Source: Agelas oroides (lineage: Eukaryota > Porifera > Demospongiae > Agelasida > Agelasidae). From it: a stretch of DNA of 64,000 nt. Each line of letters starts with the position of its first letter. The first letter of the stretch is position 1. Under the pieces are notes generated by a model that was given only the letters and a program-made list of their open reading frames with translations, did not search any database and was not told the DNA's origin. Location of the stretch: contig OX422184.1 in assembly GCA_949130485.1 (NCBI GenBank), positions 18,104,324-18,168,323 on the forward strand. The letters run 5' to 3'. Positions 1 to 64,000 of the stretch are shown here, one piece after another. The translations under genes were made by a program, and so were the position numbers.

Positions 1-3
1 TTG

Positions 4-116
4 TATTGCTGAACTTCCGTTAAGGGCGAGGCTCATACGCGCTTTGTAGATGCATGAATAGCTAACGAGTCTATGAAGCGCGTATGAGCCCCGCCCTTAA
101 CGGAAGTTCAGCGATA
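4..116. repeat. Hairpin MITE, family H1, copy 1
   Basis: Two arms of about 40 bases, starting TATTGCTGAACTTCCG and returning as its near-perfect complement, flank a loop of about 30 bases. Related, more diverged copies lie at 14560-14664 and 58929-59045. No coding capacity, so this is a non-autonomous DNA element. The window edge hides any target duplication on the left. Confidence 0.8.
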
Positions 117-1874
117 CGACACTTTGAACGCAGCGATGCGATCAAAATATGCAACGGAATAATCTTCGATTTCTACACGGGGCTGCGACATATGTCGATT
201 CAACCAATGGATGGTCTACACCCAAGGAGGAGAGGAGAATATCACACTACATCGTTGCTGTATACTTTGCGTAGCAGAAACTACTAAGCTCAACCACTTA
301 CAAACTCTAGCTCTTTTAAGTTTAGCTGAAGTTGGGGCCAACCACCCCTATGTCCACCTGCACAGCACCAGTCACGTGTATTGAGCACGCTACCGTGCTT
401 TGGGCTAATATTATGCGAGTAACGTGTGAGTATAAAGTAGGTGAAGGCGTGCCTTGCTATTCTCGATTGATAAACTCATGTCTGGCTCCTCCCTTGAGGG
501 TAAAGCTTTTTTAAGAAACCACAAAACTCTGAACTCTAAAGTGTTCGAGCCAAGGTAAACCTGCAGCACTAACCTCCTATGAGCATCTTGGGGTGTGGTT
601 ACTTTGCTCGTGAAATTAAGAATTAAAATTCATGTTATGAAATTTTCAATTTGAATATTTCCCAATTTTAGGTATATGCTTTCAAAAGGGATGTTCTAGT
701 GAAAATGGGGGATGAAAGAATGGGACAGAACTTACAGGTATTTTATGTGGGTGTTTCTTCATGATAGTTTCAACGTCTCGCTTTCTGCTATCTGTAGATA
801 GAGAGAGAGAGATAACACAGGATCAAAACTGATGCTCAGAGTTGAGGCTGATAGCTCCGGGAAACAACGTTCTGTGCACTTGCAACAGGTACATGTATTC
901 ATGTGGGTAGTTTCCAGTGGCTTCTCAACTAGCACACAAATGGAAATGTTACCGGCAAATCGTAAACTTTCTGTCAAAATGTTCGGAAACCATATTCAAA
1001 TCACTACAGAAAATTCTCTTTCCACTTACACAAGTGTAGTTGGCCTAATGTTACTTAACCCTTTGACTACCAATGATGACAAAAGCCGTCATCCAACTTT
1101 AGCTTGCATGTTATTGATGGTGCAATCCATTTTGAAGATAGGCTCTGCGCTAGCAGAAAGGGTGGGATAAGGGGAGGTGGATGCGTGTCACCTACGAGTG
1201 ACAGCACATGGCGGCTGTTGCAGCTGGTAGTAGAAAAGCCTTGGTCAGCACTGGGCAGGCCTTTTTTTTTACAAATTGGCATAGAAAACATTCCTCTCAC
1301 GTAGGGGCTCCATTTCTGGCACTGTAGGCAGCTTTTATTCCAGAGGAGTGTTCTCTGGTCGGAAAGCCCTGGCTATTGAGCGCTAGCTAATGAGTGGGTG
1401 TGGTCAAGGTCATCAACTTGCAAAGATCATCTGAAGAAGCTCAAATTTCCAATGCTAGCTCTCGGCAGAAGTTGAAATACAGACCAAAGAAGTTTCAGTA
1501 GCCCAAAAAAGACCTCTAGAGAATAGAATTTAGTTGCTAAAGGGTTAACCAAATTTAAGGTAAGTATTCATGCTAAATATATAACGTTCTCTCTCAGAGC
1601 TGTCTGGGCTTGTTATCCCAACTCACTACCACAACCCTTTATCACCTCCTCCCATCAGAATGTGGCTCCAAAACAATGTGTAGCGGTTTGTTTGATGTTG
1701 CTTAGCAACCAAAATTTTGAACTTCATATTCTGTGTAGTGGTTTTGTTCCGAACTGTGAATAACAAGTACTTGTATGAATATCATTATCAACCACTTGGG
1801 TCAACAGTGACTACCCAAATATGGTCATAGTAGGTATAGATGAGAAACAACACAGCACATTTGTACAAACAGTG
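117..1874. other. No recognised gene
   Basis: Only short open frames without recognisable domains. A short GA dinucleotide tract lies near 799-812 and a run of T at 1262-1270. I see no convincing exon or RNA gene. Confidence 0.5.
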
Positions 1875-2331
1875 TAGCCTCGTTCCCAGGCCTATCCCAT
1901 TTTTTGTTCTTCAGTTTGTGTTCAGTATAATACACGGAGGCGGAAGAGCGCGAAAAACGGTGAAGGCCTGGGAACACCTGTCACGTGAATGACGTCTGGT
2001 GGACGCGAGGTGGATGTAGGGGGGGTGGTGCCCAACTACAAATTCGTGTGCAATAAACCATAGAGCGAGTTTCTTACTGGTGAAGTCAAGCACTGTCGAT
2101 CTCGTGAACGTCTGGTGTCCGGGCTATCGTTGGAGCGCTTGATGATGAAGTCTAGTACGTTATTTGAATGTGGACCCCTCCCCCCCCTACGTCCACCTCG
2201 CGTCCACCAGACGTCATTCACATGACAGGTGTTCCCAGGCCTTCCCCGTTTTTCGCGCTCTTCCGCCTCCGTGTATTATATTGAACGCAAACTGAAGAAC
2301 ACAAAACGGGGTAGGCCTGGGAACGAGGCTA
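1875..2331. mobile_element. Mutator-like fold-back element, long copy (TAGCCTCG family)
   Basis: A 457-bp fold-back with arms of about 150 bases. It opens TAGCCTCGTTCCCAGGCC and closes with the complement. CAAACAGTG abuts both ends, a 9-bp target duplication typical of Mutator-like elements. It has no transposase frame. The centre carries a CCACC/GGTGG-rich inverted segment. Short open frames on both strands here are shadows of the palindrome. Confidence 0.85.
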
Positions 2332-2728
2332 CAAACAGTGTACAAACTAGCATAGGGCTGGGTGGGGGGCTAGGAACAAGGCTATGTACGTTCAAAATTT
2401 TTAGCTACCTCAGAAACCTCCACTCGTGAGGAGCATAACTGTTCTGGATTGAGACCATAACCAAGGTTGTGTTGGTCTGGCAAAGTGGTGTAGCATTATA
2501 TAGCACAGTTTAGCACAGTACCCTATGAACTGTCTAAACCATGCCAGCATGGTTGTTTATGCCATGCATGGGTATGGGTATGTTCTATGTAGCCAGGTTC
2601 TCAGGCCATTCCCACCGTCGAATTTTGACTGCTTACATCCAACAACAAATTGGGAGAGACAAGTTGGGAGAGAGCCAGGGGTAGGACATAGTAAGTTTAG
2701 ACCAGAGCTATGCTAACAGAAAACACTA
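2332..2728. other. Intergenic, with a degraded fold-back fragment
   Basis: No gene. Around 2590-2690 a decayed end of the TAGCCTCG family is visible (TAGCCAGGTTCTCAGGCC). The rest shows nothing I can support. Confidence 0.4.
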
Positions 2729-3332
2729 GCCTTGTTCTGAGGCCTCCCTACGGTCCAGTTTTTGATTGCTTAAACTATATATGCACAAGTTTTGGATTGC
2801 AAGGACATAGTACTTTTAGCACGTTGAATGTACCTAATATATTTACACCATATAATGAGCACACAAAAACACTAGCAATGTTCCGAGGCCTTCAATGCTA
2901 GTTTATGAGTATGCAAATACAGAGGGGCATACAAAAGTGGAGGGGGAAGGCCTGGGAGCATTTATCATGTGAGTGATGTCAATGTCCACCTTGGCAGACA
3001 AAGGGGGGAGGGGCAACCGACTGAAAGAATGTTTTGCGCTTGTGTTCTTTGTTTTGAACAAGAAGCAACAACGTTTTCACTTTCGGAATCCAGCACTTTG
3101 ATAGACACTGCAAGAAAAGGCCTAAATATGGATGGTTCTCTCAGTCGGGGACTTCTCCCCCCTCTGTCTACCATAGACGTTGAAACGCTCCCAGGACAAA
3201 AGAAGATCAAAGGCACCACTAAGCCTTCGATGGCAATCCTGGACATCTCTCCCCAGGCCTTCCCCTTCCATTTCTGCATACTGCAAAGCCATCAAAAATT
3301 GGACGGTGGAAAGGTCTGGGAACAAGGCAAAG
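2729..3332. repeat. Degenerate TAGCC fold-back with internal duplication
   Basis: The left end TAGCCTTGTTCTGAGGCC and the right end, read as complement from 3332, are an imperfect terminal inverted pair. Inside, 2950-3270 is a second fold-back related to the core of 1875-2331. It looks like an older nested copy. No target duplication was found. Confidence 0.55.
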
Positions 3333-3414
3333 CAAATGTTTACAACATGTTAAGATGGTCCAATAGCCTAGAGGAGGCCCAGCAGTTGAGTGTCCCTAAC
3401 AAGATCGACACTGG

Positions 3415-3962
3415 AGGACCCCGGAATATGCTGATGGAACTAACACGCAAATCCGTACGAGTTTAGGCTGAATTTAGGGCTGAACTAACACTCAAATCGG
3501 TACGAGATGGCTTAATTTTGCTGGAAACTAACACTCAAATCCGTAAGTCAAGTAAAAAACTAACACGCAAAATCTGCACAAGTTAGTAGCAATCTAACAC
3601 TCGTACCCATACGAGATACGGTGCCCATGTGTGTGGTGCGCTATATAATTGAAATTTTGAAATACGGTAGTCGGACCAAGTGCATTGCAGTTCGCCGTGC
3701 TACGCCATGCCAGGGCTATCTCTAGATGTCTTCTGACCAGGAAAACTATTGAATTTTAAGAGCAAAGTGTTTAACGTCGATCAGAAGGCGATTGTGAAGA
3801 CATCTTGGTGCATTCAAGTAACACCCAATTCGTACGAGATAAGTTCTATACAAAACAAATAACACTCTAAATCGTACGAGATTGTTGCAAAATGACTCTA
3901 CGAGATAGGCCTATTTCAGGAGATTTTTGCGTGTTAGTTCTATCAGCATATTCCAGGGTCCT
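3415..3962. mobile_element. Non-autonomous DNA transposon with 8-bp target duplication
   Basis: The terminal inverted repeats begin AGGACCC(C/T)GGAATATGCTG and match over about 35 bases. GACACTGG flanks the element exactly on both sides (3407-3414 and 3963-3970). Inside both ends the motif CTAACAC(T/G)CAAATC followed by GTACGAG recurs about nine times with decay. The 8-bp duplication fits hAT, P or Merlin superfamilies; the termini do not decide which. No transposase. Confidence 0.85.
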
Positions 3963-3970
3963 GACACTGG

Positions 3971-5345
3971 GCTACAGACTCGCCTTACAATGTTTCAACT
4001 GGTGTCAAACTACATCAGTACTTGTTGTACAACATACCACTTGCTCACAGGTGTGTGACTGCTGAAGACATACTTTGACGACCTTTGGTTTCTTTACTAA
4101 TACCTAACAATGTCCAAATACCAGAATCTGTCTTGAGGTTGTGTTGCGTACATGTATTCAACCTTGTTACTGCAGTAACAAGTACCAACCACCTTTGAGT
4201 AAAACACAATTTTAGGGTTTCATTATACAAGTACGTAACATGTGTGTTAGGTGCCTATCAATGTTATGCCCCACTACCTCCAATACTGGCTATAGAGGGA
4301 CAAGGTGGGGATTTGCTAATTAAAAACATCAATTTCTCCAACATACGGGGTGTTCCCTATAATCAAATCCTCTTGCAGAAGGTGGCTGATTGCTGGAGAT
4401 TTGACACATTCAGTGTAAGTACACAGTATGCAGAAAACATTCCCGTATTCAGGATGTCTTCCAGAGGCAATTAAAACCCTGAATAAAGGGACAGCCTCTT
4501 TAGGTCAACCTCCCTATAATATTCCTCCTCTGCATAACAGTAATAGGTGATTAGGACATTGGTCTGGGCAGATTATTGCCAAACTTCTTATGTTATTCTT
4601 TGATAACCCTCCAAATAGTCCATTAAGTACTCTGCAACCATTCCCAATTATCCCCAAACAACAATACATCAATCTTTATCTTATCCCAAAAAAATCACCT
4701 AACATGTACAATACCAGCAATGGTTATTAATGCCAAACAGTCTAGCCAATGAAATCCATCACAAGGTAGCTCACATGATCAGAGGTTGAACTCCTTCCAC
4801 CAAACTTATTCTGCCCAGGTCTAATAGGAAGTTGTAGATTCTGTTTCATATATGACAGGAAGTTGTTATATATTAACAATTAGGTGGGAAATTTTATCCA
4901 GGTAGCATGACCATGATGCAATTTTAGGCCCAACAAACCTTGACCTTAGGAGAGTCAACACACACAAACCAAAGGGCGTATAGGGATCTGAGTAACTGAA
5001 ACAAATTTGTAGTGTCTAGGAATTCAAAGGTGTTTCCTGTTGGGAGTGAAGCTTTACTCCAGGGGCTGACCGTGCACTATAGGTCAAACTCACTTCCTTC
5101 TTCTCATCCATAGCATTAGTATAGTACCTCATGGATTGTACTATTGGTCACATATGCCCCCTGAGGAAGATGCGCCACTGCATGCTACAGCTAGAGACGC
5201 TGCTCCAACTAGACTAGCTAGACTAGACGTTGACCATGAAATTTCAGCACAGGCACATTTCCTTCTGCAATGTGCTCCTGTACGGTGACATAAAGCATTG
5301 GTACATTATGCAACAGAAAAGCTGGGGAGGGGCCTAGGAATGAGG
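3971..5345. other. No recognised gene
   Basis: AT-rich sequence with short frames only. A 76-codon frame at 4244-4474 has no recognisable domain and no splice context I trust. Nothing else is supported. Confidence 0.4.
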
Positions 5346-5418
5346 TAAGTGTACAGCTGGCAAGTGTCTCTTGCACAATCAGTGTTGGCCATGTATGTAC
5401 ATGTATGCTTCACAGTGA

Positions 5419-5486
5419 AGCTGTAGGTGCTTTTGCCGAAATTTTATTCTGATCAGAATAAAATTTCGGCAAAAGCACCTACAGCT
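5419..5486. repeat. Perfect 68-bp palindrome
   Basis: The two 34-base halves (AGCTGTAGGTGCTTTTGCCG onward) are exact reverse complements with no loop. A weaker pair, GCACAATC before it and GATTGTGC after it, extends the fold. It interrupts a diverged copy of the 51-bp unit seen at 5567-5769. Confidence 0.9.
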
Positions 5487-5566
5487 ATTGATTATGCTGA
5501 AGATTGTGCAGACATAAAACCAGAGAAGTATTGGTACATTACGTCTGGAGGAGCCTAGGAACGAAG

Positions 5567-5769
5567 TCAGTGTACAGCTGGCTAGTGTCTCTTGCATGCT
5601 TCACAGTCACACTGATGTCAGTGTACAGCTGGCTAGTGTCTCTTGCATGCTTCACAGTCACACTGATGTCAGTGTACAGCTGGCTAGTGTCTCTTGCATG
5701 CTTCACAGTCACACTGATGTCAGTGTACAGCTGGCTAGTGTCTCTTGCATGCTTCACAGTCACACTGAT
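5567..5769. repeat. 51-bp tandem repeat, four copies
   Basis: Four almost identical 51-base units (GTCAGTGTACAGCTGGCTAG...). Because 51 is divisible by three, open frames run through on both strands, but the 17-residue translated repeats are an artefact. A diverged fifth unit starts near 5347 and is broken by the palindrome. Confidence 0.9.
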
Positions 5770-5918
5770 CTGAAGAAAAGTGACCTCAACAGTAGTTACC
5801 TTTGAACAGGGAAGACAATAGATAGCTAGTACGCCTCTTGCACACATGTGGGACAAAGCTGAAGGCACAAGCAGCAAAGGAAACCAAGTGGAAGAGGAGT
5901 TTAAACCCATGCAGGGAG

Positions 5919-5973
5919 TAGCCTAGCTCCCTGGCTCTCCCCGCTGCAAGCGATGGAAAGCTGGGTAGGCTAC
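5919..5973. repeat. Short TAGCC fold-back remnant
   Basis: Begins GTAGCCTAGCTCCCTGGC and ends in TAGGCTAC with an imperfect hairpin between. A decayed or internally deleted relative of the Mutator-like TAGCCTCG family; no target duplication remains. Confidence 0.5.
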
Positions 5974-6888
5974 CCAGACAGTGTGTCTGATGCTAAGCTC
6001 CTCGAGGTCTCATTCACAGATGCCACCCATAGTTGTAAGCACACTGTAGTATGAGTGGTACTTAAGGGGTAGCTACAGTACCAAAGTGCATTTCAAAGCT
6101 CTAATGTGATTGGTTGGGTTAGGGTTGATTTACGGTGTTGTTAGGGCAATGGCGCATATGCACATACAATTGTGTCTAATATATTGACCAATAGGGCTAA
6201 TCAGAGTTTTGAAAAGTACATGTACTTTGGGATGGCTTGTTGGGGTTGCGGAATAGTACAATGCGATGTTAGTTCGGAGTGGTTCAACACTTTAAAACCT
6301 GCTTGAACCACTTTTAGACTGAGTAAACCAAGACTATAAGGTGGTTTCATATGACTTTGGGGCATAATGTACATAGTTAGGTGTGTCTAAAACACACAGC
6401 CTACTTGATCACAACACCTAGCAGTATGTATTGTAGGCATATCATAAAATAAGGGCAATCATTGTGCACTTAAGACCATTATCGTAGGGTTTGAATTGTG
6501 TTTATGTGGATGACACTGCAAACGGATGGAGTTGTGGGTGGGAGGGCGGAGGGGAGACTGTAGAAACAGTGACATATACCGTAGTCTCGCGAAAGAGCGC
6601 CCATGGGCAGAGCACCTTACAAGTCTGCCAAAGAGGGGGGTGGGCGCTCTTTCGAGTGGCCCTGCATTTAACCACAAAAGAGCGGCCATGTCATGTTTAC
6701 AGTGACTTGATGCCCTCGAAGCAAATAATTGGACAAACAATAACGTACAACGAAGCCACTGCTTCTGTTGCATTCAAGACCATTCTAATACAGCCTGAAC
6801 TACCCTCATTCCGAGGCTTAGCAAAGTTTTCTGTCACTTTCAACTTTTCGTTTGTGTGTGGGGAGAGCAATGGTTGATCTCAAGAGGA
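5974..6888. other. Intergenic, with one GC-rich hairpin
   Basis: No gene recognised. At 6586-6656 CTCGCGAAAGAGCGCCCA and its near-complement form a hairpin, probably another small fold-back. Confidence 0.4.
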
Positions 6889-6972
6889 GGTCATCCAAGG
6901 GAAAGAGGAAGTCATCCAAGGGAAAGAGGAGGTCATCCAAGGGAAAGAGGAGGTCATCCAAGGGAAAGAGGA
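6889..6972. repeat. 21-bp tandem repeat, four copies
   Basis: Four units of GGTCATCCAAGGGAAAGAGG(A), nearly identical. The unit length preserves frame, giving a spurious repeat peptide on the - strand. Confidence 0.9.
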
Positions 6973-9290
6973 GGACAATAGCTAAGTAGATACATAATGT
7001 ATCCTGTAGAGTTTCTTTCATGGGGGAAAACTTTGTAAATTGCTTTTAAAGGTTTTCTCTGGAGTAAGCTGCACACACAACTGGCATGTGAACATGACTC
7101 ACAAACCATGGACTAGCTAGTATGGCATATGTTGGCTATGAAATGTTAGACAGGTACATAGAATCTACGAATCAGGTGCAAAAATAAGGATTATGAAGCT
7201 GTAGAGCAGAAGGAGTGTCATATTTATTTATTTCAACTCTGGCAAGAGGGTCAGCATCCAAGGTTACATGTATGTTTACAGGTTGACTGCTATTGGCAAG
7301 AGGAGAGGTAACATTCACTATCCTAGTCTCTTGTGAGTAACACTACACAATGACTATAATCGAGTATAGATCCATGAGGATCTAGGCGGTTAACTGCTAC
7401 GTCGTAATCAGACTACCAGGTAGGTAGTGATTCTTTGAGCTATTAAGCTGTAGCAAATTCACTAGCAAGTAGGTTACACTTTGTATCATTGCACTGATGA
7501 TGGTCCACAGATCGAAACGTTTGCACTACTAACAATGACTACACTGTTGTAATTTTGGCAGACGACACTTGCAACCACTGGCATTGGACACCTGGTACAA
7601 AATCAGTACTCTATAAGTAACTGAGCACAGTCATGATTAGCAGAGAATAGAGCATGACTGGGCGGAACAATGTGTCTGTGTTCAAGGACAATTCAGTGTG
7701 CAGATTTGTAAGGATAAAATTCTCGCAAATTGCTGGCAAAATGCAAAATTCATGAAGGCTTTCTTCTACAAAAGAAACCTGGTATTCAGTACAAAATAGT
7801 GAGGTGACTGTCTGCAGGTGCAAAATTTGTGAAATTTTTGTGCTAATTTCCACAAATAAAATGTGAAAATCAGACAAATGCTAGCTAATTATATGACAGC
7901 ATGCAAACTATTTTTCTTGCAATTTCTGACACAAAACCATACTCCATAAACTTCGCGCAAAATATTAAAATAAAACTGTGCCAGAACAGCTCTTCTCCAC
8001 ACATGATGTGGTGAGGTACGATACATCATTTAGCTCCAACTGATTCGCTTTGAAACAAAAGCAAGGCTATCATTTTCCCAAGGCATCCGTTTCAAACTGA
8101 GTACATATACAGTACAAGTACGTGCCAATCATAAGGTAAACCTGTGTTCGCTGTGTGTTCCTAAAACCATTTGGAAACCATTATAGTAGGCTCAGTGTTC
8201 ACAAACAGAAATCACAGTGTAGTCTTATTTCAACACATACGTGAAGTGGTGTAAACTCTGTGGTGTTCTCACTGTACACAATGTGTGTATGAGCACTCAA
8301 CGAACCACATCTCCTTTAAAAGTGCTGTTCCTGGTGTTCTCTGTGCAAACCTTTCATAAGCATTCCTGGACTTAACGAACCTGTGTGCCATGTTCACACG
8401 CTGTACACCTGTCCTTTCCCTCCTCATTGAACGAAACCCATTAGAAAACTAAACTCTGTGGTGTATCTTATGTATCTGTATGTGGTGCATGTACACAATC
8501 TACACATTGCTTGTTAATGTCCTCGACACACATGACGAACATGTGTGTCATGTTCGTTTACGCATTGGTACATACTAGAAAATGTAGAACATTGTGGGGG
8601 CGAGCCTGAGCAAGCAGCTATTATGGATACACTGAATAGACTAAGCTTCACGCTGAAATCATGAGCTCAATCGCTAGCATTTATGAGTGCCGTTTATATG
8701 CACGGGCCTTATGGTCTGAAGCCGGATCTCAAACCGGCGTGTATAATTTGTACGATCTGCGAGCAGCCTGCCGTTGATGGTCGGTCTGTAGTCAGCTGCC
8801 GTGACAAGCAAGAACTAAGTTGCCGTGCGTGCTTCAACTTGAGCCATCTCCGCTACGGTTGCCGACGCTGCACTCCGGCAGTACGACGTTCAATTTTCGG
8901 GAAATGTTTATGCGCATTTAAAATTTATGGTATATGGCCGCAAGCAGACAGACATACACACGCGTCTTGCAATGCAGTCCCGCTAGTGTGGTCAAGAAAT
9001 TGTTGGCACATATTGTAAGCCTGTCATTCTCCCCCTCATTAAATGAAGCTCACTACACCACTATAGGGAACAACACTTGTAGTTCTTCCACAGGGAAACA
9101 GAAAGTCCAGGAAATAGAAATGAAAGTCTCTCCACATTACAGTGTACTGCTCACACTTTCAGGTTTTACTCAGAGGAGGGAGGACGTAACCAACTTACAG
9201 GTACAGCAGCTTTACACTGCGGGCATACCTTTGTTGGAGGCATACTTACTGCCAATGGCCAATAATCGAACTCGCAAAGAACGTCTCTCC
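6973..9290. other. No recognised gene; imperfect direct repeat at 8250-8570
   Basis: Two diverged copies of a segment opening AAACTCTGTGGTGT and ending near a (A/C)ATGTTC(A/G) motif lie head to tail (about 8250-8405 and 8450-8570). Short frames, including 8683-9018, show no domain. I see no gene. Confidence 0.4.
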
Positions 9291-9474
9291 CAAGAACAAA
9301 TCGCCGCTAGCCACGTGGTCCAGATTCATACGCATGCGCGTTTTCCGCGGAGTAAAAAATGGCCGACTTATCATGTAGGCCTAGCCGTACCAACAGGAAA
9401 CGCTCTAGCTTCGCAACGAAGCATTTTTAGAGAAAATCGCTTAAAGTTTTCGACCTTCATCCGCCGCTGAGAAG
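9291..9474 (+). promoter_or_regulatory. Putative promoter and 5' UTR exon of the GYPPP gene
   Basis: Within about 70 bases are an E-box (CACGTG, near 9314), a GCATGCGCG element resembling the NRF1 site (near 9332) and AAAATGGCCGAC resembling a YY1 start-site element (near 9357). A possible donor, GAGAAG followed by GTTAGT, ends the block at 9474. The next good acceptor (CCTTCTTTAG at 12178) lies seven bases before the ATG at 12185, so a 2.7-kb 5' UTR intron is plausible. Motif identities come from known animal consensus sites; the exon link is inference. Confidence 0.4.
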
Positions 9475-9557
9475 GTTAGTATCGTTTGTGGCACGAATAA
9501 TCACGTATAAAGTGAGATGTTGAGTAACAGACACACAGACACACAGACCAAGTACCG

Positions 9558-9589
9558 TAACCCTCGCTGCGCATGCGCGCCGAGGGTTA
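9558..9589. promoter_or_regulatory. Hairpin containing an NRF1-like core
   Basis: TAACCCTCG and its complement flank CTGCGCATGCGCGC, a near-perfect GCGCATGCGC-type palindrome. It is a second NRF1-like site about 230 bases after the first. Confidence 0.35.
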
Positions 9590-9747
9590 ATGAGGTAATG
9601 TAGCCACCATTTGTCAAGATTATCTCACAATTAATGCCAGCAGTACAATTTTAAGGTAGACTGTCGGATCAGCAAAAATGGGGTGTCTGGAGAGCATGGA
9701 TTGACGGATCATGGACTACAATGTGGAAGTGAAAATATGATGGTCAA

Positions 9748-9990
9748 GGTACTCGCAGTGTCGGATCGGACCGTCGCAACACCACTGGCATTACCGTTAG
9801 GCAGCCGGGATATGTTAGATCATTCTTTGTTCTTTTGTAGTTACTTGTAGTCCATGATTTACCAATATATTGATCCACATTTTACAGACACAGTGTGATT
9901 ATCGTAGGCATTTCCAGGTACTTGCAGTGTCAGGTGTTTACAATGGCACTGCACCAGTATAGTGGTTATGTTAGATCATTCTTTGTTCAT
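9748..9990. repeat. Imperfect direct duplication
   Basis: A segment running from GGTACTCGCAGTGTC to GTTAGATCATTCTTTGTTC is repeated about 165 bases later, each followed by CCACATTTTACAGACACAG. Local tandem duplication, non-coding. Confidence 0.6.
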
Positions 9991-10463
9991 TTCCACATTT
10001 TACAGACACAGCCAAATGCAACAGTTTGTCATAGGTATGTCCATGGTAGGCAAATAGTTCTTTCATTCATAGGGGTACACTAAAATTGATTCCTTTGCCT
10101 GCAAACTCAAACCACCATCTATTTCATACAAGTCTGAAATTATAAGGGGCAGTTAAGACCAGTACTAACCAATACAGTTAAAGCCTATTCCACTAGGGCT
10201 TACTGAAGCTTCTTCGTCTCTTGAAAGACCGCTCCACGCCCTGAGGCAGCTCTCTCCCTCCTCCCTTCCCCATCGCCGCGTTGGTCTGAGGTGCCGCTTG
10301 AGTCCCTGGCTGTGGATGACTCATCTGCAGTGATGGGAGGCACAGTACAACGGTAGCCTTCGTGCTCAGGTGAAACTTGTTTCTAAGGCCCTAGGGTACA
10401 GGTCTTTCCGTCTGTCTAGCACAGAAGTTGTTGAGGTAACGTAATTACGTAAGTAGTGTAGTG

Positions 10464-10481
10464 CGACGTCATGTGACGTCA
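10464..10481. promoter_or_regulatory. Paired CRE-like sites
   Basis: CGACGTCA and the full palindromic TGACGTCA lie ten bases apart. These match the CREB/ATF site. They fall in the inferred 5' intron of the GYPPP gene; function is unproven. Confidence 0.3.
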
Positions 10482-12178
10482 TTAAAAGAATGCATAGTCA
10501 GCAGTTGAACTTTACTGGCTAAGGTCATCACTAATTGATTTTTCGTGTCTCAACAGCTAGCTCTCTTGACTTATACTGAGTTTTCAAATCAAGCTGGGGA
10601 CAGTCATAGCAAAAGCTTAAAAACTTTCTACTTTTGCAATATCCAAGATCAATTACTGAATTAGGATGACCTCAGTTGTTTTAATTAGCAAAGGTCAACC
10701 GTGTCTGACCTCCTCTGGTCAGCAGTCACGGATTATCTGGGCGGGGTGCTCGTGTGTATGAGCGGAACTCACTGACTAAGCTGTAGCTGGTAGAACCACT
10801 TCTTGGTACGTTCCTCATGATCTGAATGGTACTAGCTGAACTTCATTGTGTAATGCTAGTGTATGCATGTACATGTACTAGCATGTCCTGACATGACTAT
10901 GTATCTGTCTGTTGGGGGCGGGGAAATATTTGATCTGGCAAACTGCAAAGCTGACCGACATCATCATCAACTGTTAGCAGTGTGTATCACGCCCGGTATG
11001 AATAGTACATACATACTGGTATGTTCTTGTGTCTCTTTACCACTCTCACAGTAGAAGATACGGAACAAGCATGAGCCCATGATCGACCTTGTCCGAGTTT
11101 CTCGGTTGATGTGCCCTTGGTAGTGATGTCAGAATTTCCAAAAGTGTGTAAATTTTCTTCTACACAGGCCATTTCTCCACAATATCTTAACATACTCACA
11201 TCATATGGGGTACAGAGGTTCCTTAGGGGCTTAGGTATATTTGCTTACACAGCTTTGTTAAAAATATCTGCCTCGATCAACAATTTTTGTCACATTTCAT
11301 TACTTTTCTGCAAATTGTGTGATGCTGCTCACAGTTACTTCAATATTCAACAAAGCACAACCAGCTCTGTATACTAGAGTAGTTGTCCAATGGGATGGTA
11401 CAGGTTTTTGATTGGAAACTTGCTCCAACTTTGCCAGAAATGCAACTATTTATGGCCACAAAATGCCGTTTTTTAAGCATATATCAAGCCTAGTACAAGG
11501 ATTATAGTAGAAAAGCTACAACCTTCATTGGACTGAATTGGTACAGACTATCCTTCACAGCGAGTTTCAGCATTCTGATCGGGCTTACACTGGCTTCCGG
11601 AAAAGTAGTGACTGGAATGTTGCGCTAAAATGACGTAGAAAACCAGTTACATTTCAAAGACTGTACCACTTGCTGTATTGATATAAGTACCGTTGGAATC
11701 GTCGTTTCGTGCTCTTTCATGCTTGTTGTGATAAGCAAATTTACCCCGACATCGCTACCCTTGGTTTTACCAATTTACAATGTATCTGCAAGAGAAAGTG
11801 ATATCATCTGGAGGAGCTGATTTACATCAGCACTGTAGCTGAGAGTTCTGGCACAAATGTTGGATATTTTTTGAAATCAACAAGTAGGCTATGTCTGTTC
11901 ACGTCCACACATAACTATCTGTAAAATAAGCACAAAAAATTTTTCTTGATTTCTTAGCTTAATTTTTGTTTTAGCTTGCATGCAGTTCAGTTCCGAGATT
12001 TTATAACCACATTTCAACCCTTGCCCGAACAGGTTTAAGCTCTGTGGCTGTGAATGTGCAGCCAGCAAGTAGGCTTGCTATTAAATTCACCAAACCTGCT
12101 GCTTTCATAATTATATTTATGCTAGACAATGTTGTTGATTGTTCTTCAATTCTGCTATGAATTTGATCCTTCTTTAGG
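10482..12178 (+). other. Inferred first intron, no other gene
   Basis: No domain-bearing frame on either strand. It ends in CCTTCTTTAG, a good acceptor, just before the first coding exon of the GYPPP gene. Confidence 0.4.
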
Positions 12179-12184
12179 AGTGAT

Positions 12185-15178
12185 ATGGCCTACCCTCCTC
12201 CTAACCCGGGCTATCCTCCCCCTTCTTCCACTGGCTACCCTCCTCCTGCCCCCTTGGGCACTGCCTACCCTCCCTCCAACCCTGCCTACCCCCAGCAGCC
12301 TCCAGTAAGCATCAGTAATGCAGTCACATTGTATGATGTTAGTCCTATGTGCGTATATCTCACTACACACCTTAATTCATTTGACATGTTCTTTGGATAA
12401 ACTCCAATATTTCTGGGTAGCTGGTGGCCTTGTAGCATGACCTGGGCATGTCTGTGCCAGGCCTGGGCAACTCAGCACTGTGCCTGTGCACTTCAGCCCA
12501 CAATACTATGTGCATACACCGCTTAGCTAGCATAGCGTAGCCACTATGCCAGGTTGTAACACCGACATTGAACAGTAAAGCACTACCCCCCCCCCCCCCC
12601 CTCCCCTCCCCCCCCCCAATCCCTACACCCTTGTCAATGAAACTGACAGATTTACTGCACTCTGAGTGCAATCTGGGATGATATGTGAATGTTGTGATGT
12701 GTTGATGACCACACCCCTTCGGAACTGTGCCCAGATAACCTAGCTATGCCACTGCTTGTACTCAGCCCCGCACCACACCTTTTGTTATTTGCACCAACAT
12801 CTGGTGTAGCTGGAGATATCGTAGTAAGCTCAGTAGCATCACACTAGTTCTGTTGACTGGTTTTAGCAGTTCAAAAATGTGTGACTTAAAGTTCTCTGTT
12901 GTTTATAAACGCAGAACCCTTTCACAGAGACTTTGTAGCTTCCATATGTAAAACCGTTAACTTTACAAACTGAAAATGGTAACTCAAGTATCAAGAGTTC
13001 TCGGTTTAGAACAAAGTTATGCTATTGCGGCAACAATGTAACAACAATAAACACAAAATAATGCTGAACAAATTGTGGCTGTACATTTCCTATACTGCTG
13101 AGTCTGGCCACCACAATCACATTGCAGGGTATCGTTGTTAAATTAGGTAGACTAGTCACAAACCCACACTTTCCGTTCCAGCCTCACTTTTTTTAAAAGC
13201 TGCAAGACTAAATCCAGGGATTTGAGGCTAAGACCTTCCCCACCTGTCCTGGTCTGTAAATCAAAGAGGACTTCAACTATATGATGTTGAAAGGAGTGTT
13301 TACTTTCAAATATTAGTTTCACTTTTTCTGTTTACCAAAACAGTTTACTTTTCAACGACTGTTTATCTAAATGACTTATCTTTAATTTCAAATGACTACA
13401 TCGAAGTTCATTTTCATTTGTGTTCTTTTACCTTTCGCCAATGCTGTTTGACAAGGTTTCCAATACATTCAACTTACAAACAACTGTTTTTCAAGTGGGT
13501 TTAGACAACAGTTTCAGCTAGTCATTTTGCCTACTATATACCCACTGTCACTAATACTGGGTATGGGCATATAGATTTCCATGTCCAAATTGGAACTTTG
13601 ACTCACTCATTCATTTTTGCATCCCCATTCTTCTTTTTCCTTTTTAAGTGCTTTTTATGTAGTTGAATGTGTTTCTCGCCATCTGGTTCATTCTTTACAT
13701 AGCCAACAGGTTTTGCAGTGGATGCCCCTCCCCCCTACCCTGGCCCACCTCCCTCTGGATACCCTCCACCCCAAGCTGGCTACCCTCCTCCCCAAGCCGG
13801 GTATCCTCAACTCCAAGCTGGCTACCCTCCACTCCAAGCTGGATATCCTCCTCCTCCCGCCGGGTACCCACCACCTCCTCCTGCTGGAGGTTACCCTGGA
13901 GGACAAGTATGCCTCTGTGTTGCAACCTTAGTTGTCATATCATACTGGGACTCTTCACTCTCACACATGTAAACTGTCATTGCTGTCGTACTTGCTTACA
14001 TAGGGTGTGTAGGTACTAATGTAGGAAACTTGTGTTGTAAGGTACAACTGTCAGGTGCAGTGCACAGTGTACATTAACCCTCAGTACAAAGGGTGAACTG
14101 TGACACTTGTATGCAGAGCATGCACACAGGGTGTCAGTACAAAGGATACTCTCTCAGAATTAATTGTTGAATGAGGTTATTCTGTATATACCATGCATAG
14201 TGCATAGAGTTTTATCATTAATTGATTTGGAAAAAATAAATAATTGAGGGAGTGAGGAGATACAGAGCAGGATCTACTGCTCTTAATTACATATTGGTTA
14301 TTTCTCCATCAGGTAAAGGTTGTGGCCCATCTTTCTGACCCCCACCCTCCACGACATGTGGATGTCCATGTGAAGGGAAAACATAAGCACAAGCATCACA
14401 AAGTGAAGAAACCAAAGGTCAAAGTACACAAAGACAAGGTATGTAAGACGTTGAGCTTGAGTGTACATATCTGTTCATTGACAAACAGGAATGCACTTGA
14501 GCAGATTCAACAATGTGCCTTGAGTTCATTGACTAGTATGCATTATCATGTTCGTAGTGCTGTATTGCCGAGCTTCTGCTATGGACAGCCTCGTATGCAC
14601 TGCTAAATCATTTTGGCAAAGCACATACTGAGTTCCATGCTCAACAAATCTTCAGCAATACAGTGCAGTAAGGTGATCAAAATACACAACAAAACAGTGA
14701 CTGTGATAGTATCTCTCAGGCTTGGTAGATTTTGACTCTCCTGGAAAGGCATGTTTTGTGTAGGTAGCTATTAGCTACAAGAACTGTTGCTTTGTCTACA
14801 GTAGACTCTCGCTGATCCAAATAGCTTTGTACTAATAGTCAGCTTGAAAATTGTATGGATAGTGAATTTGTTCAGATTAGTGAATAACACTTTGAATGGA
14901 AGCACTCACAGTTTCTATTTAATACACAGCATAATGGGCACGTATAAATAAAATAGAAGTTCAGATTAGTGGCAGGTTCAGATTAGTGAAGGTCCACTGT
15001 AGTTATTGCTTGTTATGTGCAGTTACTTGCTGTCTGAATTTGTTTTCTGTTGTTTGTGCAGATCAAGGTTGGACCTTTTGGTGTGAAGGTGAAGCACAAG
15101 AAGCCCAAATTCAAGTTAAAGGGCTTCTCAAGCAGCAGCAGCAGCAGTAGTAGCTCTTCCTCATCAGACTCTGACTGA
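12185..15178 (+). CDS. Proline-rich GYPPP-repeat protein with Lys/His-rich and poly-Ser tail (four exons)
   Basis: Coding exons are about 12185-12314, 13710-13906, 14313-14438 and 15062-15178 (stop TGA). With the donor ATCA/GTAATG for exon 1 the phases close to about 189 residues; the more obvious donor ten bases upstream does not fit. The first half is repeats of (G/A)YPPP (residues about 1-110). A basic segment with KHKHHK and KVKVHKDK follows, then a conserved-looking KIKVGPFGVKVKHKKPK-type stretch, a run of serines and the end SDSD. The layout resembles the XYPPX-repeat proteins of plants and animals, which pair a disordered tyrosine-proline region with a Lys/His-rich tail. Their function is poorly known, and I assign none. 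No signal peptide or membrane segment. Start chosen as the first ATG after a strong acceptor. Confidence 0.75.
12587..12617. repeat. Poly-C tract
   Basis: About 30 bases of almost pure C with one CTCCCCTCC break, inside intron 1 of the GYPPP gene. Assembly length is likely unreliable here. Confidence 0.8.
14560..14664. repeat. Hairpin MITE, family H1, diverged copy
   Basis: Ends CTGTATTGCCGAGCTTCTG and its inverted partner CAGCAATACAG mirror the copies at 4-116 and 58929-59045. It lies in intron 3 of the GYPPP gene. Confidence 0.55.
14799..14999. mobile_element. Pogo/Tigger-type MITE
   Basis: Terminal repeats CAGTAGACTCTCGCTGATCC and CAGTGGACCTTCACTAATCT (complement of the right end) are flanked by TA on both sides. 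The CAGTRGA-type start plus a TA target is typical of non-autonomous pogo-like mariner elements. 201 bp, in intron 3 of the GYPPP gene. Confidence 0.65.
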
Positions 15179-15382
15179 TGCATACTTTTATTATGTCGAA
15201 CAACAGTTTGAATGTAGACTTTTAACCTCTTTATTTTTGAAGCTTTGGTCAATCCAATATCATATACCCAACTCGTGATCACATCAGGTCGGTTGTGTAT
15301 TGGACAGATGGAAACAATATCAACTACTGAGCACCATGGTATAGGTGGGAAAGCTGAATACCCGCCTAGCTGCCACTCTTGA

Positions 15383-17545
15383 GTGCCCTCATGTTGTGCC
15401 CTCATGTTGTGCCCTCATGTTGTGCCCTCACGTTGTGCCCTCACGTTGTGCCCTCATGTTGTGTCCTTATGTTGTGCCCTCACGTTGTGCCCTCATGTTG
15501 TGCCCTCACGTTGTGCCCTTGTTGTGTCCTCATGTTGTGTCCTTATGTTGTGCCCTCACGTTGTGCCCTCATGTTGTGTCCTCATGTTGTGCCCTCATGT
15601 TGTGCCCTCATGTTGTGCCCTCATGTTGTGCCCTCATGTTGTGTCCTTATGTTGTGCCCTCACGTTGAGTCCTTATGTTGTGCCCTCATGTTGTGCCCTC
15701 ACGTTGTGCCCTCATGTTGTGCCCTCATGTTGTGCCCTCATGTTGTGTCCTCATGTTGTGCCCTCATGTTGTGCCCTCATGTAGTGCCCTCATGTTGTGC
15801 CCTCACGTTGTGCCCTTATGTTGTGCCCTCATGTTGTGCCCTCATGTTGTGCCCTCACGTTGTGCCCTCATGTTGTGCCCTCATGTTGTGCCCTCACGTT
15901 GTGCCCTTATGTTGTGCCCTCATGTTGTGCCCTCATGTTGTGCCCTCACGTTGTGCCCTTATGTTGTGTCCTCATGTTGTGTCTTTATGTTGTGCCCTCA
16001 CGTTGTGCCCTCATGTTGTATCCTTATGTTGTGCCCTCATGTTGTGCCCTCATGTTGTGTCCTCATGTTGTGCCCTCATGTTGTGTCCTTATGTTGTGCC
16101 CTCATGTTGTGCCCTCATGTTGTGTCCTTATGTTGTGCCCTCACGTTGTGCCCTCATGTTGTGCCCTCACGTTGTGCCCTCACGTTGTGCCCTCACGTTG
16201 TGCCCTTATGTTGTGTCCTCATGTTGTGTCCTCATGTTGTGTCCTCATGTTGTGCCCTCATGTTGTGCCCTCACGTTGTGCCCTCATGTTGTGTCCTCAT
16301 GTTGTGTCCTCATGTTGTGCCCTCATGCTGTGCCCTCATGTTGTGCCCTCATGTTGTGCCCTCATGTTGTGCCCTCATGTTGTGTCCTCATGTTGTGCCC
16401 TCATGTTGTGCCCTCATGCTGTGCCTCATGTTGTGCCCTCATGTTGTGCCCTCATGTTGTGCCCTCATGTTGTGTCCTCATGTTGTGCCCTCATGTTGTG
16501 CCCTCATGTTGTGTCCTCATGTTGTGCCCTCATGTTGTGCCCTCATGTTGTGCCCTCATGTTGTGCCCTCATATTGTGCATCCATGTTGTGCATCCATGT
16601 TGTGTCCTTATGTTGTGTCCTCATGTTGTGCCCTCATGTTGTGCCCTCATGTTGTGCCCTCACGTTGTGCCCTTATGTTGTGCCCTTATGTTGTGCCCTC
16701 ATGTTGTGCCCTCATGTTGTGCCCTCACGTTGTGCCCTTATGTTGTGTCCTCATGTTGTGTCCTTATGTTGTGCCCTCACGTTGTGCCCTCATGTTGTGT
16801 CCTTATGTTGTGCCCTCATGTTGTGCCCTCATGTTGTGTCCTCATGTTGTGCCCTCATGTTGTGTCCTTATGTTGTGCCCTCATGTTGTGTCCTTATGTT
16901 GTGCCCTCATGTTGTGTCCTCATGTTGTGCCCTCACGTTGTGCCCTCACGTTGTGCCCTCATGTTGTGTCCTTATGTTGTGCCCTCACGTTGTGCCCTCA
17001 TGTTGTGCCCTCACGTTGTGCCCTCACGTTGTGCCCTCACGTTGTGCCCTCACGTTGTGCCCTCACGTTGTGCCCTTATGTTGTGTCCTCATGTTGTGTC
17101 CTTATGTTGTGCCCTCATGTTGTGCCCTCACGTTGTGCCCTCATGGTGTGTCCTCATGTTGTGTCCTCATGTTGTGCCCTCATGCTGTGCCCTCATGTTG
17201 TGCCCTCACGTTGTGCCCTCAAGTTGTGCCCTCATGTTGTGCCCTCATGCTGTGCCCTCATGTTGTGCCCTCATGTTGTGCCCTCATGTTGTGCCCTCAT
17301 GTTGTGTCCTCATGTTGTGCCCTCATGTTGTGCCCTCATGTTGTGCCCTCATGTTGTGCCCTCATGTTGTGCCCTCCTGTTGTGCCCTCACGTTGTGCCC
17401 TCACGTTGTGTCCTCATGTTGTGCCCTCATGTTGTGCCCTCATGTTGTGCCCTCATGTTGTGCATCCATGTTGTGCCCTCATGTTGTGTCCTCATGTTGT
17501 GCCCTCATGTTGTGCATCCATGTTGTGCCCTCATGTTTGCACTTT
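15383..17545. repeat. 13-bp minisatellite, about 165 copies
   Basis: The unit CCCTCATGTTGTG recurs with single-base variants (CACG for CATG, TCCT for CCCT, CTTATG for CTCATG). The unit is not a multiple of three and lacks stops in this direction, so all three + frames stay open for up to about 740 codons; these are not genes. It begins about 200 bases past the stop of the GYPPP gene. Diverged units continue to about 17600 and recur at 17755-17860. Confidence 0.97.
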
Positions 17546-18005
17546 GTGCCTATATGGTACGTGGCAATTGCAAGTTGTGCCTGCACACTGTGCCTGTGAA
17601 GTTTCTGAAAACATGCTGATACACTTCATAACTAGGTCTAACTTTCCCAGTGAAAGTGTGCAGACTATTTTTTGGAGGGGCCACAGGGCACATGTGCACA
17701 CGTAAAATTTGGTCTGGGGACCAGACTATGGCACACCATATGATGAAACATTATGCATGCATGTTGTGGCCCTCAAGTTTGCACCTTGTGCCTGCATGTT
17801 GCCACTTCGTGCCTATATGGTGGTAAGTTGTGCCTGCACACTGTGCCTGTGAAGTTTCATACCATATACTAGGCTGATTTTTCGGGTTGGGCCTGGCCGG
17901 GGATGAGGCTATAGTGTTGTGCCCGCTGGGGGGTGTGGCACGAGATAAGCTGAGAGGAGTTAGGCCGCTTCAGGCCACACCTTTCCCGTGTGAGGCCACG
18001 TAAGG
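17546..18005. other. Minisatellite flank with diverged units
   Basis: Two diverged direct copies of a segment with TTTGCAC(T/C)TTGTGCCT and TGCACACTGTGCCTGTGAAG (about 17533-17610 and 17768-17855), apparently the origin or decay zone of the array. No gene. Confidence 0.5.
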
Positions 18006-18055
18006 TCACGTGACTGCAGCTTGGCCACGTGAGGCCGCACCTCTGTCACGTGACA
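18006..18055. promoter_or_regulatory. Cluster of CACGTG E-boxes
   Basis: CACGTG occurs three times in 46 bases, twice as the longer palindrome GTCACGTGAC. This matches USF/MYC-type bHLH sites. No gene start was identified next to it. Confidence 0.3.
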
Positions 18056-18563
18056 CGGCTTTGCTTAGTTACGTAACCTTTAGTGCTCCTTATTTTGATA
18101 GCCAAACATGGCAAAAACATAAACAGCATCTCATCCTGTTGATTGTTTTTTTTTGTTGTTTATATAAGCAATCAGAGATAAGTTGCCATGCACACAAGAA
18201 CACAACTATTCTGCAGCAATTACATTATTTTAATCACATAGAGTGTAGTGTACTGCATGGGATATGTTTGCAGATGCCAGTATTGGCAATGCCCTTCTCT
18301 GCATTTGTTTCGCCTGTATTTAATGCCTTGTAGGGTTTTGCCGCAAGTCAGATCACTGCAACAGTGGATGGAATCTCCATGGGTTCTCTGAATTCTCTCA
18401 TCTAGTACACTCCCAAGCTGTTGCTGTACCTCATTCTCGAGGTCTGAGAGCTCTGGCTCAGTGTTGTTTTCTGAGTTAATAAAACTAAGCTGAAATTAAT
18501 TTTGGTACATGTAATTAAAACTATAACTAAAATTTAGGCTGTCTTGTTATCAGAATGTGAGGT

Positions 18564-18624
18564 TAGTCTCGCGGAGCCAGACTCTCTCCCGCTTTTCGTG
18601 TGAGAGTCTGGCTCCGCGAGACTA
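18564..18624. mobile_element. Mutator-like hairpin, TAGTCTCG family, copy 1
   Basis: A 61-bp hairpin with perfect 22-base arms (TAGTCTCGCGGAGCCAGACT...). The flanks ATGTGAGGT and GTGTGAGGT form a 9-bp target duplication with one difference. A second copy lies at 38309-38360. Confidence 0.8.
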
Positions 18625-19210
18625 GTGTGAGGTTACATGCAGACTAATTTAAAATCGCCCAATACAGTAATGGACTATACCCTTTTTATACTAAAAATAA
18701 ACTGAATCCGCGGCCGAATAACATATCGACTCAAACACTACCCTGCACGGTTCACCAAATACGGATGCACCGGAGGCCATTGGCATCTCCGGATTTCTCC
18801 GTATACTGAGTTCTGAATTACGGAAGGCAAAAACTGCTTGATCTTACAATCAACGCTAAATTGGGCCATTGATATAAGAGAGTGTAGTTGTTATTGATCC
18901 ATGAACCCGAAGTGCATTTCTGATGGAGTCACTGATCCCCTTCACCAGCAATGTGAAACCTGGCACTCGAGAGGGTAAATATTGTTAGTTGTTCTCGTAG
19001 TTTATTAACCAAGTAAGCTAACTAATAGTAGCTACCCTGCTTACTAATTTATTGTACAGACGCTGTTAACGTACGTTTCCTCCGGCATGAACATCTTCAC
19101 GTTATCCGATGCAATTAACCGGCATATATCGCAATACCAAAGTAGCTACCCAGTATATAACTTTATGCAATGGAGGCTGTAGGATAATCGATGTGCAAGT
19201 AGTTGTGAAG
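18625..19210. other. No recognised gene
   Basis: Contains a small inverted motif around ACGGAT and CTCCGTA (18760-18810). No exon identified; promoter of the following Death gene is possible but unsupported. Confidence 0.35.
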
Positions 19211-19440
19211 TATGCGAGACTGCCGCTATTCAGCCATACTAGACAGTACATCTCAAGCAAGCTATAATCAGGTCATGGTTGCTCTGAGGGACACTGGTGA
19301 TGACTCTTTGGCAGAGGAACTATGCGAGACAGCTGCTATTCAGCCATACTAGACAGTACATCTCAAGCAAGCTATAATCAGGTCATGGTTGCTCTGAGGG
19401 ACACTGGTGATGACTCTTTGGCAGAGGAACTATGCGAGAC
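19211..19440 (+). pseudogene. Two tandem 110-bp fragments of a Death-domain exon
   Basis: Two consecutive, almost identical 110-base units, plus the start of a third, each contain a copy of the last part of the Death exon at 19692-19770 (residues ASYNQVMVALRDTGDDSLAE against ASYHQLVVALRNTGDDSLAE). The first 60 residues of the domain are absent and stops follow in each unit. They look like locally duplicated exon debris rather than coding exons. They precede the intact exon by about 250 bases. Confidence 0.75.
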
Positions 19441-19498
19441 AGCTGCTAGTCAGCCTTACTAGTGTGTACAGGTTGATGTGTCCGATTTCGCAACTTTT

Positions 19499-22400
19499 AT
19501 GATTCTCTATCCTCCTCAAGATGCACATGCAGGGGCACCCAAACCTGATCTAAAGGATCTGGTTGTTCTCCCCATATCTGACTGGTTTAGCCTGGGAGAT
19601 CAGCTAAACATACCACGAGAGGAACTTTTAGTGATTAACAGCAACTTCCATCATGATCCGCAGACTTGTAAGAGGCAAGTGTTTCAGTTCTGGTTAGACA
19701 GTACATCTCAAGCAAGCTATCATCAGCTTGTGGTTGCTCTAAGGAACACTGGCGACGACTCCTTGGCAGAAAAACTACACATAAAATATGGTAAGAACTT
19801 ATACAGACCATGAATAAGAAAATGTCACACATACGTGTACAAGTACAATTACATAAATATATGTGTGTGTGTATATAAAAGATGTGATTATGTATATTTC
19901 ACATTCTTCCATCAACCCAGAAACTGCACTCTCTGCAACTGATACTATTCATCCTGAATATCCTTCATCCAGTGTGACAATGCCAAATCAGCAAGGTACA
20001 GTTTGCAAGATTACAGTCCCTGAGGTAGCACCTCCTCGCTCCTTTTTTGATCTTTCATACTGATTATGTATTACTGGTGTAATGCATGCAACTTTAATTT
20101 AACCCTTTAGGGCCCATAGCGTAAAAGGCGCACTTTTGACATCGTACTCTTTTGTGGCTTCTCCCTTCAAAACGAAGTTTGTCCTCGAACTAGTATTCTT
20201 GCTGGTAGTTTGTTAGTGTTTCTCCTCTCTATGACTGTAGTTATAAGGGCGGGCAACGGTTCTGAGCACCGCAGTGAGCAGCTGTTCCGACAGAGACCGC
20301 CAGCTAGCGATGATATAGATCGAACGGTACAAGTATAGGCAGGCTTATTTTGCCTTTGTTTTATGCTTACCTGGAGTAACGCTCCTGTTGTGAGCCACTA
20401 TGGACCTCTACTCTCCAAGATATGTTAAGATATGTTTCCTCTGTAGTGTAGGAAACATACAATGTAGCTGCTCTACTTTTAAAACTTGATTTCTGACTGG
20501 ATATATATCTAAACATGTTATTGAAATTGCCCAACATACCCACACATACCTGGGTGTGTTTAAAATTCCAGTAAAGCATACAATGGTATGAATAATGTCA
20601 AGAGATAAACCCTATGGTATTATGAATATTACCTGATCGGCTACAATACATGAATAAGTTGAGTTTGGCACATTGTCTGATGCAATCCTAGCCATGTGTA
20701 CTGGACCATGTAAACATCAGTCCTAGTTTGGTATTCACATGAATACAGTTTCAGGACCACCAAGGTAGAGCAACAATGAACTTTAAATGAAGCAATGGTA
20801 CCCACCTAGGTCACGTCATTGTGCACTTTCCACACAGAGTGCATCTGGAACAGCCAAATGTCCATCAAGGAAGTGCTATAATAGCACAATATCCAAAGTC
20901 AGCTAACACTAACCGTAACCATAGAAGGCTGGCCTACTAAGGCATGTGATCAAAATACCACCAAGGCACTTAAAATTTATTGCAAAAGTACACGGAAAAA
21001 TATGCCTAAAATGAACCCTATAACTCTTGGCAAATAGAAGGGATGAATCCTAAATTTATTAATTTATATCTTGTCTTAAAATGCTCACCAAGAGAATATG
21101 AAAGTAAACTGCGGTAGATCATCGAGGGTTTTTGCTGTGTGGTACCACTTTCCAGGCTTGTTGATTGATACATTTATAAACATGGTAATCAGTCATGGTA
21201 CTAACTATATTAGGCACACAAATTTTGACTTGACATATGTCGCTAAACTGTACCCCAAGATGCTTACAGTTAAAAGATTACCATCTGGAACATCATGAGG
21301 CATCTCAAGAATAGAAGTGTAAACATTCATTACTCTTAGCCTCGTTCCCAGGCCTTCCCCGGCTCCAGTTTTTGATCGCTTGCAAGCGATCAAAAACTGG
21401 AGCCGGGGAAGGCCTGGGAACGAGGCTACATTACTCTATGGTATGTAAAATAAAGACATGGGTGATTGTTATTAATTTTTCATACCTTTTTCTGCATCAC
21501 TGGTGAAGTATTCTCCCTTGTGTACATATACTAATGTTCTAAATGGTCCAATCAAGTAAATCTAAAGCAGAATGATGACTAGTTCAACAGTGTAACTCTT
21601 ATGTTATACTTATCAACAAATGTGGCTCTCGTAATTGTGCCCCAATATATACAAGAAATAAAATAAAAATGTAAAAAGATGTAGGGATGGCATGCCAAAA
21701 AGTATACAAACAAGGTAGGGATGATAGCATAAAGCCAAGGTCAACATAAAGGCAATGCCCCATCCCTACATCTTTTTCACACTGCAGTTATGACAGTGTA
21801 TTGGAGGTCTCCCTAAAACGCACCACAACCTTACTGGCAGTTCTTGAAGGGCATAGCTGTAGCCTTGTTCTCAGGCCACTTTGGGGTCCAGACTGCAGTG
21901 TAGTCTAGCAGCATGGTATGTGGTGTATGTTTGCCTTGTTGGAAGCTATGCATGTAGCGACCAGGTAGCTTTTAGTGCTGACATGCTATTTGTAGAACCC
22001 TTGTTGGCATTTAATATTGTATACATGGGACCGCTTATACAACCTAGACACTGAGCTGAAGTGAGCTGCAGGGCTGGTCATATAGTAAGTGCTGTAGTAA
22101 AACTCAAGTAGTTGGTGCTCATTTACAGCATTATTAACTCCACGGAGGTTTAGGTTTCAAGCATGCTGTCTATAAAACTGCAGTGTGAAAAAGATGTAGG
22201 GATGGGGCATTGCCTTTATGATGACCTTGGCTTTATGCTATCATCCCTACCTTGTTTGTATACTTTTTGGCATGCCATCCCTACATCTTTTTACATTTTT
22301 GATGCTTTCTATTTTTTGTTTCTGTACTTTATTGATGTTAATCTCAGTGACAGTTAGACTTAAGCCTAAGAAGATTTCATTCAAGTGTAACCACAACCCT

Positions 22401-25400
22401 AGAACTTGAAACAGCATAAATTTGACAGCTTAGCAGTGGTTCCAAGCATGTAATATGCCAGCTGGAATTCGATGGAGGGCTAATAACTCTCTGTACCAGA
22501 TTTTGAGCCCTTTGTGAAGCCGATTTCCTGATTTACGATCACATGACAACTGACCAGCACAGAAAACTGTATGCGTACAAAATTAGAAAATGGCGTCCTA
22601 CGCAACAGACAGCAGTCAGGCAGTGCTGTGAACAGCTTTTTTGACCCTTGAAGCTATGAAGACGCTGAGTGCTTGGGAAGCTGTGCGCTCTGACGAGCAT
22701 CAATTTCGTGCTAAAATCAAGGTGAGTATCGAGTTATCATCGTTTGACAAGTTGTCTGAACAAAGAAGAAAAAAATACGAAAAATGGCACTTTTGCTACT
22801 GCACACTTTTGCGTTTAGCTGTTTTCCACGTGGCTTTTGGGCAACTATATGAGTCTTGCTGATCACAAAGAGGAAGCCTGCATGGGCGCTTAAATAAGCT
22901 TTTAGCGCATTTGTGGTGAAGTTATACAGCTTTTGCTTCATATATTGCGCGTCTACCGACTCTCTGATATTGGGGTGCAAATAAAATTATATATATATAC
23001 AAATAAATAACAACGTACTACACCGGCCATAGGAAGCATTGGGCGTCCAATCTAATTGGATATTTCGGTAATGGCATGGTAGACTTACGCCAGTTATTAG
23101 TGAGTAAAAAAAGTGTGATGGAAATATTTTGCTGTGTCTAGCCGTAGCATGTTGTGAACAAGACATTAATTCATGTTGGAAGTAGACTATATGGTACTAA
23201 CAATTATGTACCTACATCAACTTCCAATCACATTCTCTGACCTGCTGATATATAAAGTACCGGTAACTACAATAGGATTCCTTATGCCTGGCTTAAAGTT
23301 ATATATGTCTGTTTTAACCTTGCAGGATAGAATGTATTGTGTGGTATATCTCCACTTACTGCCTCAAACACTCCCCCTACCTTTTGCACTCACACACACA
23401 CACAAACTGCTCATAGCATCCACCCTTTCTTGCCCCATGCTGAAGGATCTTGTCCTGTTGCCAATTATCAACTGGTTTGACCTTGGTCTGCAGTTGAACA
23501 TTTCTGAAGATAACCTCAACATTATCAAACAGAACCACCCAAATGATGCAAAAGCTTGCAGACGTGAAATGTTTTCAGCTTGGTTGGAAATCGACCCAGA
23601 TGCCAGCTACAGACAATTAGTGGATGCTCTTCACACCATGGGATTCCGCAATATAGCGGAGCAGCTGTGTGCAAAATATGGTACATATTATTTGCACAGG
23701 TTGTTCTCTGGCATGCAAGGACACATAGCATTTTATGTGCCTGAGATTCATCCAGTAAACTGGGCAACTTCATAATATTTATACTACACACTTGTGATTG
23801 ATTTTAGTTCTGAATCAATGTCAACCGTTCTTTCATGTAGGCATACCTGTACAGCAGATCTCCCCTCAAGGCATGTCTCATCTCTCCTTCCTCAAAACAG
23901 ATAGTATGCCCTTGCTGAAACGCAGAAAATGTATGTTATGTTGCTACTACATTGTGTCATCTCATTTCAATTGTGTGCTTATTTAGTGAAACTCATGATG
24001 AACAGAGAAGTGTATGGTATAGCCAACATAGCTGGGTGTAGAATTGGATAGGAGAAAGGTGTTACCTTTATAGACCCTTGGCATAATCATGCAAGCATTC
24101 TTTATGTAGCTATGGTGATGTCAACTTTTTAATGGATTGTACATAATATTTGCACACAGTTCAGTGGTCAGTGACAAACTGTTGCTACACCATAACAGCA
24201 TACCTAATACCGAAATTTCCTACACGTGTACGTGGCAGCATCATTCCGAGAAGCTCAACACTTCAAGCAGCATGGAAGTGTACGAAACAGTTTGCTGCAA
24301 CCAAGGCTACAATGAATATAAAGCACTGACCGCTTCTTACCAAGGTTTTTGTCCACGATAGCCTTCTCCACCGTCTTGTTTGCAGGGCGATTGCTTGCGT
24401 TGGCAGACATGTTGACAACGATCGTTCAGGATCTGGAAGACCACTCTTCGGCTTGAAGTAGCTTCGAATTGACATCGCGAGTGAGGGCTAGCAGTGAACC
24501 AAGTCAAAAGCAGATTATTCAAAACCACCGTCTTTGTATGCACATCGCATGACATACCATAAATTTACACTGTCGAAATTTTTTTGCAGGTGTAATTTTC
24601 GAAAATATCAACACCAAACTTTTCCATTTTACGGTATCTAATTTTTTGTCACCCCCACTGCAAGTGTTCTATAGAGCATAATGATTTTGCCATGCATGAC
24701 GTATAGTTAATCTGTGTATTTGTGCGTTGTAAAACAATATGATCAATGCAAAAATTCATTTTTAATGATAGGACAGAAAGCAATAAACCTTTCTGCATGT
24801 TACAAACTTGTGGACCATCATAAACCTTAGGGTATCTTCCTGGTTCATCTACTCCTGTTTTGTCTACTGCCGTTCCAATTTCGTCTACTGCTGTTTTGTC
24901 TACTCAATTTTTCAGGTTAAAATTTATTTTTACGTGAGTATGACAGACAAACAATTGCTGCTTGAATACAGAATAATGACTGAGCATCAAGACCTAAATC
25001 CAATACCCAAAACGGCGGTGAACGAAACAGGAGTAGACGAACCAGGTATAATTCAACCTTAGTGTCTACTAACTGGTTTGTGTGCACTGGAAAGTGGGCA
25101 GAGTGCTGCTTTTCAGTGTATAATGCACTAACGGCATGTGTATTAATTTGTGTTTTGTTTATTTGATCTCATTTAGACACCTCCAGTGAACTTGAAGTAA
25201 ATCCGTCAACTTTAATCCCTCCACAACATGTTAAGATCAGTGTTTCAAACTGCCATGACACTCAGACAATCGTAGCAGTCAGTGAAGAGGAACTACATCG
25301 ATGTGATTTTGAGAAATTACCAGCTGTCAAAAAGTTTTGCCCTACTATATCCGTTCTTGACGATGATTCCCATTTGAAGTATCCAGTATCTTTTCTTGTA

Positions 25401-26594
25401 GATGTATATGAACCTCGAATGGAAAGAAAGAAATCTACCTGCTATTTGAAGATCACAAAACACCAAAGCTATACTTGGAGGAAAATGCTAACAATTATAA
25501 AACGTGGGCACATTACACTTGAATTTTGTTTCTTCAAGCCAAAAATACACACTATCAACTTTGATGTACATTCCATAATTGACTCTGAAGGCAATGAAAC
25601 TATAGGTTGGAATGTTACAACCTATGATTGTAACATTTGTGTAGTTTCACAAGAGTATTCTTCTCCCCAGCGTGGAGTCCCCCATATTCAGTTGGCCAAA
25701 CCTCTCAGTGAGTGTGATTATGATGTCTTCACTAAGCAATTTACACAACACAGGCTATCAGGAAATAGAAATAAGATGAAGAATCTCAGTGAAGAGTTAC
25801 AGTGGAACAAGCCTGAACGTGACTATGAAATTCTTGGGCTCATATTTAATGCTTCTTATCGTTGGCTTGTGAAAGACCCAGATTCGTTGGAATCCCCAGT
25901 ATTAAAGCTCAAGGAAGCAGTGAGCCTTTGTAAGAAGGAAGACTGTCAGAATGGATCTCTACTTGAAGCAAAAGCCCACATATTTTTAGCACAAAATTTT
26001 CAGAGTGCTCATTGTTATGATGAGGCCATGGGGTACATTGATGCAGCAAAAGTCAGTATTTGTTATGTAGATCTTTGCATGGAAAGGAGTGCCATTGCTA
26101 CTCAGGAAGCATTGTGGCATGCAGCTCAATGTGATCAACACATGCCTCTGGAAAAGAAGCGAAAAATTGAAAAATTGCTTTCAATCGCAATTGATAATGG
26201 CAAACGATTGAAAACCTATGAGGGATGGTGTTTCTTTGTGTATAACCTCATAAATATGGCAAGGTTACATCTTGATATTTTCTACCCATTCAGCAGTGGA
26301 CGACATCAGCATGTAACTGCTATAGACCCAAACTCCGATGCAGAAAAAGCAAAGTCATTTCTGGACCAAGTTCCTGAAGATTTCCTTTCAGACACTTCTA
26401 CATGCCTGTACAAAGCTTTTTACTACTACACTGTTGCAGAGTACCACTGCCATACAGAGAGTGACAAGGATGTGGTAATACATAACTTAGAGCTTGCCAA
26501 GAAACAATTGCAAGAGGCTGATCTCAGTCCACCAATGATGAAAGCTATTGACGTTAGACTTGCCCTACTGAAAGGCAACAGCCACTTTTCATGA
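19499..26594 (+). CDS. Two-Death-domain protein with an unrecognised beta-rich plus helical-repeat C-terminal module
   Basis: Exons that agree in phase are: a first Death exon ending at 19790 (ATG possible at 19499; true 5' start uncertain), 19921-19995, a second Death exon 23417-23680, 23841-23930 and the large last exon 25177-26594. All internal junctions are phase 1. The Death domains share DLVVLPISDWFSLG and DLVLLPIINWFDLG, an (N/D)DA/PQTCKR-type helix and a Y(R/H)QLV(D/V)AL end, matching the DD superfamily of apoptosis and innate-immune adaptors. The last exon encodes about 470 residues: first beta-rich (FLVDVYEP, EFCFFKPKIHTINFDVHSII), then amphipathic helices that look TPR-like (AKAHIFLAQNFQSAHCYDEA, LYKAFYYYTVAEY). 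I do not recognise this C-terminal family. No membrane segment or signal peptide, so a cytosolic adaptor is likely. The 3.4-kb intron between the Death exons is full of fold-back elements. Confidence 0.65.
21337..21428. mobile_element. Mutator-like fold-back, perfect 92-bp copy
   Basis: Exact 45-base arms (TAGCCTCGTTCCCAGGCC...) around a two-base centre. CATTACTCT flanks both ends exactly, a 9-bp target duplication. The intact symmetry suggests recent movement. In a Death-gene intron. Confidence 0.95.
21668..22302. repeat. Large fold-back built from two inverted MITE-like units
   Basis: About 125 bases at 21668-21791 recur as reverse complement at 22165-22302, separated by about 375 bases. 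Each arm is itself bounded by AAAAAGATGTAGGGATGG and its complement. A weaker relative (AGGGATGG ... CCATCCCTACAT) occurs at 43494-43566. Non-coding, in the Death-gene intron. Confidence 0.75.
24839..25046. mobile_element. 208-bp MITE in the last intron of the Death gene
   Basis: Terminal inverted repeats CCTGGTTC(A/G)TCTACTCCTG pair over about 35 bases. The aligned intron of the downstream paralogue (before 27779) lacks it, so it inserted after the duplication or was lost. An open frame inside (24916-25047) happens to be phase-compatible with splicing but is more simply element sequence. Confidence 0.7.
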
Positions 26595-26788
26595 GGATAG
26601 TCATTTAAAGTACACTATCCATGTATTGTAAAATTTACTTAGATTAACTTCTAAGAGGTACGTACTTATGAAATTAGTGCATCATCTATTAAGATATGTG
26701 CTTGAAATTTATCCAAGAATGCTACAGTTTTTGTTTGATACACCTGTGTCTACGTATACGTACATGTTTATATCCCCTGCATGTCTAG

Positions 26789-29236
26789 GTATACCACTTG
26801 AGTCACACGCACAGCCCATCTCTCTTCAAGGCATACCCATTTCTTCACATCTCTCCTTCACAGCATATGGCATGCATATGTTGCTCTCACACCAGTACTG
26901 CTTGTTCAATAATGATGTACTAACTTATGATGAATAGAGAAGGTATGGTATGGCCAGCATATTTAGGAGGAAAGCACAGTGTCCTAGCTGTTTTGTGCAC
27001 AGACATTATTATGTTGTAAAGCATAACCACACACAATAGCAGTATTGGCAAACAAATGGAGTGTCGCTGCCAACAAATTTCTGGAATTGTGATCTGGAAG
27101 CACCTATGCAGTACTAGTGGTACCACATTCCACAAGCACCTTCACACTGGTCATATGTATGAGGTAAACTGAGAGCACCAAGCATAAACAGTGTCTCCTA
27201 TGGCTGTAGCCTCGTTCCCAGGCCCTGCCCAGCTTTCCGTCGCTTGTAGTTTCTGTACTGCAAGCAATGGAAAGCTGGTCATGCAGGGCTTGGGAACAAG
27301 GCTACTGAGTCAGAAGCGCAATGCATGATTGACATCTCCACATGTATGTAGACTTACCCACATTATAAGTGCACACTCTCACAAATATGCATACGGCAAC
27401 AGAATGTTAGAACTTGGAATAGTGTGATGGTGTAAGCTCTGCATGACCAACTAGGAAGCTACGAAGACTGTAGAAAAAAAGATTGATGCCACTTGTCTAA
27501 ACTACAACCAGCAATTACAAGAACCAAAACCTATATGCATTGTATAGTAAGAAAAGCTAGGAGCTTTCATCTTTGCATTTGTAGCACTCAGTAACTCTAG
27601 GCAACTGAACATCTCAAGGTGCTACTACTGTTATCATCAGCCTTATTGTTTGTTCACTGCAGTCCTTGAGGCAACTTTCTCGTGCTCACTGGAAAGTGAG
27701 TGCTGCTGTTCTAGTTAATTCATATATGTATGAAAGAGAGAAGTTATTCATTTGTGGTGTCATGTTTTTTTTATTCAGACCCCCTCTAGTGAACATGAAA
27801 TGAATCAGCTGACTTTATTTCCTCCACAACGTCTAAAGATCAATGTTTCAAACTGTGACCATATTCAAACAGTCACAGCCATCAGGAAAGAGGAATGTGA
27901 CTTTGAGAAGCTACCAGCAAACAAAAAATTTTGTCCTACTGTACATGTCCTTGACATGGATTCACCATGGGAAGACGCCGTGCATTTTCTAGTAGATGTA
28001 TACAAACATGGAATGCAAAAAAAGAAATCTACCTGCTATTTGTCTGTGACTATTTGTGATTATCCAAACTTGCACTTGGTCAAAGAACAGCATTACCGTA
28101 CACAGAAACAAGAGAAAGTGGGTTTACAGAGGGGACTTGTCACACTTCAGTTTTGCTTTTTTAAACCGACAACATACATTATCAGGTTTGAGGTGCATTC
28201 CATCGTTGATTCTGAAGGCAATGAAGCAATAGGTTGGAAAGCTAGCAGTTACCACCTTAAACTTTGTGTAACTCCTATGGATTATTCCACTCCCCAGCTT
28301 GGAGTACCACATATTCAGTTAGCCAAACCTCTCAGCAGTAGAGAGTATGACAACATCACTAAACAATTCACACAATACAGGCTATCAGGAAAAAGAATTG
28401 AGACGAAACGTCTTAGTGACTATTTGCAGCTGAACAACCCCAAACCTGACTTTAAGATCCTTGGACTTATTTTTAATGCTTCTTTTTATCGTTGGCTTGT
28501 GAAATACCCAGATTCACTTGATTCCCGAGTATCAGATCTCAAGAAAGCAGTAAGTCTTTGTGACAAAGGTGAATGTCAGAATGGATCTCTGCTCAAGGCA
28601 AAAGCCCACATATTTTTAGCACAGAATTTTCAGACTGATGACAACTATGAAGAGGCCAAGCAACACATTGATGCAGCAAAAGTTAGCATTTACTATGTTG
28701 GTCTTTGCATGGAAAGGATGGCTGTCGCTACCCAGGAAGCATTCTGGCATGTAGGCCAATGTTATGGAGACATGCCTGTGAAAACAAAGTGTGAAATTAA
28801 AGAAATTCTTTCTTATGCAATTGATTGTGGCAATCGATTAGAAAGCTATGAGGCAAGGTGTTTCTATGTGCTTAATCTCATAAATATGGCAAGCTTGCAC
28901 CTTGACTTTTTTTACCCATTCCGCCATGCACGACATCAGCATGCAACTGCTATGGACCCAAAACCCTGTGAAGAAAGTTTACGCAAAGCGAAGTTGTACC
29001 TGGACAAAGTCCCTGAAGATCTCCTTGCAGACCCTTGTGCATCTCTGTATAAAGCCTTTTACAACTATACTCTTGCAGAGTACCACCGCCACAGAGGGAG
29101 TATAAATGATGCTATATATAACTTAAAACTTGCTAAAAAACAATTGCAAGAATCAGATCTCCAAATGGAGCCACTGATGAAACCTATTGATATTAGACTT
29201 GTATTACTTAATAGTGAATGCCATATATACATGTAA
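26789..29236 (+). CDS. Second copy of the Death-linked C-terminal module
   Basis: Two exons, 26789-26916 and 27779-29236, are tandem duplicates of 23841-23930 and 25177-26594. The large exon encodes 485 residues and aligns end to end with the first copy, sharing GVPHIQLAKPLS, KAHIFLAQNFQ and AYHRH/AEYH-type helices; it has an extra loop near FLVDVYKHGMQKKK. No Death exon lies between 26594 and 26789. This is therefore either an alternative 3' end of the upstream gene, reached by splicing the Death exon ending at 23680 (phase 1) to 26789 (phase 1), or a separate gene lacking its Death region. The donor AATGAT/GTACTA at 26916 keeps phase 0 into 27779. The long intact frame argues for selection. 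Function unknown. Confidence 0.65.
27207..27304. repeat. TAGCCTCG fold-back, 98-bp diverged copy
   Basis: TAGCCTCGTTCCCAGGCCC and its imperfect complement bound a short centre containing GCAAGC. No target duplication survives. It lies in the intron of the second module copy. Confidence 0.75.
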
Positions 29237-29906
29237 TTTTGTAGATATATGTTGCCTGTTCAGTTTTAATTTAGTGGATTAAAGTATAGCACAACATACT
29301 TTAATGTACAGTATACTTGTTTTTCAATCAAATACTTTCTGAAGGAGGTTGTATAGAAATGTAGTAGCTTCTGCCTATACATTGTATGGACAGCATACTT
29401 GACCACACAGTATGTAAAACATAATAGTTCTGTCATGAAAGTCAAGGGAATGCATGTACATAGTGACATAGCCAGACACGATCCCATAAAGTAGCTAAAC
29501 TGGTGAGGTAGAATGTGCAATGTAAATTGAACACATAATGGATACATGCTCCTGGTACTCAATGTAAATACTGTCTATACCGAAACATTGTAGCTACCTC
29601 AGTTTGCAAAGTGAAAGCATGTTATCTGAAGTCTCTGTCGATCAGACTTCACTCTCTCAAGCATATTCTGGCATGCATTCCACTCCCTAATACGCTTAGT
29701 GACAAAATGATTCATTGAAAGTTGCCCTTTCTCAACACTGATAAAAATAAGGAGTTCCTGGAACTCCTCTTCTCAACAATTTACTCCTTCATCATAGTGA
29801 CTAACACCATGGGGAGTTCAATTTACTCCTTGACAAGAGTTCCTCCTACTAGCAAACTTAATACATGGTATGAGTTACCTCTTTTAGTAATATACTTCCT
29901 AAAGAC
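29237..29906. other. 3' flank of the module gene, no other gene
   Basis: AT-rich. A small inverted pair built from GGAGTTC / GAACTCC lies near 29750-29845. Nothing else identified. Confidence 0.4.
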
Positions 29907-30475
29907 TGAAAACAAACATCAGATTATGAATGTACACACCAAATGGAACTGTTTGATACCAATTTTGTCTATTTTGATCAAGTATTACTTATTTCAGGCC
30001 TGAAAACGCTAACTTAGTTACAAGTGACCGATACGTATAAGTGGTAAAATCACAACCGCACCTAGACTATGTTCAGAGCACTTACTCCGAAATGAAAACA
30101 AACATCAGATTATGAATGTACACACCAAATGGAACGGTTTGATACCAGTTTTGTCTATTTTGATCAAGTATTACCTATTTCAGACCTGAAAACGTTAGTC
30201 ACAAGTGACCGATACATATAAGTGGTAAAATCACAACCGCACCTATAGACTATGTTCAGAGCACTTACTCCAAAATGAAAACAAACATCAGATTATGAAT
30301 GTACACACCAAATGGAACTGTTTGATACCCATTTTGTCTGCATGGTTTGGTGAAGTATTGCCTGTTTCAGGGATGAAATTGTTAGTTACAAGTAACCGAT
30401 ACGTACAAGTGGTAAAATCACTACCGTACCTAGACTCTTTATGGAACACTTACTCCAAAATGAAAGCACACAAGT
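29907..30475 (-). repeat. Satellite block, three copies of about 184 bp
   Basis: Units beginning GAAAACAAACATCAGATTAT start near 29908, 30093 and 30276. They are the reverse complement of the satellite array at 48573-51885, sharing ATGAATGTACACACCAAATG. A second, inverted residence of the same satellite about 18 kb away. Confidence 0.9.
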
Positions 30476-30894
30476 GGTGAGCCACAAGACCTGTGTAGCT
30501 TAAGAGCAGTGTGCAGCTGTGTTGAAGTTAGAAGAAACCTCCTGGCTCATTGCGATATATAGTCTGAGGAAGCTGGGTGGCACAGACCTTCCTGTCTTAA
30601 ATACATATGTATACATTGCAATATTACATATGATACTACAGATACTAATATGGTCAAATTTCATGAATGCCCACCCATGACTCTCAGAACCATTTATTTA
30701 TCCTGAGTCAGTATAGTCAGTACGTACATTGCAGGTATATATAGGCTCAGGAATTCTTCCAAGGAATACAATGGCCAGAACTGATATATGTATATAGTAA
30801 GCGGTCAAAGCATGAAACCAAAGAGGATCAAGCTATACCACCTATTCAACTGTCTGCAAGCAGTTGCAGTGAAACGGTGTAGTGCTTTGCTTTT
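30476..30894. other. No recognised gene
   Basis: Intergenic between two convergent Death-domain genes. No structure beyond short AT-rich runs. Confidence 0.4.
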
Positions 30895-31205
30895 CAAAAT
30901 CTTGCCTCAGCTGTAAATAAAAGACATTAAAGGTTTGCCATTTTGAGGCGAAGGAGAAGAAAGTGAAAAGTCAGCAGTTGCCAGGAATCAAACCCAAGGC
31001 CCCGTGCTCTGACCACTGAGTCTACAACCACCAGCCCCCATAATCGCCTCCATATACTGCACGGGTGGTACTGAATGCTTCAGTCACAACACCAAATGCT
31101 TTTTAACATCTTGCCTCAGCTGTAGTACAGGTTTGTTGTTTTTGAGGCAAAGGAACTACTACAGATACTATATTATGCCCCAATTTCTTCTCCTTTGCCT
31201 CAAAA
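30895..31205 (-). repeat. Composite repeat with a tRNA-derived SINE
   Basis: On the - strand about 30975-31055 reads TAGACTCAGTGG followed by GGTTTGATTCC, matching pol III A- and B-box consensus with normal spacing. This is a SINE head rather than a working tRNA, since no cloverleaf could be completed. Direct copies of CTTGCCTCAGCTGTA with TTTTGAGGC(G/A)AAGGA flank it (30901-30958 and 31105-31155), and an inverted copy follows at 31178-31205. Confidence 0.55.
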
Positions 31206-31340
31206 ACAACAAACAGAAATATTTCAAGTATTTTTGCATGAGTAACATCCCATAATGTCTTCATGAGAGAGCCTTAGTAGCTACGTGTACTTTACACAAG
31301 TGCACAAAACTATTCAAGGAGTGTATAGTTATAATAATGT

Positions 31341-34300
31341 TCAAAGTTGATACTTTTCTCTGAGGTATCTCCCAAGCTGTTCCTCCCCTAGAAACACCAC
31401 AGCATCAATGATGGTAGACCAGGTAGGGTGAGGATGTAATCTCTTCAGCCACACTCCTAGCATCTCAACAAGGCACTTGTGAGGGTCATGCTGGTGCTCT
31501 TCACTGATGGCCTTCAAGGTGGCCATTGGAAGATGGAGGTAGATGCCAATGTGTTCCCACTTGTCTGCGACTGTGTGGTAGAAGGCATCCATTAGATCCT
31601 TCAGCTCTGGTGATGGAACATGCCCTTGCCTCTCTGACACAACACCTGTTTATTTGATATAATGCACAATGACGATAGTACACAATTGTGATAGTTGCAA
31701 CATTTATGTCTACCTTCTGTTGGATCCAAGACAAGGTGAAAGTAATTCTTAGGTGCTCTGGCTCCATTCAGCTTGACCTTATATTGCAGTCGTACTGGCG
31801 TATCATCCTTCTTTTTCCACTCCATCATCAGTTCACACTCAGGGATCCACTGCCCTTCTCTGAACTCATCCACTTCCCTCCTGGCAATCTACACAAGATC
31901 AAAAGTTTAATTTTTTGCTGAGAGAAATAAATCCACGGGAAAAAATCCCGGGGAATCAGCTGGGATTCACACCCAAGACTTTCTGAATACTAGTCAGACA
32001 CTCTTATCAAAAGTACTGCTTGTAACTTACACTAGGATAGGACATTGGAGTTATCTTCCATCCCTCCCGTGTAAGCTGCCCATCTTCTGGAATGTCCAGA
32101 GTTATCTCACTTCTTTGAAACACAACCTTTAGTGAAGTGTCCCTCTTTGCGAAATGATCATAGTGGTATTTCACAGCCTGCAGGCGTGAAGTAAAAAGAC
32201 ATAATGTAGCTAAAGCTAGAGACACAAGGACATGCTACATATTCTGCCTAAAGTGGAGGAATTTTAAATTCAGCATAGACTCACTGACTCACTGTAATTT
32301 GGGCATCAATGTTTTGCGTGATAACAAGGTAAAACCTCCAATCATACACCTGCTTCATAGTGTGGTATAAGTGTGCACAGTAAGACCGTGGGGTGTTCTT
32401 TCCCCCAGTAACAGCGATCCCAGAGAAGTGGCTCAGCTGGATGCTGCCAAAGGAGTTATGGGTGGTGAACACTCCTCCATCCAACTGCCTGAAAAGGTAG
32501 GGAAGGTCTCTCTGTGAGCATTTGGCAGAGACAAAGGCAAGGTGAGACACTGCTGCCTCATCCTCTCTGAGTGCACAATGTTGGATCTCCAATGTCACAG
32601 GTTTTGTAAACCTGCACGGTGCTGCAATCCAGAAGACTGGACTGAGGAAGTCTGAATCCCCAGGAAGCTGAAAGTGTCCAGAGAGACTCACTCGAATGTT
32701 GATTGTACACTCTCCCGTGCCTGGGCTAGCAGTAAAGCTGTCTTTGGGAACATAAAGCTTCATTCCATAACCTCTCCATTCAAAACAACCTCCTTGGTCT
32801 AGAACTGTGAACTCTGTTTCTCCTACTATCTCCACCCCACGAACAAAGCCTGAAGAAAATGAGTGAAGTTCAGTGCACAAAATAGTTAAGTCATGTGTAT
32901 CAAACAGGAAATGGATTATTCCACATCTGATTCAAATGTATACAAAATACAGATTTAATTTGAATGAAACTTGGCTTGCATATAGTGTCTGTAGGTATTA
33001 CCCCACAGTTCAATTTTAGCATTCTATATTGTATGGCTTCAGAGTTAGGACCCAATTTTTCAGCAAATTTAGCTTGCCTGTTGTTACTAAATCAACCATA
33101 ACTTAGATTGAGATTAACTTTATGACCCAGGGATATACTTGTTCATGATACCAAACAAAGGGGAATCTTGCCAGCTACAAGCAGTGTGAATTGTAGGTTA
33201 TAAAGTTAATCTCACTCAAAATTGTTTGGTAAGCTAAAAATATAAACTTTTCATCTAGCTCTAACTCTGAAGCAAAACAATGTAGAATGCCGAAAATCAC
33301 TGTGGGTTAATATCTCAGCAGACACTATGTACAAACCAAGTTTGTCCAAATTTGTGTGGGTTAAGGATTGATTTGACAGGGAATGTCCCATATACAGTGC
33401 TGATGCAACCGTGCTTAAAAGGTGTTTTGTGGTGCAAGAAGAGTCCTCTACCTACCAGTAGTTGCTGCGACAGTAGGTTCACCATGTGTCTGGACAGCTG
33501 AATCCTTGTAATCAGGGCTGCTCTGGACAGCGACATCTCTGCAATCTGGCTTACTCTGCTGCTCTTTGCTCTTAATTAGAGAAACATCTGACTCAAGCAC
33601 CTTCTTGCTTTCAGACATCTAAAGGGAAAGGAAAATTCAAACACCATGCATTAATATATCACTACAAAAACAAAGCTGTTATTTTAGCTAAGTATTTGGT
33701 TACTACAGTTGCGTGACTATCCTTACAAATTTTATGAAAGCAGTGCTGGAAAAGAATTCATGCAGTGGGAGTTGATATACTTGAGTAAACTTGTTTAGCC
33801 TCCCACTAAATGTTTTAAAAGCATTACATTCTTTGAATTAGCGTAGGAAGGACAGTCATGCAATTGTAGTAACCAATTTTGCTAAAACCATAATTTTGTT
33901 TTTACAGTGATGCATGCAGTGCTACACAGCTTACCAGCGAAGGTGATGGTGTTGTAACAGATGCTTTGTTGAAGAAATGTTCAATCCTCTTAGCCAGCTC
34001 TCCCATCTGAATAGCACAAAGTTTCTCCAGTAACATCTTCCAGGTGGGGGGCAATGCACTCATTCCTGCAAGCCATGCTTTAAACATGGCTTTTGGTCTC
34101 TCAATGGGATTGTTTTCTGCTCTAAGATCAGTTACAGTGGAAGGATCCAGGTGTAGCGCTGCAGCCATTCTAAGAAACTTGGGAGCTAGCTGGTTGTAGA
34201 TGGAAATGCCAGCTACTGCTTTTAAACGTTCAATTGCACTCACGGTAAGTTGTCCTTCGGGAAATGCGGCAACTGTAGAAAGATATCGATGGATGGCTGA

Positions 34301-35396
34301 GCTCTATCTGGCTCTACTGTACATACTCAAAATGATAAATTCATCAAGCAAATTGCCTAACTAAATCGAATACAATGTATACTCACTTTGTATTTTTGCT
34401 CTGAATGCACAAGATAGTGTTTTCTTTTTTGCTTCACCTCCAACTGTTAGCAGCTCTCCTGTGGGAAGAATTATGGTGCAAGTGGAGTGGCAGGCAACAG
34501 GCAGGTCCCCCACATACACCCAAGTATTTGTAGGGTTTGAGTAAAGATAGACGGCAGAGCTGTATGACTGTCCTCCAGAGGAACCTCCTACAGCTGCCAA
34601 CTGCTTTCCAATTGTAACAGGTGTACACCACTCAAGAGGTGCATTGGGCAGTTTTTTCCACACTGATACTTTCCTATTCCTGTCTGAACTAGTGGTACTT
34701 ATCAGAGAATGCAAGGAAGTGCAAAAAACTTCTCTCTCCTGTTCATCTCCACCAGCCAGGTACCAGATACCATTGAGCAAACTGGACTTCATGAAATAGT
34801 CTGCCTTTGGAAAAGGTTCGACCCTCCGCCACTGGCGGCCATCATACACTTGCACAACATCCAGTGGATCAAGGTTATTATCTAATCCCCCAGCTACTAT
34901 GAGGTGGTGGTCAGTGCTCACAGCGGATGATCGACAACATTTGATTGGCATAGAAGGCAGGGATTGCTTCCATTGTTGTTGGTCAGCATCCAAAACACAC
35001 AATTCATCAGTGAGATTCAGAGTAACAGGATTCCTACCTCCCACCAGCACCAGTCGTGAGACGTAGATTGTGAGTGCATAGTTCTCGGTGGGAGTGTCAA
35101 GTAAGTCCCATGAATTGTCAGTGAAGTCATATATCAAGAGTGTAGCTGGTGAACCAGGATGAACGTTTCCTCCTCCCATGTAAACCTTTTCTCCCAGCAA
35201 CACTGCCTGGGCATCAGACATGCCCAGTGGCATCTCACCGCACTCTCTCCATTCTAGTGATACAAGAGGGTTGAGTAGGTCAATCTGAGGCTGGAGAAGA
35301 CAGTGCTATAATTAAAAGTGTAAATGGCTACTCGGGTGACAGATCTAGACACAAAATATGGTTTGCACGAAACTATACCTCAGGCCGACGATCCAT
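31341..35396 (-). CDS. Kelch-Death-ZU5-Death protein, complete, eight exons
   Basis: Exons on the - strand: 35379-35396 (start MDRRPE), 34387-35290, 33935-34272, 33456-33618, 32293-32849, 32031-32177, 31714-31888 and 31341-31645 (stop TGA). All have GT-AG ends and compatible phases, summing to 868 residues. Residues about 7-307 are a Kelch-type beta-propeller (repeats with AGGLDNN, LAGGDEQ, VGGSSGG, VGGEAKK). About 320-405 is a Death domain (LAPKFLRMAAALHLD, KAMFKAWLAG). 475-610 is ZU5 (GMKLYVPKDSF, LSPVFWIAAP, TKPVTLEIQHCA). 610-765 may correspond to a UPA-like region. 775-868 is a second Death domain (WEHIGIYLHLP, CLVEMLGVWLKRLHP). ZU5-Death arrangements occur in UNC5, PIDD and ankyrins; an N-terminal Kelch propeller on one is unfamiliar to me. 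Likely a cytosolic scaffold in death or innate-immune signalling; that is inference. Confidence 0.85.
31930..32015 (-). repeat. tRNA-derived SINE fragment in an intron
   Basis: Read on the - strand: GATAAGAGTGTCTGACTAG, then GGTGTGAATCC (nine of eleven B-box bases) and CCCAGCTGATTCCCCGGG. It is tRNA-like but incomplete. Intron between exons 6 and 7 of the Kelch-Death-ZU5-Death gene, same strand as the gene. Confidence 0.5.
32957..33348. repeat. Fold-back element in intron 4 of the Kelch gene
   Basis: Arms of about 100 bases or more pair (CTTGGCTTGCATATAGTGTC against the complement of 33260-33348), and an inner pair around GAGATTAACTTTAT continues the hairpin. About 390 bp in all, non-coding, moderately diverged. 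Target duplication not found. Confidence 0.7.
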
Positions 35397-35498
35397 AGGA
35401 CACTCATTCGGTTTGTTTGCTTGTTCCGCCTTCTCACGTGCGCGCCTTAATTAGCCCCACCCTAGTTTGGCGTAACTAGCACGCAGGGGCGGCAGAAG
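35397..35498 (-). promoter_or_regulatory. Short upstream region of the Kelch gene
   Basis: Only about 100 bases separate the ATG at 35396 from the pogo-like element. They contain a CACGTG E-box (35435-35440) inside TCACGTGCGCGCC. The true promoter may lie beyond, or within, the transposon. Confidence 0.25.
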
Positions 35499-38214
35499 GT
35501 AGAGTAGTTGCTACTATTATGGGACGGTTGGTATTATGAGACACTTCCGAATTTTTTGTTCAAACTTACGTGGGAGACAGAGTACCTGTAGGTTAACTTG
35601 TTGGTAGCTCCGCCCCCTGATACTTCCGGATTTATAGGGTCAGAGGTCACTATCTACACCAATTAGAGCACATTAACTTGATTAAGTACGTCCATGTGAG
35701 CGCGAGCTTCATCAACTAGCCACGTGGTGATCACTGGTCTCGCTCTGATCTTGTCTGGTTGTCAAGTTCTCCGCAGGTATGTGATAATCTCTCTAGAAAT
35801 TATGTTCTAATGTGAGCAAATTTTTAATAAAACACTCATACTCTAAATGCACTTTTTTTGTATGTAGACTGTCATGGCATCAGTAAAAGCAAAAAGGAAG
35901 CAGTGGGCTCCTAAGAGCATGCAAGAAGCTTGTAAAGCTGTGAAAGATGAAAACATGAGCCTTCGTGAAGCTGCTAGAAAGTACAGTGTTCCTGTTGAGA
36001 CTTTACGCAGACGTACTGCTGGCCTTGTGAGTCTTGATTGCCGTCCTGGTCCACCTACCGTTCTCACCAGTGAAGAGGAGACTCGTTTGGCAGAATATTG
36101 TGTTGCTATGGCTGATATGGGGTTTGGTTTAACTTGAGAAGGTGTGATGGCCATGGCGTTTGCTATTGCAGACAAAACTGGTTGGAGCCACCCTTTTAAA
36201 CAAGGCTATGCTGGGAGAGGATGGTACGAAGGCTTTATGGTAAGGCAAGCCACTCTTACACTGCGCACACCTCAGGCATTGTCCTACGCACGTGCTGTTT
36301 CTTTGAACAAGGAAACAATTAACGATTTCTTTGCGAAGCTTGGTGCAATCTATGGGCGGCTGAACCTAATTGCTAAACCAAGTCAAATCTTCAACGCAGA
36401 TGAAACTGGGGTTACTATAGTTCACAAGCCATCCAAAGTAATTGCTCAAATTGGACGACACAATGTGCCATCGATAACTTCAGCAGATAAAGGAAAGACA
36501 CATTCGATCTTAGCTTGTGTATCTGCCAGCGGACAAGTGTTCCCGCCGTTCATGATATACCCAAGGAAGCGACCTATACCTGAAAAACTAAGAGAAGGAG
36601 CCTATCCGAACACAGTGTTTCATGTGAGTGACAACGGTTGGATCACGAAAGAACTATTCTATGAATGGTTTAAGATGTTTGCTGAGATGATTCCCCCTTT
36701 GAGACCAGTGCTATTGGTGCTGGATGGACATGGCTCACATATCACTATTGACGTGATTGAGTATGTGCGGTCTAAGGAAATACATCTTCTATGCTTGCCC
36801 TCTCACACTTCCCATATATTACAGCCCTTGGATGTAGGGGTTTTCAAATCGTTCAAATCCTTTTTCTCCAAGGCATGCCGTCAGTACATGGCCAAGAACC
36901 CAGGACGCGTCATAACCGAAGATATCTTGGCTACTGTAGTCGGTGATGCATTTGCACAGTCTCATACCCCATTGAATATTCTTGGTGGTTTTAAGAAATC
37001 TGGCATCTATCCTTTTAACCCTGGTCAAGTGAGCGATCGACAGCTAGCTCCATCAAAGGCACTTGTGAAACCATCCCCTCAACCTCCAACATTTTCTCCT
37101 GAGCAAATTGAATTATTTGAACAAAGGTATGCAGAGGGTTATGATGTGCCAGACCCAACCTACCTAGCATGGAAAAGCGTGAACTATCCTAGCCCTGAGA
37201 GTGTTGTGAGTACAACAACAGCTATCAGTTCTCCAGGATCGTCACCATCAGCTATTGCTGGTACATGTATGTCTACTGTTCATACTGCTACCTCACCTAG
37301 CACCACTTCATCGGTCTCTTCATCTTCTGTGAAGACAAAACAAAGTTCAGAAGAGGTATTGAGTGAATTACTGACATTGCCTCAACCTCCACCACCTAAG
37401 AAAAGTCAAAGGAAAAAAGCTGTGAATCACAAAGCTACTGAAATCACAGATCCTGCTGTTCTACAAGAATTGAAAGATAAACAACTTGCCGCAGCTGAAG
37501 CTAAGAAGGAGAAAGAAGAAAAGAAGTTGGAGAGAGAACGAAAAGCAAATGAGAGAAAGCTGGAGAAGGAGAGAAAGAAACTGGAGAGAGAAAAGAAAGC
37601 ACTAGAAAAAGCAAAGACAAAGGAAAGAAAAGCGCAAGAGAGTAGAGGTAAAAAGAGAAAACCTCGATCTACATGTACCAGACGTGCAACAAGCCCTACA
37701 ACTGATGACCTTGACTCACTGTTTCGCAGCTGGAGATTGATGAAGATAGTGAAGATAATGGACAGTGTTCAAATTGTGGAATGTGTTTTGGTGATGAGCA
37801 GGATGAAGACAAGTTCTGGGTATGTTGTGACAAATGCAACATGTGGTTTTGTTTTGATTGCCACAACTTTACCACTAAAGACACTCTTCCTGATGAGTTC
37901 TATTGCTTGAAATGTGTGTAAGATCTTTCTTTTCTTCTTATTATGATGTAATAGAGTCACTGCATGTTTGTGTTCGTAAACTGTAATTTCTAACTGTCTC
38001 ATAACTCGTGCTGTCCCATATGCATTGAAATCGGTTCAACATGTTTCAGATCCTATAGAGCCAAAACCACTAATGCTACAGTAAATTTTACAAGATTCCT
38101 ACATACTAGAAGCACTGATGAACCTTTAAAAAAAAACGAGCAAAAAACATTCAGTAGTTTAGAAGTTACGATCAATTAAAAGTAAGTATCTCATAATTGC
38201 CCCATCTACTCTAC
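35499..38214 (+). mobile_element. Pogo-like DNA transposon, about 2.7 kb
   Basis: GTAGAGTAG followed by ATTATGAGA(C/T)ACTT occurs at the left (35499-35546) and inverted at the right (38183-38214). The left end has about 20 extra bases between the two blocks. TA occurs at both outer edges, consistent with a TA target. The enclosed frame is a pogo/Tigger transposase. The terminal sequence differs from the CAGTGGA-type MITEs elsewhere in the window, so this copy is not their obvious parent. Confidence 0.7.
35874..37921 (+). pseudogene. Pogo/Tigger transposase with C-terminal PHD finger, disabled
   Basis: Starts MASVKAKRKQWAPKSMQEAC, a psq-type helix-turn-helix (residues about 8-55). A CENP-B-like DNA-binding region, then the DDE_1 catalytic core follow: FNADETG, LLVLDGHGSH and LQPLDVGVFKSFK carry the three aspartates. 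A Ser/Thr linker and a Lys/Glu-rich coiled segment (near 37480-37640) lead to a PHD-type zinc finger (CSNCGMCFGDEQ, FWVCCDKCNMWFCFDCHN, FYCLKCV). One in-frame TGA at 36135-36137 splits the DNA-binding and catalytic parts; it looks like a CGA to TGA change. The PHD finger lies in a different frame from the core, the shift falling near 37700-37735, and no phase-compatible intron was found. Otherwise intact, so a young dead copy. Confidence 0.8.
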
Positions 38215-38308
38215 TTGAGATTGGGGAGCACCGATGATAGTGCGTGCGTAAGCACGCACACGCCAGGGGGGTGTGGGGAAAAATAGGTGCTCTGAGATCG
38301 CTTCTGGG

Positions 38309-38360
38309 TAGTCTCATGGGCCGGACTCTCCTTTGCGTGAGAGTCTGGCCTGCGAGACTA
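38309..38360. mobile_element. Mutator-like hairpin, TAGTCTCG family, copy 2
   Basis: TAGTCTCATGGGCCGGACTC and its complement ending GCGAGACTA. The flanks GCTTCTGGG and GCTTCTGAG are a 9-bp target duplication with one difference. Same family as 18564-18624, more diverged. Confidence 0.75.
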
Positions 38361-39601
38361 GCTTCTGAGGCCATATTTGTACCCAAATGCCACTAGTCCG
38401 ACTATAGTACATGGCGGGAGTAATACCGCCGTTCGCCACGATACATGTCAGTCGTCACGAGGCGTTTCAGTCACTATAGTCGACCGTACGTGGCGGGCCT
38501 GATGAGGTGGGCATCTTATAGACGAATTGACGACCTGGACAAGAACAGTTTCTACTTTGTACTTCACTTTGAAACTAGTTCAGTGATTGCTCACTGCAAA
38601 AGTGGTCACAAAGGTCACCACACCAAGAGCGCATAATGACGTCATTTTTATTTGGGAGGAGGAGGAAGAGCGTGTAACTTCCTATTCTGGCCGTGGTGAA
38701 AGCAGAATCTTTCAGAAGCTGAAGAAGACTCATCCCGAAGTCGAAATATGAGATTAAGTTTATTTAAGCCACTCGGCTGTCTACTGTTAAAGTGTCTACC
38801 GCGAACGCGGACCGCCCGCAGCAACGATGGACACGCCAGCTACTTCGCGGAAGCGCCCTGCTTCCTCGCCCCTCAACACTGAAGCTCGCCAGCCTCCCGC
38901 TAGAGTCGGGAGCATCTCTCCGCCTCGCGCTTCGCGCTCGGCCCCCCTCCCCCCCCCCCGGTTCCACCGCCTATGGCACGGATGAACTATAGGGTCATCG
39001 TTTGTATGCTGGTTTCATGAACTCTGTGTGTCAGAGATATGGAACATCTAAACTCTCCATCATGGTGAGTTGCTGAAAAAATAATGAAAAGGATGTGTTT
39101 CGGCCAAATGGCCTCATCAGCTGCACTGAGGTTGCCGGAAGATGGAGACTGCTATCTCATACACTGAATGCAGTCGGGTGGTTGCTCTTGTCCATACGGT
39201 GGCTGTAGAAAATTGGCATCTCGAAGGTTGCGTCTCTTATAGCCTGTTTCCTGGTGCTGATCGTCCCACTGTTTCAACGGTTAATACTGCAGACACCAGT
39301 CAGCTTTATATTTTTCATCTAGTTCCAACAGTAGTTTACCAATGCTTGATCCTGCAGAGTTCGCACTGTTGTTGACCAGGGTTGTCAAAATAATATTATT
39401 ATGATTCTTCCATAGTGCGAACGAAACAGTGTTTGGTATAGGTAACTATTTAGTTTTTTGGGTAATTTAATTCTCTTTGATGCTTATATACTAAACATAC
39501 ATCCCTTTGCTTACTTGAATTTTAATGGCTATCTTGGCCTATGTTGTAGTGAGGTAGCCTTTTAATCAGAGTTGGTCAATCCACAGGTCAGTCTGGTCCA
39601 A
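38361..39601. other. No recognised gene; GC-rich block
   Basis: 38790-38975 is GC-rich with a C run and overlapping open frames on both strands but no domain. It may be a repeat tail. I do not call a gene. Confidence 0.35.
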
Positions 39602-39706
39602 GTGTAGCATCGTTCCCAGGCCTTCCAAACACCTAATTTTTGACCACTCACAAAAAGTGCTTTGTTTTGTAGTAAACTGGACAACCTGAGAATGAGGTTA
39701 GCCTCC
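39602..39706. repeat. Decayed TAGCC fold-back
   Basis: TAGCATCGTTCCCAGGCCTT at the left and a degraded inverted partner (GAGAATGAGGTTA) at the right. No target duplication. Confidence 0.5.
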
Positions 39707-40540
39707 CCACTTGCATAGTGTTTTCCCATTGGCCAGTCTGGTCCATGCAAGTATAGCCTAGTATAGGTATTATTTTAACTTTGGAATGAGTTTAACAATG
39801 CAAGCTAAGAGTGGTACATGCCAGTGAGCTTGAAAACCAGTTGAAATGTAAAAGTTTGTGTGACTGTGCAATCAAGAGCAAAGATTGGAGATAGGGACAA
39901 ACTTTTTGTTATGCACTCTGTAAAGCAGTAGTGTAATGTTTGCAGGAAACAACACCATAACTGGTAGCATGAATCAGTGTGCTCACAATGTAACTTCTTT
40001 TGCTCCCGTATTTAGTCAGTCCAGTTGGAGTGATCAAGCTGCAAAGATCAAATCAGAGATCAAAACAGAAACAAACACTCACAGAAGCTCAACATTGAAG
40101 TAGCTAATACTACTTTTTATCATGTTTGTACTTCTATCATGTACTAAAGTCAGTCTGATATGGGTTTACCTGCTCAAAACATGTGAGAAGCACTACTCCA
40201 AACAAAAGTGATATTTTACCATATACCACGTCCCCCTGGGCTATCTCTATAGCTATCTCAAACGTGATAACTTTGCATACAAAGTTACCATGCTTGACAC
40301 TTACATGATAAATACATAACATACACAATAAATATGTACTGTGACTATGCAGGCTCAGTGTTATGGGACAACACTAAGTCTTGTTTGTAAACAAAATACA
40401 TACACAATAATAGCTTACTAACTTAACACACTCATGTATTCTACTATTGTTTACAAAGTTACTTTAGTATGTGATGAATACATTATATATAGTGTGCTGG
40501 AAATATCACTGTGGTTCAGCTGAGTAAACCAGTGCATGCA
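39707..40540. other. No recognised gene
   Basis: AT-rich intergenic sequence without supported features. Confidence 0.4.
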
Positions 40541-40982
40541 CACTGTAAAGGGTTACTTCAACCATATTATGGTCATCTCAGTTGCATGCCTGTTATGTAC
40601 GTGACACGTTACAAACTTCAAGGGATGCTTCCAAATTGAATCAAAGCTTATAAGTGTAGTTGAGAAGCTTCTCCCTTTTGTTAAATTATAGGTCTTCATG
40701 CAGAAAGCCTAGTTACTTGGCTACACTTCTGGCATTTCTGCCATAACCATGCAACCAAGGAACTCCTCCAGGGGCAGATGTGTAAGATCCAACCCTCACC
40801 AGAAATGTGATTTATAGGCCTCCTGCGCGAATATCCTAATTTAACAAATGGAGAAGCTTCTCAACTACACTTTGATTCAATTTGGAAGCATCCCTTGAAG
40901 TTTGTAATGTTTCACATACACAACAGGCACGCAACTGAGATGACCAAAATGTGGTTGAAGTAACCAAAATGTTTTTACAGTG
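40541..40982. mobile_element. 442-bp fold-back MITE with CACTGTAAA ends
   Basis: CACTGTAAA lies at both ends in inverted orientation. Arms of about 120 bases (GGTTACTTCAACCA..., CTTCAAGGGATGCTTCCAAA...) pair with few differences around a loop of about 170 bases. No transposase and no clear target duplication. Confidence 0.8.
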
Positions 40983-42317
40983 ATGCCAGTGCCAACAAAG
41001 CAAATGTGGAGAGCTAGACCGAGCGAAAAAAGAAAGCTGGAGGTCCTTGAGTCTGAGGGGCCAGCAGAGCACAGTCAATGCCTTGTAAAACTAAGGAATG
41101 AACACAAAGAGGCAAGCAGAGTAAGCGAGAAAACAATTAAAGAAGGATGATCGTACATGTTCGAGGGCTGGCCACAGCATAATAAAGTGGAATCCAGTTT
41201 CAACCGCAATTGATAAACACAGTGTGCAAGTCTGGAGATGGTATGGTGTTTTTGGAGTTCTGTAGCGACCAGTCTCCACATGAAGTGGGAGACAAACCTC
41301 TCGAAGGGCTGCTATGACCCATTGGTATATAATAAGCAAACAATACAACATCATGAATGAGCACACAGGTGGCTGTCCTGACAGGGGAGGAGGGGGGGGG
41401 GGGGGGGGGGGGGCGGGAAGGGGACAGGCAATTTCTGACAGTAGCAGTAAACTGAGGCATGGACATCTCAGACATGACGGCATTCACATTTTGTGCCATC
41501 ACCCTAAACTAAACTGAAGTTCCATTGTCCACTTTTCCTGATCAGTTCACACATAGGGAGTGGTTGGGCACACAAAAATATTGACATATAAAGTTTGATA
41601 AAATGTTTAGTCTTCTGAGCACCAATAATGGTTTCATCGAAGGGGTGTACAGTGAAGTTGTGGCTTTGGCACTATCTTCACTGATTAATGGACAATTGTT
41701 TTGCAAGCCACACCCAACCAACCTCAGTACATCATGATCATGATGCAGCAGTCTCGTGTAGTTCTTGCCATGTTACATAATTCATGTATATTTTATTACA
41801 CTCTTGTGGGAAACATCCTTAGCTTGGTACACACTGAAAATGTATACCACAGCAAAAATATTGAGATTTGCTGAAAATTTTTCTACTGCACTTTGTGTAA
41901 CATAACATGGTCAGTACACTTTCATTTTGTGTCTGTAAAAAGGGTTGCCCACATATTAATATGTACTGTATCTTTAAACATACATGATAATTCATGAGCC
42001 AGTTATGGCCATCATGTGCATTAGAGAGACAGAGGAGAGCAGTTTGTTGGCATTGAATGAGGCAGCAGAAGTGTGTTGAACCATTCTCCTTATCCAACCA
42101 AATTGAGCTGTTTCTGAGCCCATTGCAAATTTCATTCTAAATAACTGACAGCAATTTTTTGTACAGTTAGCTAATGCCTTACAGCCCCTTAAACTTACAT
42201 CTACTATTGCTGCTATAACAGGTGAGGTTTCCCTATTGCATGGGATTGTGAACAAGGCTTTGCATGTAAGTTAGCACTTGTTTGATCCAATTCTAAATAT
42301 CACAGATGCCAGACACC
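40983..42317. other. Intergenic with poly-G tract
   Basis: A run of about 25 G at 41389-41413. Proline- or glycine-rich open frames crossing it are artefacts. No gene recognised. Confidence 0.45.
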
Positions 42318-42395
42318 TCTGCAGTATGCACCCTCTAGTACCTCAGATACAACCCTAGTCACAGCATCCATTACACTATGGACCCTCTGGACATA
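42318..42395 (-). repeat. Partial inverted copy of the 43584-43918 element
   Basis: CTGCAGTATGCACCCTCTAG and the following 60 bases, including the segment around CCATTACACTATGGACCCTC, are the reverse complement of 43806-43880. Confidence 0.75.
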
Positions 42396-42499
42396 ACATT
42401 ATTGTCAGATACACCCAAGGCATCCATTATATTACAATTCCCTTGGACATATAAATCAAGGCGTACGGTAGTACACCATATGTAGGGATGACCCCGAAA

Positions 42500-42890
42500 A
42501 AAAATGGCGGCCACATTAAAAGTGCACAAATGACACGCTCGAAATGTCTACGTTAGATTAGTCAAAGGCCTCCATGAGCCATACAAGGCATTATCGAGTG
42601 CTTCCATGAGCAGTGAGACCGTTAACTTCACTGGAGAGAATCGCTAAAGTACCAGATCGTCAAGTCGCTAAAACGGGCAATCGTCTATCTTCTTTCTTTC
42701 TTTTCTCCACCACGATAGCACGACAACGGGTGAAGCTATTACAACGATTCAAACGCGAAAGAACAGCATAAATCACTTGGTATTGTACTCACTACTTATC
42801 GTTATCGTAGAACTTGAACTATTCTGCAGTGATTCTCAAGCACTCCGATGTTACTTTTTTGCTTAGTGCTATACCGCCATTTTGTTAGAA
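42500..42890. promoter_or_regulatory. Opposed YY1-like start-site motifs
   Basis: AAAATGGCGGCC on + (near 42502) and ACAAAATGGCGG on - (near 42880) match the YY1 element common at animal promoters. A possible - strand donor (TAGTGAGTAC) lies near 42792. No downstream coding exon was recognised on either strand, so this is a weak call. Confidence 0.25.
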
Positions 42891-43117
42891 TAACATTATT
42901 CATAGAAACTACGCCCCCGGAAGCTCAACTGAGCACATGTTCAGATATAGCTTACGGTGATAAGATGAAAGACTAAGGTCATAGGCCTGCACAGCAGTAG
43001 AGGGTTGGGGGGGGGGGGGGGGGAGAAGCATGCACAAAATTTATGATGTGCAGCACCACCACTCAGAGTAGAAGCTGAACGTCCGCTTGACGAAGGGATT
43101 GAGTGGGTTGTTGGTCG

Positions 43118-43213
43118 TTCGACGGAATCGGTGGACTCCTGGGCTGTTGCTCCTTCGACTGAATCAATGGACTCCTAGGCTGCTGCTCCTTCGACTGGAT
43201 GAGTGGACTTCTC
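43118..43213. repeat. 36-bp tandem repeat, about 2.7 copies
   Basis: Units beginning TTCGAC(G/T)GAATC with GGACTCCT(G/A)GGCTG(T/C)TGCTCC. Confidence 0.8.
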
Positions 43214-43583
43214 TCTATCTTGAGTTACAAAGAATGTCTGATCTACGTACCTATAGCTAGCTAGCTGTGGCCGTGTAGATAATAGCATGGCGCCCGCCCC
43301 GCGACCAGGCCAGACGGGCGGTTTGGGGGGGCTGAAATTGTATTGCTGCTGATAGTGGCAGATATGGATTGTCTTTTATGTGGAAAGCTGTGGACTGAGC
43401 AGTGCTGAGTACCATGTTTATTTAGCAGGTGTGAATAGGCTAAGTGCATGTAGAGACTTTGGTGTGCATAGTTGGCAAAATGACACAAGATATAGGGATG
43501 GTGTGAATGTGTTGTGGTGTCGTTCCCATCTTGTTTGGCTGGTTTTTGAGGGTTCCATCCCTACATGCGCTTGTTTTCATTCG

Positions 43584-43918
43584 GAAAACTTTTTTGTGAC
43601 TTTTATTAAATGGTCCCACGCAGCTCTGCAGTATGCACCCTCTAGTAAGTACCAGCTGCACTGAACTTGCCACAGGACACTTAACTATATTACACTTTTT
43701 CACTAGCATACAGCAATATTTTATTACACCTCAAGGTGCAAGAAAAAAATGCACTATAAACACTGGACCCAGGGGGATTCATACTTTGGTCTATCTCATG
43801 TACTGTTATGTCCAGAGGGTCCATAGTGTAATGGATGCTGTGACTAGGGTTGTAACTTACTAGAGGGTGCATACTGCAGAAGTGCGTGGGACCATTTAAT
43901 AAAAGTCACAAAAAAGTT
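43584..43918. mobile_element. 335-bp MITE with about 70-bp inverted ends
   Basis: AACTTTTTTGTGACTTTTAT to CCCTCTAGTAAGTA at the left is repeated inverted at the right end. Inside, GGACCC and GGGTCC motifs form a further hairpin. Related partial copy at 42318-42395. Confidence 0.8.
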
Positions 43919-44424
43919 AAAATGTCAAATTTCATGAACACAGGACAGATTTTCCTTTTTCCCCGTGTTTTATTTATCTTCAGCATTTTAATTGAGTACA
44001 CTTCCTTCTAACGTTTGTTACTCAATTTTAATACTTCAATAAATTGAAGCAGTGCCTTCCTCCATTTCTATCGCCATAGTCTCTGTTGTGGATTCAATCA
44101 TATGTCTATTAAGGTAACCACTCTTGTACATGTAACCTATTAGCTATTCTAATAGTATTGGATAAAATCAATTTAATTAACTACACTATGCTTGGTAGAC
44201 ATTGCAGACATGTATGTCTGCCTGTGGGTGTGCAAACACCATTAGCCTCCATAATATTTTATACAGTAATTTGATGGCTTCAGTTGTCTTATAAAACTGT
44301 AGCAAACACTGTATTGCTACGCTTGTATAACTTGGTCTCTGTCATTCTGCAAGTGGAGTTATTGGCTGCCTCAAACACCACTGCGATACGACCCTTCTCC
44401 CGAAATTGAGTGCAATTCCACAGA
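43919..44424 (+). other. Upstream region of the cysteine-rich peptide gene
   Basis: No other feature seen. It should contain the peptide gene promoter; no clear TATA box was identified. Confidence 0.3.
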
Positions 44425-44667
44425 ATGCATAGCAAAATTATTTTTCTCGCCATTTTTGTGTATGCCTTCCTTGTGATGCTTCAAGAAGAAGGTGCTAATG
44501 CTTTACCAACCCAGTCAACAAATTGCACGTGGTGCAATATCCTCGACGGAACACAAGATTTGTATGACTGCGTAACACGTTGCCTAAGTATTCATGCGGA
44601 GTATGGGCCAAAGGATGATAAGCTGGCAGAGTGCCTATGTGAATGCCAGAAGCGATTCCCACAGTGA
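44425..44667 (+). CDS. Secreted cysteine-rich peptide, 80 residues
   Basis: Starts MHSKIIFLAIFVYAFLVML, a clear signal peptide with predicted cleavage near ANA-LP. The mature part of about 50 residues has seven cysteines arranged C-x2-C-x10-C-x3-C-x17-C-x-C-x-C and ends KRFPQ. Single exon. I chose the ATG at 44425 over an upstream in-frame GTG because the signal peptide begins there. The family is not recognised. Small secreted cysteine-rich proteins in animals serve in defence, signalling or the matrix, and nothing here decides between these. A partial tandem copy follows about 270 bases downstream. Confidence 0.65.
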   Translation: MHSKIIFLAIFVYAFLVMLQEEGANALPTQSTNCTWCNILDGTQDLYDCVTRCLSIHAEYGPKDDKLAECLCECQKRFPQ

Positions 44668-45390
44668 GTCAGACCTGGTTCGCTCACATTACCGCCCCTG
44701 ATTGAAACAAAAACTTTTCAACAAGTTGTTACACTTTGCAATTTGTAATATTATTACCATGCATTGAAATTCTAGCCTTCTTGTGTAGCTAACTGCAGCC
44801 GGACTTCGGTACGTTGCATTGCTATATACAATTGGGATGCATACAAACTGCATTGCTCTGAATCATTTTGTTTCCTTGCATGCATTTGTAAGAATCAAAA
44901 CTATACTGTAGTCTAGAAGAGTCTGTGGTTAGTTCAAGATGAAGGTGCTGATGCTTTACCAACCTCAAGAAATTGTACGTGGTGTGATATCCTCGCCGGA
45001 ACACGATATTTGAACGACTGCCTAAGACGTTGCCTAAGTATTCATAAGGAGTTTGGGCTGACAGCTGATCAGCTGGCAAAGTGCATATGTGAATGCATGA
45101 AGCGATTCCCATGAGTCAGACTTGCCTCGCTCCCATTGCCGTCCCTGATTGAAACAAAAACTTTTCAACAAGTTGCTGCACTTTGTAATTTATAATATTA
45201 TTATCATGCATGCATTGTATTTACTTGACCTTCTAGCCTTCTTGTGTAGCTGCAGCCGGACTTCGGTACGTTGTGTGCTACACTGGCATGCATACAAACT
45301 ATCTTGTTTTGAATCATTTTGTTGACTTGCATTTGTAAGAATCAAAACTATTCTGTAGTCTAGAAGAATCTGTGGTTAGTTCTGACGTTA
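44486..45390. repeat. Tandem duplication of about 450 bp
   Basis: The unit begins inside the signal-peptide region and runs through the mature peptide and 3' flank, including CAGCCGGACTTCGGTACGTT. The second copy ends at the shared GTCTAGAAGA(G/A)TCTGTGGT. The breakpoint explains why copy 2 lacks the signal peptide. Confidence 0.8.
44934..45114 (+). pseudogene. Incomplete tandem copy of the cysteine-rich peptide gene
   Basis: Encodes the mature region with the same seven-cysteine spacing (CTWCDILAGT, DCLRRCLSIH, CICECMKRFP) but no visible start or signal region. It could be a dead duplicate or an exon used from an upstream start. Copy 1 carries one extra codon pair before the first cysteine. 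Confidence 0.6.
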
Positions 45391-45504
45391 TTGTGACTTG
45401 CCACACTTGCCAGATTGCGCGGTTCGAGGTAGCCGTCGTGCTGTGTTGGTGCTGCTTGATGATGGCATATAAGTCGTGATAAAATTGCGATATAGTTATA
45501 ACTA

Positions 45505-45785
45505 CAGTGGAACTAATCTAATTTAAAGTTGTTAACTACAGCAGCGATGGTGGACAAATCTAGCTGAAAAGGTCGACAAGTGTCCGCTAAATCGGGGTCG
45601 TTGAGTATTGTTTGCGTGCAATTGGGACCGCGAAAACTGTCCGTTTAATATACGGAGTAGCGGGGTGTCCGCTATTCAGGGGTTGCTTAAGTAATGGAGT
45701 GAATGGAAGGACAGTCGAGACTTTCAGAATTGTCCGCTATATGGTGGGTGTCCGCTGTTGAGGGGTGTCCGTTAAGCCGGTGTCA
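45505..45785 (-). mobile_element. Pogo/Tigger-type MITE, truncated, inverted copy of 57949-58433
   Basis: CAGTGGAAC at the left, preceded by TA. Its core is the reverse complement of the core at 58060-58205, with GTTGTTAACTACAGCAG and GTCGACAAGTGTCCGCTAAA conserved. Confidence 0.7.
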
Positions 45786-46186
45786 TACGGAATTTGGCTT
45801 CCCCGATTTATGGCACCCCCACGCAAAATACTCTAGCGATATTGGAACCCCCACGCAAAATGCACTGAGGGATTCTAGCACCCAGCGGTGCACCCCTTGG
45901 GGAATTAGGCATCCCGCGACGGTACAGCTCAACGAATCGGATTGCTGACCTTATCAGTAGGTGTCAACCACGGTTAACTTGCGTGACTATTTGAAGAGCG
46001 TGTGGTGCGCTACTAGTCATATTTACCAAGAATCAGAATCATGGCGGATTATGCAGCGGAGATCGAAGTTCGGTCGGACGGTGAGGTGGAGCGTGAAGAG
46101 ATAGCGAACTACGACATAGTGCATGACTACCTATAGCTAGCCAACGGTACTTACCCCGAAGGAGCGACAAAAGCAGCACAGAAAAA

Positions 46187-46425
46187 AAAAAGTGTGCTAA
46201 TCTGACACATAAAGTGTGTCAAAAGTGATGTCTCCAGTTTTGACACACCTACACGCATGTCAAATTGTTAGGTGTGTCAAAACTACACATGTGCTAACTG
46301 GACAGTGTGCCAAATTAGTAGTGTGCTATTCAGCAAGTGTGCTAAATAACAAGTGTGTTATTCTACCAATGTGTCAAAATTGGTGTGCAAAATTAGCAGT
46401 GTGTCAACTGACATGCAGCTGACCC
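46187..46425. repeat. Left subterminal repeat array
   Basis: At least ten copies of GTGTG(C/T)(T/C)AA(A)-like motifs, e.g. AGTGTGCTAA and GGTGTGTCAAA, mostly direct. Confidence 0.8.
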
Positions 46426-46429
46426 CTCA

Positions 46430-48572
46430 CTTAGTGGGTGGAGCTTTTACATGGAATTTCCAATGAAACACTCTTGACTGTAAGCAAAATATAATTGTGA
46501 CATACACTGAGTTGAAAACATGAATATACTAAAACAAGCAAACAATACTTACGTTACAGCATTTTATACAAATATGTATGTGATTGAAGTACTACACTGT
46601 ACAAAAATGTGTCAATATACTCTATACATACAAAAATGGCATTCAACTATGCATATAATATACATTTTATGTACCTATCAATCAGTTAGTTGAGTTCAAT
46701 TGTTAACATCCATCTGTGAAAGAATAGCACATGCAATAATTATTCATATACTAATCAGGTCATGCGATGGAGGAACTGCACTCATTCTATTATTCCATTA
46801 TACAAGTCATGTGGGGCATCTTGGAGGACAAAACAGTAGTGATTATCATACTAGCGCATTGAACTTCCCGCCCTAGCAATGCTCCTACCAGTAGCATTCA
46901 TTTCTCACAGAGGTGTGTTAAATGTCTTCACTAACCCTTTGCATAGTCTAAAGTTGAAGTTAAACGCCCGAAACAGGTCTGTAGAAATGTAATTTTTGTA
47001 TAATTGCTTTCCTTCAATTGCCTTCCAACATGGCAGCATGTGTACTGAAAATATTTCGAAAGTGTGGCAGCTATCATTTCAAATGCAATTCCTCTACCGG
47101 GGTATGTGAAGAAATCACACAGTCAGCATCTCAGAAAGGCTCATCTTGTTTGTTGTTATTCATGCATACATGGAAATCCCTGAACGTAATCACCAGGGAT
47201 AAGGCTAGATGTATTAAACATTGTAACCACTCACTTGGCTATGAGCCTCTTCAAGCAGCTGGGGCCTCTGTAGTCAGTTGGTGTAGTGAGGAGAAGTAAA
47301 CAGGCCTGGAAGGTATAGTGGAAGATGGTCATGATACAAACTAGGTTTGCAAATTTAAGAGTACAAAAATGCAAACACTGGACAATTCCCAACCAGAAGA
47401 GTCATCCACTCAGCAGGTACATTTGAGAAAATACAAGGCCTTGTGTACAACTTATGTTCTCCGCACCTTATTAAGAAATGTACTATGGCTCCCCCCACCC
47501 CCAATCCAGTGCAGAACAAATTAAGGAGGAAGACCTAAATGCAAATTCAGACAACTGCAGTTGTAATAAGTATATAGTACAAGCTTACTTACCAGCAGTT
47601 TAAACCACTTGCAGGGCAGCGTGGAGATTGAACCTTGTGGCCTGGGTATTTCTGAACAATGAGGCATTAATAGCCTGGAGACAAAGGTCCTGTGTATGGA
47701 TATACAAGTGATGTGAATTAATCATCTGGGGCTTTTAAATAAAAGCTTTTGTTCTCCCTATCTCATACCTTTCCTCTCTGTGCATATACAGCCTCCAGAA
47801 CCTCCCTTCAGAACATGTCTTTGGGAAGGCCGCAGACTCACTCTGTGTACCTATCACCACCACGATCTCTCAGACAAGATCAGTATAGAGGAAGACTAAC
47901 TGGTCTAGCTAGTCTGGTAGTTGGTGGAAGGATGAGAAGGGAACAAGCAGGGAGGTATAAGGTAGAAAGAAAGAAATGACACATTCAACAATATTTCTTT
48001 AGCGACTTTACTACTGCAGTACAACTCTATATGCTATATGTTTCCTTACGCGGAAATAGCTACTTTAGCTATTTTATATGTAGTAAAAAAAAAAGTACAT
48101 TTATAAATTCATTGACTTTCAGCCACTTCTTACCACGGTGGTGTGAAGTCTCAGCGATGTAACCGCTCCGCACTCCTTGTCACCGAAAGACATCGCTCCC
48201 GTGGGACATCGAACATGTAAGCCCTCTCCTCCACTAAGCTCAGGTACCATTTTGTTGCTGGCGGAATTTTCACGAACGGATCATATCAAAGAAGACGAAC
48301 TTGAAGTGTACGATCGAAGTGAGAAAATGCGAAATGGCGCGTGCCATGTTGCGCACGCGTACAAGGACTGAGCCACGCCCCTGTCATTATTAGCCCCACC
48401 CTGTTTGCGAGGCTGGGTCCTGTACTTCTAAGTATAAGTTTCTGTAACAAAACAGACTCTACATACATGCTACTACCTAACTGTCATGCTGGTTGTTCTC
48501 TCCAGACTAAAGCTACAGGAGTTGGAAAAGTTATTGCATGATCATGTATGTTCATATATGTAATATGAATCA
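46430..48572. other. Unique interior of the CACTA-like element; SINE fragment
   Basis: No transposase or other gene recognised; frames such as 47018-47299 carry no domain. On the - strand near 47600-47665 GGTTCAATCTCC matches a pol III B box and suggests a tRNA-derived SINE. A GC-richer block at 48150-48420 shares ATTAGCCCCACCCT with the region near 35450. Confidence 0.4.
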
Positions 48573-51500
48573 GGCCTGAAACAGCTAATACTAGACCAAA
48601 CTATACAAAATGGGTATCAAACAGTTCCATTTGATGTGTACCTTCATAATCTGATGTTTGTTTTCATTTTGGTATGAGTGGTTCAAAAACAGTCTAGGTA
48701 CAGTTGTGATTTTACCACTTGTACATATCGGTTAGTTGTAACTAACAATTTCAGGCCCGAAACAGACAATACTTGACCAAGCCAGACAAAATGGGTATTA
48801 AACAGTTCCATTTGGTGTGTACATTCATAATCTGGTGTTTGTTTTCATTTTCGAGTAAGTGTTCTGAAAATTGTGTGGGTACGGTTGTGGTTTTACCAAC
48901 GTATCGGTTACTTGTAACTAACAATTTCAGGCCCGAAACAGCTAATACTTGACTAAACTATACAAAATGGGTATCAAACAGTTCCATTTGATGTGTACAT
49001 TCATAATCTGATGTTTGTTTTCATTTTGGTATGAGTAGTTCAAAAAGAGTCTAGGTACGGTTGTGATTTTACCACTTGTACGTATCGCTTACTTGTAACT
49101 AACAATTTCAGGCCCGAAACAGCTAATACTTGACCAAACTATACCAAACGGGTATCAAACAGTTCCATTTGATGTGTAGATTCATAATCTGATGTTTGTT
49201 TTCATTGTGGAGTAAGTGTTCTGAAAATTGTCTGGGTGCGGTTGTGGTTTTACCACTTGTACATATCTGTTACTTGTAACTAACAATATCATCCATGAAA
49301 CAGACAACACTTGACCAAACCAGACAAAATGGGTATCAAACAGTTCCATTTGGTGTGTACATTCATAATCTGATGTTTGTTTTCATTTCGGAGTAAGTGT
49401 TCTGAAAATTGTGTGGGTACGGTTGTGGTTTTACCAAGGTATCGGTTACTTGTAACTAACAATTTCAGGCCCAAAACAACTAATACTTGACCAAACTATA
49501 CAAAATGGGTATCAAACGGTTCCATTTGATGTGTACATTCATAATCTGATGTTTGTTTTCATTTTGGTATGAATGGTTCAAAAAGAGTCTAGGTACGGTT
49601 GTGATTTAATTTACCACTTATACGTATCGGTTGCTTGTAACTAACAATTTCAGGCCCGAAACAGCTAATACTTGACCAAACTATACAAAATGGGTATCAA
49701 ACAGTTCCATTTGATGTGTACATTCATAATCTGATGTTTGTTTTCATTTTGGAGTAAGTGTTCTGAAAATTGTCTGGGTGCAGTTGTGGTTTTACCACTT
49801 GTACATATCGGTTACTTGTAACTAACAATATCATCCATGAAACAGACAACACTTGACCAAACCAGACAAAATGGGTATCAAACAGTTCCACTTGGTGTGT
49901 ACATTCATAATCTGATGTTTGTTTTCATTTTGGAGTAAGTGTTCTGAAAATTGTGTGTGTACGATTGTGGTTTTACCAACGTATCGGTTAGTTGTAACTA
50001 ACAATTTCAGGCCCGAAACAGCTAATACTTGACCAAACTATACAAAATGGGTATCAAACAGTTCCATTTGATGTGTACATTCATAATCTGATGTTTTTTT
50101 TCATTTTGGAGTAAGTGTTCTGAAAATTGTCTGGGTGCGGTTGTGGTTTTACCACTTGTACATATCGGTTACTTGTAACTAACAATATCATCCATGAAAC
50201 AGACAATACTTGACCAAACCAGACAAAATGGGTATCAAACAGTTCCATTTAGTGTGTACATTCATAATCTGATGTTTGTTTTCATTTTGGAGTAAGTGTT
50301 CTGAAAATTGTCTGGGTGCGGTTGTGGTTTAATTTACCACTTGTACATATCGGTTACTTGTAACTAACAATATCATCCATGAAACAGACAATACTTGACC
50401 AAACCAGACAAAATGGGTATCAAACAGTTCCACTTGGTGTGTACATTCATAATCTGATGTTTGTTTTCATTTTGGAGTAAGTGTTCTGAAAATTGTGTGT
50501 GTACGATTGTGGTTTTACCAACGTATCGGTTAGTTGTAACTAACAATTTCAGGCCCGAAACAGCTAATACTTGACCAAACTATACAAAATGGGTATCAAA
50601 CAGTTCCATTTGATGTGTACATTCATAATCTGATGTTTGTTTTCATTTTGGAGTAAGTGTTCTGAAAATTGTCTGGGTGCGGTTGTGGTTTTACCACTTG
50701 TACATATCTGTTACTTGTAACTAACAATATCATCCATGAAACAGACAATACTTGACCAAACTATACAAAATGGGTATCAAACAGTTCCATTTGATGTGTA
50801 CATTCATAATCTGATGTTTGTTTTCATTTTGGTATGAGTGGTTCAAAAAGAGTCTAGGTACGGTTGTGATTTTACCACTTGTACATATCGGTTACTTGTA
50901 ACTAACAATTTCAGGTCCGAAACAGCTAATACTTGACCAAACTATACCAAATGGGTATCAAACAGTTCCATTTGGTGTGTACGTTCATAATCTGATGTTT
51001 GTTTTCATTTTGGAGTAAGTATTCTGAAAATTGTCTGGGTACGGTTGTGGTTTTACCAACGTATTGGTTAGTTGTAACTAACAATTTCAGGCCCGAAACA
51101 GCTAATACTTGACCAAACTATACAAAATGGGTATCAAACAGTTCCATTTGATGTGTACATTCATAATCTGATGTTTGTTTTCATTTTGGTATGAGTGGTT
51201 CAAAAAGAGTCTAGGTACGGTTGTGATTTTACCACTTGTACATATCGGTCACTTGTAACTAACAATTTCAGGCTTGAAACAGCTAATACTTGACCAAACT
51301 ATACAAAATGGGTATCAAACAGTTCCATTTGATGTGTACATTCATAATGTGATGTTTGTTTTCATTTTGGTATGAGTGGTTCAAAAAGAGTGTAGGTGCG
51401 GTTGTGATTTTACCACTTGTACATATCGGTTACTTGTAACTAACAATTTCAGGCCCGAAACAGCTAATACTTGACCAAACTATACAAAATGAGTATCAAA

Positions 51501-51885
51501 CAGTTCCATTTGGTGTGTACATTCAAAATCTGATGTTTGTTTTCATTTTGGAGTAAGTGTTCTGAAAATTGTCTGGGTACGGTTGTGGTTTTACCAACGT
51601 ATCGGTTAGTTGTAACTAACAATATCATCCCTGAAGCAGCTAATACTTGACCAAACTATACAAAATGGGTATCAAACAGTTCCATTTGATGTGTACATTC
51701 ATAATCTGATGTTTGTTTTCATTTTGGTATGAGTGGTTCAAAAATTGTCCAGGTGAGGTTGTGATTTTACCACTTGTACATATCGGTTACTTGTAACTAA
51801 CAATTTCAGGCCCGAAACAACTAATACTTGACCAAACTATACAAAATGGGTATCAAACAGTTCCATTTGATGTGTACATTCACAA
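48573..51885 (+). repeat. Satellite array, about 18 copies of 176-181 bp
   Basis: Units share CAAACAGTTCCATTTG, GTGTACATTCATAATCTGAT and ACTTGTAACTAACAAT. Two subtypes alternate irregularly: one with GTATGAGTGGTTCAAAAA, the other with GAGTAAGTGTTCTGAAAATT. A five-base length variant (CCAACGTAT against CCACTTGTACATAT) explains 176 versus 181. Reverse-oriented relatives lie at 29907-30475. Confidence 0.97.
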
Positions 51886-51954
51886 TCAATCACATATTAT
51901 ACCACTATTTCCATTGCATGACAAGCATCCGAGTCTGATCATATACACAAAATA

Positions 51955-52300
51955 TCACAAGTGTGTCCCATGCAGTTGTTGTGTTAGTGTGCTGATCATG
52001 ATGAGAAACTAGCACACGTGGTGTGTCATACAGTTTTGGTGATGAGGAACTAGCACATGTAGTGTGTCATACAGTTTTGGTGATGAGGAACTAGCACATG
52101 TGGTGTGTCAAACCGAGGGTGCTAAAAAGGAAATTAGTGCTTGCATGTGCTAATATGTTATGTAGCACAGCAGAACATGCCATTTTAGCACACTCCAGTG
52201 CTGGATTTGACCGTTTAGTGTGTTAAAGATATACAATAGCACACTCTGTGCTTATTTGGCACACCAGTTTTACCCAAATAGCACACCAGTTTTTTTCTGT
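51955..52300. repeat. Right subterminal repeat array
   Basis: Copies of TAGCACA(C/T) and GTGTGTCA(T/A) in both orientations, including two nearly identical direct units around ACTAGCACATGT and CAGTTTTGGTGATGAGGA. Confidence 0.75.
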
Positions 52301-53403
52301 GAGTGAAATGTGTTATAAGGAAAAGAGCAAAGAAGTTCCAACTCGTGGATGGTGTCCTGCACTACAAGGAGACTCAGAAGACAGGACAACTGAGACTTAG
52401 ACAGGTAACATATTGTTCATAATTCCTGTGTAGAGTGTGTGCACAATATGTGATATTGATCTGCTGTAAACTTCTATGCTACTTTGCAGGTTATCAGAGA
52501 CAAAACAGTCAAACTGAGAATACTGAAAGCCTGCCACGATGATCGGTTTGGGGGCTGTCATTTTGGAAGGGACAGGACTATTGACAAAGTCACAGCCCGT
52601 TACTACTGGAAGGGCATCTACCAAGACACAGAAGAATGGGTAAGTACACGCTTAAATTGCATAATTGTCTGTTGGTTAGATGAAATGTCATGCAATAGTG
52701 TGCATGTTGATATGTATGCCTATGTATTTCAGCAGCCTTGAAATTTCACATTGCTTAGGTGAAACATTATGAAGTTTGCCAGAGATCCAAGAGAAAGTTT
52801 GACAAACCGGCACCATCCCTGCATCCCATCCCTGTCTCTGATACCTGGAACAAGGTGGGAATCGATTTGATCGAACTGCCTGTCAGTAGCAGAGGCAACC
52901 GCTATTGTATCACGCTGACCGACTACTTCTCCAAGTGGGCTGAGGCTATGACAGTGCCCACAAAGGAGGCCAGTCATGTTGCTGATTTCCTGTACAAGAT
53001 GATCTTCCGCCATGGATGCCCTGAGGAGATCATTTCAGATCAGGGCCGAGAGTTCTGTAACCAGGTCATCAACAGGCTGGAAGAGCTCACAGGCTTTCAG
53101 CATCGAGTGACGAGTGCATATCATCCGCAGTCCAATGGATTGGAGAAAGGATGAATCAAACCCTCAAGGGGGCATTGCAGAAGCTGGTCAATGAAAATCA
53201 AGAGGATTGGGATCAGCTACTTGACAACGTTCTATTTGCTTATCGTACAAGCAGACAAGCTTCGACTAAGTACACACCCTTTTTTTCTGATGTATAACTC
53301 CAAGTGGAAAACATCTGTCTGTATACCTTTATATACACCATTTTGATGGTAGCCCAATTGCAATATGGTTCTCGGGTCTTCATGATCAAGTTCATGAGGC
53401 ATC

Positions 53404-53493
53404 TAGCCTTTCCCAGGCCGTTCCTGCCTCCAGTTTTTGATCGCTTGCAGTGTGCAAAAAATTGGAGGTGGGAATGGCCTGGGAACGAGGCTA
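53404..53493. mobile_element. Mutator-like fold-back, 90-bp copy (TAGCCTCG family)
   Basis: TAGCCTTTCCCAGGCCGTTC and its complement ending GAACGAGGCTA around GATCGCTTGC. TGAGGCATC flanks both sides exactly, a 9-bp target duplication. Confidence 0.9.
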
Positions 53494-53670
53494 TGAGGCA
53501 TCAAAGTGGAACAGATCATGCATGAGAAATTCTTCAGCTGCAAGCAATGAAAGTTACTACTTCAATGTCTTTCCTTCCAACCAAGTGATGTGAGCATAAA
53601 TTCCTATTGTCAAAAATTCTCCTGTGTAAAAGTTTATACCCACAACAAACGTTATTACTAGCTAGCTAGT

Positions 53671-54073
53671 GCAAAAACTACTCAGTTAAAATAACCTCTG
53701 AGTGGTTACTATAATATATGAAGAGAATTCACTATCATTTTACCATCCACTATCCCCCTCACAATTCCATTAGGCTCCAGACTACTTGACTGTGGTACGT
53801 AGCTCTTTGTAAAGGCTAGTGGAATTGTGAGGGGATGGTGGATAGTTATGGAACCAGATAATAGTTAGCAGATGGACCATAAGAAGCAGTATGCATGATT
53901 GTGCATTAGCTAGCAGACAAGTGTCTGTGCTAGCTCTTCACTACTCAATGAAGCTTGATGGAATTTTGAGTGGGTGATGGGTGGTGTTTAAGTTCTCTTC
54001 ATAGTATAATACCAGTTCAATGAACCCTGAAACTGGAGTAACCACTCTGTGGTTATTTTAACCAAGTAGTTTT
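53671..54073. mobile_element. Nested fold-back element
   Basis: Outer arms of about 45 bases (AAAAACTACT(C/T)(A/G)GTTAAAATAACC...) enclose a second inverted pair at 53752-53846 (CCATCCACTATCCCCCTCAC with its complement). ATGAAGAGAA also recurs inverted just inside. One fold-back seems to have landed in another. Confidence 0.75.
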
Positions 54074-54147
54074 TCAGTGATACACATATGTCAAGATACT
54101 AGCACAAAACAAATAAAGCAGCACGTTTAAGTCTCATGCTGCAACAG

Positions 54148-57100
54148 TTAATCTGGCTCATCCTCCACACGTATTTCTTGGTGCTGGGCAATGGCTTGCA
54201 GGAGGTTCTCTAGACGGCTCATTCGCTTCTCCAGCTGTTGCTGCAAGTGAACACAAAAATTTACTTCAAAAAAAGAAAAAAGTTAACATCAATTGAACTT
54301 TTTTCTGTAGCTATACTTCATCAAAATCTGCTCAAATTTAGGCTGTTTGGCTTAATATACTTAACTATAAGTAACTATGTTATTCACATCAGCAGTTTAC
54401 AATATGTTCTCATTTTATAATAAATACGTAGATCTACTACAACTGCAGCTGGTGTGCACCTGCCAGGAGTCTGCCTGCTCTTTGGCTGCTGCTTTAGCTT
54501 TCTCTTCTTCCTTTTCTTTCTCCTGCAGTAGACATTTCTACTGTTAGTAATGTAGCTACTAACAACAACACTGTAACTTTACCTGATTTGCAGCAGCTGT
54601 GTCATTAATGATCTCCTTTATCATCTTCATTTCATTCAGAAGGACTTCTGTCTGGTCCTCAACAGTTCGCTAAAAACATGAATGAGTTTCAATGAGAGCA
54701 CATATTGGTACGTACTTAAGGGTTAATGGATACATAAACTCGTTCTCAGGCACCCACCCAACTTTTTAGGAACACAAAAAATTTCCAAACTACAAGCCAA
54801 GAAGAAGTGGGCACTACATAACAATCTCTTACCACTGGGGGATTCAGAATGTTGTCAATGTTTTCACGCAACATGTAGGGCTGTCCTCCCCAGATGCCAT
54901 GCTGAAATGACTGCCAGCAACTCAACTTCCTGACAACTTTAATACTCTGTGATTTTGCAGTGCCAAACCAACTCCGAAACTTGCTGGGTATTGGCTTCAC
55001 TGATGACACTAGCTCCTCCACTGATAACACTAGTTCCACCTGAAAAAGTCATAATTCCACATTATATAATTGGTTACTGCACAAACAGGTAATCTAAGAC
55101 TCTTCAATAACATGGAGCAGGAATGAAAACGCTGAGAGACTAAAAGTAACTGGTCATGGAACCCAGCATTAAATAGCTTAGTCACTACTTTTGCAATATT
55201 TCACATTTTCTGTCACACAGTATGAATTATTAACTTGCATCAGCTGTATCAGTGCAGTGAGTGGAGTAGGCTGAAATATACTGTTAATAACACCCACAAA
55301 CTACCTGCAAAGCAAGCTTCTTCAATTCAGCAGCCTTCAATATCTCCATAACATCACCCACAGCCAGACCAGTCTGTATGTTATCAAAACATGTAATCTC
55401 TGATATTGACAATCTGGAAAAGCAAAACTATCTGTACAAATGTTTCAGTATAAAAATCTCTAACACCCACCAGCATGTTAATGAATAAGACTGGCATCAC
55501 AGCAATGAAAATGACCCAGATGGCTGTTGTGATTGGCAGGTATGCAAGCTCATCCTGTTCCTCACTTTCTCCACCAGGGGATACATGGAACTGTCCGTTG
55601 AAGTCGTATTCTCCAGTCGCCATGGCTACAGTCCTCAGTATGGCACTTGCAGGAGTGGAAAATGCTGTACGCTACAGGAAAACAGGTGATATTGATAAAT
55701 CAAGTCCAGAATACAGATACAACAACGTTAAGTGAGAGTGGCATGCATGTACAGTGCACAAAATGTTGGCATGTACAAATAGCAATTAATCTCAGGCTTA
55801 AACTTCCACAGCTAATTCTGTAATTGTGTATATAATGCAGACAGAGTGACAGGTAATCCTTCCCACAATGATACCAACACCTAAAGATGTTCCAACCTTG
55901 TATACAGGTTCATAGAAGGCCATGTAGAAGGCAAGGCCAAATGCTGTGAGCAGCAAAAGTGAGAGCACCACTGTCCACAGAAACGTGTACACAATCTTCA
56001 GAAACATCACAATGTAAATTCCAATCAAAGGAAACTTCTGGATGAATAGCACAAGATTAATCCATGCCAAGAAGACAGCTAGTATGCCAAATTGCCACTG
56101 CCAGTTCTGCGGACACAAGCAAGGTGCACCAAACACAAAAACAAAGAGAACTGTAGAGGAGTATAGCACCAACTCCAGCCAATTTGTCCAGTCCATCAAA
56201 TATTTCAGTCTGAACTGAACCATTTGGAGCACCTCAATCCCAAACCGATATACGGTCATCATAATTGTAAAAACAGCGAGAGCAGAAATCGCGGTGTATC
56301 TGGATGAGCTGATTCCTAAGAAAAATGAGAGCAGAAGGTGAAGGTTGGCGTGAATTGGGGCAAAGAATTCATATAGTGTTCCAGTAATTACAACATTCCA
56401 TAAATTAGAGTGACTAATGTACAATGTTTGACCACAATAAGTTCTCATACTCTGCAGTACATAATCAGATCAATACTGCCCTCAAATAGTAACCGCACAA
56501 TCAGAAGCTCTGAGCAAAATGATCGCTACTCTTGAACAGCGGCTGGTATACAAGGCATTTGAACACATGCACATATAAATGTTAGGACTGTTTGACGTGT
56601 GTTATATAATTATTTTCTATGGCTAACGGCAGCACTGAGATGCTGTTCACACAACTGCCAGAATCACACTGTTGTCACACTGTCATTAGGTGCAAAAGAG
56701 TCAAGTGTCAGCAAAGTGACAAAAATGGCTCCGTAGCCTAGGCTTGTGTGAATCACCTGTACATATCTTAGCTAGCCTAAAATGATAATAACTACACAAG
56801 TTAAAAAAATAGCAGCTGTGGTGCGTGATCGAGGGAATGTGGAACATGATAGTGTTCAACAGGTCCACAACTGGATTGCAACAAGGTTGGGTACAGCTGT
56901 GTGCCTATATCACACACGACAAGTTTGCAAACACATCAGGTGCTCACTAATGTCATCATACAGGGGTTGCATTGATGTTCGATGTTAAATGTAAACTACA
57001 ATAGCACCCTTGATTAATGCTTACCACAATCTCCACATTGTGTGTTTGCAGTTGTATCACAATTTTCAGATGTGCCAGCCAGGACTTCTTTGCCTGTTTA

Positions 57101-60100
57101 AAGCACAAGTGTAAGTAGAAAACAACTAGTGAAATCAAAAATTGCAGAAAGCCATGCAACAAACTTCTTGCAGATTGTCAACATTATTTACATGTACCAA
57201 CAATCAATGGAACAATCTCGCTGAAAGTAGAGCAGACCTAGAAAGTCAAATGTGTTCTAGCGTCATCAGGTTCACTTGGAGATGGGGACCGGTATCTCAT
57301 GCAAGAAAGGCAGTTAGATGGCTGCATTATCCATACGGTAAGTAGTGGCAGCTTGAAAGTAACGTCTATTTGAACAGCTGTATATGCGGCTGTCCTTCAA
57401 ATATTGTTGCTAAATAGACGATCGTAATTGTGACATACTGTTGATACATATGTACATGCACATGAGTACTTTTACAGAAGCACAAGTATCACAGATTTGC
57501 ACACAGGATCTTGTGTAATAGTATTATTATAGTAGGTACAAGATTCACAGAACTTGGTCGCTACTTAGATACATGCGTTCTATCTCACAAATGCCTACTT
57601 ATTAATCTTATATATACGTACACCTCACTTACATATCTTATATTCAGGGCTCATCACAACAAGAGCAAAAGTTGTCAGAGAGAGAACGAAAGGAAGATAT
57701 GTCAGAATGTTGAAGAGGTAGACCCACATCCCAAAATTCTTCCACTTGTAATGAAGGAGACTGCCAACCAGTGGATGCTCCAAAAGATCAAGACGACCAC
57801 TGTCAACCTGTAGGACATAAATATTTCCTGTGTACCATACATTTCTGTCTAAATTGTTGGCATCTCAATCAGCATATTTTTAAACGTATAACAGGAGTAC
57901 TTTATATGATGAAAAAGTAGTCTAACATACAATGTAGTTAATTGATTACAGTGGAACCCCTCTTAACGACCACCTCTGATGAGCGGCCACCCTGTCTATG
58001 GCGGACACTCACCTTGGTCCCGACTGCATCGCCATTCAGAATGGCACTTAAGAAACCCCTGTATTGCGGCCGCCTCTCTACTCTGTATAACGGCCAGCTT
58101 TCATGGTCCCAATTGTACGCAAACAACACTTAACGACTCAGATTTAGCGGACACTTGTCGACCTTTTTCGCAAGATTGTCCACCATCACTGCTGTAGTTA
58201 ACAACTTGCCATTAGATTAGCGCTGTTACTCGTAGTACTAGCCTCTGCGTAACATTCCCTGCCAGCATACAGCAAAGGAAAGCTCTGAAAATGCAGCCTC
58301 GTTGTGCTCAACAGCCTGATTACGCATACCACGCATACCGGAAATATACTGGAAACCCCTGAGTTAGGGACACCTCACTATAACGGACAAAATCTTGGTG
58401 TCCGTTATAGAGGGTTTCCACTGTATATGTATTTACTAAGCATCCATACACACTTTGGCATATTAGAATGATGGGTGTGGGCAAATTGGACAATTGGACC
58501 CTTCATACATTGCTTCTTAACAAGTTAAGTAAGAATAGATAGGTAGGCACTTGCTAAGTGTGTAGCTAGGTGCTTCAAGTGTATAAATATACTCTATGGT
58601 ACTAGGTTAGTGATGGGAGAAACAAAAATGAACTCAATGATTTAATTACTAGGTGTAATTACCATCATCATGAGTGGGTGAGTAGATTTCTCAAAACCAA
58701 CTGGTCCCCAAGAGGATTGCCATGTACTGTTGTCACGCTCCTTGACAGCCTGCAAGTGCTTCGTCTCGCTGTAAGTGCCATCCTCATCCTTGTAGCTCTC
58801 TTCCACTCTTTGAGACAACAATTCAATGCAGATATAAGTAAATGTTTGTCTGAGTAGTCATGTACATATATCTCCGCACCCCAAGTTGAAATTATTATTT
58901 TAATCACATTGCATAGTTTAAAGTGCTGTATTGCTAAACTTCTGATAAGGGTGCATGGGGCTCAAACATGCTTTGTAGATGCATCAGATAGTAATGCATC
59001 TATGAAGTGCATGTTAGCGCTGCCCTTGACACAAGCTCAGCAATACAGTATGGAAACATGCACAGAGATAAAGTACGTCATAAAATAGTCATTAATTTCT
59101 ATGCAGGATTGTCACATAGCTAAGGAGGGAAGCAATAATGAAAACTGGGCTACTTTTCAAAGCCATTGTACATGATGTCCATTGTCTCTTCTGATGTCCT
59201 CCAGAAACTGGTAGTCGAACACAACGGTGTCAGCATTGTCAGGGTCACTGAGAGTACAACGATTCAGTACCTTGGCTGCTACATCTGTGCAGAGGTGCCA
59301 AGTGTATGTAGGGTCACTGCTAGCAAAGTAAACTTATAAACGTATGTTAGAGTTGAACTGACTATAATTTTACACATCCATATATAACAATATTATTACC
59401 TGGCATTCTCTCTATCATCAGTCTGAGGGGTGTTATCTTGCACTCAACTGCTTTGCCTCTGCATTGTCTCATTGCTTCTACCCAAACATCACTGTCAATG
59501 ATGGCACTCATGACATCACTATTTGACAAGATAGGGGAGCATTATAATACCGGGTTACGTGAACATTATTGCACAATCCCTCTGTTTAAACACAACAGGA
59601 ATTTTCCCTCTATTTTTGACACTCCTGACAGAAATTTGCTATTTTTGACAGAAATCAAAGATAACTCTGCCGTGAGGTTTGATCTCACCACCATATTTGA
59701 AGTGAACTGCCACTAAGGGTGGGGCTCCCTTTTTTTCTCTACTTTTACCTATCAGACACAGTTATCAAGTACCTCACTTTCTTCTAAATTAAATACACAA
59801 GGTGGAACCACTAATTTTATTCATAGGCTATTGCTAACATGATCATTCCTGTCACTAAGCTGCTCTTCTGGAAAGCTACGGTAAAGTCAATGTAAATAAA
59901 CCTGTGTTGGAGCATGGGACATATAGTAGAGTCTAACTGAGTCAATGCTACCCTTCCCACAAACTTTAGACTGAAACTAGAGTAGAAAAGGGGGAGTAGG
60001 GTATTAGTGAGTACAGGCAGCATGTACATGTAGACTTGTGCAGAATATTTACTATTGAAAACATACTCATGGCCTTTATCAATGACTTCTGCAATTTCAA

Positions 60101-63100
60101 CATTTTGAATATCTGCCCCTGACTTCAGCAGTATGTTGATGACTTCAACCTGACGTTCATCACAAGCACATCGCAGAGCAGTTCTTTCCTGCAGAGAATG
60201 AAGAACACCAGCTTATGCATAGAAGCACAGATAACAGTAAAGTTCCACATGTAGAGTTTCTACTGTAGAATTCAAATTATTTGGCAACAGGTACATCAAC
60301 AATACACAGTAAACTGAAATACATGTTACTCTGACTATAATGGTATTCTGAACTCTACAGAATGACTGATAAAAACAAAACTGCTCGGTATATTAATGGT
60401 TAATTGATTCTACCTGATAATCTCGTAATTCAATGTAGCTTTTATTTACACCAATCAAGTATTCAACCAAATCTGCATGACCATGGCTGGCTGCAAGGTG
60501 AAATGGCGTTTCATCATTCGCATTCCTGAAGAGAAAATGACACTCAGTGTATAATAATAAATTGAGTATTTATTCATTTATCAGTTTCACATCTCATTAG
60601 AGACTACAATTTTGTACACACATGCAGTTGCATGGATTCAGAACCTTGGTTATCCGAACATTATTTATCCAAATCACCAATTGTGCAGACGAAATGTAGC
60701 AAATAATTCCATAATGGTTAATTAGCTTTCTTTGAGTGCCATGGTGGCAAAATTTGTAGAGAGCAAAGTGGGAGGCAAGCTTCTGTCAGCGTATGTATGA
60801 ATGTAGGCCAGAGTAGCCTCCTTTGCAGGACAAATACGTTCACTCTCTTCACGGAATACTATCCACTGCATTCATGATCTAAGCCATCACATATGTACAA
60901 AACTTGTGCATAAAATACTGACAGACATTACGGAGTGACAAAGTGACCTTTGCGTGCTGTGATCTAGTAATGCACTGGCGAGGCTTTAGTTATTTAATCA
61001 CCGCATTGGTTACTTAGGCTTGTTCCACATTGTAGTTGATTAAATGACCTTTAGTCCCAGCGTCCAACATGTTGACAGGAAATAGAGGACTCAAGAACTA
61101 CCAACTGGGTTACCTTGCTTTCAAATTTGCCCTTGCATCCAGCAGGAAGCGCACCACTTTGTCATGCCCTTTGGCACATGCAAGGTGGAGGGGTATATCG
61201 GAGTTCTGTTCCTCACAGATTCGGAGGATTCTAGGATAAGTGCACATCAACAGCTCCAACACCCTAGTACAGTAATAACAAAACAATGCCAGGATGCCAC
61301 ACTGTACAAGTTACAGCACAAAATCTAACATCTGAGAACATAAAATGTACACATTTCTGCATGCTTATGCAATACACTTGGTGTGTTACATAAGGTGAGG
61401 CTGAGGTGTTATGTAATAATAACTGAGTGTTTAAATACCAAGCTGAGTTAACTAGGCAACCATCTGCTTAACAAGCACTTCCAATGGTGCAACATACAGC
61501 TTGATTTATTGTTGCAAATGTAGCATGGCTAATTCAAATCAAACTTTATCAGGGCCCAGGCATATGTGGAGACTGATTTACTGTATAGCCGGAAATATTG
61601 GCAGTCTTTAAATTTGGCGGTTTGGCCCAAAACCGACCACAAAAATATGTTGGTGGAATTTAAATTTGGCGGTGGTGTCTCAGATCCATTTATCAAGGAG
61701 CATTGCTGTCTGTCGCTTGAGGCATGAGTTTGCAAATTTACAAGAAATAAAACTGGCAGCGTGCTAGCACTGAGCTAGCTACATGTACAGCTCGTGTACA
61801 GGGGTGCCGGACAGGGCCTGAAGAGCGCTACTGCACGCATTACATCATTATGCATTGCGTACAAAGTATTATCAGCGAATTGTAATTTGGCGGTTTCAAC
61901 CCTGACCACCAAACCGCCAAATTTACTTCCCCATCAATTTTTTTCGGCTATAGGGTATATAGCTACGCCACTGTCAAAGAAATACATAAAGGGGTCTTTC
62001 CCTATAGTTATGTTTAGAGCATTGCTATCTGGCCAGGCCTTTTCACCATGTGCTTATTAGTATGCACATGGGTGTATGCAGTAGGTCTCTCAACAAGAGA
62101 CAACAACTGTGTAGTGGCAGAAGCCCTCTGGTCTGAGAGTGTTAACTGATTTAACTTTAGCATAATTGTACAAAGGCACTCACACAGTTTACCAGGGCTT
62201 AGTCCTATGTATGTAGGCCCTGGTATAATGATCCTACTATATTGCCCAATATTATACTCAAGTAGAATACATAAAATGACATGTACTCACTCCATTTGTC
62301 CATTTTCTGCAGCAACATGCAGCGGTGTCTTTTCGGCATTATTCTTCTTCATCAGCTGACTATGAAACTCACTATATGGATCCTTCTCCAAATGCTTCTG
62401 TACCTCCTCATGAATTTCATGCTTTGTATACACTTTCTTGCTGGCCTCAAATTCCTTCCTAATTTTCAGGTACAACGGATCACTATCCAAAAGCATTTTC
62501 ATCAGCTTGATGTTTCCCTTCGAAGCAGCAATGTGAAGTGGAATGTTTCCATCCTTGTCTGCCTTGCACAAGAGATTATCTGGCTCCGTACAACGACGTG
62601 TCATGTCCAGGATTTTCTGCAAAAAGCGTACAGGAAGGTTGTCATAAGTTTCTTTCAGTATATGTCATCCAAATTTGGACAACAAATATATCACATTAAC
62701 TTTAATTGCCATGCCCACTTTGGTATATCACATGACCAAGTATGACATCACTATTCCCAAAAGGGACTAAAAACATTTCTTCTCCTTCAGGTTGAAAAAA
62801 GTGTGAGGCAAACATTTTACCAAGATTCTGGGTGGGAAACAAGACCATGTACCACTAAATGAACTATGGCAAAAAAATGTGATGGTGTGCACTAATTAGA
62901 AAGTCACCGTTTTCTCGAAAAATGAATGGATTCCTATTTTCCCATCCAGGATTTTTAGTGAAGATGATGTGCTTTATCTCATAAATGGGGAAAAAATTGG
63001 AAGCTAAGGTGCTAGAAAAGGTTTTCGGCTAAAATTGGCTTGGCCAGCACTGCCTCCGTAATATACAGTCATGATCACCATACTGGGTGTGGTCCGCTCA

Positions 63101-63596
63101 TCATTTCTAATGCATGGTGAAGTTTAGTGTCCATTGTGATTATACTTTTTGAGTTATTCGAATCTCTGCATGTCAGGCACTGTTAATGAGCTGCCTGTGC
63201 CTTAATGTTGCTGAGTCTGCCCATAGGCGCTTTTTCGAGAGACTAATACTAAGGTAGAGTTAATTTCTCTAAGTAGTCAAGTAGATTGATGATCTGTCAT
63301 GATTACTTAATCTAGCTACTATGACTATAAGCATAAAAATATTATTTTGATAAAGATGGGCTATGCTCCTTCAGCACAAGAAGATTAAACTTCTTGCATG
63401 TACCTTCACAGCAATGCTGTGTCCAGCTTCCACAGTCAGGAACAAAGCGCTCCTTTGTTGTTTATCTACACGGTCCAACCTGTCTCCACTGCCTTCTGAA
63501 AGGCATTCTATTGCATCTTTCTTCCCATAAGCTGCAGCTGTTAGCAATGGGGTGCGACCCCAGTAGTCAGTAGCATCCACAGCATCTTCGCTTTCA
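54148..63596 (-). CDS. TRPA: TRPA-type ankyrin channel, C-terminal 880 residues (17 exons; N-terminus off the right edge)
   Basis: Exons on the - strand: 63404-63596, 62291-62616, 61114-61263, 60414-60525, 60067-60188, 59400-59518, 59172-59284, 58663-58797, 57633-57807, 57025-57093, 55906-56315, 55471-55671, 55305-55373, 54833-55039, 54583-54669, 54460-54522, 54148-54240. Phases agree throughout. The first five exons carry about seven ankyrin repeats (GNIPLHIAASKGN, KTPLHVAAENGQ, ETPFHLAASHGH). The TRPA pre-S1 block follows (RMP-DVAAKVLNRCT, HPLVGSLLHYKWKNFG), then S1 (WVYLFNILTYLPF), an S1-S2 loop with three to four cysteines, S2-S5 (YLMDWTNWLELV, LAWINLVLFIQKFP), the pore exon (ILRTVAMATGEYDF) and the diagnostic LTGLAVGDVMEILKAAELKK after S6. 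A Lys/Glu-rich coiled coil ends the protein. Non-selective cation channel of the plasma membrane by family. The acceptor of the 58663-58797 exon is the least certain. Confidence 0.93.
57949..58433. mobile_element. Pogo/Tigger-type MITE, 485 bp
   Basis: Ends CAGTGGAACCCCTCTTAACG and CAGTGGAAACCCTCTATAAC (complement of the right) with TA on both sides. It shares its core with the inverted copy at 45505-45785. In a TRPA intron. Confidence 0.8.
58929..59045. repeat. Hairpin MITE, family H1, copy in a TRPA intron
   Basis: TATTGCTAAACTTCTGATAA at the left pairs with ACACAAGCTCAGCAATA at the right; the centre TTTGTAGATGCAT is shared with the copy at 4-116. Confidence 0.75.
61584..61951. mobile_element. 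Mariner-like MITE, about 368 bp, in a TRPA intron
   Basis: Inverted ends share TATAGCCG and AAATTTGGCGGTTTGG over about 45 bases; TA lies at both edges. Two further AAATTTGGCGG motifs occur inside. No transposase. Confidence 0.7.
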
Positions 63597-64000
63597 CTGT
63601 TACAAAGATATAAATGCATTGAAAATCTTTCGACACTTTTAGGGATGTCACTGCAAGTCACAGTGGTAACGCTAAGCAACAAAAGTTGTGGGGAGAAGGC
63701 CCAAAGAAGTAGCTACACATATCAGAAATTAATCCAAGTGCAAGTATTATCATCAGCACACTGCAAAATCTTATCAACTCCCCTATACATCTATCAGATC
63801 TCCAGGCACATTTGCATGTCACTGTATGCCACATATGTCACTATATACTGCATGCATTTAATCAGGCCTTCTCCTGCTATAGTAGCCTCATACCCAGTCT
63901 CTACCTTGAGGAAAAAAGCCAGCTGGTAACATATGTGAGTGGCACTGGTTATGCCCTACTTTTGAATGTTTCATGTGTTTATGTGTTTTAGATGGTAGAA
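63597..64000 (-). other. TRPA intron continuing past the right edge
   Basis: No exon recognised. It follows the acceptor at 63597 and must contain, or lead to, further 5' exons encoding earlier ankyrin repeats. TAGCCTCATACCCAG near 63883 may be a decayed end of the TAGCCTCG family. Confidence 0.5.

Follow-up and report, generated by a model that had tools for sequence, protein, structure and literature searches.

A demosponge gene family that joins a Kelch propeller to Death-like, ZU5 and Death domains and carries a candidate PIDD-type autocleavage motif

To our knowledge, self-cleaving ZU5-UPA sensors (PIDD, NLRP1 and CARD8) are known mainly from vertebrates. PIDD1 has the layout LRR-ZU5-ZU5-UPA-Death, human NLRP1 also carries an N-terminal death-fold domain, and the UNC5 proteins are membrane receptors in which the ZU5 packs on the Death domain in a closed state. 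The cut falls at the end of the ZU5 in each of the self-cleaving proteins, at HF/S in PIDD and at SF/S in CARD8 and NLRP1, and the position of CARD8 Phe-296 corresponds to Leu-677 in UNC5b (PMC3210808). NACHT-ZU5 genes occur in early animals (PMC12909245), and large expansions of Death-superfamily and TRADD-N proteins have been described in Amphimedon, together with beta-propellers on death-fold or TRADD-N proteins in other marine animals (PMC8195603). The fusions in the latter report join TRADD-N to WD40 or other propellers, and the word 'Kelch' is absent from its main text. Our literature search, which worked at the level of titles and the beginnings of abstracts and had most subscription journals outside its scope, returned no description of a Kelch-Death-ZU5-Death architecture.

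We analyzed a gene with this architecture in the demosponge Agelas oroides, in a stretch of 64,000 nucleotides (contig OX422184.1, positions 18,104,324 to 18,168,323, hereafter the window). Rebuilding the gene exon by exon gave an 868-residue protein with a single terminal stop and no internal stops, encoded by eight exons on the minus strand (35396–31341) that are separated by GT-AG introns and consistent in phase throughout, which reproduced the exon number, matching phases and protein length proposed when the DNA had been read from its letters alone (the sequence-only reading). The predicted protein comprises, in order, a six-repeat Kelch propeller, a Death-like domain, a linker, a ZU5, a region at the position of a UPA and a Death domain, encoded as follows (window coordinates):

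35379..35396, minus strand: exon 1, a micro first coding exon of 18 nt (MDRRPE) with an ATG and a GT donor
34387..35290, minus strand: exon 2, Kelch propeller, residues 7–307, with six GG-containing repeats
33935..34272, minus strand: exon 3, first Death-like domain, about residues 308–410, assigned by profile-profile comparison
33456..33618, minus strand: exon 4, linker, residues 421–474, with boundaries kept in paralogs and a recurring AVQ-type motif
32293..32849, minus strand: exon 5, ZU5 (Pfam match 488–572), ending S-H615-F616-S617-G, after which the UPA-position region begins
32422..32430, minus strand: codons of H615-F616-S617, CACTTCTCT, candidate autocleavage site F616/S617
32031..32177, minus strand: exon 6, UPA-position region, from the gene model and paralog conservation
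31714..31888, minus strand: exon 7, UPA-position region, from the gene model and paralog conservation
31341..31645, minus strand: exon 8, C-terminal Death domain (Pfam match 782–850) and stop

Micro-exons like exon 1, with an ATG and a GT donor 5′ of the Kelch exon, were found at 7 of 14 paralog loci (two by the aligner and five by eye; peptides MDRPPE, MDRSPE, MDCPPE, MDGPQQ, MDHPASE, MDHDSK and MDRPPQ), and none was seen at the remaining seven loci inspected. The maximum 19-residue hydropathy of the protein was 1.23, and therefore no transmembrane segment is expected. Within the window, no Rfam model matched at its gathering threshold.

The Kelch and ZU5 domains that the sequence-only reading had named both scored above their Pfam cut-offs in the whole protein. 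The Kelch part matched PF24681 (4.6e-21) and Kelch_6 (6.6e-20), with GG pairs at residues 45, 90, 140, 186, 241 and 290 and one additional GG at residue 245. The ZU5 matched PF00791 (1.3e-5, 25.8 bits versus a cut-off of 21), as did the ZU5 of all nine members of each of two family alignments, A1 and A2, and a profile built from A2 in turn matched the ZU5 domains of ZO-1 (1.3e-4) and ankyrin-1 (0.0043); structure prediction for this domain gave no usable model (pLDDT 33).

Of the two Death domains claimed, the C-terminal one was recovered by Pfam, although narrowly (PF00531, 6.5e-5, 23.4 bits versus a cut-off of 22.6 for the full protein; 25.0 bits for the C-terminal piece and 20.4 bits, below the cut-off, for the open frame of exon 8 alone). 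It was matched in eight of the nine members of A1, and a matching domain was not found in 2 of 10 paralogs within the sequence stretch examined. The first had no match in the Pfam search, and its assignment came from profile comparison: hhalign, run once against each target, aligned its family profile (12 rows) at probability 93 (E 2.4e-7) with a Death profile that combined eight other Death loci from this genome, and at probability 94 (E 1.3e-7) with the second Death domain of the family; there was also a weak match to the Death domain of ankyrin-1 (E 0.47). A single-sequence AlphaFold2 model of the domain had four helices at low confidence (mean pLDDT 60), and a Foldseek search with this model returned nothing significant, the Death domain of ankyrin-G ranking fourth (E 3.7). 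We therefore treat the exon 3 domain as Death-like.

A 'possible UPA-like region' had also been suggested downstream of the ZU5, and a region does stand at that position, but no profile identified it. PF17217 was not matched in any of the nine family members, and Pfam, NCBIfam and a PDB profile found nothing; a UPA search of the whole genome had no hits, not even among the controls, and its sensitivity is therefore unproven. Because the profile tools found no UPA, we name this region UPA by position only.

Set beside the described systems, the window protein shares with PIDD1 a repeat-type head, a ZU5 with the HF/S motif and a C-terminal Death domain (PMC3210808), but it has Kelch repeats in place of LRRs, one ZU5 rather than two, an extra Death-like domain before the ZU5 and no detectable UPA. 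NLRP1 and CARD8, in which the FIIND (ZU5-UPA) is followed by a CARD, also have a cleavage motif at the end of their ZU5 and, after it, a second module and a death-fold domain at the C terminus; they differ in having SFS rather than HFS and a CARD rather than a Death domain, and the window protein has no NACHT or LRR. UNC5 receptors (ZU5-UPA-Death) share the succession of ZU5 and C-terminal Death domain, but they lack the Kelch part and have Leu for the Phe of the motif (PMC3210808), whereas the window protein is not expected to span a membrane and had no Pfam match to the extracellular Ig or TSP domains of UNC5 type. MACC1, a homolog of SH3BP4, shares a ZU5 and two Death domains (PMC11585957), but these proteins have an SH3 domain, both Death domains at the C terminus and no Kelch, whereas in the window protein the Death domains flank the ZU5 and no SH3 was matched. 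In contrast to KLHL proteins (BTB-BACK-Kelch), the window protein lacks BTB and BACK and begins with a six-residue exon. We therefore rejected identity with PIDD (no LRR and a single ZU5), KLHL (no BTB) and UNC5 (no membrane part).

The window gene is real, well-formed and one of a multigene family. Searching the genome (259 Mb in 141 contigs) gave 132 matches to the Kelch part of the protein and 114 to the remainder, at least 117 matches to ZU5 (E ≤ 0.1), at least 150 Death matches (150 of 870 candidates were scored, and all matched) and 32 matches to caspase-type Peptidase_C14. No match was found in viral contigs, and the prokaryote collection yielded a single 63-residue match of 30% identity, in a rumen Bacteroidaceae MAG, which we take as chance. 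Neither the family, nor its mosaic origin, nor the HFS motif described next had been part of the sequence-only reading.

The C-terminal end of the ZU5 reads GSIQLSHFSG, with HFS starting at residue 615. HFS stood at this place in all 12 family members with sequence for the ZU5 exon and was invariant in alignment A1; the surrounding SHFSG was likewise kept in all 12, while the residues after it vary. The SHF/SG end of the family ZU5 matches the PIDD-type autocleavage motif, and self-cleavage at F616/S617 is somewhat more probable than not; the computed parts would be 67.7 and 29.5 kDa. One ZU5 histidine was invariant in alignment A2 and may correspond to CARD8 His-252, which is kept in UNC5b and is required for autoprocessing (PMC3210808).

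We favor, with a confidence only slightly above even, a reading in which the window protein belongs to a demosponge multigene family and acts in the cytosol as a sensor or scaffold that probably cleaves itself, resembling PIDD, NLRP1 and CARD8 but with a Kelch head. After folding, S617 would attack the carbonyl of F616, as in PIDD (HF/S) and CARD8/NLRP1 (SF/S), splitting the protein into a Kelch-Death-ZU5 part of 68 kDa and a UPA-like-Death part of 30 kDa, which would remain associated. If a ligand bound, or if the Kelch half were lost, the C-terminal Death fragment would then be freed or reoriented and could assemble with Death-domain partners (adaptors or caspases), while the first Death domain would provide the N-terminal half with a docking surface of its own. 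The sequence-only reading had likewise supposed that the propeller could be coupled to Death-fold assembly. Inputs and outputs might be tuned by the variety of Kelch heads and by the exchange of C-terminal cassettes, which would fit a function in sponge immunity or in self-recognition. In favor of this reading we also count the dN/dS values, the low hydropathy and the Peptidase_C14 matches; weighing against it are HFS outside the family, the missing UPA match, the first Death domain's lack of a Pfam match and low-confidence model, the poor ZU5 prediction and the two paralogs without a matching C-terminal Death domain. The full picture, of Kelch-headed, self-cleaving Death-fold sensors in which SHF/SG is cut between two Death domains, each fragment keeps its own Death docking surface, and 5′ (Kelch-Death) and 3′ (UPA-like-Death) cassettes have been swapped among paralogs, we hold tentatively, at somewhat less than an even chance. 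Such a protein may act as a sensor of danger whose build follows human PIDD or NLRP1 while its sensing head differs. If so, a sensor system resembling that of PIDD/NLRP1, but headed by a propeller, would be present in an early-branching animal, and a whole family of sponge genes that combine this cleavage motif with a Kelch head would suggest an old switch whose sensing head was exchanged; sponge cell-death signalling would become testable by one point mutation (S617A).

Less likely, though it deserves serious weight, is a scaffold that does not cleave, in which the ZU5 would hold the C-terminal Death domain closed by packing against it, as in UNC5, or would mediate dimers, with HFS having only a structural part. 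MACC1 offers a precedent in that it dimerises through its ZU5 (PMC11585957), and the motif itself extends beyond the family: among 23 other ZU5 genes examined, in a count for which distant genes were aligned by eye, HFS was found in 15, and the other eight had HFC (four genes), HLC, HIS, QFS or QLS. Because HF recurs before other residues, and HFS occurs in many ZU5 genes outside the Kelch family, part of the conservation may be structural. Against a purely structural part stand the Leu that UNC5b has where the motif has Phe (PMC3210808) and the invariance of SHFSG in every member while the residues that follow it diverge.

Kelch propellers often act as substrate receptors, and the head could accordingly be a substrate or E3-adaptor module, with the protein regulating the turnover of a Death-fold partner rather than sensing a ligand. 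A connection of this kind can be drawn through DPP9, which is bound by the Kelch domain of KEAP1 (PMC11773481) and restrains NLRP1 through the FIIND (PMC8081665). However, Pfam matched no BTB, BACK, F-box or RING domain in the window protein, exon 1 encodes just six residues, and stops break the in-frame upstream sequence examined at all 14 paralog loci, and we consider this explanation quite improbable.

All of these readings treat the Kelch and Death-ZU5-Death parts as one gene, which the arrangement of the paralogs supports well. We examined 53 Kelch places, the window gene included (the 45 best and 8 picked out of the 132 matches), and at 23 of them a ZU5 followed on the same strand, no more than 3.5 kb downstream; the other three Kelch/ZU5 arrangements together accounted for one, at a tandem pair in which the ZU5 is part of the preceding gene. 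For the 29 Kelch places with at least 48% identity, a downstream ZU5 was listed in 22, tblastn added two more, and five were without one. A custom spliced aligner, run with the window protein as guide on 22 genomic stretches, kept Kelch, Death 1 and ZU5 together in 11 (in one, the stretch covers only part of Kelch; in another, a run of Ns interrupts Death 1). In all 11 paralogs, the intron between Kelch and Death fell at residue 308 in phase 1, with no stops, and further introns were shared at 420–421 (phase 0), 474–475 (phase 1) and 660 (phase 0). The intron at 709 (phase 0) was present in 10 of 11, the C18 stretch ending there, and of the 10 paralogs whose stretch continues, 9 have the one at 768–777 (phase 1); one extra linker intron in three members may be an artefact of the aligner. 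When four paralog proteins were mapped back on the window, all four reproduced, at base precision, exons 3–7 and the point where exon 2 ends, and three reproduced the start of exon 8, a check that is not fully independent because the paralog models were themselves built with the window protein as guide. Two adjacent genes wrongly joined, one for Kelch and one for Death-ZU5-Death, are very improbable and were rejected: the ZU5-Death core does also occur without a nearby Kelch, with a Death-like ORF, seen by eye, upstream of it at C8:3.15M and a Death ORF matched by Pfam at C11:0.38M, but the phase-1 Kelch/Death intron in 11 of 11 paralogs and the placement bias of 23 to 1 point, at the level of DNA, the opposite way, toward the single gene that the sequence-only reading had drawn.

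Among ZU5 relatives outside the Kelch family, C2:25.53M has a kinase ORF upstream and C10:1.67M a further Kelch type; like the ORFs at C8:3.15M and C11:0.38M, these may belong to separate genes.

The family order is under purifying selection: dN/dS was below 1 in all 35 finite comparisons out of 36 (six pairs by six regions, with one saturated dS), ranging from 0.13 to 0.53 in the domains and reaching 0.90 in the linker. Mean pairwise identity was 74% for the ZU5 versus 62% for the Kelch part, and, taken over its full length, the Kelch part showed no evidence of positive selection. The window gene is probably functional. Its two halves have different nearest relatives, the 5′ half grouping with genes on C14 and C8 (split support 100) and the 3′ half with the gene at C6:8.27M (support 100). 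To this last gene the window gene is 85% identical in the UPA-position region, versus 56% for the Kelch part and 48% for Death 1. The C-terminal Death domain of the gene at C6:7.53M is of a different type (27–29%), and that of the C14 gene was not found in the stretch examined. The simplest reading of these patterns is that the family is a mosaic, with cassettes exchanged among paralogs.

Separately, we observed that contig C141 (22.4 kb, of which 20 kb were examined) is a mitochondrial genome, in which TGA encodes tryptophan and ARAGORN found 22 tRNA genes. It contains an atp9-like ORF, recognized by eye, and its cox1 is interrupted and holds a LAGLIDADG-like ORF, also assigned by eye. The presence of atp9 in animal mitochondrial DNA marks demosponges, and the contig suggests a genome that fits a demosponge.

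Profile searches of the contigs of the sponge's own genome assembly returned at least 117 ZU5 matches (counted at E up to 0.1) and at least 150 Death matches, which is a large expansion of both domains. Many of the ZU5 matches had no nearby Kelch among the matches listed, and at some ZU5 ends HFC stood in place of HFS, the candidate autocleavage motif. Two loci on contig C10 were also recorded:

~0.80 Mb and ~0.84 Mb: two Kelch-ZU5 genes

A search of both genes for the first Death domain, that between Kelch and ZU5, gave no match; their forced alignments contained two stops (~0.80 Mb) and one stop (~0.84 Mb).

Within the window, three further features were recorded:

25167-26591 and 27734-29233, plus strand: two tandem ORFs
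31131-31154 and 31191-31214: inverted repeat with arms of 24 bases each, found by eye
35868-37921, plus strand: DDE_1 (pogo/Tigger-like) transposase ORF

The tandem ORFs, which are 60% identical to each other and had no match in Pfam, lie downstream of a Death exon at ~23470-23667 and are possibly an uncharacterised Death-fused family. The inverted repeat, perhaps a small transposon, lies a short way past the stop codon of the Kelch-Death-ZU5-Death gene. Upstream of that gene and on the opposite strand, ~470 bases from exon 1, is the transposase ORF, the tail of which appeared by eye to be cysteine-rich and PHD-like.

Two further features of the assembly concern cox1:

Contig C141 (mitochondrial genome, TGA as tryptophan), stretch L073, 4641-5777: LAGLIDADG-like ORF within split cox1, by eye
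Contig C107, 16176-16808: second COX1 match

The C107 match, which has no TGA codons, perhaps represents a symbiont or an algal organelle in the assembly.
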